Shown here piece after piece: positions 1 through 64,000 of a stretch of 64,000 nt of DNA. A model generated the notes under the pieces. That model had not been told where the DNA came from. It did no database searches and worked only from the letters and a program-made list of their open reading frames with translations. Both the position numbers and the translations under genes were made by a program. Numbering within the stretch: position 1 is the first letter of the stretch; each line of letters begins with the position of its first letter. Location: assembly GCA_947427095.1 (NCBI GenBank), contig CANEGO010000003.1:62001-126000 (forward strand), read 5' to 3'. Source of the DNA: an uncultured Clostridium sp. (lineage in GTDB: Bacteria > Bacillota_I > Bacilli_A > RF39 > UBA660).

Positions 1-798
1 GTAGAAATATTTCAAACATCGATTCTAATACATGATGATATTATTGATGAAGCAGATAAAAGGCGCGGTATGGATACTATAAATGCTAAATATAAAGGCC
101 ATATTGGTGTTGCTAAGGGAATTTGTATTGGCGATTTAGGTTTTTTTATTTCATATAGAATAATAAATAATTCCAATATTAGTAAAGAACTAAAAGATGA
201 GATTGTTAAAATATACTCTAAAACCTTACATAACACTGTAAATGGGGAAATAGTAGACGTAGAGCTTCCTTTAAAATCATTGGAATATCATAAAAATATG
301 GATGATAAAATTATATATGATATATACATCAACAAAACCGCTTGGTATACTATAATTGGTCCAATCCTTATTGGAGCAGCATCAGCTGGTGCAAGTGCTG
401 AAGATAAAGAAAAATTAATAGAAATGGGTACTAATCTAGGTATTGCTTTTCAAATTAAGGATGATTTATTAGGATTGTATTCAAGTGTTAGCAGTATGGG
501 AAAAACGCTTAATGACATAAAAGAAGGAAAACAAACTATTATTTATAAGTATGCTATAGATCATGCTAGTAAAGAAGAATTAGATGTAATTAGCAAGTAT
601 TATGGCAACCCTAATGTTACAGAAGAAGAAAGTAATATTATAATTGAATTATTTGATAAATTAGGAGCAAGAAAAAATGCTGAAAACTTAGTTAAAAAAT
701 ACACGGATGACGGAATCAGTATAATTGATGCTATGGATGTTCAAAACAAAGATTTGTTTATGAAATTTGCAAATTATTTATTAAACAGAGATAAGTAA
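1..798 (+). CDS. polyprenyl synthetase family protein (5' truncated by window edge)
   Basis: Frame is open from base 1 (VEIFQTSILIHDDIIDEADKRRG...). First DDxxD motif DDIID and second aspartate-rich QIKDDLLG typical of polyprenyl synthetases. Confidence 0.9.
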   Translation, partial: VEIFQTSILIHDDIIDEADKRRGMDTINAKYKGHIGVAKGICIGDLGFFISYRIINNSNISKELKDEIVKIYSKTLHNTVNGEIVDVELPLKSLEYHKNMDDKIIYDIYINKTAWYTIIGPILIGAASAGASAEDKEKLIEMGTNLGIAFQIKDDLLGLYSSVSSMGKTLNDIKEGKQTIIYKYAIDHASKEELDVISKYYGNPNVTEEESNIIIELFDKLGARKNAENLVKKYTDDGISIIDAMDVQNKDLFMKFANYLLNRDK

Positions 799-836
799 GA
801 AGAAATTACTAAAATATAGTTAATTTCTTCTCTTTT
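799..836. terminator. intrinsic terminator between convergent genes
   Basis: AGAAGAAATTA ... TAATTTCTTCT stem followed by T-rich CTTTTT. Confidence 0.7.
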
Positions 837-848
837 TAAATTTAAGTT

Positions 849-1730
849 TTATATTAATTCATATTCTTTAGAAAGAATTCTTTTATCAGAACAATATTCC
901 ATAATAAATTTATTATCTTTTTTACAAATGATAATTCCTATAGTTTTATTTGGATTACTAGTTTTAATGTTTTTATCAATATAGTTCATATAAGCCTGTA
1001 TTTGACCTATGTGCTCTTTTTTTAGCTCGGTTGTTTTAAGCTCTAAAACAACGTAACAGGAAAATTTAATATTATATAAAAGCATGTCTATGTAATTATA
1101 AGTGTTGCCAATTTTTATCTTATATTCATTTGCAATGTAGGTAAAACCTTCACCTAATCCTAAAAGAAAGTCCTTTAGGTTTTCTAATATTAGTCCTTGT
1201 AATGCTTTTTCTGATATTTCTTCTTTATTAAATCTATTTTTTATTAGTATTGGATTTTTAATGAAATCACTAATGTTTTCTTTAGAATTATCATACTTTA
1301 TTAATTTTAATTTGGTTTTATCATCTAACCTTTCGTATTCGTTATTGTTTATTCTATTTCTTAATTCTCTTATAGATAAGTTTTGATTTTCAATTATTTT
1401 TATATAATAATTAATTTCATTTATGTCATTTATTTTAAGTAATTCTACATAATGACTCCAAGTTAAAAAGTCCGACAACGTCGGACGCTTTTCATAAAAT
1501 TGCCTCATATATTTTAGTCTTGTTTCTGTATATCCTTTTCCCAGTTCCTTAGTTAACTTTTTAGAATATTTTTTAATTATCCCTTCCCCGTAATGTTTTC
1601 CAGCATCACTTAATAATTTACCAACCTTATAATATGTTTTTAAATCACTTCTATTTTTAGAGTAGTCTTTTACTTTTTTATATATTTCATTATTTATTAG
1701 TTCGTTTTTTATTTCATTATAATAATTCAT
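849..1730 (-). CDS. DUF1016/YhcG family PDDEXK nuclease-like protein
   Basis: N-terminal YYKVGKLLSDAGKHYGEGIIKKYSKKLTKELGKGYTETRLKYMRQFY and C-terminal EYKIKIGNTYNYIDMLLYNIKFSCYVVLELKT are typical of YhcG/DUF1016. Confidence 0.88.
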   Translation of the reverse strand: MNYYNEIKNELINNEIYKKVKDYSKNRSDLKTYYKVGKLLSDAGKHYGEGIIKKYSKKLTKELGKGYTETRLKYMRQFYEKRPTLSDFLTWSHYVELLKINDINEINYYIKIIENQNLSIRELRNRINNNEYERLDDKTKLKLIKYDNSKENISDFIKNPILIKNRFNKEEISEKALQGLILENLKDFLLGLGEGFTYIANEYKIKIGNTYNYIDMLLYNIKFSCYVVLELKTTELKKEHIGQIQAYMNYIDKNIKTSNPNKTIGIIICKKDNKFIMEYCSDKRILSKEYELI

Positions 1731-1880
1731 GTATATTGTTCCTTTCTATTGGGTAGCTATTATATAAAAAAATAAAAAGAAATGTGTCATAATTTGTTTT
1801 TACAGGTGGATTTACATAGAATTAAATAAAAATTTACTAATGTAAACTTCTTTTGTTAAAATTAAATTGGGTGATTATAT

Positions 1881-2521
1881 ATGAAAACTATAATTTACAT
1901 ATCAAGACATTCAGAACCTTTTACACAGATTGTGAAAGAAAATATGAATGAAACACTTCAAATCAATAATGAAAAACAGATTTTAAACGTTATTGGTGAA
2001 AAAAAGCAAAAAAATTAAGTGAACTTGATGAACTTAGTAATATAGATGTGGTTATATCTAGTAATTACGCAAGAGCAATTGCAACTGCTAAATATATAGC
2101 GGATAAAAATAATTTAAGTGTTATTGTTGATGAAGATTTTGGGGAAAGACGTTTTGGAATAGATGATTGGAATGAAATTGACGATGATTTTTATGAAAAA
2201 CAGTATAACGATGAAAACTTTAAAATGAAAAATGGTGAAAGTGCCAAGGAAGTAAAAGAAAGAATGTATGGTGCTTTACTTAAAGTTTTAAAAAAGTATA
2301 TGGGTAAAAAAGTTGTTATCGTTTCGCATGCAACCGCAATGTGTTTTTTGTTTTCGACGTGGTGCCAGCTTAATCTTATTGATACAAAAAGTAAAACAAG
2401 GACACTTTATTTTAAAAATAAACTAGTGTTTAGTGGTAATTACGATGCGCCGGAGTTATTTAAGTTAGAATTTGAGGATAAAAATTTAATTAATATAGAA
2501 AATATTAAAATTGATTATTAA
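1881..2521 (+). pseudogene. histidine phosphatase family protein, frameshifted in an A-tract
   Basis: MKTIIYISRHSEPF...NVIGEKKQKN* then, in another frame, ..KKLSELDELSNIDVVISSNYARAIATAKYIADKNN...VIVSHATAM. One extra A in A7 (1999-2005) restores a single ORF. Confidence 0.8.
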
Positions 2522-2534
2522 AAAAGGTGATATA

Positions 2535-4259
2535 GTGGAAAACTTAAGTATTAATGAGCAGCTTGAAAAATATCCTTATTTAAAAGCAGCGACTAAAAAT
2601 TACTTGTTTATTGAAAATAGTGAATTAGAAGAATTAAAAGAAAGTGACGTAATAGAAGTAGATGATGTTGATGTTAAAATAGACTTTTTAAAAAAAGTTC
2701 TTGAAGATGATAGATATTATTCATATGTAAAGAAATATTTTAATGGAGAAATAGAGGATTTTCATGTGGCTTCAATTTATATGGGAGATACAATTGGCAA
2801 TATAGAATACAGTAAACTAAGCATAATAAAAGGTATTGAATATTTACTTCAAAATAAGATCTTATTTTTGAATTCTGAAGAAGAAAAAAGATTTAATGAA
2901 CTTAAAAACTCTATATCATTTGATAAATTTTTACAAAAAATAAATGAAGAAATTTATGATGTCTTAATAGATGGTATAAAATATCATATTAAAGTTAAAG
3001 ATATGCTTAGTTTAATGCTTATGCATAATAAGGAATTTGATAAATTATGCTATGATAATACTGTTAAAACTATTAATGGTATTGCGAAAAATCACTTTGT
3101 TTATGCTGTTTATAGATATTTTAGAAATAGTGGTGTTTTAAATGAGTATATCATGCCAGAAATCATAATAAAAAGATATGATGATATAAGAACATTTAAA
3201 AAAATAGATATAGAAGCTATAAATAGATTTTTAAAAACAAAAGATACAAAACATAAAGAATTTGAAATTAATAAAGAGTTAAAAAAATTTATATTAGATG
3301 GAATGCCAGAAAATGCCAGCAAATTAGAAAAGGCAATATATATTTATATAAAAATGTGTAAAACATTAACGTATGATGATGAATACTATGCGGTAAATCA
3401 AAAAGGAAAAGCAGTAGAAAAACATTTAGATATTAATTATGCATCAAAGATTACACCTTCTAATAATAAGGTGGTATGCTTTGAATTTAATATTATATAT
3501 AGTAAATTTTTAAGTGAATTAGGCATTAATTTTGAAAGTGAGTATAAAAACTTAGTGGGTGAAGCATATGGTTATGGGCATGCCTCTTTAACGTTTAGGG
3601 ATGATAAGTTTTTAGTTAAAGCGGATTCTGTAACCTCTGTTTTAAATGGCGATCTTATAGAGGCAAAATTAAACAGACCTTTAAATGGACTAAAATGTAT
3701 GAATTGCAATTTTAGTACTAATATAGAATTTAATGAAATGGTCATGAGAATGTATAAATTGGTTGTGGAGCAGGAAGCTGCTAAAAATAAAAAAGTTAAC
3801 AGCATGAATTCTTTTGAAGAAATAATGAATGATTATGAGCATGCAACCGATAGCATTAAACCGGTTAGTTTAAATGAAAAATTATCTATACTAATAAATA
3901 AAGTTAATTCCGCTAAGTTTGTTGGAATAGATTCTTTAGCAATCATACTTAAATTAAAGAAAATATTATTTAATGAAGATGAGAGGGTTAAAAATGTAAG
4001 AATTACTATAATAAGAAACAATGAACCATTTGAAAGGGAAAATGTTGCTATGGCAAGTATGATAATTACTTTAAATTCAGTAAGTATAGTAAGAAATCCA
4101 GGTGAAAATACATACTATTATTTTAATCCAGATAAAGATTTAGTTTCAATTACTAAAGAAGAATTACAAGATAAATTTGATAATGGCATATTTGAGTATG
4201 TTTCCAAAGATGATCCGTTAATCCCGGGAATCGAGAGCAAAGTAGGTGCTAAAAAATGA
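2535..4259 (+). CDS. hypothetical protein with transglutaminase-like C-H-D region
   Basis: GTG start after AAAGGTGATATA. Contains NKVVCFEFNIIYSKFLSELGINFE...GYGHASLTFRDDKFLVKADSV (Cys-His-Asp order). Confidence 0.6.
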   Translation: MENLSINEQLEKYPYLKAATKNYLFIENSELEELKESDVIEVDDVDVKIDFLKKVLEDDRYYSYVKKYFNGEIEDFHVASIYMGDTIGNIEYSKLSIIKGIEYLLQNKILFLNSEEEKRFNELKNSISFDKFLQKINEEIYDVLIDGIKYHIKVKDMLSLMLMHNKEFDKLCYDNTVKTINGIAKNHFVYAVYRYFRNSGVLNEYIMPEIIIKRYDDIRTFKKIDIEAINRFLKTKDTKHKEFEINKELKKFILDGMPENASKLEKAIYIYIKMCKTLTYDDEYYAVNQKGKAVEKHLDINYASKITPSNNKVVCFEFNIIYSKFLSELGINFESEYKNLVGEAYGYGHASLTFRDDKFLVKADSVTSVLNGDLIEAKLNRPLNGLKCMNCNFSTNIEFNEMVMRMYKLVVEQEAAKNKKVNSMNSFEEIMNDYEHATDSIKPVSLNEKLSILINKVNSAKFVGIDSLAIILKLKKILFNEDERVKNVRITIIRNNEPFERENVAMASMIITLNSVSIVRNPGENTYYYFNPDKDLVSITKEELQDKFDNGIFEYVSKDDPLIPGIESKVGAKK

Positions 4260-4465
4260 TAGATAAGTTAAAAGATATAAATAAACAGTTAATCACATTA
4301 AATAAAGATAATAAAAAGGAATTAGATAAGCAACTGATAATAAAAAAGATTTTAGAAGAAAAAGATTGTTTCTTAAAAATGAGTATAGAAAAAGCTTATG
4401 GGATATTAAGAGATTTAAAAATAGACGAGATGGATTTAAGAAAAGTTTATATGGAATTAATATAA
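4256..4465 (+). CDS. small hypothetical protein
   Basis: 69-aa ORF overlapping the upstream stop (ATGA); translational coupling plausible. Confidence 0.6.
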   Translation: MIDKLKDINKQLITLNKDNKKELDKQLIIKKILEEKDCFLKMSIEKAYGILRDLKIDEMDLRKVYMELI

Positions 4466-4482
4466 AATCAAGGTGATAATAT

Positions 4483-5622
4483 ATGAAATATGTAAAAGTT
4501 ATGTTTGGTACTATTAGTGGGGCTAAAAGTGATTTTGAATATAAATTAGGTGAAGTAAATATAAGTAATAATTGGAATCCAAATGCTGATAATCCAAAAG
4601 AATTTGGCGGTTTTAATTATTGTGATGAGGAGTGCATTTTAAGATGGTTACATAGAGGTGACACAATCTATGATGTAGAAATTCCTGAAGATGCTGAAAA
4701 TGTAAAAATGAATGGTGCTACTACGATATATAGAACAAATAAAATAATTGTTAAAAACCCTAGAAAAGTAACTGATGAAATGGCGTTACATTTTTATAAA
4801 ATATCTAATATCCCGGAAAAATCATATTACAAAGCACTTGCTGCGGTTGCTGTAATGAATTATAAAAATACTGCTATGGAGATGTTAAGGGATAAGATAA
4901 ATAGAGAAAATATAGATGAAGTATTAGAAGAATGGAATGACTTTATTGAACATAAAGATAAGAATGATAGGAAAAATCTAAATGAACTCATTGTGGAACT
5001 TGAGGAATTATTAAATGAAATTAAATCAGATTTATTAATAAGTAGGTTTGTTGATAAAGAACCTTATATTAAAAAAATAACGGACGATAAGATTATCAAC
5101 TTAACTGGGCAAAGTGGTTCTGGCAAATCTTATTATGCTAAAGAACATTTTAGTAGTGACGCTTATGTAATAATAGATACAGATGATATATTTTCTGATA
5201 AAAGATTTTTATCAGCTACAGGTCTTAATAAAAGCTTGGGAGAATATTTTAGAAATAAATATAAAGAATTGCCTAATTTATCTGATGATTTTGACTTAAT
5301 ATATAATGAAATTATAAACTATTGTAAGGATATAGATAAAACAATTGTTATTGACTGTGCACAATTTCATTGTATTAAAGATATAAATATATTAAAAGGG
5401 AAAGTTATTATAATAAGAACCTGTATTGATACTTGCTATAATAGAGCAATATCAAGATGGATAGATAATCATAAACAAAATAATTGGGATTATACAGAAG
5501 ATGAACTAATTAAATATAAAGAAAGAAAAAAGAAAATTTATGACTGGTATAAATTTTCAAATGAATTTATAAAAAAGATAGATTTACTTTCTAAAAATAA
5601 TATTAATAAGTGCCAAAAATAG
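4483..5622 (+). CDS. P-loop kinase/AAA protein with unknown N-terminal domain
   Basis: Walker A GQSGSGKSYYA, VIIDTDDIF, TIVIDCAQF; SD AAGGTG upstream. Confidence 0.7.
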   Translation: MKYVKVMFGTISGAKSDFEYKLGEVNISNNWNPNADNPKEFGGFNYCDEECILRWLHRGDTIYDVEIPEDAENVKMNGATTIYRTNKIIVKNPRKVTDEMALHFYKISNIPEKSYYKALAAVAVMNYKNTAMEMLRDKINRENIDEVLEEWNDFIEHKDKNDRKNLNELIVELEELLNEIKSDLLISRFVDKEPYIKKITDDKIINLTGQSGSGKSYYAKEHFSSDAYVIIDTDDIFSDKRFLSATGLNKSLGEYFRNKYKELPNLSDDFDLIYNEIINYCKDIDKTIVIDCAQFHCIKDINILKGKVIIIRTCIDTCYNRAISRWIDNHKQNNWDYTEDELIKYKERKKKIYDWYKFSNEFIKKIDLLSKNNINKCQK

Positions 5623-5632
5623 TTACTGTGTG

Positions 5633-5661
5633 TTGACAATGTAATTACATTTTAATATAAT
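5633..5661 (+). promoter_or_regulatory. toxin-antitoxin promoter with palindromic operator in the spacer
   Basis: TTGACA (5633-5638), 17-bp spacer, TATAAT (5656-5661); perfect 14-bp palindrome AATGTAATTACATT at 5638-5651. Confidence 0.85.
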
Positions 5662-5680
5662 TATATTAAAGGTGATAAAT

Positions 5681-5953
5681 ATGGAGAAAGCTTCAAATAT
5701 AAATATAAGAGTGGATAATAATTTAAAAAAAGAGGCTGAAAAGCTATTTAACGATTTAGGTATAAACATGTCTTCTGCAATAAACGTTTTTTTAAAACAA
5801 TCTGTAAGAGAACAAAAAATACCATTTGAAATAAGAAAAGAATATCCTAACTATGAAACAGAGATGGCAATAGCAGAAACTGATAAAGAAGAATATAAAA
5901 CTTCCAAAACTTATGATTCAGTAGATGAATTATTTGAGGATTTAAATAAATGA
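5681..5953 (+). CDS. type II antitoxin, RelB/DinJ family
   Basis: RHH-type NINIRVDNNLKKEAEKLFNDLGINMSSAINVFLKQSVREQKIPFEI is the DinJ/RelB signature; ATG at 5681 after AAAGGTG. Confidence 0.93.
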   Translation: MEKASNINIRVDNNLKKEAEKLFNDLGINMSSAINVFLKQSVREQKIPFEIRKEYPNYETEMAIAETDKEEYKTSKTYDSVDELFEDLNK

Positions 5954-6234
5954 AGTATAAAATAAATTTCACAAGTAAATTTAAAAGAGATTATAAATTA
6001 GCTGTTAAAAGAGGATTAAATATAAGTAAATTAAAAAACATTATTGAAAAATTATCATATGGAGAGGTATTAGAAAGAAAATTTAAGGATCATGAGCTAA
6101 TAAGTGATAAAAAATATGATAATGTAAGAGAATGTCATATTGAACCAGATTGGTTACTTATATATAAAATAGAAAAAGATATATTAACTTTGCATTTGAT
6201 TAGAACGGGTAAACATAACGATTTATTTAAATAA
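5950..6234 (+). CDS. type II toxin, YafQ family (RelE-like mRNA interferase)
   Basis: FTSKFKRDYKLAVKRGLNISKLKNIIEKLSYGE...HELISDKKYDNVRECHIEPDWLLIYKIEKDILTLHLIRTGKHNDLF; ATGA overlap with the antitoxin gene. Confidence 0.95.
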   Translation: MKYKINFTSKFKRDYKLAVKRGLNISKLKNIIEKLSYGEVLERKFKDHELISDKKYDNVRECHIEPDWLLIYKIEKDILTLHLIRTGKHNDLFK

Positions 6235-6252
6235 ATTTCTTTTTATATACTA

Positions 6253-6294
6253 TTAGCACTCTGACTTGACAAGTGCTAATTTTTGTTTTATACT
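6253..6294 (+). promoter_or_regulatory. CIRCE-like operator overlapping a sigma-A-type promoter
   Basis: TTAGCACTC-N9-AAGTGCTAA (6253-6279), TTGACA (6266-6271), 17-bp spacer, TATACT (6289-6294). Confidence 0.9.
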
Positions 6295-6348
6295 GGTTAT
6301 AGTGCAATAAAAAAGGTGCATAATATATTTATAAGGGGAGTGATATTT

Positions 6349-8454
6349 ATGTTTAATATGAACGAAGACAAGGAAGAGAATGTTTTGGAAAAATATGGTA
6401 GAGATATTACTCAGTACGTTAAAGATGGCAAAGTTGATCCAGTAATTGGAAGAGATGAAGAAATAAGAAGTATTACAAGAATATTATCTCGTAAAACCAA
6501 GAATAATCCAGTTTTAATTGGTGAACCTGGTGTTGGTAAAACCGCTATTATAGAAGGACTTGCACAGCGTATAGTAAAAGGTGATGTACCAAGTACTTTA
6601 AAAGATAAAACAATTTGGGAACTTGATATGGCATCATTAATTGCGGGTGCTAAGTATCGTGGCGAGTTTGAAGAAAGACTTAAAAACGTTTTAAATGAGG
6701 TTAAAAAGTCCGAAGGTAACATAATTATGTTCATTGATGAGATTCACATGATAGTAGGTGCTGGAAAATTAGAAGGTGCAATGGATGCTGGTAACATGCT
6801 TAAGCCAATGCTTGCAAGAGGAGAGATACATTGTATTGGTGCAACTACGTTAAATGAGTATCGTAAATATATAGAAGACGATGGAGCTTTAGAGCGTAGA
6901 TTCCAAAAAGTTATGGTAAAAGAACCTACGGTGTCTGATACAATTACAATTCTAAGAGGGTTAAAACCTAGGTTCGAAGTACATCACGGTGTATCTATAT
7001 CAGATGCAGCCTTAGTTGCGGCAGCAACCCTTTCAAATAGGTACATAACTGATAGATTTTTACCTGATAAAGCAATTGATTTAATTGATGAAGCTTGTGC
7101 AACAATACGTGTTCAAATGGATTCTGTACCTGAAAATATAGATAGTTTAACAAGAAGAATCATGAAACTTCAAATAGAAAGAGAAGCTATTAAGAAAGAT
7201 AAAGATGATATTAGTAAGGAAAGAGTAAAAGAACTAGATAGCAAAATAAAAGAGATGAAGGAAGAAGAAACCTCTCTTAGAAATGATTGGGAAAAAGAAA
7301 AAGCTATTCAATCTGATATTAAGAAAACTAAAAAAGAGTTAGAAGATGCTAGATTTAAACTTGAAATGGCTGAAAATAACTATGATTTAGAAAGTGCTGC
7401 AGTATTAAGACATGGTACTATTCCAGAACTAGAGAAAAAGCTTGATAATTTAAAACAAGCCAACGAAAATAAAATTTTATCAGATAGGGTAACTGATGAA
7501 TCTATCGCAGGCGTAATAGCAAGATGGACTAATATTCCTATAACTAAACTTGCTCAAGGTGAAAAAGAAAAGGTTCTTCGCTTAGAAGAAAACATGAAGT
7601 TAAGGGTAAAAGGCCAAGATAAAGCTTTAAATCTTGTTAGTGATGCTATTATAAGATCAAGATCAGGTATTAAAGATGAAAATAGACCAATCGGTTCATT
7701 TATCTTCTTAGGACCTACTGGTGTTGGTAAAACAGAAGTTGCAAGAACGCTTGCTTATGAGTTATTTGACGATGAAAAACACATGGTTAGAATAGATATG
7801 AGTGAATACATGGAAAGTCATTCTGTTGCAAGACTTATTGGAGCTCCTCCAGGATACGTAGGTTATGATGAAGGCGGACAGTTGACTGAGGCAGTAAGAA
7901 GAAATCCTTATAGCATAGTTTTATTTGATGAAATAGAAAAAGCTCATAAAGATGTTTTAAATATATTACTTCAAATACTAGATGATGGAAGAATAACTGA
8001 TGGTCATGGACGCACGATAGACTTTAAAAATACCATTATAATTATGACATCTAACGTTGGAAGCGAATATGTACTTGATGGTAAAGTAGATGAAGACGTT
8101 ATAAATAATGAATTAAAAGCTTACTTTAGACCAGAGTTCTTAAACCGTGTTGATGAAATAATAATATTTAACTCATTATCCAAAGAAGTTATTTATGAAA
8201 TACTAGATAAACTAGTAAGTGATTTAAATAAAAAATTATTGGGAAATAGAATATCCATAACATTAAGTGAAAAAGCTAAAGAATGGATTGTTGAAAATGG
8301 ATATGATCATAATTATGGTGCAAGACCACTTAAAAGATTTTTATCTAAAAACCTAGAGACTCTGTTAGCTAAAAAATTAATAGATGGAAGCATTATAACT
8401 GGAGATAATTTAACCGTTGATATAAAAGACGATAGTCTAGTAATAGTAAAGTAG
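6349..8454 (+). CDS. Clp protease ATP-binding subunit (ClpC/ClpE-like AAA+ unfoldase)
   Basis: Two Walker A sites ([16 protein letters not shown]), [59 protein letters not shown]. Confidence 0.96.
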
Positions 8455-8482
8455 AATTACATAATTGTAGTTCTTCTTTTGT
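8455..8482 (+). terminator. intrinsic terminator after clp
   Basis: GAATTACA TAAT TGTAGTTC hairpin (one T-G wobble) followed by TTCTTTTGTTTT. Confidence 0.55.
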
Positions 8483-8512
8483 TTTGATGATATAATTTAG
8501 ATAGGTGGTTAT

Positions 8513-9673
8513 ATGGATTATCTAAAAAGTGAAGAAGAAATGTTTAATTTTGTAAGTAATTTACCAAAAAATATTAGATATACTAAGCTTTTTTTAAGTT
8601 GCAAAGAAAAAACTGCAAATGTTTTTTCAAACTTTTGCAGTAAATATGAGGATGTAATATTAAAAAATGTAGTTACTTTTAAATCTGATATACCGATTGA
8701 TAATGTTTTCAATTTAATGATTTTAATTCACACGTTACAATTTTTTAATACTAATTTCGCTAAGCAAAATAAAGAAAAAATAGAGCATTTTATAATTGAT
8801 AATTTTAGTAAGATAGATCCTGAGATATTTTATTATAATGATAGTTATTTTTTGTTGGAAGATTTAATAGAATGTTCAAAAAAACATCCCTTTATTTATG
8901 AATTTTTAAATAAACATTTGGAATTTATTGCAATTATTTTAACTAATAAAAAATTAACAATGTTAAAAAAAGAAAAAATTTTAAATACTTATACGGAACT
9001 TATTAAGGATGTCTTTAGAATAGAAAACGCTAACATATGTGACTTGGTTTTAAAAAGAGGTGTGTTTTCTAATGTTTTGATAATAAAGGATAAAGTAATA
9101 AAGTCCGGAAAAAAAGTAACAAAAAATATACCATATCATAAAAGATTGCTTCAGCCAATTATAAGACAAGTTATTACTAGCATTAATGATAATAATGTTG
9201 CTCTTGATTTTATTGAAGTTTACGAAAGAACATTGCCTTTTGAAGAGAATGATGTTTCCTGCTATGATGTGTTTAAGGAAATGTTAGACGATGGTATTTT
9301 ATGGAGTGATCCTAAAGATGATAATTTAGGTATACTAATAAAGCCAAATACTGCTTTTAGAGAAAAAATAGAAGATTATGATAAACCATTTTTTATTGAT
9401 GATGAAGTTGTTAATATTTTTGGAGATAGAAAAAAAGAAGTTTTGAAAAAGGGTGAAGTAGTAGTAATTGATTTGGATTTTGTATATGATGTAAAAAAAT
9501 ATATAAGTAAAGATGTAGTAATGCATGATTTAATGAAAAATCCAAATGTAGATGGTCATTATTTTTTTGATAAGTTGAAAAATTGTAATATTAAAATTGG
9601 AAGTTTTATTGGTCTTTATTTAGATAAATATGTTAATGAAGTAAAAAAAGAACTTGAAATTATAAAAAAGTAA
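8513..9673 (+). CDS. hypothetical protein
   Basis: 386-aa ORF with upstream GGTGG and promoter-like GATATAAT; no recognisable domain. Confidence 0.7.
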   Translation: MDYLKSEEEMFNFVSNLPKNIRYTKLFLSCKEKTANVFSNFCSKYEDVILKNVVTFKSDIPIDNVFNLMILIHTLQFFNTNFAKQNKEKIEHFIIDNFSKIDPEIFYYNDSYFLLEDLIECSKKHPFIYEFLNKHLEFIAIILTNKKLTMLKKEKILNTYTELIKDVFRIENANICDLVLKRGVFSNVLIIKDKVIKSGKKVTKNIPYHKRLLQPIIRQVITSINDNNVALDFIEVYERTLPFEENDVSCYDVFKEMLDDGILWSDPKDDNLGILIKPNTAFREKIEDYDKPFFIDDEVVNIFGDRKKEVLKKGEVVVIDLDFVYDVKKYISKDVVMHDLMKNPNVDGHYFFDKLKNCNIKIGSFIGLYLDKYVNEVKKELEIIKK

Positions 9674-9819
9674 ATAATTTATGTATAAAATAGAATTTTT
9701 AATACCATAAAATTAATGCTTGTTAGTAAAGCAAGTTGTAAAGTTGTAGAAAAATGTTTTTAAATTGCATTTTTTTGTGTTAATATTATACTAGATTAGA
9801 AGAGTAAGGAGTTGATATT

Positions 9820-10167
9820 ATGGCTAAGAAAGAAGAAAAAGCAAAAGTAGGAAGACCAAAATTAGCTGATCCAGAACTTATTAAAGATTCATGGTGCAAA
9901 ATAGGTGCATGCTTATCAGTTGCTTTAGTAATGGCAATATGTGGTGCAGGCGTTCTAACTGGTAGAACTCCTTGGCAAATAATAACTTTCCACAATCCAA
10001 ATAAAATTCAAGGAAATGCTCTAAATAGTGAAAATACAAAAATTATTGATGCTAAATCTTTGAATAATACTAGGGTTATTAAAGCAAAAAAAGCGACTAC
10101 TAGAATAATTAGTCCGAATGGGGAAATAACTTATATTATTCCTGCTAATGAATCAGTAAGTAAATAA
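9820..10167 (+). CDS. small single-TM hypothetical protein
   Basis: AGGAG SD; VGRPKLADPEL, then hydrophobic segment IGACLSVALVMAICGAGVLTG. Confidence 0.65.
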   Translation: MAKKEEKAKVGRPKLADPELIKDSWCKIGACLSVALVMAICGAGVLTGRTPWQIITFHNPNKIQGNALNSENTKIIDAKSLNNTRVIKAKKATTRIISPNGEITYIIPANESVSK

Positions 10168-10192
10168 AAACGTCATAAAAGACGTTTTTTTG
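10166..10192 (+). terminator. intrinsic terminator
   Basis: AAACGTCATAAAAGACGTTTTTTTG hairpin with T-run. Confidence 0.75.
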
Positions 10193-10246
10193 TTCGTTCT
10201 TTGCTTTTTTTAGTATGAATGTTATAATGAAAATAGGTGAATATAA

Positions 10247-11359
10247 ATGATATATTTAGATTATTCCGCAACCACTTTTCCAAGTAGTGAAGTTGCGAAA
10301 ACTTTTTTTAAAGCATGTAAAATGTACCGTGGCAATCCTAACTCTAAACATGATTTAGGTTCTAAGGCAAAAAGAAGAATTAGCGAGGCAACATCTAACA
10401 TTACTAATGTTTTAAACATGAGTGATTATGAACTTATTTATACATCTGGAGCTAGTGAAGCTAATAACTTAGCAATCAAGGGAGTTGCATTGTCATCTAA
10501 TGGTAAACATATCATTACCACAAAAATGGAGCATTCTTCAGTTGTTGCCCCAATAAATAGACTTTGTACAAATGGATATGAGGTTAGTTTTGTTAACATA
10601 GCAAAAAATGGTTTAATTGATATTAATCATTTGAAAACTTTAATAAGAGATGATACCGTTTTGATATCTATCGTTGGTGTTGATAGTGAACTTGGAATAA
10701 AGCAAAACATAAGGGAGATAGTGGATATTTTAAAAGATTATCCAAACGTTACTTTTCACGTGGATGCAACACAAATGATTGGAAAAACAATTCTTGAATT
10801 AGATGGTGTCCACTTAGTTAGTTTTTCAGCTCATAAATTTTTTGGAATAAAAGGCATTGGTGGCTTGCTTAAGAGAAAAAACGTTAAATTAATGCCGTTA
10901 ATCGATGGTGGAGCATCAACCACAAAATATAGGAGCGGAACACCTGCTTTGGAACTTATTGTATCACTTGAAAAGGCTCTTTATTTAGCATATAAGAAGT
11001 TTGATTCTAAACAAAAATATGTTAGTGAATTAAACAGGGAGTTAAAAGGCTTTTTTTCTTCATACAAAGATGTAAAAATAAACAATACTAAAAATAGTAT
11101 TGATCAAATAATAAACGTTAGTACTAATAACGCGGATAAGATTGTTGAGTTATTAAATGATAAAGGGATATACCTTTCTACTAAAAGTGCATGTAGTAAT
11201 AATGATGCTATTTCTAAAACAATATATGCTTTATATGAAGATGAAAATAGGGCTAAAAATAGTATAAGAATAAGTATTTCATATGTTACTACTAAAAAAG
11301 AAATAAAAACGTTTATGAATGCATTTGATGAATGTTATAGGAGGGTAAATAAAAGATGA
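10247..11359 (+). CDS. cysteine desulfurase (NifS/IscS-like class V aminotransferase)
   Basis: IYLDYSATTFPS, GNPNSKHDLG, TSGASEANNLAIKG, FSAHKFFGIKGIGGL, ACSNND. Confidence 0.93.
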   Translation: MIYLDYSATTFPSSEVAKTFFKACKMYRGNPNSKHDLGSKAKRRISEATSNITNVLNMSDYELIYTSGASEANNLAIKGVALSSNGKHIITTKMEHSSVVAPINRLCTNGYEVSFVNIAKNGLIDINHLKTLIRDDTVLISIVGVDSELGIKQNIREIVDILKDYPNVTFHVDATQMIGKTILELDGVHLVSFSAHKFFGIKGIGGLLKRKNVKLMPLIDGGASTTKYRSGTPALELIVSLEKALYLAYKKFDSKQKYVSELNRELKGFFSSYKDVKINNTKNSIDQIINVSTNNADKIVELLNDKGIYLSTKSACSNNDAISKTIYALYEDENRAKNSIRISISYVTTKKEIKTFMNAFDECYRRVNKR

Positions 11360-11616
11360 AAATATTAAAGTTTAATGCCGTGTGGTGTCCGGGATGTTTA
11401 GTATCTAGACCAGTGTGGAATGAGGTTTTAAAAGAATTTCCTGATATTAAAATTACCGAGTATGATTACGATATTGACGAAGAAGAGGTAGCTAAATATA
11501 ACGTCGGTGATAAACTCCCAGTTGTAATTATGTTGGATGAAAATGATAATGAGATAAAACGATTAACTGGAGAAAAGAATAAAGAAGAAATACTAGGGTT
11601 TATAAAGGAAAGATAG
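11356..11616 (+). CDS. thioredoxin-fold protein
   Basis: KFNAVWCPGCLVSRPVW active site and KLPVVIMLDE cis-Pro region. Confidence 0.85.
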   Translation: MKILKFNAVWCPGCLVSRPVWNEVLKEFPDIKITEYDYDIDEEEVAKYNVGDKLPVVIMLDENDNEIKRLTGEKNKEEILGFIKER

Positions 11617-11617
11617 C

Positions 11618-12832
11618 ATGAATAAATTTAAGAAAATATTATTTAGTATCCTACTTTTTGTCACTATTTTTATATCGTTTAGCGTGAGGGTAAGTGCTAA
11701 AAGTGTTAATGTATATATGTTTTATGGTAAAACGTGTCCTCATTGTGAGGAGGCTTTAGAATACTTAAATGATGTTAAGGATAAATATGATTTAAAAATA
11801 TATAAATATGAAGTTTGGGAAAATGATGAAAATAAGGCGTTGATGAATGAAATCGCTTTACTTTTGGACGTTAACGTGCGAGGAGTTCCGTTTGTTATTA
11901 TTGATAATACGGCGATTTTCGGTTATGCTAGTCAGATGACTGATGAAACTTATAGATATCATATAAAAGAAGCTGCTAAAGATAATTTCGTGGATAAGGT
12001 GGGAATAAAACTTGGAATAGTTAATGAATCCGGAGTTTTAATCACAAATGGAGAAAATCAGGCACAAGATGCTAGTTATAAAGTTAAATTACCAATTATT
12101 GGGAAGGTTGATTTGAAAAACATTTCTCTTCCGGTCTTATCTATTTTAATAGGTATAGTAGATGGTTTTAATCCATGTGCCATGTGGGTATTATTGTTTT
12201 TGATAAGTACTTTAATTAGCATGAAGGATAAAAAAAGACTATGGTCTTTAGGACTTACCTTTTTAATTACTTCGTCACTTGTATACATGGCATTTATGGT
12301 GTCTTGGCTTTCCTTTGCTAAAATGATTAGTGGAGTTTTGGTAGTTAGAATGATAATTGCAATTGTAGCAATAATTGGTGGTGCCATTAACCTAAATAGT
12401 TTTGCTAATCAACTGGGTAAAGAAGATGGTTGCAACGTTGTTTCTGCAAAAAAGAGGAAGAAAGTATTTTCTAAAATAAAGAAATTTACTCATGAAAAAT
12501 CATTTATCATAGCATTGTTGGGTGTTATATTATTAGCTATATCAGTTAATTTAATAGAGCTTGCTTGTTCCGCGGGGTTACCAGTTATTTTTACAGGGCT
12601 TTTAGCAATGAATGATTTAAGTACGCTTGAGTACTGGTTTTATATAGTAATTTATATATTCTTCTTTATGCTTGATGATTTAATTATTTTTGCTATAGCG
12701 GTTAAGACAATGCAGTTAACTGGAATTTCAACAAAATACACTAAATACTCGCATCTTATTGGTGGAATATTGATGTTTATTATTGGGATTTTACTAATTG
12801 TTAAACCAGAATGGTTAATGTTTAACTTTTAG
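11618..12832 (+). CDS. thioredoxin-like domain fused to a CcdA/DsbD-like membrane domain
   Basis: MFYGKTCPHCEEALEYL, RGVPFVIID, then multi-TM segment with GIVDGFNPCAMWVLLFL. Confidence 0.85.
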   Translation: MNKFKKILFSILLFVTIFISFSVRVSAKSVNVYMFYGKTCPHCEEALEYLNDVKDKYDLKIYKYEVWENDENKALMNEIALLLDVNVRGVPFVIIDNTAIFGYASQMTDETYRYHIKEAAKDNFVDKVGIKLGIVNESGVLITNGENQAQDASYKVKLPIIGKVDLKNISLPVLSILIGIVDGFNPCAMWVLLFLISTLISMKDKKRLWSLGLTFLITSSLVYMAFMVSWLSFAKMISGVLVVRMIIAIVAIIGGAINLNSFANQLGKEDGCNVVSAKKRKKVFSKIKKFTHEKSFIIALLGVILLAISVNLIELACSAGLPVIFTGLLAMNDLSTLEYWFYIVIYIFFFMLDDLIIFAIAVKTMQLTGISTKYTKYSHLIGGILMFIIGILLIVKPEWLMFNF

Positions 12833-12870
12833 GGTTCTTAGAGTCCCTTTTATTTTCCACAAAAAGACAC

Positions 12871-12901
12871 TTGACAACTGGGGGGGGGGCTGTGGTATTA
12901 T
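12871..12901 (+). promoter_or_regulatory. promoter with G10 homopolymer in the spacer (candidate phase-variable)
   Basis: TTGACA (12871-12876), G10 (12880-12889), TATTAT (12896-12901); spacer 19 bp. Confidence 0.7.
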
Positions 12902-12928
12902 ATACCCCATTAAAAGGGGTGTTTTTGT

Positions 12929-14068
12929 GTGGAAAACATAAGATTAGATAAATTAGAAGCAATTATTGATAGTATTAATGATAACATAAGGTATTATGAA
13001 AATGGGACATATGAAAATACGGGCTATGATATGTTCCTATCTAATGGCGATAGAATAAGGTTATTATATCCAAAAGAGGTTATTCCGCATCTTTTGGGAG
13101 TTAATGTACCATATCTTGTTTCGACAGGTTTATATAAATATAAAAATTATTTTGATATTCTAAAGGAGGTATGTTCTAATCCTTATCAGTTGTATCAAAA
13201 AATTAGTAAAGGAATAATATCGTATAATGATTTGTTTTCTAAATATGTTAATGAGAAAAATAGCATATTTAAAGCAAATTTATCTAATACTGTTCATTCA
13301 GTTAGTTACGTATGCAAATATGATAGTTCAAAAACTTTTGCATCTAGTGAAAATAGTTATAGTTCAGATTATTTTATTATAAGGGAACAAAACAATGGCG
13401 ATATTATAATATTAGGAATAGTTAAAGAAGAATCGGGAAATTATAAGCCGAGATCCAGTATATATATTCAAAACCCAGTACTTGAGGGTAGCCAATTATA
13501 TGATATTTTGCACAATCAAGAAATTTGCATCTTAACGAGGATTAATTCGTTAAATTATAATGGTGAGTTAAAAAAATATTTTAGTTATGTTCCACTTAGA
13601 ATTGAAAGAATCGAAGATTTAGAAAAGTATTGCAATAAATATGGATGTGTTGCATCAGTAAAAAAGGATTATTTAGAAGTTTTGAGATTATTTAGCAAAT
13701 CGCATAATAATAATGAAGTGATACAAGATGTTAATAAAAAAATTGCACAGATGATTAGAGAAGGCAGAATTATTACCGAAGAAGAAATGGAAACATCGAT
13801 GGACTGCTTATCGGATTCAATGATTGAACTGGTTAATTCATATAATGATTTAGTTACTGGTTCTTTGAATATTGATCATTCGAGTTATTCGGAGTTGCAA
13901 ACCGAAAATAAAGATTTAAGAGAAGAATTGTTGAGATTAAAAAGTGAAATAGATGAAGCTAATAGATTAATATTAACTTTAAAGGAAAATAATGAATCTT
14001 TAAAACTTCAAAATAAAAGGTATTCAGATGCTAAAATTGAAATAGAAAACATTTTATTAACCATCTAA
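12929..14068 (+). CDS. hypothetical protein, HLLG-type N-terminal domain (possibly PBECR4-like) with C-terminal coiled coil
   Basis: FLSNGDRIRLLYPKEVIPHLLGVNVPYLVSTGLYKYKNYFDIL resembles PBECR4-type segments from memory; the C-terminus is heptad-rich. Family assignment is tentative. Confidence 0.6.
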   Translation: MENIRLDKLEAIIDSINDNIRYYENGTYENTGYDMFLSNGDRIRLLYPKEVIPHLLGVNVPYLVSTGLYKYKNYFDILKEVCSNPYQLYQKISKGIISYNDLFSKYVNEKNSIFKANLSNTVHSVSYVCKYDSSKTFASSENSYSSDYFIIREQNNGDIIILGIVKEESGNYKPRSSIYIQNPVLEGSQLYDILHNQEICILTRINSLNYNGELKKYFSYVPLRIERIEDLEKYCNKYGCVASVKKDYLEVLRLFSKSHNNNEVIQDVNKKIAQMIREGRIITEEEMETSMDCLSDSMIELVNSYNDLVTGSLNIDHSSYSELQTENKDLREELLRLKSEIDEANRLILTLKENNESLKLQNKRYSDAKIEIENILLTI

Positions 14069-14094
14069 AAAGGACTTTAATAAGTCCTTTTTAG
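14067..14094 (+). terminator. intrinsic terminator
   Basis: AAAAAGGACTT TAAT AAGTCCTTTTT hairpin. Confidence 0.85.
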
Positions 14095-14125
14095 ATGATA
14101 TAATTTTAATTAAGGACGTGATTTA

Positions 14126-14974
14126 ATGGGAACTTTATACGTAGTTGCAACTCCAATCGGAAATTTAAATGATTTTTCACCACGAGCAATAAAAACTCTT
14201 AAAGAAAGTGATCTTATATTAGTAGAGGATACAAGACAAACTATTAAACTACTTAATCATTTTAATATTAAAACTAAAATGGTTTCGTATCATAAGTTTA
14301 ATGAAAGTAAAAGAACAGAAGAAGTAATAGAAGAATTAAAATTAGGTAAAAATATATCACTAGTATCAGATGCTGGTACACCTTGTATATCCGATCCAGG
14401 ATATATTTTAGTTAAAAAGGTGAGGGAAGAAAACATAGATGTAATCGGGATTCCTGGATGCAGTGCTGTTATAACGGCACTATCTATTGGCGGATTAGAT
14501 ACTTCTTCATTTTGTTTTTATGGTTTTGTTCCAACGGTTATGAAAGATAAAAAACATTTATTTGATAGAATAAAACACTCAGATGTTAAAACAAAGGTTA
14601 TTTATGAGTCTCCTAAACGCATTTTAAAACTACTTTCTGAAATAAAAAAGGAAATACCAGGATGCGTGGTGTGCGTGTGTAATGAACTTACAAAGATTCA
14701 TGAGAATGCAGTATACGGAAAAATAGAGGAAGTATATGAAAAAATATCTTCAAACGTAGATTCTCAAAAGGGGGAGTATGTAGTTTTAATAAATAACGAG
14801 CCAATAAGAAGAAAAATGGACGAAACTATTAGTTTAGAAGCTAAAATAGTAGAAGAGATGAAGAAAAATAATTGCTCATTAAAAGATGCAATTAAAAAAG
14901 TTAGTGATAAAAATGAAGATATTAGTAAAAAAGATATATATAATGCAAGCTTAAATTTAAAAAACATGTTTTAA
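14126..14974 (+). CDS. rsmI: 16S rRNA (cytidine(1402)-2'-O)-methyltransferase
   Basis: GTLYVVATPIGNLNDFSPRAIKTLKESDLILVEDTRQTIKLLNHF, SDAGTPCISDPGYILV. Confidence 0.96.
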   Translation: MGTLYVVATPIGNLNDFSPRAIKTLKESDLILVEDTRQTIKLLNHFNIKTKMVSYHKFNESKRTEEVIEELKLGKNISLVSDAGTPCISDPGYILVKKVREENIDVIGIPGCSAVITALSIGGLDTSSFCFYGFVPTVMKDKKHLFDRIKHSDVKTKVIYESPKRILKLLSEIKKEIPGCVVCVCNELTKIHENAVYGKIEEVYEKISSNVDSQKGEYVVLINNEPIRRKMDETISLEAKIVEEMKKNNCSLKDAIKKVSDKNEDISKKDIYNASLNLKNMF

Positions 14975-14982
14975 TAATAAAC

Positions 14983-15261
14983 ATGTTTTTATATAACATT
15001 AATTTTTTTGCTTCATATAATATTAGTATGAAGGCATATGTGATTTTTAATATTTTAATTCAGTTTATTATTCTTTTTTCTTCGGTTAATCTTTATTTTG
15101 ATACTTTGGATATAAGATTGCTATTCTCCATGATTCTTGTTAGTATTATTTTTATTCCAAGTATTACCGAATTTGCTTTGGAAATTAAATTTAAAAGTAT
15201 AATTCATTATATAATGACCGTTATTTGTTTGTTTATTTTTTTAATTTTAATTGCAATTTAA
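14983..15261 (+). CDS. small integral membrane protein
   Basis: Highly hydrophobic 92-aa ORF immediately after rsmI; start codon uncertain. Confidence 0.4.
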   Translation: MFLYNINFFASYNISMKAYVIFNILIQFIILFSSVNLYFDTLDIRLLFSMILVSIIFIPSITEFALEIKFKSIIHYIMTVICLFIFLILIAI

Positions 15262-15314
15262 TTATATTGTTATATAATAAAGATATAAATACACTAACGA
15301 ACGGAAGGTTTAAT

Positions 15315-16028
15315 ATGAATGGTAATTATAACGATATAATTGATATTATTATTACGTTAATACAAGATGATGAGATAGCTAGTTCTATATTGGTATCTGG
15401 AAGTATTGTTCCATACATTATAACAAATAAAGAATCGTTTGAACAACATACTGATTTTTATATTTTAGTTAAGGAAAGGAAGATAGGTGCTATTCGCGAT
15501 AAAATAAAAAAATTATCTAATGAATACCTATTTGATGTAGTGTCTGACTCTAAGCGTTATTCTAAAGTTGACTATGGATTTAAAATTAAGTATGAGAATA
15601 CAACGGTTGGTTTTTTTCCATATTCTCTTATTGATAATAAATTCACGATAAAAACATATGGTTTAAATAAGAATACAATGGAAGTAAGGTTAAAAACAAA
15701 AGTCATTCCCAACGTTGTTAAAAGTAGTGTTATAAGACTAACTAAGTTTAATAACGATAAAAATATTAGAATAATGAGTCCTGAGTTTGTTTTGGCGGAT
15801 AAGGAAATAAGGGAAAAAGAACCTGGTAACCCTACTACGGAAACCATGCATCTTTTAAATAAGATAAGTGATGAAAGCGTACTTAAAGTAATAAGACAAA
15901 GCGTGAGAAATACAAAGGTTAAAGTGCAAACAAAGAAGCTTAAAGAAAATAATACCATTTTAATTATTATTTTAATTACCTTGTTTGCTTTACTAGCGGT
16001 AATATTATATATTTGTCTAAAAAAATGA
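15315..16028 (+). CDS. hypothetical C-terminally membrane-anchored protein (possible nucleotidyltransferase-like fold)
   Basis: ATG at 15315 with GGAAGG SD; ILVSGSIVPYIIT...EQHTDFYILVK; C-terminal TM helix ILIIILITLFALLAVILYICL. Confidence 0.55.
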   Translation: MNGNYNDIIDIIITLIQDDEIASSILVSGSIVPYIITNKESFEQHTDFYILVKERKIGAIRDKIKKLSNEYLFDVVSDSKRYSKVDYGFKIKYENTTVGFFPYSLIDNKFTIKTYGLNKNTMEVRLKTKVIPNVVKSSVIRLTKFNNDKNIRIMSPEFVLADKEIREKEPGNPTTETMHLLNKISDESVLKVIRQSVRNTKVKVQTKKLKENNTILIIILITLFALLAVILYICLKK

Positions 16029-16129
16029 ATCCCAAATTGGGATTTTTAAAATTTTATAAAAAAATAATTTACAAACAAATGTATGTGTGGTAGTATGAGG
16101 GTAGATTGTTATGAACAGAGGTGATTTTG

Positions 16130-17323
16130 ATGGAGAGAATTATTTTTCATATTGATGTAAATAATGCTTTTTTATCATGGTCAGCTTTAGAGCTACTTAA
16201 AAATGGTAGCAAAATAGATATAAGAACAATTCCTTCGGTAGTAGGTGGGGATGAAAAGAAAAGACATGGAATAGTACTTGCTAAAAGTATGCCGGCGAAA
16301 AAAGCTGGTGTAGTAACTGGAGAACCTATTTATCTAGCTAGGAGGAAAGTTGATAAGTTATACGTAGTAAGTTCTAATAAGCAAAAATATTACGAGTATT
16401 CTGAAAAGTTTTATAAAATATTATGTAAATATAGCCCGATGGTTGAACGCTATTCTATTGATGAATGTTTTTTAGATATGACTGGTATGGAAAAAATGTT
16501 TGGAGACATGGAGTCTTTAGCTTATAAAATAAAAAAAGAGATAAAGGATAATCTTGGCTTTACAGTCAACGTTGGAATTGGAAATTCAAAATTATGTGCA
16601 AAAATGGCTAGTGATTTTGAGAAACCTGATAAGGTTCATACCCTCTTTAATAATGAGATTGAAACTAAGATGTGGCCATTATTGGTTGATAATTTATTTA
16701 TGGTTGGAAAAAGCTCTAGTAAGAAATTACATGAAATGGGAATTAATAAAATTTATGATTTAGCTCATGCAGACGTTAATCTTCTTATTAGACATTTTAA
16801 ATCAATGGGAAAAACAATGTATGAATATGCTAATGGAATAGATAATTCGCCTGTTGAAAGACCGATACCTAAAAATCAGGGAATAGGACATTCAACTACT
16901 TTACCAGAAGATGTTCTTGACTTGTCCTATTTAAAAAAAATTTTACATAAACTATCTTGTATGGTAGGAATGAGGCTTAGGGATGAGAAAAAGTATGCTA
17001 TGGTTGTTACTGTTCAATTGAAAAATAATGATTTTTTTAGTTATGCGCATCAAAAGAAGTTAATGAATCCTATATCATCAAATGAAGATATATATGAAGT
17101 TTCTTGTGAGTTATTAAAAAATATGTGGAAGGAAGAACCTATAAGATTGATAGGATTAAGGGTTAGTAGTTTAACCGATAAAACTTATGAACAAATTTCT
17201 TTGTTTGATGAAACAGGTAAAATGCATAAAAGAAATAAGGTTCAGAAAGCTTTAGATGATATAAATAAAAAGTATGGTAATAATACAATAAGAAGTGCAG
17301 CTTTATTTGACGATAATGAATGA
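16130..17323 (+). CDS. dinB: DNA polymerase IV (Y-family)
   Basis: IIFHIDVNNAFLSWSA, YSIDECFLDMT, VNVGIGNSKLCAKMASDFEKPDKVHTL. Confidence 0.95.
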   Translation: MERIIFHIDVNNAFLSWSALELLKNGSKIDIRTIPSVVGGDEKKRHGIVLAKSMPAKKAGVVTGEPIYLARRKVDKLYVVSSNKQKYYEYSEKFYKILCKYSPMVERYSIDECFLDMTGMEKMFGDMESLAYKIKKEIKDNLGFTVNVGIGNSKLCAKMASDFEKPDKVHTLFNNEIETKMWPLLVDNLFMVGKSSSKKLHEMGINKIYDLAHADVNLLIRHFKSMGKTMYEYANGIDNSPVERPIPKNQGIGHSTTLPEDVLDLSYLKKILHKLSCMVGMRLRDEKKYAMVVTVQLKNNDFFSYAHQKKLMNPISSNEDIYEVSCELLKNMWKEEPIRLIGLRVSSLTDKTYEQISLFDETGKMHKRNKVQKALDDINKKYGNNTIRSAALFDDNE

Positions 17324-17430
17324 ATATGATATACTCATTAAAGATTTATATTTTTACTGACAAGAACTCCTTATTTAAGTTGTATTCTATATCATAAAAC
17401 ATTAAATCAATATTAATAAGGAGGATTAAA

Positions 17431-17625
17431 ATGGACAAAAAGTTCGAAGACGAAACTATCGTTTGTAAAGACTGTGGTAAGGAATTTGTATTTACAGCAG
17501 GAGAAAAAGAATTTTATGATCGTAATGGTTTAACAAATAAACCAGTAAGATGTAAAGAGTGTAGAGAAGCTAAAAAAGCTGCTTTTAACAAACGCAAAGA
17601 ATCATATAAAAATAATAATGCATAA
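17431..17625 (+). CDS. zinc-ribbon domain protein (zf-trcl-like)
   Basis: VCKDCGKEFVFTAGEKEFYDRNGLTNKPVRCKECREAKK; AGGAGG SD. Confidence 0.9.
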   Translation: MDKKFEDETIVCKDCGKEFVFTAGEKEFYDRNGLTNKPVRCKECREAKKAAFNKRKESYKNNNA

Positions 17626-17652
17626 AAAAATCCTATTGATAGGATTTTTTAT
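17625..17652. terminator. bidirectional terminator
   Basis: AAAAAATCCTAT TGAT AGGATTTTTT between convergent genes. Confidence 0.85.
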
Positions 17653-18404
17653 TTACTATAAGAATAATCTTTTACTTCTGTTTGTCCTTCAGAGTCGGCG
17701 TATACTATTTTTGAGTTAACTGGTACTATAAAATCAGTACATACACTAATGTTTCTAGGTGTTTTATCATTAGGCCCCTTTACTAATAAATCATAAACAA
17801 TTTGTATTTTATTGGCATAAACACCTGATTCAAGATAATCTGATTCCGTAAATCTTCTTTGATTTACAGAACCGTTTGTATAACCATATAAACCATAATA
17901 ACTTCCACTTATAAAATCTTGGTTACACCCTTCTATGGCGTTAACACCATAGTATGATATTTCATTTGAAATAGGAAAACCTATCATTTGCGTGTTATGG
18001 ATTCTGTCATCCATAGAATCTTGTAATATACCATCCATTGCCGCATATTTTGATTTTATTGACGTATCAATATGAATGTTATCGATGTATACCTCCGTAT
18101 CAGACTTTAAACCAGAAGTATAGACTTTTAAGTATAAGAATTTATCAGATGTTATTCTCCATTCTCTTTTTGTTTCATCATCAAAACTATATTCGGTTTC
18201 TAGTTTGAAACTTTCTCCTGGAATATTTAAAGATTGATGTAATCCAGCACTTATATCTTCACCATTTTGTTCTACAATATCATACTGTTCATTAGCGGCC
18301 ATTTCTTTAGGTGTACAACCGGAAAAGGAACCAATAAAAGTACAAGCTAGTAAAATGCAAGCTCCCTTTTTTAATTTATTCTTTAAATTTTGATTTTCTT
18401 TCAT
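17649..18404 (-). CDS. lipoprotein, hypothetical
   Basis: Signal peptide KKGACILLACTFIGSFSGC with terminal lipobox-like Cys. Confidence 0.75.
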   Translation of the reverse strand: MKENQNLKNKLKKGACILLACTFIGSFSGCTPKEMAANEQYDIVEQNGEDISAGLHQSLNIPGESFKLETEYSFDDETKREWRITSDKFLYLKVYTSGLKSDTEVYIDNIHIDTSIKSKYAAMDGILQDSMDDRIHNTQMIGFPISNEISYYGVNAIEGCNQDFISGSYYGLYGYTNGSVNQRRFTESDYLESGVYANKIQIVYDLLVKGPNDKTPRNISVCTDFIVPVNSKIVYADSEGQTEVKDYSYSK

Positions 18405-18547
18405 ATAAAATTCCCCCTAATTAATTTAATTTTTGATTACTATATCACAATTAATGCTAAATATCAATAATTTAGTGATTATATATTGATTTTATTTATT
18501 ATGTTTGTTAAAATACTACTAGCATTTAATTAATGCATAATTTATTT

Positions 18548-18624
18548 GGCGGAGTTGGTGAAGTGGTTAACACACTGGTTTGTGGCACCAGCATACGTGG
18601 GTTCGATTCCCACACTCCGCCCCA
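18548..18624 (+). tRNA. tRNA-His (GTG anticodon)
   Basis: Acceptor GCGGAGT/ACTCCGC, anticodon loop TTTGTGGCA, T-arm GTGGGTTCGATTCCCAC, encoded CCA; G-1 present at 18548. Confidence 0.97.
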
Positions 18625-18662
18625 TTATTGTGAAATCAAACCTTTTGGTTTTTAAATATTAA

Positions 18663-18700
18663 GAAAGCCTAATGTTTCTAAAAGAAAATTAGGCTTTATT
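18663..18700 (+). terminator. intrinsic terminator
   Basis: AAAGCCTAAT ... ATTAGGCTTT stem followed by ATTT. Confidence 0.65.
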
Positions 18701-18720
18701 TAATAAAGAGGATAGTAAAT

Positions 18721-19158
18721 ATGCTTAAATCAATTTTAACTGATGCGCTTAAAAACAACGAGTTTCAAAATGTATATAATTATGGCATAAAAAATGGTTT
18801 AATTATGCCATTTTCAAGTAATTTTATTAATGAAATGAAAGATTATCATATTCCGTTTATAGATTGTACTTTATATGATTATTTTCAAAATGGCGATAAT
18901 ATCGGCTTTTGTTTAGAAGCTTGCAATTATTTGGCGGAGATGTTTGATGAATATGAAATATATAAAGGAATATTGCCGGCAATTAAAAATACAAAAAGGT
19001 CTCCAAATGGAGAACATGCTTGGCTTGTTTCTGATGGTATGATATATGATACTAGTTTATTATTAGTAATTGATGAAAGTTTATCTGAGTTATTAGGTTA
19101 TAATCCGCAAGGATTAGTTAAAACAAATAAAAAATGTAAAAGAAATAAGATACATTAA
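18721..19158 (+). CDS. hypothetical protein with C..H..D motif order
   Basis: AGAGGA SD; GFCLEACNYLAEMF...GEHAWLVSDGMIYDTS. Confidence 0.6.
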   Translation: MLKSILTDALKNNEFQNVYNYGIKNGLIMPFSSNFINEMKDYHIPFIDCTLYDYFQNGDNIGFCLEACNYLAEMFDEYEIYKGILPAIKNTKRSPNGEHAWLVSDGMIYDTSLLLVIDESLSELLGYNPQGLVKTNKKCKRNKIH

Positions 19159-19276
19159 AGTTTTAAGCCACCTTTAGTTAACGGACACATTTGAAAATAA
19201 CTTACGGATTATAAAAGGTTCGTGAGTTTTTATTTTATATAATTGACTTAAAGTTCTATTTATAGAAAGGAATATT

Positions 19277-19687
19277 ATGATGATGAAAGATGAGTTTTTG
19301 AATTTAGAAAATAGTTATAATAGATTAAAGAAAGAATATATGGAGCACGGAAAGCTAATTATTGCATATGATTTTGATAGTACTGTTTTTGACTATCATA
19401 ATACCGGTTCATCTTATGAAATGGTTAGAGAACTTATTAGAAAGTGGAAAAATCATGCGTATTTCATTGTGTTTACTTCTTCAGAAAGTGATAGATTTGA
19501 TGAAATTAGAAAAATTTTAGATGAATTAAATTTACCATATGATGGCATTAATGAAGATGCACCCTTTATACCATTTAAAGGAAGAAAAGTTTATTATAAT
19601 ATTTTATTAGATGACAGGGCAGGATTAGCACAAACTTATGGTGAACTAAATAGATTATATGATGAGGTGATAAAACCAAATAAATAG
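19277..19687 (+). CDS. HAD-like hydrolase
   Basis: IIAYDFDSTVFDYH (DxD), VFTSSES, NILLDDRAGL. Confidence 0.75.
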   Translation: MMMKDEFLNLENSYNRLKKEYMEHGKLIIAYDFDSTVFDYHNTGSSYEMVRELIRKWKNHAYFIVFTSSESDRFDEIRKILDELNLPYDGINEDAPFIPFKGRKVYYNILLDDRAGLAQTYGELNRLYDEVIKPNK

Positions 19688-19782
19688 TTTTTATTTAAAG
19701 GGTGTATAAAATTTTATAGTTCTAATTAAATAAAATTACATAATAGACGCTTTATTAAATATAATTTAATGAGGTGTTTTTT

Positions 19783-20772
19783 ATAAAAAAAGTTTTAATT
19801 TTATTTGGTGGTAATTCAAGTGAACATTATGTATCTTGTAAATCTGCTGAAAGTATAATTGAAAACATAGATAAAAAGTTATTTGAAGTTGAAGTTGCTG
19901 GTATTGATTTTGATAATACTTGGTATAAGTTTAGTGATGATTTAAGTTATTTGAAGAGTGGTAATTGGAAAGAAGCTAACATATTAAAAATTGATAATAT
20001 AATAAAATATATAAAAGAGTTTGATGTAGTATTTCCAATAACTCATGGAACAAATGGAGAGGATGGGAAACTACAAGGAATGCTAGAACTATTTAATATT
20101 CCGTTTGTTGGATGTAAGACTTTAGCAAGCGGTATTGGAATGGATAAGGGTGTTTCAAAAGTAATGTTTGATAAACTAGGTATTTCTCAAGTACCATATT
20201 TAGTTATTAATGAGAGTTATAAAATAAATGATATTATAGAACAAATAGAATTTCCAGTTATTGTTAAACCTGCTAATGGAGGATCTTCTATAGGTATTAA
20301 TAAAGCGAATGATAAGAAAGAGTTAGTAAGAGCTATTAAAGAAGCTAAAAAGTATGATAAAAAAATTATTATAGAAAAATTTATTAAAGCAAGAGAATTA
20401 GAAGTTGCAGTATTAGAAAATAAAGGAAATATATTATGTTCTAATCCAGGAGAAATAAAATCAGCTAATGAGTTTTATGATTATGATGCTAAATATGTAA
20501 ATAGTAAATCTACAACTATAATTCCTGATGATATACCGTTAAGCATAGTGGATAAAATTAAGGAATATGCTAAAAAAATATTTAAAGGATTAAACTGTAA
20601 TGGATATGCTAGAGTAGACTTTTTCTATGATGAAAAAAGTGAAGAAATATATATAAACGAAATTAATACCATACCAGGTTTTACATCTATTAGTATGTAT
20701 CCTAAACTAATTGAAAGTATCGGTATTAACTATACTGATTTGATAACAATATTGATTAATAATTCATATTAA
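19783..20772 (+). CDS. ddl: D-alanine--D-alanine ligase, apparently with a non-AUG start
   Basis: KKVLILFGGNSSEHYVSCKSAESI, THGTNGEDGKLQGMLELFNIPFVGC, YARVDFFYDEKSEEIYINEINTIPGFTSISMYPKL. SD GAGGTG at 19771-19776 is correctly spaced to ATA at 19783. Confidence 0.9.
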   Translation: MKKVLILFGGNSSEHYVSCKSAESIIENIDKKLFEVEVAGIDFDNTWYKFSDDLSYLKSGNWKEANILKIDNIIKYIKEFDVVFPITHGTNGEDGKLQGMLELFNIPFVGCKTLASGIGMDKGVSKVMFDKLGISQVPYLVINESYKINDIIEQIEFPVIVKPANGGSSIGINKANDKKELVRAIKEAKKYDKKIIIEKFIKARELEVAVLENKGNILCSNPGEIKSANEFYDYDAKYVNSKSTTIIPDDIPLSIVDKIKEYAKKIFKGLNCNGYARVDFFYDEKSEEIYINEINTIPGFTSISMYPKLIESIGINYTDLITILINNSY

Positions 20773-20794
20773 CAGAACTTAATTAAGTTCTGTT
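20771..20794. terminator. bidirectional terminator (perfect 24-bp palindrome)
   Basis: AACAGAACTTAATTAAGTTCTGTT between convergent genes. Confidence 0.75.
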
Positions 20795-21995
20795 AATTGT
20801 TTATATATTTTTTATTTATTATTAATGTTATTACACAATTTTTAAGAAAGTTGTTGGTCATTATTAAATGACCTTTATATTTCCCATGATAACCAAAGCT
20901 ATTGTCTACTTTAAATTGCTTTGTTTCACCATTTTTAATATAAGCACCAGTAATACACATAGCATGATCATAATTAGTTATATCTAAACTAAGTTTATAA
21001 ATATTTAGTAGTTTTCTTATGTTTAATGTCTCATCGTATTTAAAAATATCATCATCTAATATGTTAGTTTCGTAATCTAAAGAAGTAGATTTTTCTGCTG
21101 AAAACCAAACCCCGATTCCATCTTTTAATTGAGAAATAATAGCTTTTTCAATTTTATCTTGGGAAAGTGTTATTATTTCTTCATTTTCTTTTAAATACAT
21201 ACTAGGAATAAATGAGTAACTATTCATTAAATCATATTTATCATAAGGAGTTACCGTAACATATTCATCTAAAGATGTTTTCAAATATTTATTTCTAAAC
21301 TCTAAAGGGGTTAGTTTTTCTTTTTTATACTCAAACATAGTAGGTGGATTACCAATTACTTTAGATAGGAAGATATAAGCCTCATTTATTAATATATCTT
21401 TTAGTGTATCATCATTTTCCCCATTTCTATTAATTAAAACGGTTGCGTCTGTTTTTACTTTCCTTTTTAACAATTCTATAACCTTATTTGCATCATATTT
21501 GTTAGTTACTTCTTTCATATATTTGGATGTAACAAGACCATACTTATTAATTATTTTTTTACAAGAGTTAAAAGTACCTGCTATGCAAATATATTTATTA
21601 GCTTTTTCATTAATCATTTCTAAACTTATATCATTTTCTTTTAATAACTCATTATAAAAAGTATTTACCTTTTCTAATTTATCATAAAAGTCTATGTATG
21701 TTGCAGATAAATCTAAACCTTTAGTGTTTACACTATTATCTTTTTTCATAATACTTTTTATCATTCTTAAAAATGCGTAAATATTACATTCGTAGCTTTG
21801 TTTTTGATCATACATTTTCATTTCTGGTATTTGTATATTAAACTTGTAAGAAGTATTTTTTATAAGTTTTTTATTTAAACATACATTTTCTAAACCATTT
21901 TCATAAATATCATTTTCTAAAGTAGTATTATTTTTATTGTTTAAATATTCTTTTTGATATTTATTTATATCCCCTAATTTAATCTCTTTATTCAT
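20793..21995 (-). CDS. C1B papain-like peptidase (bleomycin hydrolase / aminopeptidase C family, divergent)
   Basis: DQKQSYECNIYAFL (Cys box), YDHAMCITGAY (His), KVDNSFGYHGKYKG (Asn). Confidence 0.8.
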   Translation of the reverse strand: MNKEIKLGDINKYQKEYLNNKNNTTLENDIYENGLENVCLNKKLIKNTSYKFNIQIPEMKMYDQKQSYECNIYAFLRMIKSIMKKDNSVNTKGLDLSATYIDFYDKLEKVNTFYNELLKENDISLEMINEKANKYICIAGTFNSCKKIINKYGLVTSKYMKEVTNKYDANKVIELLKRKVKTDATVLINRNGENDDTLKDILINEAYIFLSKVIGNPPTMFEYKKEKLTPLEFRNKYLKTSLDEYVTVTPYDKYDLMNSYSFIPSMYLKENEEIITLSQDKIEKAIISQLKDGIGVWFSAEKSTSLDYETNILDDDIFKYDETLNIRKLLNIYKLSLDITNYDHAMCITGAYIKNGETKQFKVDNSFGYHGKYKGHLIMTNNFLKNCVITLIINKKYINN

Positions 21996-22130
21996 AGTAT
22001 CACCAAGTATATTATACAACAAAGTTTGTAAATTTGAAAAATATAATTTATATGTTATAATTAAAGCAGTTGAAGGGCTAGTACAGACTTTGATGTTTGT
22101 ATTAGCTTTTTTGATAAAGGAGTAAGAGTA

Positions 22131-22919
22131 GTGAGAAAAGTATTAAGAATTTTATTTTTAGGGAGTTTCATCTTTATAATTCCTATATTATTAGTATCAG
22201 CTCATCCAGGAAGAACAGATTCGAGAGGATGCCATACTTGTAGGACCAACTGTGCTAAATGGGGACTTTCTACCGGTCAATATCACTGTCATAATGGTGG
22301 AGGATCATCTTCTGGTAGTAGAAGTTATAATACAACAACCAGAAGAACAACTACTATAAGACAAGTTTATGGGTGTATGGATAAAACTGCAATAAATTAT
22401 AATTATAGTGCAAACGTATCAGATGGAAGTTGTCAGTACGAGAAAATAGAAACATCTAAAGAAAATATTTATTATAGTACGGAAACAAAAGGCTCTTTAA
22501 CTAGTGGTGAAAAAGAAATTATAAGAGAAGGTAAAAATGGTGAAAAGGAAGTAACGTTTAAGAAAATAGTAAATGAAAACGGCACTGAAGTTTCAAGTGA
22601 AAAGGTTAATGAAACTGTTATTGTAGAACCAGTAAATGAAATAGTTGAATATCGTAAAAAAACGACTAAGGAAAAAGTAACCACAAAAGAAGAAAAAGAA
22701 AGTAATACACCACTTATATTTACTATAATTTTATTAATAGTAAATATATATTATGGTTATAAAAATAAAGATGTTAATTTATTAATTAACAAAATAAGAT
22801 TAATTGATTCTAAAGCAAAATATATTTTATATTTTTTATATTTTATCTTTGTAATTCCGGTGTTTATAGATATAGTATTAGTAATAATAGATTTCCTTAA
22901 GAAAAATAAACAAAAGTAA
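22131..22919 (+). CDS. YHYH-domain secreted/membrane protein
   Basis: Signal peptide; AHPGRTDSRGCHTCRTNCAKWGLSTGQYHCHNGG; two C-terminal TM helices; GTG start. Confidence 0.75.
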   Translation: MRKVLRILFLGSFIFIIPILLVSAHPGRTDSRGCHTCRTNCAKWGLSTGQYHCHNGGGSSSGSRSYNTTTRRTTTIRQVYGCMDKTAINYNYSANVSDGSCQYEKIETSKENIYYSTETKGSLTSGEKEIIREGKNGEKEVTFKKIVNENGTEVSSEKVNETVIVEPVNEIVEYRKKTTKEKVTTKEEKESNTPLIFTIILLIVNIYYGYKNKDVNLLINKIRLIDSKAKYILYFLYFIFVIPVFIDIVLVIIDFLKKNKQK

Positions 22920-22947
22920 AACTTACCTTTAAAAGGTAAGTTTTTTA
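22917..22947 (+). terminator. intrinsic terminator
   Basis: AAAACTTACCTTTAAAAGGTAAGTTTTTT. Confidence 0.85.
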
Positions 22948-23014
22948 ATTTTATTGTAACAAGAGATTTGTCTTTAATTAAATTATGTGTAATAATGGGT
23001 ATAAGAGGTATAAA

Positions 23015-23800
23015 ATGAGTGAAGTAAAACAATTATTACATGATAGATATATAGATTTTTGGACGGATATTTATAATATTGAACAAGATGAAGTTAAATG
23101 TTTGAAAAGGTATGTAGATTATGTTGAAAACACTTTAAGAGATTATGATATGACTAGTATGTCTTATGATAAAATGAAAAGCTTTTTTATGATGAAACAA
23201 CTCGATTATGTACAGGAGGCATTATCATGTATGCTTCAAGGTAATTACAATAGCCTTTCTTGTATGATTAGAATTATGATTGAAAATTATATAACTTTTT
23301 ATTTAATTAAAAAGTATAAATCAAAAGATTTGTGGAAGTATTGGTATGTATATGGTTCTTATAAGGCGTATAGGATTATAGGTCATGAACCTCTTAGAAG
23401 TATGATGAAACAAAAATACTTCGAAATGTGTGAAATACTTGATATACAGGATACGGATATTTTTGATATGCAGTCTTATAGCTGGCTTAAAAAAGTTGTG
23501 TTTTTAAAAAAGTATAATTTTAAACAAGCATGTAATTTAGTTGATGAAAACTTATACAAGGACTTTAATTATTTAAGTGAAAGAGTTCATAACAATAATA
23601 TGATTTTTAAAACTTTTGGAGTAGATATGAAAGTATTAAGTAAGTTTATTTATACTATTTACGACCTTACAGATAGAACTATAAAGTTATATGATCATAG
23701 ATATGTAAGAAGAATTATGTATAATAATTTATCTGTTAGATTGTTAGAAAGCTTAGATGTTTGTCTTAATTATAAGGAAGCGTTTCCTAATAATATATAA
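23015..23800 (+). CDS. hypothetical protein, DUF5677-like
   Basis: QEALSCMLQGNYNSLSCMIRIMIENYITFYLIKKY...YKDFNYLSERVHNNN; assignment from pattern only. Confidence 0.55.
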   Translation: MSEVKQLLHDRYIDFWTDIYNIEQDEVKCLKRYVDYVENTLRDYDMTSMSYDKMKSFFMMKQLDYVQEALSCMLQGNYNSLSCMIRIMIENYITFYLIKKYKSKDLWKYWYVYGSYKAYRIIGHEPLRSMMKQKYFEMCEILDIQDTDIFDMQSYSWLKKVVFLKKYNFKQACNLVDENLYKDFNYLSERVHNNNMIFKTFGVDMKVLSKFIYTIYDLTDRTIKLYDHRYVRRIMYNNLSVRLLESLDVCLNYKEAFPNNI

Positions 23801-23829
23801 TAACCTAAATTTGAAATGAGAGAAAAATC

Positions 23830-24522
23830 ATGAAATCAGATGCTTATAAAATTAATAATGCTGTGGAAAAAATTAAAATTGGTAAAAGTACTTCGTTTTT
23901 AGATGGAAGAGAACTTAAGTTAGTCACAGCAAAACTTAAAAAAGGTGAGTATAACGTATATTATCCATACAAAGATAGTGAAAAAGTAATGTTATACATA
24001 GGAAAAGTTCCCGATGTTAAACTTTTTAAAATCAATACTGTGGAAAAAATAAGACATCAAGATATATTAGGAAGTTTATTTGCGCTTAACATAGATTCAT
24101 CCTGCTTTGGAGATATTGTTTTATATAATGAAGATTATTATGTGTTTATTACCCAAGGAATGGCTTTATATATAAAGGATAATTTAAACCAAATTGGTAA
24201 AAGTAAGGTTATTTTAGAAGAAGTAAGTTTAAATACTTTGCATAATTATGAAAGAACGTATGAAGAAAATGAAATTATAATATCAAGTCTTAGAATTGAT
24301 AATGTGGTTTCAGCGATAATTAATTCATCTAGAAGTAAGGTGGTAGATAAGATAAAAACCAAAGAAGTAATAGTTAACTATGAAGTTATGAATAAAAACT
24401 CTTACGTGCTTAAAGAAAATGATATATTTAGTATAAGAAAATACGGTAAGTATAAATTTGTTGGAATAATAAAAAGTACTAAAAAGAATAATTACATTGT
24501 TAAATATTTAAAATATCTGTAA
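23830..24522 (+). CDS. hypothetical protein
   Basis: 230-aa ORF with GAGAGAAAAATC upstream; no domain recognised. Confidence 0.6.
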   Translation: MKSDAYKINNAVEKIKIGKSTSFLDGRELKLVTAKLKKGEYNVYYPYKDSEKVMLYIGKVPDVKLFKINTVEKIRHQDILGSLFALNIDSSCFGDIVLYNEDYYVFITQGMALYIKDNLNQIGKSKVILEEVSLNTLHNYERTYEENEIIISSLRIDNVVSAIINSSRSKVVDKIKTKEVIVNYEVMNKNSYVLKENDIFSIRKYGKYKFVGIIKSTKKNNYIVKYLKYL

Positions 24523-24583
24523 TATATCTTTTTCTTAAAAAAGATAGTATAATTTATATATAAATTAAGTGGGGTGATGGTAA

Positions 24584-25135
24584 TTGAATACAAAGAAATT
24601 AAAAGGTACTTTAATAAACGAAAAGGTTAATAAGGTTAAAGGTGGCATATATCATACTTCACAAATTATCTTTGCATATAATTCTAATAAAATAGAAGGA
24701 AGTAGATTAACAGAAGACCAAACCAAAGAGATTTTTGAGAATAATTTTTATGTTCTGGGTAAAGATGGCTTAGTAATTGAAGATGATTTAATAGAAACAA
24801 AAAACCATTTTAAATTATTTGATTATATAATAGATAATATTGATGAACTTTTAACAAAAGATATGCTTATAAAAATGAATGTTATGTTAAAGAAAAATAC
24901 TACTTATGAATCTAATCCAAAATATAACGTTGGTGGTTTTAAAACTGCGCCTAATATAATAGGAACAATAAACGTAATTAATACATCTAAACCAGAAGAT
25001 GCCAAAGGAGATATAGAAAAGTTACTTAGTTGGTATAATTCTAAAAATATAATAACCATAGAAGATATAATAGAATTTCATGTTAGATTTGAAAGAATTC
25101 ACCCTTTTGGTGATGAGAATGATGCATTAGTGTAG
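24584..25135 (+). pseudogene. Fic family protein, N-terminal portion truncated at the catalytic motif
   Basis: IIFAYNSNKIEGSRLTEDQT...IEFHVRFERIHPFGDENDALV*; canonical HPFxDGNGR..R is lost after HPFGDxN. Confidence 0.85.
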
Positions 25136-25282
25136 AATACGACATACCTTCATAAATACTTACAAAATAAGGATTTTACTAATTTAGGTAGATCTTTTAT
25201 TTTGCAATAATTTAATAATTTTCAAGTTAAAATGCAGACTTTTTTGTGATAAGCGATATAATTTTTATTGGATGGTGATGCT

Positions 25283-25975
25283 ATGATATATATAACTGGA
25301 GATAAACATGTTGATTTTAGAGAAGTATTTTATTTTTGCTATGCTAATAAAACAACGTTAGATGATATTTTAATCGTTTTAGGAGATGCTGGAATAAATT
25401 ATTATGCTAATGAAAAAGATGATATGTTAAAGAATAGTTTATTACAATATCCAATAACTTTTTTCTGTATACATGGTAATCATGAAGAAAGACCAGAGAA
25501 TATTGAGTCTTATAAAACAAAAAAATTTCATAATGGAATTGTGTATTATGAAGAAGAGTATCCAAATATATTATTTGCTAAAGATGGAGAAATTTATAAT
25601 TTTAATGATCATAAAGTTTTAGTTATAGGTGGGGCTTATAGTGTTGATAAATATTTTAGATTATCTAGAGGATATAATTGGTATGAAAGTGAGCAACCAA
25701 GTGAAAAAACAAAGGATAAGGTAAAGAGAGTATTGAAAAATTTAGATAATAAAATTGATATGATTTTATCTCATACATGTCCTTATAAATATTTGCCAAG
25801 AGAAATGTTTTTAGATGGAATTGATCAAAGTACAGTTGATAATTCAACAGAACATTTTTTAGATGAACTAGAAGAATCCATTGATTATAATTTATGGTAT
25901 TGTGGTCATTATCATACTGATAAAAAGGTAGATAAAATAATATTTATGTTTCATAAAATTGAAGAGTTTAAATGA
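25283..25975 (+). CDS. metallophosphoesterase
   Basis: ITGDKHVDF, VLGDAGINY, CIHGNHEERPE, LSHTCPY, WYCGHYHTD. Confidence 0.92.
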   Translation: MIYITGDKHVDFREVFYFCYANKTTLDDILIVLGDAGINYYANEKDDMLKNSLLQYPITFFCIHGNHEERPENIESYKTKKFHNGIVYYEEEYPNILFAKDGEIYNFNDHKVLVIGGAYSVDKYFRLSRGYNWYESEQPSEKTKDKVKRVLKNLDNKIDMILSHTCPYKYLPREMFLDGIDQSTVDNSTEHFLDELEESIDYNLWYCGHYHTDKKVDKIIFMFHKIEEFK

Positions 25976-26042
25976 GTGGGTTCTAAAAGGGTTATTATAA
26001 ATTATATATAAATAAAGAGAAAAAAGTACATTTTAATTAATT

Positions 26043-26075
26043 TAGAACCTTAAAATATATCAAAAAGGTTCTTTT
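26043..26075 (+). terminator. intrinsic terminator
   Basis: AGAACCTT ... AAGGTTCT TTT. Confidence 0.7.
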
Positions 26076-26273
26076 CGTAAGTACGAAAATGGTTTGTGGT
26101 GCACAAACGAGGTTTTAAAAGTCTTTATTTATAAGAATTTTAAAGTTTCGTGGTGCATTCCCATATCCTGTTGTAACAAAAAAATTAACTATTTTCTTGA
26201 AGTTATAGTAATTGTATGTGATTTAAGTTATAATTTAATTAGGTATTTTTATAATATATTCAAGAGGTGAATT

Positions 26274-27290
26274 ATGCAAACTTTACAGATAAGAAATTCA
26301 ACAGCAGAATTTTTAATTTTTACAAAGCAAAATAAAGAAAGAACAATAGAAGTTATAGTGGATGAAGATTCAGTATGGCTTAGTCAAAAATTAATTGCTG
26401 AGCTTTTTGATACAACTAGAAATAATGTTACAATGCATCTTGGCAATATTTTAGAAAATGAATTAGATAAAAATTCAGTATGTAAAGATTTCTTACATAC
26501 TGCTGGTGATGGAAAAAAATATAAGACTAAATATTACAATTTAGATGCCATTATTGCAGTTGGTTTCAAAATTAATAGTAAAAGAGCTATAGAATTTAGA
26601 TTATGGGCAATTAATGTTTTAAAACAATATTCTGTTAAGGGTTATGTTCTGGATAAAGAGAGACTTAAAAATGGAACTTTTTTAAATGAAAATTACTTTG
26701 ATGAACTATTACAAGAAATTAGAGAAATTAGAATTAGTGAACGAAATTTTTATCAAAAGATTACTGATATTTATGCCACTAGTTTAGATTATAATGTTTC
26801 TTCACCAATAACAAAAGAGTTTTTCAAAACAGTTCAAAATAAGATGCATTATGCCACACATGGTAGTACTGCTGCAGAAGTTATAGTAGAAAGGGCCAAC
26901 CACAAAAAAGAACATATGGGACTTACTAATTGGAAAAACTCTCCTAATGGTAAAATAATGGCAACAGATGTAGTTATTGCTAAAAATTATTTAACAAAAG
27001 AAGAACTTAAGTCTTTGGAAAGAATCGTTACAATGTATTTAGATTATGCGGAAGATCAAGCTGAAAGGCATATTCCAATGACTATGGAAGATTGGAAAAA
27101 AAGATTAGATGTATTTTTACAATTCAATGAAAGAGAAGTATTAGATAATCCTGGAAAAGTTTCGCATAAAGTAGCAGAAAGTTTTGCTTTATCAGAGTTT
27201 GAAAAATATAGAATTGTACAAGATAAATTATTTGAATCCGATTTTGATAAATTTATGATCGAAATGAAAAATGAAGAAATAAATAATTAA
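26274..27290 (+). CDS. RhuM family protein
   Basis: VDEDSVWLSQKLIAELFDTTRNNVTMHLGNILENELDKNSVCKDFLHTAGDGKKYKTKYYNLDAIIAVGFKINSKRAIEFRLWAINVLKQY. Confidence 0.93.
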   Translation: MQTLQIRNSTAEFLIFTKQNKERTIEVIVDEDSVWLSQKLIAELFDTTRNNVTMHLGNILENELDKNSVCKDFLHTAGDGKKYKTKYYNLDAIIAVGFKINSKRAIEFRLWAINVLKQYSVKGYVLDKERLKNGTFLNENYFDELLQEIREIRISERNFYQKITDIYATSLDYNVSSPITKEFFKTVQNKMHYATHGSTAAEVIVERANHKKEHMGLTNWKNSPNGKIMATDVVIAKNYLTKEELKSLERIVTMYLDYAEDQAERHIPMTMEDWKKRLDVFLQFNEREVLDNPGKVSHKVAESFALSEFEKYRIVQDKLFESDFDKFMIEMKNEEINN

Positions 27291-27304
27291 ATGTAGAGGT
27301 GTTT

Positions 27305-27829
27305 ATGCGCAATAATGAGTTATCAAAAATTATTTTAGGAACAGGAAGTTATGCAAATGTTAAGGATGGTAACACTGTTTCAGTTACAGGTGATGGTGGA
27401 AATGCATGGGGCTATTTTGGACCTTCATATAAAAAATTAGCACCAAAATTAGTTACCTATGTTCCCTATGCCGAAAAGTATGAAGAGTTATTAAAATTAA
27501 GACATGATGCCTTAAAATTAAAGGAATATCTAGAATTTAGAAAACAAATTGAAGATGAATATATAAAAAGTTATTATGATATTAGACTTAAGAATTTAGA
27601 TGTAATAGAGTTATTAAATATACTACATGAACGATTTGGAGATGATATAATTCTTTTATGCCACGAACGAGTAGATGAATTTTGCCATAGAAGATTAATC
27701 GCTGATTATATTGAAATGAGTACTGGAATATATATACCTGAAGTGAGTGTTGACGAAGCTGGTTATGTAAAAAAGCTTCTTCCAATTAGATATAAAAACA
27801 GATTAAAACAAATAATTGATAATGTATAA
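27305..27829 (+). CDS. DUF488-like protein
   Basis: DDIILLCHERVDEFCHRRLIADYIE matches the conserved DUF488 C-terminal signature. Confidence 0.7.
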   Translation: MRNNELSKIILGTGSYANVKDGNTVSVTGDGGNAWGYFGPSYKKLAPKLVTYVPYAEKYEELLKLRHDALKLKEYLEFRKQIEDEYIKSYYDIRLKNLDVIELLNILHERFGDDIILLCHERVDEFCHRRLIADYIEMSTGIYIPEVSVDEAGYVKKLLPIRYKNRLKQIIDNV

Positions 27830-27857
27830 GAATATATACCACAATTCTGCACTAAGG

Positions 27858-28074
27858 AACCATCCTCAGATGGAAATGGCTGAGTAGGAAGACTAGTCAT
27901 GTTTAAAGAATGTTTAAAAAATAATGTTTTTCCATTTATCATTTTAGATCAAAATAAAGCATTTTATATTAGAGGATTGCAAGAATATGATAGAGATTCT
28001 AGGTATTTAATAGATACTTGCTTAGATGCACAAGATACGTATCAAGACATGTGTAAAATATTGATGGATGAATA
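27858..28074 (+). pseudogene. Fic family protein, C-terminal fragment
   Basis: Reading ..PSSDGNG*VGRLVMFKECLKNNVFPFIILDQNKAFYIRGLQEYDRDSRYLIDTCLDAQDTYQDMCKILMDE*. Confidence 0.8.
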
Positions 28075-28090
28075 ATTAGGAACGATATAT

Positions 28091-28835
28091 ATGAAAATAA
28101 TATCTTGGAATATAAATGGATATAGAAGTGCAGAAAAAACAAATAGTATAAAAGATTTAATAGATAAAAATAGTCCAGACATAATTTGTTTGCAAGAAAT
28201 AAAAATGAATGAAGAGGTTTTAGAAAATTTTGGATATAACTGCTACTATAATTTTGCAGATAAAAAAGGTTATAGTGGAACAATGGTGCTTACTAAAGAT
28301 AAACCAGTTAAAGTTATTAGTAAAATAGGTTTAGATAAATTTGATGAAGAAGGTAGATTTCTTTTGCTAGAATATAAAAACTTTTTCTTAATAAACATTT
28401 ATATACCGCATGGTGGAAGAAAAAAAGAAAATCATCCTTATAAATTTGCAGCGATAGATAAACTATTAGAATTAATTAAAACATTAAATAAACCAGTTTT
28501 TATTTGTACGGATTTTAATATTGCACATAAGGAAGCTGATGTTAAAAATTACAAAACTAATTATAAGAATAATATGTTTTCTTATGAAGAAAGAGCTAAA
28601 ATAGATGAATTATTAAATTTAGGGTTAGCCGGATAGCTTCCGGTGCTTAGTTAAAGATGATAATATATATTCAATGTGGCCAAATGGTTTTAATGCAAGA
28701 CAAAGAAACATGGGCTGGAGAATTAATTATATATTTATATCAAAAACACTTGAAAAGAATATAAAAGGTGTAAAATACATAAAAGAGCAATTGGGTTCTG
28801 ATCATTGCCCATATAGGTTAGATATTGAAATATAA
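28091..28835 (+). pseudogene. exodeoxyribonuclease III / AP endonuclease, frameshifted
   Basis: MKIISWNINGYRSA...ICLQEIKMNEE...GLAG* then in another frame DSFRCLVKDDNIYSMWPNGFNARQRNMGWRINYIFISKTLE...LGSDHCPYRLDIEI*; shift near 28628-28636. Confidence 0.85.
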
Positions 28836-28850
28836 AAAAAAGGAGAAATA

Positions 28851-29528
28851 ATGATGAAAATAAATAAGAGAAATTTATTAGTGGTTGTATTAAGTATTAT
28901 GGTTTCGATAATATCAGGTATTCTAACCCATGATTTAATAATTGGTGGTTCCATTTTATTAACTAGCTTGTTATGCCCTTATTATCAAAGTATAGGTAAG
29001 AAAAGCAGTTTTATAATTGGACTTATAAATTGTTTGTTAATGGCTTATGCTTGTTTTAAGAACAATTTATATGGTACTTTCTTACTTTGTATATTATTTG
29101 TTGCGCCATCACAAATCATAGGCTTTATTAATTGGAATAGAAACCAAGATGAAGATAAAAACGTAAAGGTAAGAGATTTTACTTTTAAAAATAGTATTAT
29201 AATAATATTTTCTTGTATAATAGGAAGTTTTGTTTTAGGGTATTTGCTATCATTAATACCAAGTCAAAATTTAGCATTTATGGATGCATCATCTAATTGC
29301 ATAAATATATGTGCTACTATTTTAATGGTATTAAGATTTAAAGAATCATGGTGGGTATTTATTTTCAATAATATAATAGATCTTGCTATATGGATAATAA
29401 TGATCATTAATCATGGCCCTGGTTCATGGATGGTTCTTTTATCATCGTTAGCATATTTCTTAATAAATGTTTATGGAATAATAAAGTGGAGTATAGAAGC
29501 TAAGAAAAATAAAATAAGTAAGGAGTAG
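28851..29528 (+). CDS. PnuC-family nicotinamide riboside transporter
   Basis: Multi-TM; GFINWNRN, FMDASSNCINICATILMVLRFKESWWVFIFNNIIDLAIWI. Confidence 0.85.
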   Translation: MMKINKRNLLVVVLSIMVSIISGILTHDLIIGGSILLTSLLCPYYQSIGKKSSFIIGLINCLLMAYACFKNNLYGTFLLCILFVAPSQIIGFINWNRNQDEDKNVKVRDFTFKNSIIIIFSCIIGSFVLGYLLSLIPSQNLAFMDASSNCINICATILMVLRFKESWWVFIFNNIIDLAIWIIMIINHGPGSWMVLLSSLAYFLINVYGIIKWSIEAKKNKISKE

Positions 29529-29533
29529 GTGTT

Positions 29534-30700
29534 ATGAACTTTAATAAAGAAATAAATAGGTATGGTACAAATAGTTTAAAATATGATTTTAAAAAAGCTA
29601 AAAATAAACCGGAAGATGTTTTTCCGCTTTGGGTTGCAGACATGGATTTTAAGTGTCCTAAAGAAGTAATAAAGGAAATGAATAAAAGAGTAAAACACGG
29701 AATTTTTGGCTATTCACAAACTAATCAAGATTATTTTAAATCTGTTTATAATTGGTATAAGAAAAACTTTAATGTATCTTTAAAAGAAGAATGGCTTATT
29801 AAAACACCAGGCGTTGTATTTGCACTAGCAACCGCGGTCAAAGTTTTAACAAAGGAAAAAGATTATGTATTAATTAATAATCCAGTATATTATCCTTTTT
29901 CTGAAGTAGTAACCGATAATAATAGAAAAGTAATAAGTAGTAACTTGGTTTTAGAAGATGGTAGATATCACATTGATTTTGACGATATGGAAGAAAAGAT
30001 AAAAAAATATAAAATAAAATTATATCTTTTATGTTCACCTCATAATCCAGTTGGTAGGGTATGGAAAAAAGAAGAGTTAGATAAAATTATAGAAATATGC
30101 AAAAGAAATAAAGTCTTTATTGTATCCGATGAAATACATAGTGATTTTGTATGGAGTGGTAAACATAGATGCTTGTTAAAGTACAAAGATTATTTAGATA
30201 ATATGATGGTTTGTACAACACCTAGTAAGACTTTTAATTTAGCAGGACTTCAAGTATCAAATATTTTTATTCCTAATAAAAAGGTAAGAGATAGTTTTCA
30301 AAATGAGATATGGAAAACAGGCTATAGTCTTGTAAATACAATGGGAATAGTAGCGTGTAAGGCAGCTTATGATAGTGGCTATTCTTGGTTAGAAAATTTA
30401 AGAGCGTATCTTAAAGACAATATTGATTTTGTAGATAACTTTTTAAAAGAACGATTGCCAAAGGTTAAATTAATATATCCAGAAGGAACCTACCTGTTAT
30501 GGTTAGATTTTAGAGAATTAAAACTTTCTGATGATGAAATAAATAAGATTATGTTAAACGATGCAAAACTATGGCTTGATGGTGGCGCTATGTTTGGTAA
30601 AACGGGTAAAGGGTTTCAAAGATTAAATATAGCACTCCCAAGAAAAAAATTAAAATGGGCTTTAGAGCAAATAGAAAGGGCTTTTAAAGATGATGAATAA
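29534..30700 (+). CDS. MalY/PatB family PLP-dependent aminotransferase (cystathionine beta-lyase-like)
   Basis: RYGTNSLKYDF, FPLWVADMDFKCP, SPHNPVGRVWKKEELDKI, SDEIHSDFVW, TPSKTFNLAGLQ. Confidence 0.92.
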   Translation: MNFNKEINRYGTNSLKYDFKKAKNKPEDVFPLWVADMDFKCPKEVIKEMNKRVKHGIFGYSQTNQDYFKSVYNWYKKNFNVSLKEEWLIKTPGVVFALATAVKVLTKEKDYVLINNPVYYPFSEVVTDNNRKVISSNLVLEDGRYHIDFDDMEEKIKKYKIKLYLLCSPHNPVGRVWKKEELDKIIEICKRNKVFIVSDEIHSDFVWSGKHRCLLKYKDYLDNMMVCTTPSKTFNLAGLQVSNIFIPNKKVRDSFQNEIWKTGYSLVNTMGIVACKAAYDSGYSWLENLRAYLKDNIDFVDNFLKERLPKVKLIYPEGTYLLWLDFRELKLSDDEINKIMLNDAKLWLDGGAMFGKTGKGFQRLNIALPRKKLKWALEQIERAFKDDE

Positions 30701-31013
30701 TTGGTGTGAAAAATTAAAATAATATTGGATACAAAAGGATATTTCAAAAATTATATCTTTATTTGATGAAAATGCAGATTATTACGAAACTCCATTTCAA
30801 AAAGTTAATGACATAAAATTAGTTTGGAAAGATATCGAATCACAAAATCTACAATCTTTAGAATATAAAATAATAGGAGAAAAGAATAATACCATCATTG
30901 CAAATTACATTATGAACGATAGTGGAAGAATAGTTGATATGATATATGAAATAGAATTAAACGAGAAAGGTAAATGTACTTATTTTAAACAATGGTATAT
31001 GATTTTTAATTAA
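30690..31013 (+). pseudogene. NTF2-like/SnoaL-like protein with an in-frame stop
   Basis: MMNNWCEKLK*YWIQKDISKIISLFDENADYYETPFQKVNDIKLVWKDI...YEIELNEKGKCTYFKQWYMIFN*; TAA at 30720-30722 with the same frame open on both sides. Confidence 0.75.
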
Positions 31014-31014
31014 A

Positions 31015-31038
31015 AAGACTAGTCGAACGACTAGTCTT
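31015..31038 (+). terminator. perfect 10-bp hairpin, terminator-like
   Basis: AAGACTAGTC GAAC GACTAGTCTT; weak T tail. Confidence 0.5.
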
Positions 31039-31169
31039 ATAAAATGCCTAACGGCACCTGTCATAGTATAATATCAAAAGATATTGTACAATATAAAGCA
31101 TTTCTACTCCTGTACTCATATACTACTATAATAGTATATATAAGTCAATAAAATTTATTCATAAAATTA

Positions 31170-31802
31170 TTAAATTGTATATTCCTTAGTTATTTCTTTA
31201 TCTATTTTATTCATGATGTCGTTAGGACATTTTATTTTTTGTAAATAATCGAATTCATTAATTGGTTTACAAATTGATAATTTACTTATTGTTTTTAAAT
31301 GATCTATGCAGGCATAAGATTTATTATTCATTCTTTTTTCATAATATTTTATACAATTCTTTATTTTTGACTTTTCCGTAGAATTATGGCAATTTTCTGA
31401 TAATATTTTTAATTTTTCTAATTCTTGTTTACTATATAAAATGTTTCCAACATAAAGATTCTTTTTATGCTTTTTAGAAGTTATAGGTATTACATGTAAT
31501 ACAGGAGACATCATTGTGTCTTTTTTTGAAACAGTTATAGCGTAATGTTCTCCTGAAAACTCACTACCTATATTTATACCGAATTTAGCTTTTATGATAC
31601 TACCTCTTGAATATCTTTTATATTTTAAAGGTTTATTTTTAATCTCATATAATAAAGTTTCTGTTTTATTAAGGGTTGAATCTTCAAAATGAGTATATTT
31701 ATCTATTAAATTTTTGTCTGATATAATGATGTTATTATGATGCGCTTTAATGAGCTTTTTATGTTTGTTTTCTTTTTCTTTATTATTCATGATTCTTTCC
31801 AT
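31170..31802 (-). CDS. PemK/MazF-like toxin family protein
   Basis: SRGSIIKAKFGINIGSEFSGEHYAITVSKKD...VLHVIPITSKKH; no obvious adjacent antitoxin. Confidence 0.75.
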   Translation of the reverse strand: MERIMNNKEKENKHKKLIKAHHNNIIISDKNLIDKYTHFEDSTLNKTETLLYEIKNKPLKYKRYSRGSIIKAKFGINIGSEFSGEHYAITVSKKDTMMSPVLHVIPITSKKHKKNLYVGNILYSKQELEKLKILSENCHNSTEKSKIKNCIKYYEKRMNNKSYACIDHLKTISKLSICKPINEFDYLQKIKCPNDIMNKIDKEITKEYTI

Positions 31803-31896
31803 TTCATAAAAATTGTTTTTTAATTTATGTTATACTATACATGTATTAGGAAATATGTCGCATTTTGCTTTGAAATAAAGAAAGGAGAATAAATAT

Positions 31897-32436
31897 ATGA
31901 AATTATTTATAAATGCAAGTAGTAGAAAAAAGAATTGTTATACGTTATTAAAAGACTTAATGGATAAAGATGATGAATTAGTTTCTTTAGCAGATTATGA
32001 TATTAAGTTTTGTTTAGGATGCAATTCGTGTATAAAACCACTAGAAAAACATTGTATATTAAATGATTATATAACAAACAATTTGTATGATAAAATATTA
32101 AAATCTGGTAAAATAGTTATAGCAAGTCCTCTTTATATGAGTAGTATAAGTGGTTTATTAAAAAACTTACTTGATAGATTATATCCATTTTATAATCATA
32201 GTTTATTTAAGGGCCAAGAGATATATTTGATATTAACTGGGCATGGTACTAAAGAGGAAAATGAAGAAGAAATAAAAGGAATAGTAAAATACTTTGAGGG
32301 CATTAGTGAATGGATGAATTTTAAATTTCATTTTCTAGATTATATATCAACAAGTGATCCTAAGGAAGATAAAGATATAAAGAATGCAGTTAAAAATTAT
32401 GATGACGTAATAGAAAATATAAAGAAAGAAATATAA
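31897..32436 (+). CDS. NADPH-dependent FMN reductase / flavodoxin family
   Basis: FCLGCNSCIKPLEKHCILND, VIASPLYMSSISGLLKNLLDRLYPF. Confidence 0.88.
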   Translation: MKLFINASSRKKNCYTLLKDLMDKDDELVSLADYDIKFCLGCNSCIKPLEKHCILNDYITNNLYDKILKSGKIVIASPLYMSSISGLLKNLLDRLYPFYNHSLFKGQEIYLILTGHGTKEENEEEIKGIVKYFEGISEWMNFKFHFLDYISTSDPKEDKDIKNAVKNYDDVIENIKKEI

Positions 32437-32458
32437 CTTTATATAAAGGAAGGATAAA

Positions 32459-32863
32459 ATGAAAGAAACTTATGAATTTTTAAAAGAAAAAACAAAAGTG
32501 AATTATGTTGCGACAGTAGATGGTGATAAGCCGAGTCTTAGACCATTTGGAGATCCAGTTTTATTTGATAATAAAATATATGTATTAACAAATAAGACTA
32601 AAAATGTTTTTAAGCAAATTAAAGAAAACAATAATGTTTGTATTGTTGCTTATGATGAAGAAAACTGGATTAGAATAAGATGTAAACTAATAGATGATAG
32701 TAATAACATAGAAGCAAAGAAAGCGATAATAGAAGAGTTTGATTGGGCTATAGAAGCTGGTTATACGTTAGATAACCCTGATTTTGCTGCTTTATACATA
32801 AAAGATGCTGATGTAACGATAGCAGATTCGGATGGAGACATAATAAATACGTATAAATTTTAG
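32459..32863 (+). CDS. pyridoxamine 5'-phosphate oxidase-fold protein
   Basis: NYVATVDGDKPSLRPFGDPVLFDNKIYVLTNKTKNVFKQIKENNNVCIVAY. Confidence 0.9.
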   Translation: MKETYEFLKEKTKVNYVATVDGDKPSLRPFGDPVLFDNKIYVLTNKTKNVFKQIKENNNVCIVAYDEENWIRIRCKLIDDSNNIEAKKAIIEEFDWAIEAGYTLDNPDFAALYIKDADVTIADSDGDIINTYKF

Positions 32864-32884
32864 AATTGTTTAGAGGAAAATAAG

Positions 32885-33994
32885 ATGGAAAAAAAATTAA
32901 AAGAAATAGCACTACATATAACAGAATCTTGTACTCATAATTGCCCAATGTGTTATGCTACAGAAGAAGGAACAATAAGAGAACATGGTAATTTAGAAAA
33001 TTTAAAAAAGATAGTTAAAAACGCCGTAATTAATGGTGTTGAAACAATTAATTTAGTTGGTGGAGATCCTTGTGACTATCCATATATGGTAAATCTTTTA
33101 GAGTATATTAAAGGTGTTTCAGATTATTTTAAAAAAGAAATAAAGGTAAGTATTTTATCTAATACTCACGTTTATAGAAAAGATGGAAAAGAAGTTCCAA
33201 TTGAAACAATAGTGCCACTTGTATACTCTCTTGAATCAACTATACATGGCCCTGGTTCTAAAACACACGATGCATTCTGTAGAATGCCAAATGCCTATGA
33301 GAACGTAATAGGAAATTTAAAGAAGTACGATGAATTAAGAGATAAAGAAAATCAGAGTTTAGGTATTATTGTAAACATGATGCCCGAGACGGCTAATTTT
33401 ACTAAAGATATAATAGATGAAGTTTCTAAAAGAATAAATTATGAATACGTTCTTATACAAAGAATTGCGCCAACAGGTCGCGCTGAGGGTAAAACTTGTT
33501 ATGCTATAAATAATAAACAATTAGACATGATCATGGATGCTATTAATAAGGCCTCTAACCAATATCCAAATGTTGAATTTAATTTTGTTGATGTTGTACC
33601 TTATTGTGCTGTTAAAGAGGAAAATAGAAAGTTTTTGCCTAAAGGTGGCTGTAACTGGGGAGAAGAAATAGTGGCGGTTAAATTAAATGGAGATATTACA
33701 AGATGTGCTATGTCGTCTAATGTAATTGGTAACTTTCTTGATTTAGATACACCTAGAAAATTCAATGAATTTTGGAATAATAATAAGGAATTAGTCGCTA
33801 GTAGAAATAGAGTACACCTAACTTCAAAGTGTTTTGCCTGTAAAGATTATTTGTTATGTAGGGGTGGCTGTTTTATGTCGGGAATTAATAATGGTATTGC
33901 TATAGGTGATCCTTATAAGTTTGGATATAATATGCCTATAAAAATGGTAGACTCTTTAGCAGATGAATTGGATAAAGGTAAGTCTCTTGGGTAA
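32885..33994 (+). CDS. radical SAM/SPASM-type protein
   Basis: CTHNCPMC (CxxxCxxC), VGGDPCDYP, C-terminal CFACKDYLLCRGGCF. Confidence 0.9.
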   Translation: MEKKLKEIALHITESCTHNCPMCYATEEGTIREHGNLENLKKIVKNAVINGVETINLVGGDPCDYPYMVNLLEYIKGVSDYFKKEIKVSILSNTHVYRKDGKEVPIETIVPLVYSLESTIHGPGSKTHDAFCRMPNAYENVIGNLKKYDELRDKENQSLGIIVNMMPETANFTKDIIDEVSKRINYEYVLIQRIAPTGRAEGKTCYAINNKQLDMIMDAINKASNQYPNVEFNFVDVVPYCAVKEENRKFLPKGGCNWGEEIVAVKLNGDITRCAMSSNVIGNFLDLDTPRKFNEFWNNNKELVASRNRVHLTSKCFACKDYLLCRGGCFMSGINNGIAIGDPYKFGYNMPIKMVDSLADELDKGKSLG

Positions 33995-34008
33995 AAGGAA
34001 GTGAAATA

Positions 34009-34947
34009 ATGAAAGTACTTATTTTCACACACAAAAGTGATATAGATGGAATGGGCGGCGCGGTACTTGCTAAACTTGCTTTTAAAAATGTGGATTATGT
34101 ATTATGTGAAACCTTTGAATTACAAAATGAAATACAAAAATTTTACGATAATGGTAAAATCTATGATTATGATTTTGTTTACGTAACTGATTTATGGCTT
34201 GAAGAACCTATGCTTTCTAAAGTGGCAAACGATGAAAAATTAAATGGTAAATTCTTACTTTTTGATCATCATGAATCAGCATTAAAAAACAATATAGATA
34301 AGTATGATTTTATAAACATTAAAATTGAAGATGAAAAAGGTAAATGTTGTGGAACGCAGTTGTTTTATGAATACTTGAAAAAAAATAGAATAATTGTTGA
34401 TAGCAATGATACAGCTGGATTTGTTGAACTAACTAGAAGGTATGATACTTGGGAATGGAAAAACATTTATAATGATGAAAAAGCCCACGCGCTTACGTTA
34501 TTATTTGACGCAGTGGGTAAAGATGGATATATAAAATTAATGTTAGATAAATTATCTTTACAAGGTAATGAATTTAAGTTTAATGAATTAGAAAAAATGT
34601 TAATTAATAATAAAAAAGAACAAGTATGTTCAAAACTAGAAGAGTATTATAAAAAAATGCTTATAAAAGATGTATTAGGATATAGAGCTGGAATTATATT
34701 TATAGATTATGAGTATAGAAATGATTTAGCAGAATACATAAGAAATAAAAATACTGATATAGACTTAGTTATAATGTCCGCGTTTGATTATGGAACTATC
34801 TCATATAGAAGAATAAAAGAAAACTTTAAAGTAAGAGAAATAGCCGAATATTTTGGTGGTAGAGGCCATGATTATGCTGCTTCGAGTCCTATTTTAGAAG
34901 AAACTAAAGAAAGTGTGTTAAAATTATTATTAAAAGGGAGAAATTAA
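34009..34947 (+). CDS. DHH-family phosphoesterase
   Basis: FTHKSDIDGMGGAVLAKLAF, LLFDHHESAL, YFGGRGHDYAASSP. Confidence 0.9.
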   Translation: MKVLIFTHKSDIDGMGGAVLAKLAFKNVDYVLCETFELQNEIQKFYDNGKIYDYDFVYVTDLWLEEPMLSKVANDEKLNGKFLLFDHHESALKNNIDKYDFINIKIEDEKGKCCGTQLFYEYLKKNRIIVDSNDTAGFVELTRRYDTWEWKNIYNDEKAHALTLLFDAVGKDGYIKLMLDKLSLQGNEFKFNELEKMLINNKKEQVCSKLEEYYKKMLIKDVLGYRAGIIFIDYEYRNDLAEYIRNKNTDIDLVIMSAFDYGTISYRRIKENFKVREIAEYFGGRGHDYAASSPILEETKESVLKLLLKGRN

Positions 34948-34948
34948 T

Positions 34949-35515
34949 ATGAAAAATATATTTATTATTCATGGTTTCATGGGAAGTAATATAGAAAATT
35001 GGTTTCCATGGTTTAAGAGAAAAGTTGATTCAGAAAATACGTTATGTGTTATTCCTCAATTCCCAATAGAAATAGAAAAACAAAACTATAATGAATGGAA
35101 AAAAATGCTTGATGTATATAAAGATTATGGAATGATTAACAATGAAACGATTTTAATTGGTCATTCTACAGGCAGTGCATGTGCTATTAAATATATTTTA
35201 GATGAAAAGATTAAAATTAATAGGTTAATTTTAATTAGTGGTTTTAATGGTCTTTTAGCACCAGATCCAGATGATTTACATAATAAGGTTAATCCTACTT
35301 TCTATGTATCAGATGCCTTATTAAAGGATGTTAAAAATTATGCAAATGAAATTATTTGCATGTATGGAGATGATGATCCATATATACCACAACCTGTTTT
35401 ACATTCATTATCTGAAAAATTAAATGCTAAAGAAATTGTTATCCTGGGTGGTGGACATTTAAATTCTGAATCGGGATATGATAAATTTGAAGAGTTATTG
35501 AAATACATTAACTAA
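34949..35515 (+). CDS. alpha/beta hydrolase (RBBP9/YdeN-like)
   Basis: IFIIHGFMGSNIENWFPWF, LIGHSTGSACAIKY, YGDDDPYIP, GGGHLNSESGY. Confidence 0.9.
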   Translation: MKNIFIIHGFMGSNIENWFPWFKRKVDSENTLCVIPQFPIEIEKQNYNEWKKMLDVYKDYGMINNETILIGHSTGSACAIKYILDEKIKINRLILISGFNGLLAPDPDDLHNKVNPTFYVSDALLKDVKNYANEIICMYGDDDPYIPQPVLHSLSEKLNAKEIVILGGGHLNSESGYDKFEELLKYIN

Positions 35516-35556
35516 AATAAAATGTTATAAAAAAATATATTATGATTAACAATCAA

Positions 35557-35597
35557 TGAGTTGCTGCTAAAGCTGGTTAGCAATTCTTTTTTTGTGC
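35557..35597 (+). terminator. intrinsic terminator
   Basis: GAGTTGCT...AGCAATTC followed by TTTTTTT. Confidence 0.7.
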
Positions 35598-35635
35598 TCA
35601 AAAGCATGCTATAATAATAATGGAGGGTTAATAAT

Positions 35636-36262
35636 ATGGCAAGTAGCATGATACACATTGCGGTAGCAAATGAAATTAATAAAGTGTTAAAACGTAATAA
35701 TAAACATATTTTAATAGGAAGTATTGCACCTGATATTACAAAACATATTGGAATGACAAAAAAAGATTCTCATTTTCAAGATACTGATGAGGATTTACCT
35801 CACTTAGATAAATTTTTAAATAAGTATAGATATAATCTAAATGATGATTTTGCACTAGGTTATTACATTCATTTATATACTGATTATTTATGGTTTAAGT
35901 ACTTTGAACCGGATTTTTATAAGAATGGTGTTATATATAAATTAGATGGTACTATAGAAAACATTCCATTTGAGAAAAAAAGAGATTATTTTTATAATGA
36001 CTATACTAACTTAAACATAAAATTAATCGATAAATATAATATGGATTTAAGTATTTTTTATGAAGAAGTACCAAAGTTTAAAAACATTATAAAAGAAATT
36101 CCTATGGATAAAATTGATATAATAATTAATCAAGCAGGTATTATAATAGAAAATACAAAAGAAAATAAAGCTTATGTATTTGATATGGAAGTTATAAATA
36201 AATTTATTCATGCGTCAGTAGAATATATATTATCTAATTTAAAAGATATAGGAGTGATTTAA
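35636..36262 (+). CDS. zinc-dependent phospholipase C-like protein
   Basis: MASSMIHIAVANEINKVL...ILIGSIAPDITKH...SHFQDTDEDLPHLDKFL...LGYYIHLYTDYLWF. Confidence 0.7.
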   Translation: MASSMIHIAVANEINKVLKRNNKHILIGSIAPDITKHIGMTKKDSHFQDTDEDLPHLDKFLNKYRYNLNDDFALGYYIHLYTDYLWFKYFEPDFYKNGVIYKLDGTIENIPFEKKRDYFYNDYTNLNIKLIDKYNMDLSIFYEEVPKFKNIIKEIPMDKIDIIINQAGIIIENTKENKAYVFDMEVINKFIHASVEYILSNLKDIGVI

Positions 36263-36880
36263 ATGAAAGTATTATTAGTAAATGGAAGCCTGCATAAAGA
36301 TGGAGCAACTAACTTAGCTTTAGAAGAAGTTTCTAAAGCATTAAATAAAAATGGTATTGATACCGAAATATTTTGGATAGGTAATAAAGCAATAGCTGGG
36401 TGTATTGGATGCGGAGTATGTTACAAAAGTCAAAGGTGTTTTATAAATGATAAAGTAAATGAATTTTTAGATAAAGCAGAAAAGGTAGATGGATATATTT
36501 TTGGTTCAGCGGTACACTATGCTGGACCTACTGGCTTTATGAAATCCTTTATGGATAGATGCTTTTATGATAAAAATTGTTTTGATTATAAGCCTGTAGC
36601 TTGTGTTGTAAGCGCAAGAAGAGGTGGAGCCGCTACAGCATTTGATGATTTAAATAAATATTTTACTATAAAAAATATGATTGTTGTAGGAAGCCAGTAT
36701 TGGAATCAAATTCATGGTAATAATAAAGAAGAAGCTATTAAAGATGAAGAAGGTCTTCAAACCATGAGAACACTTGCAAACAACATGGCTTGGATATTAA
36801 AATGCATTGAAGCAGGAAAGAAAAACGGTATACAATATCCAGAGAAAGAAAAAAGAATATCAACAAATTTCATAAGATAA
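36263..36880 (+). CDS. NADPH-dependent FMN reductase / flavodoxin family
   Basis: LLVNGSLHKDGATNLAL, AGCIGCGVCYKSQRCFINDKV, HYAGPTGFMKSFMDRCFY. Confidence 0.93.
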   Translation: MKVLLVNGSLHKDGATNLALEEVSKALNKNGIDTEIFWIGNKAIAGCIGCGVCYKSQRCFINDKVNEFLDKAEKVDGYIFGSAVHYAGPTGFMKSFMDRCFYDKNCFDYKPVACVVSARRGGAATAFDDLNKYFTIKNMIVVGSQYWNQIHGNNKEEAIKDEEGLQTMRTLANNMAWILKCIEAGKKNGIQYPEKEKRISTNFIR

Positions 36881-36881
36881 A

Positions 36882-36912
36882 AGAACTCTAATTAATAGAG
36901 TCCTTTTTTTCT
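36882..36912. terminator. terminator between convergent genes
   Basis: GAACTCTAATTAATAGAGTCCTTTTTTT. Confidence 0.65.
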
Positions 36913-37979
36913 TGAATTATTTTTTTGTTGTTTAGTAATCTTTCGTTATCAGGTTCCATATCTATGGCTTTATCACACCATTTTAAGGCTTCATCAAAGT
37001 TTCCTAAATAAAACTCACTTATTGATAAAAGGTCATATGGTGTATAATTCCAACTAAAAGGTTCATTTATGTATGATTTTGCATGGCTTTTTATTTCTAA
37101 AGCATCTAAGCAAAAGGTTTTAACTTTTTCCCAGTCTTGAAGTTCATACTCAAGAAGTGCTCGTTCCACATAAGAATCTCTTAAGTATGGTGCTTCCATA
37201 ATAGCTTTGTCAAGCCACATCCTAGATTCTTCGTATCTTTTTAGATTTTTATAGCATCTAGCTATAAATCTCATTGATGCACATCTTTCATCTTTCCATG
37301 TTGCGGTAGGTAGTGAAAGATGTCTTATTAATGTGTCTATTGCCTCGTTCCATTTGTCGTAGAACATGTATTCTCTTCCTAAATAGTGAACGTTTCTATC
37401 ATCATTAGGATTTTCTTTGACCGATAATTCAAGAAGCGGTAAATAACTACTCCTTGATTTAGTATCATCAGGCCAGTGATCTACGGTTATTTCATCGGTT
37501 GTTGCAAATACTTCTTTTTCACCCGTATATTTTAATACTTCATGTACCGGATGTACCCACTCATAATTATTTCTTGCGTGTATTTTTTCTATGTAGAAGT
37601 TAACTAAAGGATTTCCGTTTTCATCGTGACTCCAGTTATAGTTATACCTTAAATGATTAACTTCATCTTTCCACAGTAATTCTATCTTTTCTCTCCATCC
37701 AGGAGATAATACTTCATCTAAGTCAGTACATACACACACGTCATAATCTTCGGGAACGAGTTTTAATGATTCGTTTCTAGCTACATCAAATCTCCAAGGT
37801 TTTATTTCTTTTACTGTTACTTTGGCACCTAACTTTTTTAACTTTTCCACAGTATTATCTGTAGATCCAGTATCTAATACGTATACTTCATCTGCTTCTT
37901 TCATGGAATTATACCATCTTTCAGCAAATTTTTCTTCATTTTTAGTTATTGCATAAACACATATTTTTAATTTATTCAT
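36888..37979 (-). CDS. family 2 glycosyltransferase with TPR-like C-terminus
   Basis: ICVYAITKNEEKFAERWYNSMKEADEVYVLDTGSTDNTVEKL...CVCTDLDEVLSPGWR; C-terminal YLGNFDEALKWCDKAIDMEPDNERL. Confidence 0.92.
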   Translation of the reverse strand: MNKLKICVYAITKNEEKFAERWYNSMKEADEVYVLDTGSTDNTVEKLKKLGAKVTVKEIKPWRFDVARNESLKLVPEDYDVCVCTDLDEVLSPGWREKIELLWKDEVNHLRYNYNWSHDENGNPLVNFYIEKIHARNNYEWVHPVHEVLKYTGEKEVFATTDEITVDHWPDDTKSRSSYLPLLELSVKENPNDDRNVHYLGREYMFYDKWNEAIDTLIRHLSLPTATWKDERCASMRFIARCYKNLKRYEESRMWLDKAIMEAPYLRDSYVERALLEYELQDWEKVKTFCLDALEIKSHAKSYINEPFSWNYTPYDLLSISEFYLGNFDEALKWCDKAIDMEPDNERLLNNKKIIQEKKDSIN

Positions 37980-37987
37980 ATTATCTC

Positions 37988-38674
37988 CTAATTAAGTTTT
38001 TTTACACTTAGTGTTGCATTCACTCCAGAACCTAGGGTAACACCAACTGCAAGTAATGCTGATATTGCCATGTCGATTACTGCTCCGGCAGGTAACGTAA
38101 CGATTACACTTCCACTATAAAGTGATCCAACACCAACGGATAATATTCTTGATATAACGGTATCTGGAATATTAGTTCCGTTACTTCTGACCGCTAAAGT
38201 TACAGTTGTACCAAGTGCTACAGATACATTACTATAATAGTTAATTTCATAGGTACCAGCTTGAGTTACCGTAATGCTATTAGCAGGAGTATATGTAGTA
38301 TTTAAGTTTGGCATTGCACTAGGTAAAGCTATTTGCGTTTGTGTACCAACACCTAAATTGATTGTTTGAGGAGCGTCACTATATTTTCCTCCATAAGCAT
38401 TTAAACCATTTGCTGGTCCGGTAGGACCAGTAACACCAGTAGCTCCAGTAGGCCCGGTAGCACCAGCTAAACCTTGAGGCCCAGTAGGCCCAGTAATGCC
38501 GGCTAAGCCTTGAGGTCCAGTTGCACCAGTAGGTCCAGTAGCGCCAGCTAAACCTTGAGACCCAGTAGCTCCAGTAGCTCCAGTAGGACCGGTAGCACCT
38601 GTTATACCATTAGGTCCTGTAGGCCCTTGTGGAATAACAAAATTTAATAAGTAATCTGGGTTGATAATAATCAT
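37988..38674 (-). CDS. collagen-like repeat protein with C-terminal BclA/C1q-like domain
   Basis: GxT triplets ([16 protein letters not shown]) followed by a beta-rich domain [30 protein letters not shown]. Confidence 0.9.
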
Positions 38675-38700
38675 TCCTTTCTTTAAAAAATTTTAAAATG

Positions 38701-39369
38701 TTATGCAGGTGTTATTGTTACACTTGCTTGAGAACCTGGAGCACCAGTAGTTACAGTTCCTATAGCTAAGTTTGGAGCTGGTCCAGTGGCTCCGGTAGCA
38801 CCAGTTGCCCCAGTAGGCCCGGTTAATCCTGCAATTCCTTCTTCGCCTTGTGGCCCGGTTGGTCCAGTAGGCCCGGTTGCACCAGTAGGTCCGGTTGGTC
38901 CAGTAGGTCCGGTTGGTCCAGTAGGCCCGGTTGCACCAGTAGCGCCAGTTGCTCCAGTAGGACCAGTTGCACCAGAAGGTCCGGTTGCTCCGGTAGGCCC
39001 GGTTGCTCCGGTAGGTCCGGTTGCACCAGTAGCTCCGGCTGCTCCAGAAGGTCCGGTTGCTCCAGTAGGACCAGTTGCTCCAGTAGGACCAGTTGCTCCA
39101 GAAGGTCCGGTTGCACCAGAAGGTCCAGTTGCACCAGTAGCTCCAGTTGCACCAGTAGCTCCAGTTGCCCCAGTAGCGCCAGTTAAGCCTTGAGGTCCAG
39201 TAGGTCCAGTTATCCCACCAGATGGCCCAGTAGGTCCAGTAGGTCCGGTAGGCCCAGTAGCACCAATAACGAATCGTACATTTCTAAAATTTTGTCTATC
39301 TTTTAGAAAATCGCACATTATGCTTCCAGAACAACAATTATGATTTTTATGATTATTGTTGTCTTTCAT
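38701..39369 (-). CDS. collagen-like repeat protein
   Basis: Basic/Cys N-terminus [15 protein letters not shown], then ~45 G-x-y triplets, short tail [19 protein letters not shown]. Confidence 0.9.
38780..39265. repeat. degenerate 9-bp tandem repeats encoding GxT triplets, locally GC-rich
   Basis: Repeated CCAGTAGGTCCGGTT / CCAGTTGCACCAGTAGCT units on the + strand. Confidence 0.9.
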
Positions 39370-39485
39370 TTTTTATCTCCTTTCACCTTATAATATGAAC
39401 GTTGGATTTTATCACTTATTATGTTTGTTGCATATTATATTAAAATGTGCTATTATCTAGCTATTGAATTCTAAAGGAGAAAGTT

Positions 39486-40337
39486 ATGAAAGAAATAATA
39501 TTAGATACATTATTAGATGCATTAAAATTAATACCATTTTTATTTATTGCATTTTTAATAATGGAATACATAGAACATAAATTTAGTAAGAAAAGTAAAA
39601 ATAAGATAACAAAAGCTGGTAAGTTTGGACCTTTTATTGGTAGCTTATTAGGAGCAGTACCTCAATGTGGTTTTTCCGTTATGGCTACTAATCTTTATGC
39701 TACAAGGATAATAACAATTGGAACACTTATATCGATTTTTTTGTCAACGTCTGATGAAATGCTTCCAATTCTTATATCTAATGGTGCAAAAGCAGGGATA
39801 ATATTTAAAATATTATTAATAAAGGTTTTAATTGGAATTATAGTCGGTTTCATAATAGATTTTCTTTTTAAAAAGAAAAATAAAAATGAAAAAGATTATG
39901 AAATAAAAGACTTTTGTTTGGAACATCACTGTGATTGTAACCATAGTATATTAAAGTCTACGCTTAAACATACGTTTAATATTACATTGTTTATAGCAAT
40001 AGTAACATTTTTGCTTAATATAGGTATGCACTATTTAGGAGAAGAAAACATAGGTAAGTTATTTTTAAAAGACAGCTTCTTTAGTCCGTTTATTTCTTCA
40101 CTAATTGGATTAATACCAAACTGCGCATCGAGTGTTATAATAACTGAATTATATTTAAATGGTGCTTTATCACTTGCATCTTGCATATCAGGCTTACTTA
40201 CTGGTAGTGGAGTTGCTCTATTGGTATTGTTTAAGGTTAATAAAAATAAAAAAGAAAATGGAATCATACTTTTAACTCTATATTTAATCGGGGCCTTATC
40301 AGGTGTTATAATAGAAATTATAGAAATGCTTATATAG
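39486..40337 (+). CDS. putative manganese transporter / arsenic-efflux-like permease
   Basis: Two homologous TM halves FGPFIGSLLGAVPQCGFSVMATNLYATR and SPFISSLIGLIPNCASSVIITELYLNG; cytosolic CLEHHCDCNH. Confidence 0.82.
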   Translation: MKEIILDTLLDALKLIPFLFIAFLIMEYIEHKFSKKSKNKITKAGKFGPFIGSLLGAVPQCGFSVMATNLYATRIITIGTLISIFLSTSDEMLPILISNGAKAGIIFKILLIKVLIGIIVGFIIDFLFKKKNKNEKDYEIKDFCLEHHCDCNHSILKSTLKHTFNITLFIAIVTFLLNIGMHYLGEENIGKLFLKDSFFSPFISSLIGLIPNCASSVIITELYLNGALSLASCISGLLTGSGVALLVLFKVNKNKKENGIILLTLYLIGALSGVIIEIIEMLI

Positions 40338-40377
40338 CTTATAAAATAAAGCAAACGCGAGGAATTGTTGCGTAATA

Positions 40378-40412
40378 AAAGACTAGTTTCTTTACCAAAA
40401 CTAGTCTTTTTT
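40378..40412 (+). terminator. intrinsic terminator
   Basis: AAAGACTAGTTT ... AAACTAGTCTTT TTT. Confidence 0.85.
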
Positions 40413-40439
40413 GATATAATAGAAAAGGAGATGATAAAT

Positions 40440-41966
40440 ATGAAAAAGCCTTTAGTATTATGTATTTTGGATGGATGTGGAATTAGAGAAGAAACGGATG
40501 GCAACGCTTTTAAAAATGCTAACAAACCTACCTTTGATTATCTATGGAAAACATATCCTCATAGTTTACTTGAGGCAAGTGGAAAAAAGGTTGGATTGCC
40601 TAAAGGTCAAATGGGTAATAGTGAAGTAGGTCATATGAATATAGGTGCTGGTAGAATAGTTTATCAGCCACTAGAACTTATCAATAAGTCTATAGAAGAT
40701 AAATCATTTTATAATAATAAGGAAATATTAAAGGTAATTAATCACGTTAAAGAAAATAATTCAAAAATGCATATTATGGGTTTGTTATCAGATGGTGGAG
40801 TACACTCCCACATTAATCATTTAATGGCTATTATCGATATGCTAAAGGAAAATAACGTTGAAGATGTTTGCTATCACTTATTTTTAGACGGAAGAGATGT
40901 CAATCCAAAAAGTGCCAAAGAGTTCATAAAAAGATTAGAAGATAAAATGAACGAAACAGGTATCGGGAAGATTGTTACAATAAGCGGTAGATATTATGCA
41001 ATGGATCGTGATAATAATTATGACAGGGTAAAAAAGGCATACGATGCTATTAGTTATGGAGTTGGTGAAAAATATAATAGTGCAGAAGAATGCATTGATA
41101 AAAATTATAGTGAAGGAATAACTGATGAGTTTGTTGTACCCGCTGTTATAAATGAAGGCTTATTAGAAGATAATGATGGTGTTATAACATTTAACTTTAG
41201 ACCAGATAGGTTAAGAGAACTATTTACGGCATTTACTAATCCAAAAGAAAGCCCAATGGAAACTAAACACTTAAGAAATTTATCGGTACTAACAATGATG
41301 CCAGTTACTAATACCGTATTATGTGATCATGCGTTTAATCATCAGGATCTATCAGAAACCATGGGAATTTATTTATGTGAAAAAGGTTTAAATCAACTTC
41401 GTATTGCTGAAACGGAAAAGTATGCACATGTAACTTACTTTTATGATGGAGGAGTAGAAGAAAATTTCAAGGGAATGAAAAAAATACTTATTCCATCACC
41501 TAAGGTGGCAACTTATGATATGAAACCAGAAATGAGTGCTAAAGAAGTGACCGATACATTACTTAATGAACTAGAAAAAGATTATTATGATGTTGTAATA
41601 CTTAACTATGCTAACGGAGATATGGTTGGCCATACTGGTGATTATGATGCTGCTAAAAAAGCGGTAGAGTTTCTTGATGTTTGTTTAAAAAGAATATATG
41701 ATAAGATAAACGAAAAAGAAGGAACGCTAATAATAACGGCAGATCATGGTAATTGTGATGTTATGTGGGATGAAAATAAAACTCCAGTAACTTCACATAC
41801 TACTAATTTAGTTCCGTTTATAATTACAAGAAAAAATATTAATTTAAAAAATGGTAAATTAGCTGATATAGCACCAACTATGCTTGAACTTTTAAATTTA
41901 GAAAAACCAATTGAGATGACTGGAAATAGTTTAATTGTGAATGATAAAAGTGATGATAATTATTAA
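40440..41966 (+). CDS. gpmI: 2,3-bisphosphoglycerate-independent phosphoglycerate mutase
   Basis: VLCILDGCGIREETDGNAF, GQMGNSEVGHMNIGAGRIVYQ, DGRDVNPKSA, NYANGDMVGHTGDYDAA, TADHGNCD. Confidence 0.97.
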   Translation: MKKPLVLCILDGCGIREETDGNAFKNANKPTFDYLWKTYPHSLLEASGKKVGLPKGQMGNSEVGHMNIGAGRIVYQPLELINKSIEDKSFYNNKEILKVINHVKENNSKMHIMGLLSDGGVHSHINHLMAIIDMLKENNVEDVCYHLFLDGRDVNPKSAKEFIKRLEDKMNETGIGKIVTISGRYYAMDRDNNYDRVKKAYDAISYGVGEKYNSAEECIDKNYSEGITDEFVVPAVINEGLLEDNDGVITFNFRPDRLRELFTAFTNPKESPMETKHLRNLSVLTMMPVTNTVLCDHAFNHQDLSETMGIYLCEKGLNQLRIAETEKYAHVTYFYDGGVEENFKGMKKILIPSPKVATYDMKPEMSAKEVTDTLLNELEKDYYDVVILNYANGDMVGHTGDYDAAKKAVEFLDVCLKRIYDKINEKEGTLIITADHGNCDVMWDENKTPVTSHTTNLVPFIITRKNINLKNGKLADIAPTMLELLNLEKPIEMTGNSLIVNDKSDDNY

Positions 41967-42033
41967 AAAATATGTAAAAACTCTCTAAAATGTAACATTT
42001 TGCAAAAAAAGATCGAAAAAAGTAAAAAAACTA

Positions 42034-42061
42034 TTGCATTTTCTTAAAAATATAGTATCAT
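42034..42061 (+). promoter_or_regulatory. promoter for candidate sRNA
   Basis: TTGCAT (42034-42039), 16-bp spacer, TATCAT (42056-42061). Confidence 0.55.
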
Positions 42062-42067
42062 TAAAAC

Positions 42068-42136
42068 TGGAAGTACAAGTATTTACTTCCCTTATTGCTA
42101 AGGTCGTGCGTACCCACTCGCGGCCTTTTATTTTTT
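42068..42136 (+). ncRNA. candidate small RNA (two hairpins, the second an intrinsic terminator)
   Basis: GGAAGTA-CAAGTATT-TACTTCC hairpin, linker, AAGGTCG...CGGCCTT hairpin, then TTTATTTTTT. No CDS of its own. Confidence 0.6.
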
Positions 42137-42663
42137 AATAAAAAAGAACTTACTTATATTCTTAAGTTCTTTTTTTCTTTTTCTTTTTTAACAGGTTCAT
42201 TTCCTTCAACAAATTTTACAATTCTTTTCTTTTTAGAAGCTTCTTTAATTTTGATTGTTAAAGGACTTCCTGTCATATATATCTTTCTTTTTTATCAATG
42301 TAAGTTTTTTTGCACAAATAATATCTTTTTTTAGTATTTCATCAGTATCACATTTTGATATTATTACTTTTTCTTCCAAATTATTTGTTATTATTGCATC
42401 TGCGTTTGATAGAAAATGTGTTATTTTCATTTTTGTAAATTAAGTCTTTAACTTCTAAATTAAAAAGTGTATTTTCAAATAATCTTCGCCTTCTTCGTTT
42501 AAATTATTTCTCTTTTTAATTCTTTTAGATAAACTTCTAGGCAATTCTTTAATATATGCTAATAACCTTTTTTCTAAAATATCCATATTACGTATACCTT
42601 TCTTATTATAAGTATACTATAAAATCTGAATTATGATATAATTATTTTGGAAGAAGGTATATA

Positions 42664-43509
42664 ATGAAACGTTTTTTAATAATTTTATTTAGTTTTTTGA
42701 TATCATTTCTCATTTGTGTGTTATGTATAAGTTTTTTTGCAAAAAAGATTGTTATTAGTACGCTATCGAAAGAAGTTGTAAAAAAAGAAGTATCGAGTAG
42801 TGTAATAGATACGATAAAAGATTATTATGATGATGTTAGTTATGATACTTTAGAAAAAATAGAAACTAGGGTTGGTAATAGTGAAGAAATCGATATTATT
42901 ACTGAAAAATACTTTGATAATGTAGTTGATACTATTATTAATCAAAAAGAAGTTGTTGTTCCAAGAACTAAGGAAGAAATTATGTCTATAATAAGTGCAA
43001 ATGAAAAATTTTTAAATGAAAATAATATTTATATTTCCGAAATAGAGAAAGAGAAGATAGTAGATAGTTTGACGGAAGATGGAAGGATAGATAGAATTTA
43101 TGAAAATGTTGTAAATAAGGTAAAGTCTAATTTATCAAATGATGAAATTAAGGTTATAAAAATATATGATGGGATTACAACAAGTAGTTTTAGGTGGATA
43201 ATTGTTGGCGTTATTATTATTCTGACTTTATTTATTGCAATGCTAAAAAAATCTTATTACAGATGGACGTATAATCTAGCAATATCATTTTTCTTATCAG
43301 GCATTTTATTATCATTTATAGCCCCTTTGATATCAGAGATGGTTTTAGTACCCTTGTGTCAAAATTTAATTGGAAGGACAGCTGAAATAAACTTAAATTC
43401 TTTAATTAATTTTGGATATTTATGTTTTTGTTTCAGTGCTGTATTCATTATAATATACATTATAGGAAATAAAATAAGCGGATATTATGAAAAAAAACAC
43501 AATTATTAA
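42664..43509 (+). CDS. membrane protein, hypothetical
   Basis: N-terminal TM, extracellular-type middle region, three C-terminal TM segments. Confidence 0.7.
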   Translation: MKRFLIILFSFLISFLICVLCISFFAKKIVISTLSKEVVKKEVSSSVIDTIKDYYDDVSYDTLEKIETRVGNSEEIDIITEKYFDNVVDTIINQKEVVVPRTKEEIMSIISANEKFLNENNIYISEIEKEKIVDSLTEDGRIDRIYENVVNKVKSNLSNDEIKVIKIYDGITTSSFRWIIVGVIIILTLFIAMLKKSYYRWTYNLAISFFLSGILLSFIAPLISEMVLVPLCQNLIGRTAEINLNSLINFGYLCFCFSAVFIIIYIIGNKISGYYEKKHNY

Positions 43510-43526
43510 TAATTGTGTTTTTTTCT
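43494..43526 (+). terminator. intrinsic terminator
   Basis: AAACACAATTATTAATAATTGTGTTTTTTTC. Confidence 0.85.
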
Positions 43527-43711
43527 TTGTTTTACGTACAAGCTCTTGGATATATTAAAAAATATGTAATTGTATCACCAGATTAAAAAGAAGAAGTGTG
43601 TCAGTTATGTTTAACATGTGAGATAGATAGAGAAATAAGTTTAATTTAACTAGATTATTAGTGATACTATAGTAAGTTTATTTGTTCTTAAGCCTGCTGT
43701 TAGAAAAAGTA

Positions 43712-43740
43712 TTGACTTATACTTTATTGTATGTTATTTT
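43712..43740 (+). promoter_or_regulatory. promoter of attenuated operon
   Basis: TTGACT (43712-43717), 17-bp spacer, TGT-TATTTT extended -10 (43735-43740). Confidence 0.65.
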
Positions 43741-43763
43741 TATGACAGTAAACAAAGAAAGGA

Positions 43764-43886
43764 GCGTGATTAATATGAAAATAAGATTTACTAATAAATT
43801 TATACTATGCAAGATTAATCACGTGAATTTTTAAAACCTTAATTCATGTTTATTTAATCTTGCTTAATAAAAAAGCAAGATTTTTT
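43764..43886 (+). promoter_or_regulatory. transcription attenuator with mutually exclusive hairpins
   Basis: A CGTGATTAAT (43765-43774) pairs with B ATTAATCACG (43814-43823); B' GCAAGATTAA (43809-43818) pairs with C TTAATCTTGC (43854-43863); C AATCTTGCTT (43856-43865) pairs with D AAGCAAGATT (43873-43882), followed by T-run 43881-43886. Confidence 0.85.
43775..43834 (+). CDS. putative leader peptide MKIRFTNKFILCKINHVNF
   Basis: 19-codon ORF with AAAGGAG SD, spanning attenuator segment B. Confidence 0.7.
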   Translation: MKIRFTNKFILCKINHVNF

Positions 43887-43911
43887 CTTGCCCTAAGGGA
43901 AGGTGAAAAAC

Positions 43912-44400
43912 ATGAGCAAATTATATTTAATAACAGGCCCAGCAGGAGTCGGAAAGACGGCTATATCAAGAGTACTTGCAAAACATCTTAACAAATCAGT
44001 TTTAATTGAGGGTGATGATATATATCACATGGTTGTATCTAGTTATGTTTCAGCTTGGGAACCTGGTAATCATTTAGATTTATTTTGGAAAAACGTAATT
44101 AGTTTAATTAAAAATAGTTTAGAAAATAGCTATGACGTAGTTTTTAATTATATTATTAATAAGGAAAACTATTTGATGTTAAAAGAAAAGTTTAAAGAGT
44201 ATGAAATTATATTCAAGGTTTTATTAGTAAGTGAAGAAGAATTATTAAGAAGAGATAAATTAAGAGAAGAAGAAAATAGAATGAATGAAAGATGTTTGGT
44301 ATTATTAGATAGTTTTATAAAACAAAATTTTGATAAAGAATTTATTCTAGATTCAACTAATTTAAATATTAAAGAAACTATAGAAAGGATAATTAAATAA
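43912..44400 (+). CDS. P-loop kinase-like NTPase (CPT/AAA_33-like)
   Basis: LYLITGPAGVGKTAISRVLAKHL Walker A; IEGDDIYHMV; SD GGGAAGG. Confidence 0.8.
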   Translation: MSKLYLITGPAGVGKTAISRVLAKHLNKSVLIEGDDIYHMVVSSYVSAWEPGNHLDLFWKNVISLIKNSLENSYDVVFNYIINKENYLMLKEKFKEYEIIFKVLLVSEEELLRRDKLREEENRMNERCLVLLDSFIKQNFDKEFILDSTNLNIKETIERIIK

Positions 44401-44402
44401 AC

Positions 44403-44984
44403 ATGGGAATAAAAGATATAAAAAACGTTAATGAAATCTATACATTCATGGAAGAAAATATTTCGTATGGTTGGATTGGAATTGATGGAGTTAAACATGT
44501 AAATGATATGGATGATTTTAGATTGAAATATAGAACCATGAATTTGCAAGATGTTTTAAGTAATAAGGTTGGTACATGCATAGAACAAGTATTTCTTATG
44601 AAATTACTTTTTGATAAACTTAACATACCATCAAAGATGTTTTGTGCTAGAATGTACGAAGATGAAAACTTTGATGATTTAAACGCTAAAGAAAGGATGC
44701 ATTGTTTCTTATTATATTATATAAATGATAACGTGTATCAAATAGAGCATCCTAACTTTGAAAGAAAAGGTTTTTATGAGTACGAAAGTGAAGAGGATGC
44801 AATAAATAAAATAGTAAAAATATATGAAGATATGATGAGAGATGAGTATAAAAAGAAGAGTTTACCGGAACCTTTAGGAGGTTTTAAAAGGAAAGTAACT
44901 GAATTTTATGAAGTGGAACCGGGATTATCTTATAAAGAATTTAATTTATATGTTAACTCGCTTGATAATAAAAAAGAAATGTAA
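44403..44984 (+). CDS. transglutaminase-like protein
   Basis: LSNKVGTCIEQVFLMKLLFDKLNIPSKMFCAR...MHCFLLYYINDNVYQIEHPN. Confidence 0.75.
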   Translation: MGIKDIKNVNEIYTFMEENISYGWIGIDGVKHVNDMDDFRLKYRTMNLQDVLSNKVGTCIEQVFLMKLLFDKLNIPSKMFCARMYEDENFDDLNAKERMHCFLLYYINDNVYQIEHPNFERKGFYEYESEEDAINKIVKIYEDMMRDEYKKKSLPEPLGGFKRKVTEFYEVEPGLSYKEFNLYVNSLDNKKEM

Positions 44985-45005
44985 AAACTTAAAGGAGGTA
45001 TTTAT

Positions 45006-46757
45006 ATGACCGAAGAAAAAATAGAAAAGAAGAAGAGTTTAAAAGAATTAAAAAACGTATACAAGTTGATTAAAAAGGATAAGGTAAAACTTATAATTGC
45101 TTTTATATGTATCTTTATAAGTTCACTTTTATCGATTACTAATGGTTGGTTACACGGTGAGGTAATAGAATCAATTATTGCTTTAAATATAAGAAAAGCA
45201 TTAATGTTTTTAAGCTTATATTTTATAGCATGTGTATTTTTTGATAACATCTTAGATAATATTGGTGTTATGATTGCAAGCAAGGTCGAATCCAACTTGT
45301 CAAGAAAACTAAGCATTATGGTATATAAGAAGATGCTTAATTTACCAGCCTATGCTTTTGAAGAAAAAACAAGTGGAGAACTTATTAACAGGATAACTTA
45401 CGATACAGAAACATTATCTAATATGTTTAATAGTATAATTCAGGTTTTAATAAACGCACTTGGATGTTTTCTTATTTTAATTTACGTGTTCTTTAATTCT
45501 TGGATAGTAGGACTTGAAATAGTTGTATTTTTGATTATTATATTTTTAATTACAAAGAAATTTAACCCTAAAATTAAACAAATAAATAAAGAATTAAAAG
45601 AGAAAAAAGATGAATTTACCGCTCTTTCTACAGAATCAATTCGTGGCATAAGAGAGATTAAAACTCTTGGTATAAAAGAAAATCTAACTGGAGAAATAAA
45701 AGAATTAAGAAAGTTAATATTTAATAAGGATATTGAAGATATAAACTTGCATAGAAAGTATTCAATGCTTATGTGGACAATAAAATTTACCATGGAATGT
45801 TTAGTTTTTGCAACTTGTTTAATTGAAATATATTATGGAAGATCAACGATTGGATTTTTTATGGCAATGACTTGGTACATATATAAGTTTACTTGGCTTA
45901 TTGATAATTTAACTAGTATGAATAGAATGTATCAAAGATTATTTGTATCACTTAGAAGAATAAATGAAATAATAGATAATACGTTATATCAAGATGATTT
46001 GTTTGGTAACGTAAATTTAAGAAAAACGGTAGGTAATATATCCTTTGATAAAGTAAGTTTTGGTTACCCAAATGAAGATGTTACTTTAAAAGATTTTAGC
46101 GTCTCTTTTGAAACTGGTAAAAAAATAGCAGTAGTTGGAAAATCAGGGCAAGGGAAGTCCACGTTATTTAATTTAATTACAAGAATTTTTGACGTAAATA
46201 AAGGAAATATTTACTTAGATAATATCAACATAAGAGATTTAACGGAAGATTCATTAAGAAAAAATATATCAGTTATAAGACAAGAACCATTCTTGTTTAA
46301 TCGTACGATTAAACAGAATTTTAAAGTCGTAAAACCAAATATTACTTTAAAAGAAATTAAAAAATACTGTAAAATGGCATATTTAGATGAATACATTGAA
46401 ACACTTCCAGATAAATATGACACTAAATTAGGAGAAGGTGGTGTTAATCTATCGGGTGGTCAAAAGCAAAGACTTTCGATTGCAAGAGCACTTGCTAAAG
46501 AAAGTAAAGTAATCTTATTTGATGAAGCAACAAGTGCTCTCGATAACCAGTCTCAAAGCTATATCAAAAAAGTTATTGATGACTTAGTAAAAGACCATAC
46601 CGTAATAATTATTGCACATAGATTATCTACCATAGTTGATTCAGATATAATATACGTTGTAGATAAAGGAAAGATTGCTGCTTTTGGAACCCATAAAGAA
46701 CTACTTGAAACAAGTAAGGTTTATAAAACTTTGTATGAAAACGAGGATAAAAATTAA
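45006..46757 (+). CDS. ABC transporter permease/ATP-binding fusion (multidrug/lipid exporter type)
   Basis: TM domain plus VGKSGQGKSTLF, LSGGQKQRLSIARAL, ILFDEATSALD, IIIAHRLSTI. Confidence 0.95.
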   Translation: MTEEKIEKKKSLKELKNVYKLIKKDKVKLIIAFICIFISSLLSITNGWLHGEVIESIIALNIRKALMFLSLYFIACVFFDNILDNIGVMIASKVESNLSRKLSIMVYKKMLNLPAYAFEEKTSGELINRITYDTETLSNMFNSIIQVLINALGCFLILIYVFFNSWIVGLEIVVFLIIIFLITKKFNPKIKQINKELKEKKDEFTALSTESIRGIREIKTLGIKENLTGEIKELRKLIFNKDIEDINLHRKYSMLMWTIKFTMECLVFATCLIEIYYGRSTIGFFMAMTWYIYKFTWLIDNLTSMNRMYQRLFVSLRRINEIIDNTLYQDDLFGNVNLRKTVGNISFDKVSFGYPNEDVTLKDFSVSFETGKKIAVVGKSGQGKSTLFNLITRIFDVNKGNIYLDNINIRDLTEDSLRKNISVIRQEPFLFNRTIKQNFKVVKPNITLKEIKKYCKMAYLDEYIETLPDKYDTKLGEGGVNLSGGQKQRLSIARALAKESKVILFDEATSALDNQSQSYIKKVIDDLVKDHTVIIIAHRLSTIVDSDIIYVVDKGKIAAFGTHKELLETSKVYKTLYENEDKN

Positions 46758-46815
46758 TCTTTGTTTTTTGTATATTTAACTATTATTTACATAAAATAAA
46801 ATAGAATTAAAATTA

Positions 46816-46857
46816 TTAGCACTCTAACTTGACAAGTGCTAATAAAAGTGTTATAAC
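46816..46857 (+). promoter_or_regulatory. CIRCE-like operator overlapping a promoter
   Basis: TTAGCACTC-N9-AAGTGCTAA (46816-46842), TTGACA (46829-46834), 17-bp spacer, TATAAC (46852-46857). Confidence 0.9.
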
Positions 46858-46882
46858 ATATATTGAAAGGAAGATGATAAAT

Positions 46883-47275
46883 ATGAGTTTAGTTCCAAGA
46901 AATTATTTTGGAGATATCTTTGATGATTTTATGCCTACAGCAAGAGAGGAAAACATGAAGTGTGATATTTATGAAAAGGATGGTAATTATCACATTGAAA
47001 TGGATGTTCCTGGATTTAGTAAGGATGAAATAAAAATCGAAGCTAAAAATGATTATTTAACAATCACCGCTGAAAAATCTACTGATAACAAAGATGAAAG
47101 TGATGATAAAAATTATATTCATCGTGAAAGGACTTATGGTAAATATCAAAGATCATTTTATTTAGGAGATTTGGATCAAGATAAAGTAGAAGCTGAATTC
47201 AATAACGGGGTTCTAAAAGTTATGGTTCCTAAAAAAGATGAAAACCAAAATAAAAAATATATAGAAATAAAGTAA
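46883..47275 (+). CDS. Hsp20/alpha-crystallin family small heat shock protein
   Basis: MKCDIYEKDGNYHIEMDVPGFSKDEIKIEAKNDYLTITAEK...YIHRERTYGKYQRSFYLGD...FNNGVLKVMVPK. Confidence 0.97.
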   Translation: MSLVPRNYFGDIFDDFMPTAREENMKCDIYEKDGNYHIEMDVPGFSKDEIKIEAKNDYLTITAEKSTDNKDESDDKNYIHRERTYGKYQRSFYLGDLDQDKVEAEFNNGVLKVMVPKKDENQNKKYIEIK

Positions 47276-47395
47276 AAGTACCAGCTTTAAGCTGATGCTT
47301 TTATTTTTTTTGATTGATATATTCATTATTTTATGCTAAAATATCTAACCGTAGTATTAAGTAGTAAAAATAAATGAAATAAAAGGGTGATTTTG

Positions 47396-48415
47396 GTGAC
47401 GAAAGAAGAAATAAATATAGAGCAAAAAAAATTGAAAGAAAGAAGGCAGTTTAGGATAGATAATGGCCTTTTAGCAGAAGAATTAGAAAGCATAGAAAAG
47501 AATTTGCATTTACATAAGCCTTTATATCATACAATGAAAACTTTTAATACTTTAAGTTGGTATAAAAAGGACTTCCAAAAAGAGTTCCCCTCATTTTCTG
47601 GTAGACCGGTTATATTTGCTCCTAACCATGTTAGAATGCAGGACATTGCAATAGAAATGGAAGCTATACCTTATCATATGGTTTTATTATCTGGTGATTT
47701 TGAAAACGTACACCCAGATATTTCGGGTAAACTACTAGAAAAAAATGGTATTATATATCTTGATATGAAAGATCCAGAGGATAGAAAAAATATAAAAGTT
47801 ATTATAAATGATATATTAGGTTCTGGCTATAATATGTTATGGTATTATGAGGCTTCTTGGAACCTTTCTGAAAACAAACCTTACTATGATGGGTATAATT
47901 ACATGGTTCAGGCAGCGGTAAATCAAAATGCACTTGTTTTGCCAGTGGCATTTGATTTAATTGATAATGATCGTGTTTTTGGAAAAAGAAAAGCATGCGT
48001 TAAGTTTGGTGAATTAATAGATTATAGAAAAATATATGGTAACAAAATCTTATCTAAAGAGGAAAAAATTGAGGGGCTCGATTTACTTAAAGGACAAATT
48101 GGTAAACTTTTATTTGATATATGGGAAGAACATTCTTATACTAGACGAGATGATTTAGCTCGGAAATATGAAAAAATACTAACACCGAGTGATTATTTTA
48201 CTCCGGATTATAAAATGCCTAGTCCTTTACATTCTTACTGGGATGAGTATATTAAAAGAGCTCTAAAAGAGTGGAAATTTACTGAAAAAGATATAGAAGA
48301 AAAACACTTTGTTGATAAAACTAAAGTGGAGCAGGAAGAGGCTTTTAAACATCTCGACTGTTTGAATTTAAATTCTAATAATGCATTTTTATTATCAAAA
48401 AGAAATCATCATTAA
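47396..48415 (+). CDS. 1-acyl-glycerol-3-phosphate acyltransferase-like protein
   Basis: GRPVIFAPNHVRMQDIAIEM (HxxxxD-like), GIIYLDMKDPEDR, YYEASWNLSENK; GTG start after AAGGGTG. Confidence 0.75.
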   Translation: MTKEEINIEQKKLKERRQFRIDNGLLAEELESIEKNLHLHKPLYHTMKTFNTLSWYKKDFQKEFPSFSGRPVIFAPNHVRMQDIAIEMEAIPYHMVLLSGDFENVHPDISGKLLEKNGIIYLDMKDPEDRKNIKVIINDILGSGYNMLWYYEASWNLSENKPYYDGYNYMVQAAVNQNALVLPVAFDLIDNDRVFGKRKACVKFGELIDYRKIYGNKILSKEEKIEGLDLLKGQIGKLLFDIWEEHSYTRRDDLARKYEKILTPSDYFTPDYKMPSPLHSYWDEYIKRALKEWKFTEKDIEEKHFVDKTKVEQEEAFKHLDCLNLNSNNAFLLSKRNHH

Positions 48416-48489
48416 TATAATGGATGATTTTTTAATTGCTATATTGTTTTTATTTGTGATATACTCTAATTAGATAATATGGAGGAGTT

Positions 48490-50283
48490 ATGAATAATTT
48501 ATATTTTCCAATTTGTGCAGTACTTATAAATGTTTTGATTTTAGTTGTGTTTTACTCTAAAAAAAGGATTAAAAGCGATGAAACAAAGGCTTATTCTAAT
48601 TTGATAATCGTTGGTTTTTTAGAGTCAGTGGTAGCGAGTATCCTGGTTATTTTAATGAATTTATATGGTATACCAACGTTCATATATAATATTCATAGGG
48701 TAGATTATATTCTTATGTTATTTTGGGTATGGGCACTATTCAATTATGTTTTGATAGTATCCGTTAATAACAATAAAAAAATAAGAAATACAATTCAGAA
48801 AATTACGGTTATTATAAATGTTATTGTTTCTTTATCTTTCTTTTTTTTAGATGTAAACGTAATTAATGAAAATGGTATTATTGATACTAATGGCACGGCA
48901 ATGAACGTTTTGTTTGCCGTTTTAGCGGTATATGTTATTTTAATTGTTATATTGGTTTTAAAATCTTTAATAAGAAATATAAAAAGCTCTACCAATAAGA
49001 AGTTTATTCCTTTGTTTGTCTTAGCTGTTATGGGTATTGCCTCACTTGTTATAAGAAGTATTGCCCCAGAAATATTATTAATTTCTCTTGTTTCAGCTTA
49101 TGCTGATTTAATTATGTTCTTTACGATTGAAAATCCAGACGTTAAGATGATATATGAGCTTAATAAAAATAAGAAATTATTAGAAAGTATGAGCGAGGAA
49201 AAATCCAACTTTTTATTTAGTATGTCACAGGAAACTAAGGAACCAATAAATAATATAATAGAAGTTAAAAACATGCTTGATGGTGAAACTAACATGGAAA
49301 ATATTAATAAGGGGTTAAAGATTATTGAAAATAACGCAAGAGGTTTAAAAAACATAATTAATAACGTACTTGATATTTCAAATCTTAACTCTAGTAAACT
49401 AGTTGTTTCGCAAGATACCTATAATGTTTACACACTACTTAATACGTGTTTAAAAAACGCACAAAAAAATTTGAGTAGTAACGTGGTTTTAAGAGATAAC
49501 ATAAGTAAAAATATTCCAGAAGAATTATATGGGGATCCAATTAAGCTTAAACAAGTTATAGCAAGTATTTTAGCTAACGCGGTTAAGTTTACTAAAACCG
49601 GATATATAGAAGTAAGCGTAAATGAAATAGTTAAATATGATGTTTGTCGTTTGATAATTGAAATCGAAGATTCAGGCGTTGGAATGACTGTTGAAAAGTT
49701 AAACGAATTATTAAAAAGTAATAGTGATTTAGAAGATACGGATCTTTTAAAACTGGATAGTCTTGACGTTGACTTGAAATTGGCTTTTAAAATTATAAAA
49801 AAATTAGGTGGTTACATAAACATAAAAAGTGAAGAACAAAAGGGAAGTACGTTTACTATTGTAATAGATCAAAAAATAAAAGTTAATAAAGATACATATT
49901 ACAGTAAATATTTATTTAACCAAAAGAAGGTAATTGTTGTAAGTGATAAATTACAAACTTTGAAAGATTTAAATGGTTTGTCAAGTAAGTATGATATCGA
50001 GCTTTTAACAACCATGCATGGTAATGATTTGATTCAAAGAATAAAAGATGGCGAAAGTTTTGACCTTATAATTTTAGAAGATGAAATGAAACCTGATAGT
50101 GCTTATGCGGTTTTAGGAAAAATGCAGGAAGTTAAGGAAGGCTTTAAGATTCCTACAATAGTGATGTTAAAGAAGGATAAAGAATCAATAAAAAAGCATT
50201 ACGTAGAAGATGGATTTGATGGCTATATAAGAAAAGAAAGTCTAGAAGAAGACTTTGATAAGGTAATAAAAAAATATATTTAA
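48490..50283 (+). CDS. hybrid sensor histidine kinase with degenerate phosphoacceptor sites
   Basis: 7-TM-like N-terminus; FLFSMSQETKEPINNII; DPIKLKQVIASILANAVKFT; IEDSGVGMT; receiver-like FDLIILEDEM. Confidence 0.85.
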   Translation: MNNLYFPICAVLINVLILVVFYSKKRIKSDETKAYSNLIIVGFLESVVASILVILMNLYGIPTFIYNIHRVDYILMLFWVWALFNYVLIVSVNNNKKIRNTIQKITVIINVIVSLSFFFLDVNVINENGIIDTNGTAMNVLFAVLAVYVILIVILVLKSLIRNIKSSTNKKFIPLFVLAVMGIASLVIRSIAPEILLISLVSAYADLIMFFTIENPDVKMIYELNKNKKLLESMSEEKSNFLFSMSQETKEPINNIIEVKNMLDGETNMENINKGLKIIENNARGLKNIINNVLDISNLNSSKLVVSQDTYNVYTLLNTCLKNAQKNLSSNVVLRDNISKNIPEELYGDPIKLKQVIASILANAVKFTKTGYIEVSVNEIVKYDVCRLIIEIEDSGVGMTVEKLNELLKSNSDLEDTDLLKLDSLDVDLKLAFKIIKKLGGYINIKSEEQKGSTFTIVIDQKIKVNKDTYYSKYLFNQKKVIVVSDKLQTLKDLNGLSSKYDIELLTTMHGNDLIQRIKDGESFDLIILEDEMKPDSAYAVLGKMQEVKEGFKIPTIVMLKKDKESIKKHYVEDGFDGYIRKESLEEDFDKVIKKYI

Positions 50284-50295
50284 TGAGGAATTGTT

Positions 50296-51276
50296 ATGTT
50301 AGAGGAATTTATATTATACGGAGCAGCATCATTTGCTATTTCAGGTTTTCTAAGGGCATATTCTGAAAAAATCAAAAGAGATAGACATGTTCTTGACAAA
50401 GAAAAAATTAGAAGACTTATTAAGAAAAATACATTAGTTGTACCAAATGTTAGAAAAAAATATGAAGATAAAGTAAATGAATTAGTAAATGAGTTAAAAG
50501 AGTCATTACCAAATATAAATATGCCATATTTGAAAGAAAATCTGTTTGATTACAAGATAGTTGAACTTATTAAAAGTACAGAAAATAGTAATATGAGAGG
50601 TAGTTATATAGTAAAATATAATATTATTGAAATTAATAATGAATTTATAGAAGGTTTATCTCATGAATTACTTCATCTTTCTTCAGGTTTTCAAACAAAT
50701 GAGTATGAGCGTTCTGGTTTTTATATATATAATAAAGCTACAGAAAAATCCATTGGAGAAGGATTTAATGAAGGGTATACTGCACTTTTAGATGAAAGAA
50801 TATTTAATCATGGTGGTTATTATTTATTTTTTTCTAAGTGTTCACAAATCGTCGAGCTAATTGTAGGCGAAGATAAAATGACTCAGATGTATTTTAATGC
50901 CGATTTAGATGGCATTATAAGAGAATTAGAAAGATATTCTAGTTATGATGAAACTGTAGAATTTATTAAATCTTTGGATAATGTTTTAGAAGAAGTTAGG
51001 AAAAATGAAAATTATAATAATTTTACTGAATTAATGAAATTTGCTAATATGTATTTATTTAAGTGCTATTGTAACTTTTTACGTTCAAAAATTGATAATA
51101 ATACAATTACTATTAATGATGGGAAACGTTTATTAACTCAATTTCTTTCTTTAGCTATCATAACCTTGGAAGATGAAAATGGTAATGAGGTATATTCGAC
51201 ACCTGAAGATGAGACGGAAGAAATTATATTAACTTACTTTTTTAAAAAAGATGTTTCAAATGATAAAAAGATATAA
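50296..51276 (+). CDS. hypothetical protein with HExxH zinc-metallopeptidase motif
   Basis: IEGLSHELLHLSSGF, downstream GEGFNEGYTALLDE. Confidence 0.6.
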   Translation: MLEEFILYGAASFAISGFLRAYSEKIKRDRHVLDKEKIRRLIKKNTLVVPNVRKKYEDKVNELVNELKESLPNINMPYLKENLFDYKIVELIKSTENSNMRGSYIVKYNIIEINNEFIEGLSHELLHLSSGFQTNEYERSGFYIYNKATEKSIGEGFNEGYTALLDERIFNHGGYYLFFSKCSQIVELIVGEDKMTQMYFNADLDGIIRELERYSSYDETVEFIKSLDNVLEEVRKNENYNNFTELMKFANMYLFKCYCNFLRSKIDNNTITINDGKRLLTQFLSLAIITLEDENGNEVYSTPEDETEEIILTYFFKKDVSNDKKI

Positions 51277-51308
51277 AATAATATATAAAAAAGGATAGGA
51301 AGGGTATT

Positions 51309-53618
51309 ATGACAGAATTAGAAATACTGGATGGTTATTTTAGGGCGGCAAATTATTTATCAGCGGGGCAGCTTTATTTACTTGATAATCCGCTTTTAAA
51401 AAGACAACTTGTAAAGGAAGATATTAAAAAGAAAATAGTAGGTCATTGGGGAACTGTTCCGGGGCAAAATTTTATATATACACATTTAAACAGAATAATT
51501 AATAAGTATGATTTAAATATGATTTATTTATCAGGGCCAGGTCATGGTGGTAACTTCATGGTTGCTAATACTTATTTAGAAGGAAGCTATACCGAAAAAT
51601 ATCCTAATATAACAAGGGATGAAGTAGGTATGAAAAAACTATTTAAACAATTTTCCTTCCCAGGCGGGATTCCATCTCATGTTGCTCCTGAAACACCAGG
51701 CTCTATTCATGAGGGTGGGGAGCTAGGTTATTCTCTTTCCCATGCCTTTGGTGCGGTACTTGATAATCCAGATTTAATAGCAACGTGCGTAGTAGGTGAT
51801 GGTGAAGCAGAAACTGGACCACTTGCAACAAGTTGGCACGGAATTAAATTTTTAAATAAGAAAACAGATGGAGTAGTTTTACCAATCCTTCATTTAAATG
51901 GTTATAAGATAAGTAATCCAACTATTTTTTCTAGAATGACGAACGAAGAACTAGCTAGTTTCTTTTATGGATTAGGTTATAAAGCTTATTTAGTATCGGG
52001 TGAAGAAGAATTTTTGATGCACAAAAAGATGATGGCTACAATGGATGCTGTTATAAAAGATATAAAACACATAAAAGATTCTTCAGATGATGAAAAAATT
52101 AGATGGCCAATGATAATTCTTAGAACTCCAAAAGGCTGGACTGGACCTAAAGAAGTCGATGGAAAAAATATAGAAGGTTCATTTAGAGCACACCAAGTCC
52201 CTATCTCTATGGAAAAAGAAGAACATTTAGCCTTACTTGAAGCTTGGCTTAGAAGTTACAGACCAGAAGAGCTATTTGATGAAAATGGAAGATTAATAAA
52301 AGAATTACAAGATTTTTGCCCTAAGGGTAGTAAAAGAATAGGATCTAGTTTATATACGAATGGTGGATATTTAAGAAAAGATTTGATAATGCCAGATTTT
52401 AGAGATTATGCAGTTGATATTACTTATCCTGGTTCCGTTAAAAAACAAGATATGTTAGTTCTAAGTAGTTTTATTAGAGATATATTTAAATTAAATGAAG
52501 AAAATAAAAACTTTAGAATATTTGGACCAGATGAAACTATGTCCAATAGATTATATGATGTTTTTGATGTAGCAAATAGAGATTGGCAAATGGATGTGAA
52601 AGAAGATGATGAATACTTATCAAAGGATGGTAGGGTAATGGATTCTATGCTTTCAGAACACATGTGTGAAGGAATGCTCGAAGGATATTTACTTACTGGA
52701 AGACACGGTTTTTTTGCAAGCTATGAAGCGTTTATTAGAATAGTTGATTCAATGGCTGCACAACATGCTAAATGGCTTAAAGTTTGCAATGAAATAAACT
52801 GGAGAATGCCTATATCCTCGCTTAACTTCCTTTTAGCATCAAACGTATGGCAACAGGATCATAATGGATTTACTCATCAAGATCCAGGTTTCTTAGATCA
52901 TATTGCTAATAAAAAAGTAGATGTTGTAAGAATGTATTTACCACCTGATGCTAACTGTTTATTATCATGCATGGATCATTGTTTAAAAAGTAAAAACTAC
53001 GTTAACGTGATTGTTGCTTCTAAACACCCATCATACCAGTGGCTTAATATGGATGAAGCAACTAAACATTGTACTAAAGGTATTGGTACTTGGGATTTTG
53101 TTAGTAATGATCCTAATCCTGATTTAATAATGGCATGTGCTGGAGATACTCCAACAGTAGAAACCATCGCTGCTACTAAAATATTAAAAGAATATTTACC
53201 AGATTTAAAAGTCAGATTTATTAACGTAGTTGATTTAATGAAACTTGATTCTACTACTAATCATCCGCATGCTTTAAGTGATGATGAGTACGATAGATTA
53301 TTTACTACTGATAAACCCATAATATTTGCATATCATGGTTATCCAACACTAATTCATGAACTTACTTATTTTAGGCATAATCATAATATACATGTTCATG
53401 GATACCAAGAAGAAGGAACAATTACAACGGCTTTTGATATGAGAGTTAAAAATAAAATTGATAGGTTTAACCTTGTAATTGATGCGGTTAAAAACCTTGA
53501 TTTAGGCGAAAATGGTATGAATATTATTAATGATATGAATAGGAAATTAGATAGTCATGTGAATTACATTGTAGAAAGTGGAGAAGATTTAGACGAAATA
53601 AAAAATTGGGAATTTTAA
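51309..53618 (+). CDS. phosphoketolase (xylulose-5-P/fructose-6-P)
   Basis: [85 protein letters not shown]. Confidence 0.97.
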
Positions 53619-53698
53619 ATTTTGTCACTATTTTGCCAAAACTATTGAAACAAATTCTTAAATTTAGTATACTAATGTTATAGTAAAGGAGTTAAATA

Positions 53699-54142
53699 AT
53701 GAAAAAAGCAAAAAAAATTATTATGCCAGCGATTTTAGTGGCAGTAGCACTTGTTTTATCAGGATGTGGAAAAACAGAAACACTTACATGTACGATGAAT
53801 CAAGATGAATCGGGAATGGTTATGAATTCAAAAATCGAAGCTGTTTTTGAAGGTAATGAAGTAACAAAGATTGATTTAAACATTGATGCAAAAATTGATG
53901 AATCCCTTTCAGCTTACGTAACAACAATGGAAGGTGTAATTGAATCTCAATATGAAAAATATAAAAAAGAGGGCGCTACCGTTAACGTAAGTAGTAAAGA
54001 TAACGTAATTAAGGCTGATTTATCTTTTGATCTTAAAAAGATGAGTGATGAAGATAAAAAGGAATTAGACCTTATTGATACTAAAGGAACTAAGGAAGCC
54101 ACAAAAAAAGAATTAGAAAAACAAGGATATACTTGTAAATAA
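53699..54142 (+). CDS. DUF1307 (YehR-like) lipoprotein
   Basis: Lipobox LVLSGCGKTETLTCTMNQDESGM; C-terminal KKELEKQGYTCK. Confidence 0.88.
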   Translation: MKKAKKIIMPAILVAVALVLSGCGKTETLTCTMNQDESGMVMNSKIEAVFEGNEVTKIDLNIDAKIDESLSAYVTTMEGVIESQYEKYKKEGATVNVSSKDNVIKADLSFDLKKMSDEDKKELDLIDTKGTKEATKKELEKQGYTCK

Positions 54143-54149
54143 TTAGGAT

Positions 54150-54180
54150 GGAAAGACTTGATTTAATATCAGGTCTTTTT
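54150..54180 (+). terminator. intrinsic terminator
   Basis: AAAGACTTGAT TTAAT ATCAGGTCTTTTT. Confidence 0.7.
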
Positions 54181-54260
54181 GTTTATCATCAATTTAGTTA
54201 TTATTGACATTAAAGGTAATTAATGATATGCTAAATGGCAATTTAAAGGGGGGAAATATT

Positions 54261-55118
54261 ATGAAATTATATAGGGCAGTACCAAATAGTTTTTATATGA
54301 AAGATATTTTAAAGGGAACTAAAAATGATAGACACATTTTTGAAGATGTTTATTATAGAATGGGATATATCCCAATTAGGCAACATATTAATCATAATTA
54401 TAATACTATATATAGAAAACTTAATGATCAAGAAAAGTGTGGTAAGTATTTTTTCTTATTTTTAGAAGATGCTATTTGGAATGGGCTATCTTTATTGCAA
54501 TCATTTCATAATATCCATGGTAGTATTACTTTTATAATTCTAGAATATGAAGTGCCTGATGATTTAGTTTTGAAACATATAGGTAATGGAAGTTATACTA
54601 GTGATGCTTTTCCAAATTTGATTATGGAATGTTTTATAACTAAGGATGATATTTATGGCAATAAATCTTCTTCTATAAATATTTCTAATGAAGAAAAAGA
54701 AAATGGCCTGATTAAAGCATTTGAAAATGGTTTAAAAAGTATAGAAGGTAATGAATATGAATTATATTCTCAGTATTTATTTGATCAACAATTTTTTAAT
54801 ATTGATGATTTAAGTGAAGTTATTAATAATCCTAATATGGCGGTTAAAAAATTAATAAATAGTCCCCTTTATAATGATTATATGAATAAGAATAATGAAA
54901 TAATTAAAACCCCTTTTATAACTGGAAAATTAACATACGTTTACTATTCTGATGATTATGACCAATTAGTTGAAAAGTTAGAACCACTTAATAAAAGATT
55001 TAATGATTTTGATGATCAATATCAATTTAAAAATGAACTCTTACATTATTCTAGTATAGACTCAGATGATGCAAAAGAAAAAGTAAAAAAATTATTAAAA
55101 GAAAGACATTATATGTAA
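54261..55118 (+). CDS. hypothetical protein
   Basis: ATG after AAAGGGGGG SD; no domain recognised. Confidence 0.6.
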   Translation: MKLYRAVPNSFYMKDILKGTKNDRHIFEDVYYRMGYIPIRQHINHNYNTIYRKLNDQEKCGKYFFLFLEDAIWNGLSLLQSFHNIHGSITFIILEYEVPDDLVLKHIGNGSYTSDAFPNLIMECFITKDDIYGNKSSSINISNEEKENGLIKAFENGLKSIEGNEYELYSQYLFDQQFFNIDDLSEVINNPNMAVKKLINSPLYNDYMNKNNEIIKTPFITGKLTYVYYSDDYDQLVEKLEPLNKRFNDFDDQYQFKNELLHYSSIDSDDAKEKVKKLLKERHYM

Positions 55119-55242
55119 TAGATTATATTAATAAAAGAAACTGTTATATCAGTTTCTTTTTTAGTATAAAGTTCTCTTTACAAAAATAAAAATAAATGTT
55201 AATATTGTATTAATTAGTTAATACAATTAAGAAGGTGATAGC

Positions 55243-55602
55243 TTGGGATTCACATTTGATAATGAAAGACCAATATATGTTCAATTAGTAGAGCAAATAA
55301 GGTTAAAGATAATATCTGGTGAATATAAAATGAATGAAAAATTACCGTCCGTTAGAGATTTTGCAAGTATTGCTAAAGCAAACCCCAACACGGTTCAAAG
55401 AGCGCTTACAAGATTGGAAGAAGAAGGCCTTATTTATACTGAAAGTACGAGTGGGAAGTTTGTAACAAATGATGAAAAGATAATTAATGATATAAAAAGT
55501 AATATCATAAAAAGTAAGGTAAGTACCTTAATACATGATATGGAAAGTTTAGGAATAACAAAAGAAGAAATAATAAAATATTTTAAAAATATGAAAGGAT
55601 AA
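55243..55602 (+). CDS. GntR family regulator (YtrA-like)
   Basis: FTFDNERPIYVQLVEQIRLKIISGEYKMNEKLPSVRDFASIAKANPNTVQRALTRLEEEGLIYTE. Confidence 0.95.
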   Translation: MGFTFDNERPIYVQLVEQIRLKIISGEYKMNEKLPSVRDFASIAKANPNTVQRALTRLEEEGLIYTESTSGKFVTNDEKIINDIKSNIIKSKVSTLIHDMESLGITKEEIIKYFKNMKG

Positions 55603-55608
55603 GATAAT

Positions 55609-56304
55609 ATGACGATTTTAGAATGTAAAAATTTATGTAAAAACTATGACGATAAAGTAGCCTTAAAAAACGTTAATCTAAAAATAGAAAATGGTAAAAT
55701 AATTGGACTTTTGGGTAAGAATGGTAGTGGAAAAACAACTCTTATAAAACTAATTAATGATTTATTAACTCCTACTAGTGGTAAGGTTTTAATAGATGGC
55801 AATAAGCCAGGTATAAAATCAAAGGAATTAATATCATACTTACCAGAAAGAACCTATTTTAGTGCCGAGATGAAGGTTATAGACACCATTAAATACTTTG
55901 AGGACTTTTATAATAACTTTAATAAAGAAAAAGCACTTAAGTTATTAAAAGACTTAGACTTAGACATAAACATGAAAATATCAAAGATGTCTAAAGGAAT
56001 GAGAGAAAAGCTTCAATTGATACTAGTTATGTCAAGGGATGCTAAGCTTTATATCTTAGATGAGCCTTTAGGTGGTGTTGATCCTGCAACAAGAGATTAC
56101 ATATTAGATACGATTTTAACTAACTTTTGTGAAGGGGCAAGCGTAATTATATCAACTCATCTTATAACAGATATAGAAAGAATACTAGATGAAGTTATTT
56201 TTATAGATAACGGAGAAGTTAAACTGCATGTTGCATCAGATGAGTTAAGAGAAAAAGAAAAATCATCAATTGATGAAATATTTAGGAGGATGTTTAAATG
56301 TTAA
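55609..56304 (+). CDS. ABC transporter ATP-binding protein
   Basis: GLLGKNGSGKTTLIKL, MSKGMREKLQLIL, LYILDEPLGGVDPATRDYI. Confidence 0.96.
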   Translation: MTILECKNLCKNYDDKVALKNVNLKIENGKIIGLLGKNGSGKTTLIKLINDLLTPTSGKVLIDGNKPGIKSKELISYLPERTYFSAEMKVIDTIKYFEDFYNNFNKEKALKLLKDLDLDINMKISKMSKGMREKLQLILVMSRDAKLYILDEPLGGVDPATRDYILDTILTNFCEGASVIISTHLITDIERILDEVIFIDNGEVKLHVASDELREKEKSSIDEIFRRMFKC

Positions 56305-57089
56305 AGAAGTTATTAAAATATGATTTGAAATGGACGTACAAATTACTGGTTATATTTTACGCGTTAGCTCTTATCTTTTCTTGTATTACAAGATTATGTT
56401 CTTTAGTTACAAATTCAGCTTTATTTAGCGTGTTAAAAAGCATATCATCTGGCTTTGCGATTGCTATGATGGTAAATGCACTTATAAACTGCATTATGCG
56501 CTCTTGGGTTAGATTTACTAAAAACATGTATAAAGATGAATCATATCTTACCCATACACTTCCAGTAAGCAAAAATAAATTATATGCATCAAAAGTTTTA
56601 TCGGCTATTATTTGTGTGGTAACATCAATCGTGGTAATAATAGCTTGTTTATTTATCTGTTATTACTCAAAAGAAAACATAAACGTACTTAAAAGTATGT
56701 TAGAACTTGCCGCTGGAACCTATGATACAACGGTAATAAAATTATTATTAGTTTTATTCTTTGTTTTACTTTTAGAAATAATTTTTATAATACTAGTAGG
56801 ATACGTAGGTATAATTATTGGTCATAAAAGTAATCAAAATAAGATGCCAAAATCAGTTGTTATGGGTGTTATTTTATACATAGTAACACAAATGGTAACA
56901 CTTTTATTAGTTTTTATATTTGGTTTATTTAATGATTCTGTTATGAATATAATAAATACCAAGGATATAATAAACATAGATGCCATAAAACTTGTCTTAT
57001 TTTTAGGTATATTTATATATGTTATTTATATTGTTATTTATTATATAGCAGGTAAAAAACTATTAGAAAAAGGTGTAAACGTAGATTAA
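56298..57089 (+). CDS. ABC transporter permease
   Basis: Six TM-like segments; overlaps the ATPase gene stop. Confidence 0.85.
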   Translation: MLKKLLKYDLKWTYKLLVIFYALALIFSCITRLCSLVTNSALFSVLKSISSGFAIAMMVNALINCIMRSWVRFTKNMYKDESYLTHTLPVSKNKLYASKVLSAIICVVTSIVVIIACLFICYYSKENINVLKSMLELAAGTYDTTVIKLLLVLFFVLLLEIIFIILVGYVGIIIGHKSNQNKMPKSVVMGVILYIVTQMVTLLLVFIFGLFNDSVMNIINTKDIINIDAIKLVLFLGIFIYVIYIVIYYIAGKKLLEKGVNVD

Positions 57090-57182
57090 AAGTTTCCTTT
57101 TTGCTTGAATTATTTATTTTATATAACTAATAGACTTATATAAAATATAATGATATAATTTAAATATAAGGAAGGTGGATTT

Positions 57183-57728
57183 GTGGAATCAAATAAAAAT
57201 AATGTAAAAAAACAAAAGGATAGAAAATTTATATTATATATTATAATTGTCATTTTTATATTTTCTTTAGGTACGCTTGTTTATAGAGTAGGAAACGATA
57301 TTTATGCTAAACGAGAAGCAGAAAGAAAAGAAGAACGTTTAAAGCAAGAGCAAATAGAAAAAGAAAAACAAGAATTAAAGAATAAAATTAAAGAAGAGGA
57401 AGAAAAAATAAATAAGGAAATGGAAGAGCAGTCTATTAAAGCTAAGATTGATTCGTTTAATCATAGTTATGAGTTTTGGTCAGGAACTCAAACAAATAGT
57501 ATAGTAAGTAAACTTATAGATGATGCAATTAAGAGTAATCAAAAAGATAAAGAACACCAAATAGAATTTGTGTTCGATGGAAATTCTTATGGAACAGAGG
57601 CTAATAGTATTAGGAGTATAAAGAATAGTTTAAAGGATTTTAATAATTATAAAATACAATATTATGAAGTTATCCTTAGTTATGATAATGATGGTTATGT
57701 TAATAAGGTAACCATTGAAACAAGGTAG
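57183..57728 (+). CDS. membrane-anchored coiled-coil protein
   Basis: N-terminal TM then charged heptads KREAERKEERLKQEQIEKEKQEL. Confidence 0.65.
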   Translation: MESNKNNVKKQKDRKFILYIIIVIFIFSLGTLVYRVGNDIYAKREAERKEERLKQEQIEKEKQELKNKIKEEEEKINKEMEEQSIKAKIDSFNHSYEFWSGTQTNSIVSKLIDDAIKSNQKDKEHQIEFVFDGNSYGTEANSIRSIKNSLKDFNNYKIQYYEVILSYDNDGYVNKVTIETR

Positions 57729-57739
57729 TGGAGGGTTAT

Positions 57740-58285
57740 ATGTTAATTAATGTAATTTTAATAGTAATAGTTATAATAACTGGTTTTTTGTTAGCAAGTT
57801 ATAATAGCTTTATAAGGTCTAATAATAGAGTTAAACAAAGAGAATCAGCGATTGATGTTTTACTTAATCAAAGATTTGAATTATTACCAAATTTAATAGA
57901 GACGGTAAAAGGTTATTCGAAACATGAATCTTCAACTTTCGAAAATTTGTCAAAACTAAGAAGCTCATATAATAATTCTAACTTTAGTGTTGATGAAACA
58001 AATAAAATTGATAAAGAGTTTGGAAGACTTTTTGCCATAGCAGAAAGTTATCCGGAGTTAAAAGCTAATACTAATTTTTTAGATTTACAATCAAATTTAA
58101 AAGAGATAGAAAATAAATTAAACGTTGCAAGAATGCGCTATAATGATGCGGTGACTTCTTTTAATAATAAGGTTGAATCTGTGCCTTCAAACATCATTGC
58201 AAAAATATTTGGTTTTACTCAAAAAGAACTATTCAAATTGGAAGAAAATAAAAAAGAAAATATAAAAGTAGATTTTTCTAAATAA
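57740..58285 (+). CDS. LemA family protein
   Basis: YNSFIRSNNRVKQRESAIDVLLNQRFELLPNLIETVKGYSKHESSTFENLSKLRS...ELKANTNFLDLQSNLKEIENKLNVARMRYND. Confidence 0.95.
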   Translation: MLINVILIVIVIITGFLLASYNSFIRSNNRVKQRESAIDVLLNQRFELLPNLIETVKGYSKHESSTFENLSKLRSSYNNSNFSVDETNKIDKEFGRLFAIAESYPELKANTNFLDLQSNLKEIENKLNVARMRYNDAVTSFNNKVESVPSNIIAKIFGFTQKELFKLEENKKENIKVDFSK

Positions 58286-58358
58286 CGATGAGAACATACT
58301 TAAAAATGAGTATGTTTTTTTAATTATTATTGATATAATATAGGAAAGGAGAAAAATT

Positions 58359-59099
58359 ATGAAAAAAAATGTATTAGTAACAGGAGCATCTAGAGGAATA
58401 GGAAAGGCTACCGTGATAGAATTTGCAAAGAAAGGGTATAACATAGTAATTAATTATGTTTCTGATGATAATGCAGCAGAGACATTGAAAAATTTTATTG
58501 TGAAAAACTATGACGTCGATGTTATGCTATGTAAGTGTGATGTATCAAATGAAGATGATGTTAAAAAAATGGTGGAAAGTATTATAGAAAAATATAGTAA
58601 GATTGATGTACTTGTCAATAACGCAGGTATTGCGATTGATACTACTTTTGAAGATAAAACAGTAGAAAATTTTAGAAGAACGTTAGACGTTAATTTAATT
58701 GGTCCATTTATTGTTTCTAGAGAAGTCGGTAAATATATGATGGAACAAAAAAAAGGCTCTATTGTAAATGTTGCTTCGAATGATGGACTAGAAGCTTATT
58801 ATGAATTTAGTTTAGATTATGATGCATCTAAGGCCGGATTAATTAATTTAACACATAATTTATCAAAATATTATGCTCCTTATATTAGAGTGAATGCTGT
58901 AGCTCCAGGTTGGGTTAATACAGAGATGAATAAGGAATTAGGTAGTGATTTTGAAAAAGAAGAAAGTGAAAAAATATATTTAAAAAGATTTGCAGAACCA
59001 GAAGAAATTGCAAAGGCAATTTATTTTTTAGCAAGTGATGATGCAAGTTATGTAAATAATGAAATTTTAAGATTAGATGGTGGAGCAGATCACCAATAG
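58359..59099 (+). CDS. SDR family oxidoreductase (FabG-like)
   Basis: VLVTGASRGIGKATVIEFAKKG, NNAGI, YDASKAGL, RLDGGADHQ. Confidence 0.95.
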   Translation: MKKNVLVTGASRGIGKATVIEFAKKGYNIVINYVSDDNAAETLKNFIVKNYDVDVMLCKCDVSNEDDVKKMVESIIEKYSKIDVLVNNAGIAIDTTFEDKTVENFRRTLDVNLIGPFIVSREVGKYMMEQKKGSIVNVASNDGLEAYYEFSLDYDASKAGLINLTHNLSKYYAPYIRVNAVAPGWVNTEMNKELGSDFEKEESEKIYLKRFAEPEEIAKAIYFLASDDASYVNNEILRLDGGADHQ

Positions 59100-59170
59100 T
59101 AATGGATAAATTAGTTTGTAGTATTTAGCTTTCCTGTTCCAAAAACAATTAAATTAATGAGGTTTTGAAA

Positions 59171-59352
59171 ATGAATAAAAACAAACTAGAGGCAATAACA
59201 AATTTATTTGAAGGTAATGAAATGAGAAGTGTATGAGATAGTGAAAAAAAGATTACTATTTCAGTGTGGTTGATGTGGTTAGAATTTTAACTGAAAGTGA
59301 AAATCCCAGAAAATATTGGTCAATGCTAAAAAACAGATAAAAAAGAAGGAAG
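59171..59352 (+). pseudogene. Bro-N/DinD-type phage antirepressor-like remnant
   Basis: MNKNKLEAITNLFEGNEMRSV*DSEKK then, shifted, DYYFSVVDVVRILTESENPRKYWSMLKNR. Confidence 0.7.
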
Positions 59353-59359
59353 TGAAGTT

Positions 59360-60616
59360 ATGTATAATGAATTTGGAATAAGCGATAAAGCAAAGGAATT
59401 GGTTTTAAATGCCGAGGAAAGTTTAAAAGAAGAGTTTAAAAAGATAGATGATATGTGTGATATGAATAGCTTGAAAGTACTGAAAGCTTTTAGTGATAAC
59501 AAGATATCAGAAGTGCATTTTAATAGCACGACTGGGTATGGTTATGATGATGTAGGGCGTGATGCTATAGAACGTGTTTTTGCAGAAGTTTTAGGTGCAG
59601 AAGATGCATTAGTTAGAAGTCAGTTTATATCAGGATCACATGCGCTTTGCGTAGCATTATTTGCATACCTAAGGCCAAATGATATTATGCTTAGTATAAC
59701 TGGTACTCCATATGATACCCTTCATGAAGTAATTGGTATAAAAGAAAATAAGAGTTCCTTAAAATCTTTTGGTGTTAAGTATCATGAAATTGATTTAATA
59801 GATAATGACTTTGACTATGAACGAATAAAAGAATATATCACTAACCATAAGGTTAAATTAATAGAGATTCAAAGAAGTAAGGGATACTCTACTAGAAAAA
59901 GTATTACTGTGGAAAAGCTTGAAAAAATAATTAAATTTATTAAAGACATTGACAAAGATATAATTATAATGGTCGATAACTGTTATTGTGAGTTTGTTGG
60001 AAATAAATCACCACTTGAAGTAGGCGCGGACGTAATAGTTGGATCCTTAATTAAAAATCTTGGTGGTGGTATTGCACCTAATGGAGCTTATATAGTAGGT
60101 AAAAAGGAATTAGTCTCCTTAGCGGGAGAAAGATTAACGCTTCCAGGGGAAGGAAGAGAAGTAGGCCCGACCCTTGGTATTAATAAATCAATTTTACAAG
60201 GTATATTTATGGCACCTAGCGTTGTTGCATCATCACTTAAAACAGCGGTATTAACTAGTAAGGTGTTAGAAGATTTGGGTTATAGGGTAGAACCCCATTA
60301 TAATGAAGAACGAGCAGATATTGTACAAAACATTATATTTGGAAATGAACAAGACTTAGTTCTTTATTGTGGTGGTATTCAAAGTGCATCACCGGTTGAT
60401 TCTTTTTCTAAGCCACTTCCTTGGGATATGCCAGGATATGATGATAAGGTAGTTATGGCAGCAGGAGCATTTACTCAAGGATCTTCAATTGAGCTTTCTT
60501 GTGATGGGCCAGTAAGAGTTCCTTTTATTGCATATCAACAGGGAAGTTTAACCTATTCATATGGAAAAATAGCAGTAATGAAAGCTGTTACAGTGCTACT
60601 AAATAACGACAAATAA
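59360..60616 (+). CDS. methionine gamma-lyase family protein (YnbB / 'aluminum resistance' type)
   Basis: FNSTTGYGYDDVGRDAIERVFAEVLGAEDALVRSQFISGSHAL, MVDNCYCEFV, DVIVGSLIKNLGGGIAPNGAYIVGK. Confidence 0.93.
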   Translation: MYNEFGISDKAKELVLNAEESLKEEFKKIDDMCDMNSLKVLKAFSDNKISEVHFNSTTGYGYDDVGRDAIERVFAEVLGAEDALVRSQFISGSHALCVALFAYLRPNDIMLSITGTPYDTLHEVIGIKENKSSLKSFGVKYHEIDLIDNDFDYERIKEYITNHKVKLIEIQRSKGYSTRKSITVEKLEKIIKFIKDIDKDIIIMVDNCYCEFVGNKSPLEVGADVIVGSLIKNLGGGIAPNGAYIVGKKELVSLAGERLTLPGEGREVGPTLGINKSILQGIFMAPSVVASSLKTAVLTSKVLEDLGYRVEPHYNEERADIVQNIIFGNEQDLVLYCGGIQSASPVDSFSKPLPWDMPGYDDKVVMAAGAFTQGSSIELSCDGPVRVPFIAYQQGSLTYSYGKIAVMKAVTVLLNNDK

Positions 60617-60676
60617 TGCCGTTATTTTCTTTATACTTTATCTTTACCGTGTTATAATAAATATGAAGGTGTAAAA

Positions 60677-62095
60677 ATGAAAAACAAAGGATTGTTAATT
60701 ATTTTATTTTTTTCAATTTTATTATTATGCTCTTTGTTATACATAAATTATTTTAATAATAGAATATATTTTAAAAATATAAATTCATATGATAAAGTAG
60801 AGGTATTTAATGACTATAAGGAAAACGATAATGCAAAAGCTTGTTATGGTAATAGGCTTAAATGCGTTAATGTTAGTTATAAGGTTCAGGGCACGATAAA
60901 CACTAAAAAAACAGGCGTTTATACTCTTACTTATAAAGCAAAGAAAGGTTCTTATGAAGCAACCTTAAAAAAGAAGGTAGAGGTAGTTGATACAACTGCG
61001 CCTAAATTAAACATAAGTGGTGCTTTTGATAACGTTTGTCCAAATGGTAAAACAAATGGTGTTACTTATGAGGCGATTGATAATTATGATGGTAATATAA
61101 CTGATAAAATCAAGTATAAGGTGAAAGATAACAAAATAATATACAAAGTAACAGATTCCTCTGGTAATAGCATAAAAAAGGAGTTTGATGCGATAATTAA
61201 TGATAATGAGAAACCAACCTTGATTTTAAATGAGGAGAGTACTATTTATATAGCGGTTGGAAGTAAGTATATTGAGCCAGGTTATGTTGCAATTGACAAT
61301 TGCGATGGTAACATAACCGAATTGGTTAAGGTTACGGGACAGGTAGATACTTCTAAAAAAGGTAGCTATGAGATAACCTATAGCGTTAAAGATGAATTTG
61401 GTAACGAGGCAATTGCAAAAAGAATTGTAAAAGTTTTTCCTAAAAATAATTATAAACCTGGTAGTGTAAGTGCTAAAACAATATATTTAACATTTGATGA
61501 TGGACCAGGAGCTCATACTGCGAGATTACTCGACATATTAAAAAAATATGATGTAAAAGCTACTTTCTTTGTAACTGGGTATGATAACAGATATAATGAA
61601 TTACTATCAAGGGAGCATGCGGAAGGGCACACCGTTGGACTTCATAGCTATACACACAATTATGGTCTTATATATTCTAGTATTGACGCTTATATGGAAG
61701 ATCTATTAAAGATTCAAAAAAAAGTTATGGAATACACTGGAGAAGAATCTAAAATAATTAGATTTCCTGGTGGAAGTTCTAATACCATCAGCAGAAGGTA
61801 TAGGATGGGAATAATGGGTGATTTAGCAAAGAAGACTGAAGAAATAGGTTTTAGGTACTTTGATTGGACAATTGCATCAGGAGATGCTGGAAATACTAAG
61901 GATTCTAATAGAATTGTACAAAATGTTATATCTGGTATAAAAGAAGATGGTGCAAATGTTGTTTTAATGCATGATATAAAATCTTATACCGTAGATTCGG
62001 TAGAAAGAATAATAGAGTACGGTCTCGCAAATGGATATACGTTTGCTCCAATTACCATGGATAGTCCTGTTGTTCATCAACACGTTAATAATTAA
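60677..62095 (+). CDS. polysaccharide deacetylase (NodB) with DUF5011/Ig-like repeats
   Basis: DTTAPKLNISG..., EPGYVAIDNCDGNITELVKVTGQVDTSKKGSYEITYSVKDEFGN; TIYLTFDDGPGAHTARLLDIL, GHTVGLHSYTH, IRFPGGSSN. Confidence 0.94.
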   Translation: MKNKGLLIILFFSILLLCSLLYINYFNNRIYFKNINSYDKVEVFNDYKENDNAKACYGNRLKCVNVSYKVQGTINTKKTGVYTLTYKAKKGSYEATLKKKVEVVDTTAPKLNISGAFDNVCPNGKTNGVTYEAIDNYDGNITDKIKYKVKDNKIIYKVTDSSGNSIKKEFDAIINDNEKPTLILNEESTIYIAVGSKYIEPGYVAIDNCDGNITELVKVTGQVDTSKKGSYEITYSVKDEFGNEAIAKRIVKVFPKNNYKPGSVSAKTIYLTFDDGPGAHTARLLDILKKYDVKATFFVTGYDNRYNELLSREHAEGHTVGLHSYTHNYGLIYSSIDAYMEDLLKIQKKVMEYTGEESKIIRFPGGSSNTISRRYRMGIMGDLAKKTEEIGFRYFDWTIASGDAGNTKDSNRIVQNVISGIKEDGANVVLMHDIKSYTVDSVERIIEYGLANGYTFAPITMDSPVVHQHVNN

Positions 62096-62104
62096 AGGAG
62101 TAAT

Positions 62105-62359
62105 ATGAAAGATTTAGAAAAAAGAATAGAAGAAATTGAAAAAAGAAATAAAAGAGTAGAGGGAGATAAAGCTTGGGAAACAAGTACTTTAAGAAGGATA
62201 TTAATAATTATTTTAACTTATATTTTTGCAGTACTTTACTTAAAAGTTGCGGATACTACTAACCCATACTTTGGAGCGGTAGTGCCTTGTGCTGGGTTTT
62301 TCTTATCAACGCTAGGTATAAACTTTATTAAAAAGATATGGTTAAATAAAAGAAAATAA
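62105..62359 (+). CDS. small membrane protein
   Basis: N-terminal coiled coil and two TM segments; SD AAAGGAG. Confidence 0.6.
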   Translation: MKDLEKRIEEIEKRNKRVEGDKAWETSTLRRILIIILTYIFAVLYLKVADTTNPYFGAVVPCAGFFLSTLGINFIKKIWLNKRK

Positions 62360-62448
62360 AAATGCTTATTAAAGTGTTTTTTTTCTTTGGCACAATAATT
62401 ATTCATGTTTATTTTCTTTTCATTTAATAATAGTGAGGGGGAATAAAT

Positions 62449-63408
62449 ATGGAGAAAAAGGGAATCGATATAAGTCATCACCAGGGAGATATAGACTTTG
62501 ATAAACTAAAAGGAAACATAGATTTTGCGATGGTAAGAACAAGTTATGGTGCTTTTTATGAGGATAGAAAATATAAGCAAAATATCTCTGGATTAGAAAA
62601 AATAGGAGTTCCGTATGGACTATATCATTTTTCATATGCAACTAGTGTTGATGCTGCTAAAAAAGAGGCAGAGGGTTTTTTAAATTTAATAAAAAATTAT
62701 AAACCATTGTATCCAGTTGTAATAGATATTGAATATTCAGATAGAACAGCAAATGTAAGAGGTGATACGCTCGAACAAATTGCGGATACTTTTTGCAAAA
62801 TGGTTCAGGATAAAGGTTATTACGTTATGATATACGCAAACTTAGATTATTTTAAGAATAAGCTAGATGGGGAAGGATTAAATAAGTATGATAAATGGCT
62901 TGCTGAGTGGAAAAGTAAACCAACTTATAATAAACCATTTGGGATATGGCAATATTCGTCTAAGGGAAGTGTTCCAGGGATAAATGGAAACGTAGATTTA
63001 AACATAGCTTATAAAGATTATCCGACTATAATTAGGGGAAAAGGTCTTAATAATTACGTTAACTCTAATAAAGAAGAAACAGAAAGCGAAACGATTTCCG
63101 AGATAAATTACGTAGTAAGAAAAGGGGATACCCTAAGTGGAATAGCTAGTAAGTATAAGACCACATACCAAAAATTAGCTAGTTATAATAAAATATCCAA
63201 CCCTAATAAAATTTATACTGGTCAAATAATAAAAATTCCTGGGAACTTAGACATTAATCCAACTACCTACGTAGTAAAAAAAGGAGATACCTTAAGTGAA
63301 ATAGCTTTAAAATACGGTGTTAACTTAAAAAGCTTGTATGAAAAAAATAAATCTGTTATTGGAAAAAATCCTGATATTATAAAGCCTGGACAGGTATTGG
63401 TGATATAA
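62449..63408 (+). CDS. GH25 lysozyme-like muramidase with two LysM domains
   Basis: KGIDISHHQGDIDFDKLKGNIDFAMVRTSYG...PVVIDIEY...; LysM YVVRKGDTLSGIASKYKTTYQKLASYNKISNPNKIYTGQIIKIP and YVVKKGDTLSEIALKYGVN. Confidence 0.96.
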   Translation: MEKKGIDISHHQGDIDFDKLKGNIDFAMVRTSYGAFYEDRKYKQNISGLEKIGVPYGLYHFSYATSVDAAKKEAEGFLNLIKNYKPLYPVVIDIEYSDRTANVRGDTLEQIADTFCKMVQDKGYYVMIYANLDYFKNKLDGEGLNKYDKWLAEWKSKPTYNKPFGIWQYSSKGSVPGINGNVDLNIAYKDYPTIIRGKGLNNYVNSNKEETESETISEINYVVRKGDTLSGIASKYKTTYQKLASYNKISNPNKIYTGQIIKIPGNLDINPTTYVVKKGDTLSEIALKYGVNLKSLYEKNKSVIGKNPDIIKPGQVLVI

Positions 63409-63444
63409 ATAGTTTAACACATATAGTGTTAAACTATTTATTTT
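63407..63444 (+). terminator. intrinsic terminator (perfect 14-bp stem)
   Basis: AAATAGTTTAACAC ATATA GTGTTAAACTATTT ATTTTT. Confidence 0.9.
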
Positions 63445-63508
63445 TATATTGACTATTTTTTTCATAAAGTGTATTATCAATATAGAAAATAAAGAGAGGA
63501 GATAAGTT

Positions 63509-64000
63509 ATGAAAAAACAAAATATCGCTATAATTGGAGTAGTAGCTTTTATATTGGCGGTAGCAGTAGGTTATGCGTTATTTAGTGATACTTTAACAAT
63601 TAGTGGTACGGCAACGGCAAAAGGTGATTTTGATGTTGAATTTACTTCGGTAGGAGAAATAAAAAAAGTAGGTTATACAGAAACTAATGATAGCCATGGT
63701 GATGGTACAGAAGCTAATATTGCTGTAATAAGCGCTGATAAAAATACATTGACAATCACGGTAAATAAACTTGATTATCCAGGTGCTTACGTTGAAATTC
63801 CGGTTACAATAACTAATAAAGGTTCAATTCCTGCTAAATTAAAAAACATAAAGGAAACAAACGTAACTGGTGGTAATACAGTAACTAATAATACTGGTTC
63901 AATTGCTATTGATTCGCTAGATATAACTTATACTGGTGTAGCGGCAAGTGATGCAACCATTGATACTAATGCAACCCAGTCTATGATTATAACAGTAAAA
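63509..64000 (+). CDS. TasA/CalY-like secreted protein (3' truncated by window edge)
   Basis: MKKQNIAIIGVVAFILAVAVGYALFSDTLTISGTATAKGDFDVEFTSVG; frame open to base 64000; SD GAGAGGAG. Family inferred from the ALFSDTxTxSG signal region. Confidence 0.65.
   Translation, partial: MKKQNIAIIGVVAFILAVAVGYALFSDTLTISGTATAKGDFDVEFTSVGEIKKVGYTETNDSHGDGTEANIAVISADKNTLTITVNKLDYPGAYVEIPVTITNKGSIPAKLKNIKETNVTGGNTVTNNTGSIAIDSLDITYTGVAASDATIDTNATQSMIITVK

Follow-up and report, generated by a model that had tools for sequence, protein, structure and literature searches.

The G10 tract that separates the -35 and -10 elements of a promoter in the 64-kb window (the whole stretch of DNA analysed here) has counterparts throughout its source genome (G000, with contigs named C2, C3, C5 and so on), and these promoters very likely constitute a promoter-level phasome of about 20 loci in which slipped-strand events would vary the promoter spacer. 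A phase-variable promoter had been the original prediction, and comparison now supports it well, through the recurrence of the design, a changed spacer in the orthologue from genome G017, the 17-bp spacers of tract-free homologues, and differences in tract length.

The predicted architecture was found as described: TTGACA, G10 and TATTAT are in place with a 19-bp spacer between the two hexamers (Table 1), and the -10 is moreover extended by TGG. A TGN followed by TATTAT or TATAAT is the form common to most of the sibling poly-G promoters in the source genome. The prediction also held that no comparable G tract occurs elsewhere in the window, and indeed the G10 is its single G run of seven or more, the next longest being one G6 and two G5; a G8 pattern matched three times, all three matches overlapping inside the G10, against a mean of 0.14 in shuffled sequence. 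The ORF is, as had been proposed, closed by its own strong terminator. A GGGG/CCCC hairpin at 12902-12922, just 3' of the -10, was considered as an attenuator and rejected because its CCCC arm is missing in G017.

Table 1. Features of the poly-G promoter and its gene, in window coordinates
Feature	Position	Strand	Remarks
Upstream box, TTTTCCACA	12853..12861	+	Fits TTWTNCACA; 9 bp 5' of the -35
-35 hexamer, TTGACA	12871..12876	+	Read directly
G10 tract in promoter spacer	12880..12889	+	Proposed slippage site; also present (as G9) in the G017 orthologue
Extended -10, TGG + TATTAT	12893..12901	+	TATTAT itself is 12896-12901; read directly
Probable ribosome-binding site, AAAAGGGG	12912..12919	+	AAAAAAGGGG at the equivalent place in G017
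ORF	12929..14068	+	379 aa, GTG start
Intrinsic terminator	14062..14097	+	Strong; at the ORF end

Pattern searches of the source genome (1.28 Mb in 27 contigs, 93% complete) returned 22 G runs of at least seven, with lengths from 9 to 16 and no run of 7 or 8. All but one of these lie between a TTGAC and a -10 (TANNAT), directly 5' of a gene start, the sole exception being a promoterless G16 at the very end of contig C2. The promoters found at the ends of contigs C10 and C22 probably belong to a single locus, so that the 21 promoters represent about 20 loci. Their spacers measure 15 bp (three promoters), 16 bp (nine), 17 bp (three), 18 bp (two), 19 bp (two) and 20 bp (two). Since poly-G is known as an Illumina artefact, and since the G16 lacks a promoter and three contig ends fall at tracts, one might ask whether the tracts arose in sequencing or assembly. 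We regard this as extremely improbable: most tracts are internal to contigs and recur in this promoter setting across many independent genomes, the reversed pattern is almost absent, and the tract is conserved at the orthologous locus. Two further sites in the source genome are of note. A near-copy of the promoter of an RpoD-like sigma gene (C2:11332-11372) has TTGATT and only G6, and is apparently a decayed switch, and at C5:12988-13029 the box TTTTCCACA and a TTGAC are followed by GGAGGATGATATTAT, an arrangement that resembles a poly-G promoter minus its tract.

The most direct comparison is with the orthologue in G017, which is 75-76% identical and whose promoter reads TTGAC-G9-TTTATGTTATGAT; the tract is thus kept (G9 versus G10), with a spacer of 15 bp versus 19 bp. 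Five less closely related homologues of the window ORF (24-27% identity over the full alignment) have no long tract, one of them having a G5, and in all five the distance from TTGACN to the -10, read by eye, is 17 bp. The gene for the RpoD-like sigma factor provides a second series of this kind: it carries poly-G in the source genome (G10), G006 (G8), G008 (G10) and G010 (G8), and has no tract and a 17-bp spacer in G015, G004, G017 and G016. Taken together, the homologous promoters that lack a long tract have a spacer of exactly 17 bp in nine of nine cases (five from the ORF family, four from the sigma gene), which suggests that 17 bp may be the optimum for these promoters.

Differences in tract length are also found between near-identical copies. 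When promoters with identical flanks within one genome were grouped, tract length was unequal, by one or two Gs, in 15 of 20 groups among the matches listed; on one contig of G136, for instance, G9, G10 and G11 are all present. At a sibling locus in the source genome, contig C22 ends with G11 and 45 nt, and C10 has G10 followed by the identical 45 nt. These two contigs overlap by exactly 55 nt, and C10 and C6 likewise share exactly 55 nt, which is the overlap expected of a k=55 assembly branch with both G10 and G11 in the reads, at this sibling locus and not at that of the window. As a weaker alternative, the C10/C22 branch could stem from homopolymer sequencing error.

These comparisons bear on whether the tract might instead be a fixed promoter element, a G-rich spacer with a constant length that RNA polymerase or a regulator recognises, and not a switch. 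Among 85 promoters from other species of the genus, the tract is G9 in 50 and the spacer is 16 bp in 44 and 17 bp in 18, with the rest ranging from 13 to 21 bp; in G014, which has 32 poly-G promoters, the most found in the genus, 22 spacers are 16 bp. Such clustering is what a fixed element would produce, and, as the 16-bp majority outside the source genome is seen in several species, the tract may stay close to G9 instead of varying freely. Against a fixed element, however, stand the unequal tracts of identical-flank copies, the 15-20 bp range of spacers in the source genome, the 4-bp difference between the window and its G017 orthologue, and the 17-bp homologous promoters that do without a long tract. 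We therefore consider a fixed element very unlikely and favour slippage within the spacer.

In the mechanism that we propose, the G10 tract would act as a contingency element to which slipped-strand mispairing during replication would add Gs or from which it would remove them, and each change in G number would bring the -35 and the extended -10 closer together or move them further apart. A spacing of about 17 bp is favoured by RNA polymerase that carries the housekeeping sigma factor. A population would then contain strong and weak producers of the 379-aa protein, and the assembled 19-bp allele, two Gs over, is plausibly the weak state. That slippage is the cause, that living cells switch and that transcription responds are all inferred from such comparisons. 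As the -10 is extended, spacing could also act in a graded manner instead of on/off.

The proposed phasome would comprise genes of several kinds. Ten of the poly-G genes in the source genome encode secreted proteins with a near-constant leader (MNK.KG.IIGVLAL.VTMMVGYAIFS..ITINGTATAKGDF) and divergent bodies, and the remainder encode two lipoproteins, two members of the sigma-70 family, and six others that include the window ORF. Two of the ten shared-leader proteins were compared with Pfam and NCBIfam and gave no fitting family. A TasA/SipW-type identity for the ten was considered and set aside, as no such model matched the two that were scanned and the resemblance of the leader is one seen by eye only. 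Leader-family genes found elsewhere in the source genome lack poly-G, and from 63509-63892 of the window onward along contig C3, past the end of the window, four to five leader-family genes stand in tandem without poly-G promoters.

One of the two sigma-70 genes encodes an RpoD-like protein of 806 aa that has additional sequence at its C terminus; the product of the other is 1096 aa or longer and contains several sigma regions and TPR repeats. The presence of both under such tracts suggests that regulators switch, as well as surface proteins. The idea that a dedicated sigma factor reads all of the poly-G promoters was weakened by G014, where the 32 such promoters coexist with a single RpoD-like match, a 363-aa frame that is like the housekeeping factor.

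The window protein itself matched no family at a significant score in Pfam, NCBIfam or PHROGs, and seven homologues, counting itself, were found in 59 genomes searched, all in its genus. A structural model (mean pLDDT 74) has a mixed alpha/beta fold over the N-terminal two-thirds and a long C-terminal helix at residues 321-378, in support of the coiled coil that had been suggested. The accompanying suggestion of a PBECR4-like N-terminus found no support in the sequence: with a cut-off of E<=10, PF18813 matched nothing in the source genome but did match Lactococcus lactis, used as the control, and PBECR4 is also absent from the families listed for the seven homologues. A fold search of the model against the PDB gave no match at E<=0.001. 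In BFVD, it matched two unnamed phage proteins (E 1.5e-05 and 3.4e-05, 11-13% identity), from which we did not assign a function, the TM-scores over the query being just 0.32-0.33. Unlike most of the co-regulated set, the window protein has no apparent secretion signal.

A second shared element lies upstream of the -35. Of the 21 poly-G promoters of the source genome, 17 have the TTTTNCACA box (TTWTNCACA, with the TTTACACA variant also counted) 8-15 bp 5' of the -35, whereas of the 55 further TTGAC sites that the window contains just one has it (Fisher p ~3e-12); of the four promoters without it, two are cut by contig ends. Elsewhere in the genus it accompanies 27 of 38 poly-G promoters, usually at 13-15 bp from the -35, and among the matches listed only six of the remaining 101 poly-G promoters have it. 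Of the nine homologous promoters that lack a long tract, a box was seen in one (L034). This distribution would fit a composite switch in which tract length sets promoter strength and a protein bound at the box acts in addition, as NadR does at nadA. Such an arrangement, which would supplement slippage in the spacer and not replace it, is possible yet on balance doubtful, since the box may also be a UP-like element inherited with the promoter cassette and is missing from the RpoD-like sigma promoter of the source genome. The box resembles a DnaA box, and the naming of DnaA as its candidate binder is a guess from the consensus. In the source genome, four TTATCCACA sites fall within 4.4 kb (C2:112847-117251), denser than elsewhere in the genome, possibly at the replication origin.

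Carried further, the promoters might form one regulon governed by tract length, by a trans-acting protein bound at the box (possibly DnaA) and by phase-variable sigma factors as a heritable upper layer. We think this unlikely; if true, about 20 switches would give combinatorial states in a 1.3-Mb genome, and were DnaA the box binder, expression would be coupled to replication.

The distribution of promoters of this design was assessed by scanning for TTGACN{0,4}G7N{2,17}TANNAT, with the reversed pattern as a control and a G8 version for the rest of the class. Within the genus, the pattern is present in 13 of 18 species and the reversed control in none, and by our own count 90 of 93 G runs of at least nine are in promoter position. 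The family has matches in 51 of 291 genomes and 38 of 150 genera (reversed control, four matches in two genomes), and across the remainder of the class the G8 version matched four of ~300 genomes, with no control match in all 346. From 85,462 named genomes, the matches listed include Faecalibacterium, other Clostridia, Ca. Ancillula, Treponema ruminis and Helicobacter labacensis, and the flanks of these listed out-of-lineage matches differ from those of the source-genome type. Ca. Faecalibacterium gallistercoris carries a near-identical, multi-copy poly-G cassette with G8 in two copies and G10 in one (L075, L088, L117), and a similar promoter is found in An122, an isolate of the genus Faecalibacterium (L115). 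In G010, which is another species of the window's genus, the promoter and gene start are identical to a record from Candidatus Aphodocola excrementigallinarum (L118), which places the window in the genus of Ca. Aphodocola (Bacilli incertae sedis).

A 2025 review identifies why phasome-rich genomes seem restricted to pathogens as a major open question and suggests database bias as a possible cause (PMC11868660). Here, uncultured gut Bacilli with small genomes have promoter switches, as we read them, in numbers of about 20 for one species and over 30 for another, G014, and in the source genome the genes concerned are in large part those of secreted proteins whose leaders are conserved while their bodies diverge. 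As the pattern can be scored in public metagenome reads, the question of pathogen restriction becomes testable. In the open-access library searched, no paper was found that describes such phasomes of poly-G promoters, whether in gut Bacilli or in Aphodocola. The mechanism itself is already known; what appears to be new is the scale and the lineage, a genus-wide promoter phasome that would include sigma factors.

Three known systems come closest to the arrangement seen here. In the porA promoter of N. meningitidis, poly-G lies between the -35 and -10, the optimum is 17 bp, and transcription follows tract length (PMC7864442; van der Ende et al., 1995, the porA source cited by PMC5084427). The promoters described here are like that of porA in having a homopolymeric G tract in the spacer. 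In T. pallidum, according to the same source, several genes for surface proteins, tp0126 and tpr, have G tracts in their promoters; that of tp0126 is also located between the -35 and -10, with activity best at 17 bp (PMC7864442). T. pallidum belongs to another phylum, however, and the tprL tract overlaps the -10 and is not in the spacer; a conserved upstream box and sigma genes are not mentioned in the excerpted account (PMC7864442). In B. breve, also a gut commensal, G-tract slippage controls pilus surface structures (PMC9187656), with the tract in the gene interior and not, as here, in the promoter spacer. Whereas porA is one porin gene in a Gram-negative pathogen, the present set comprises about 20 promoters of one design in gut Bacilli, two of them on sigma factor genes, and most with an extended -10 and the TTTTNCACA box upstream.
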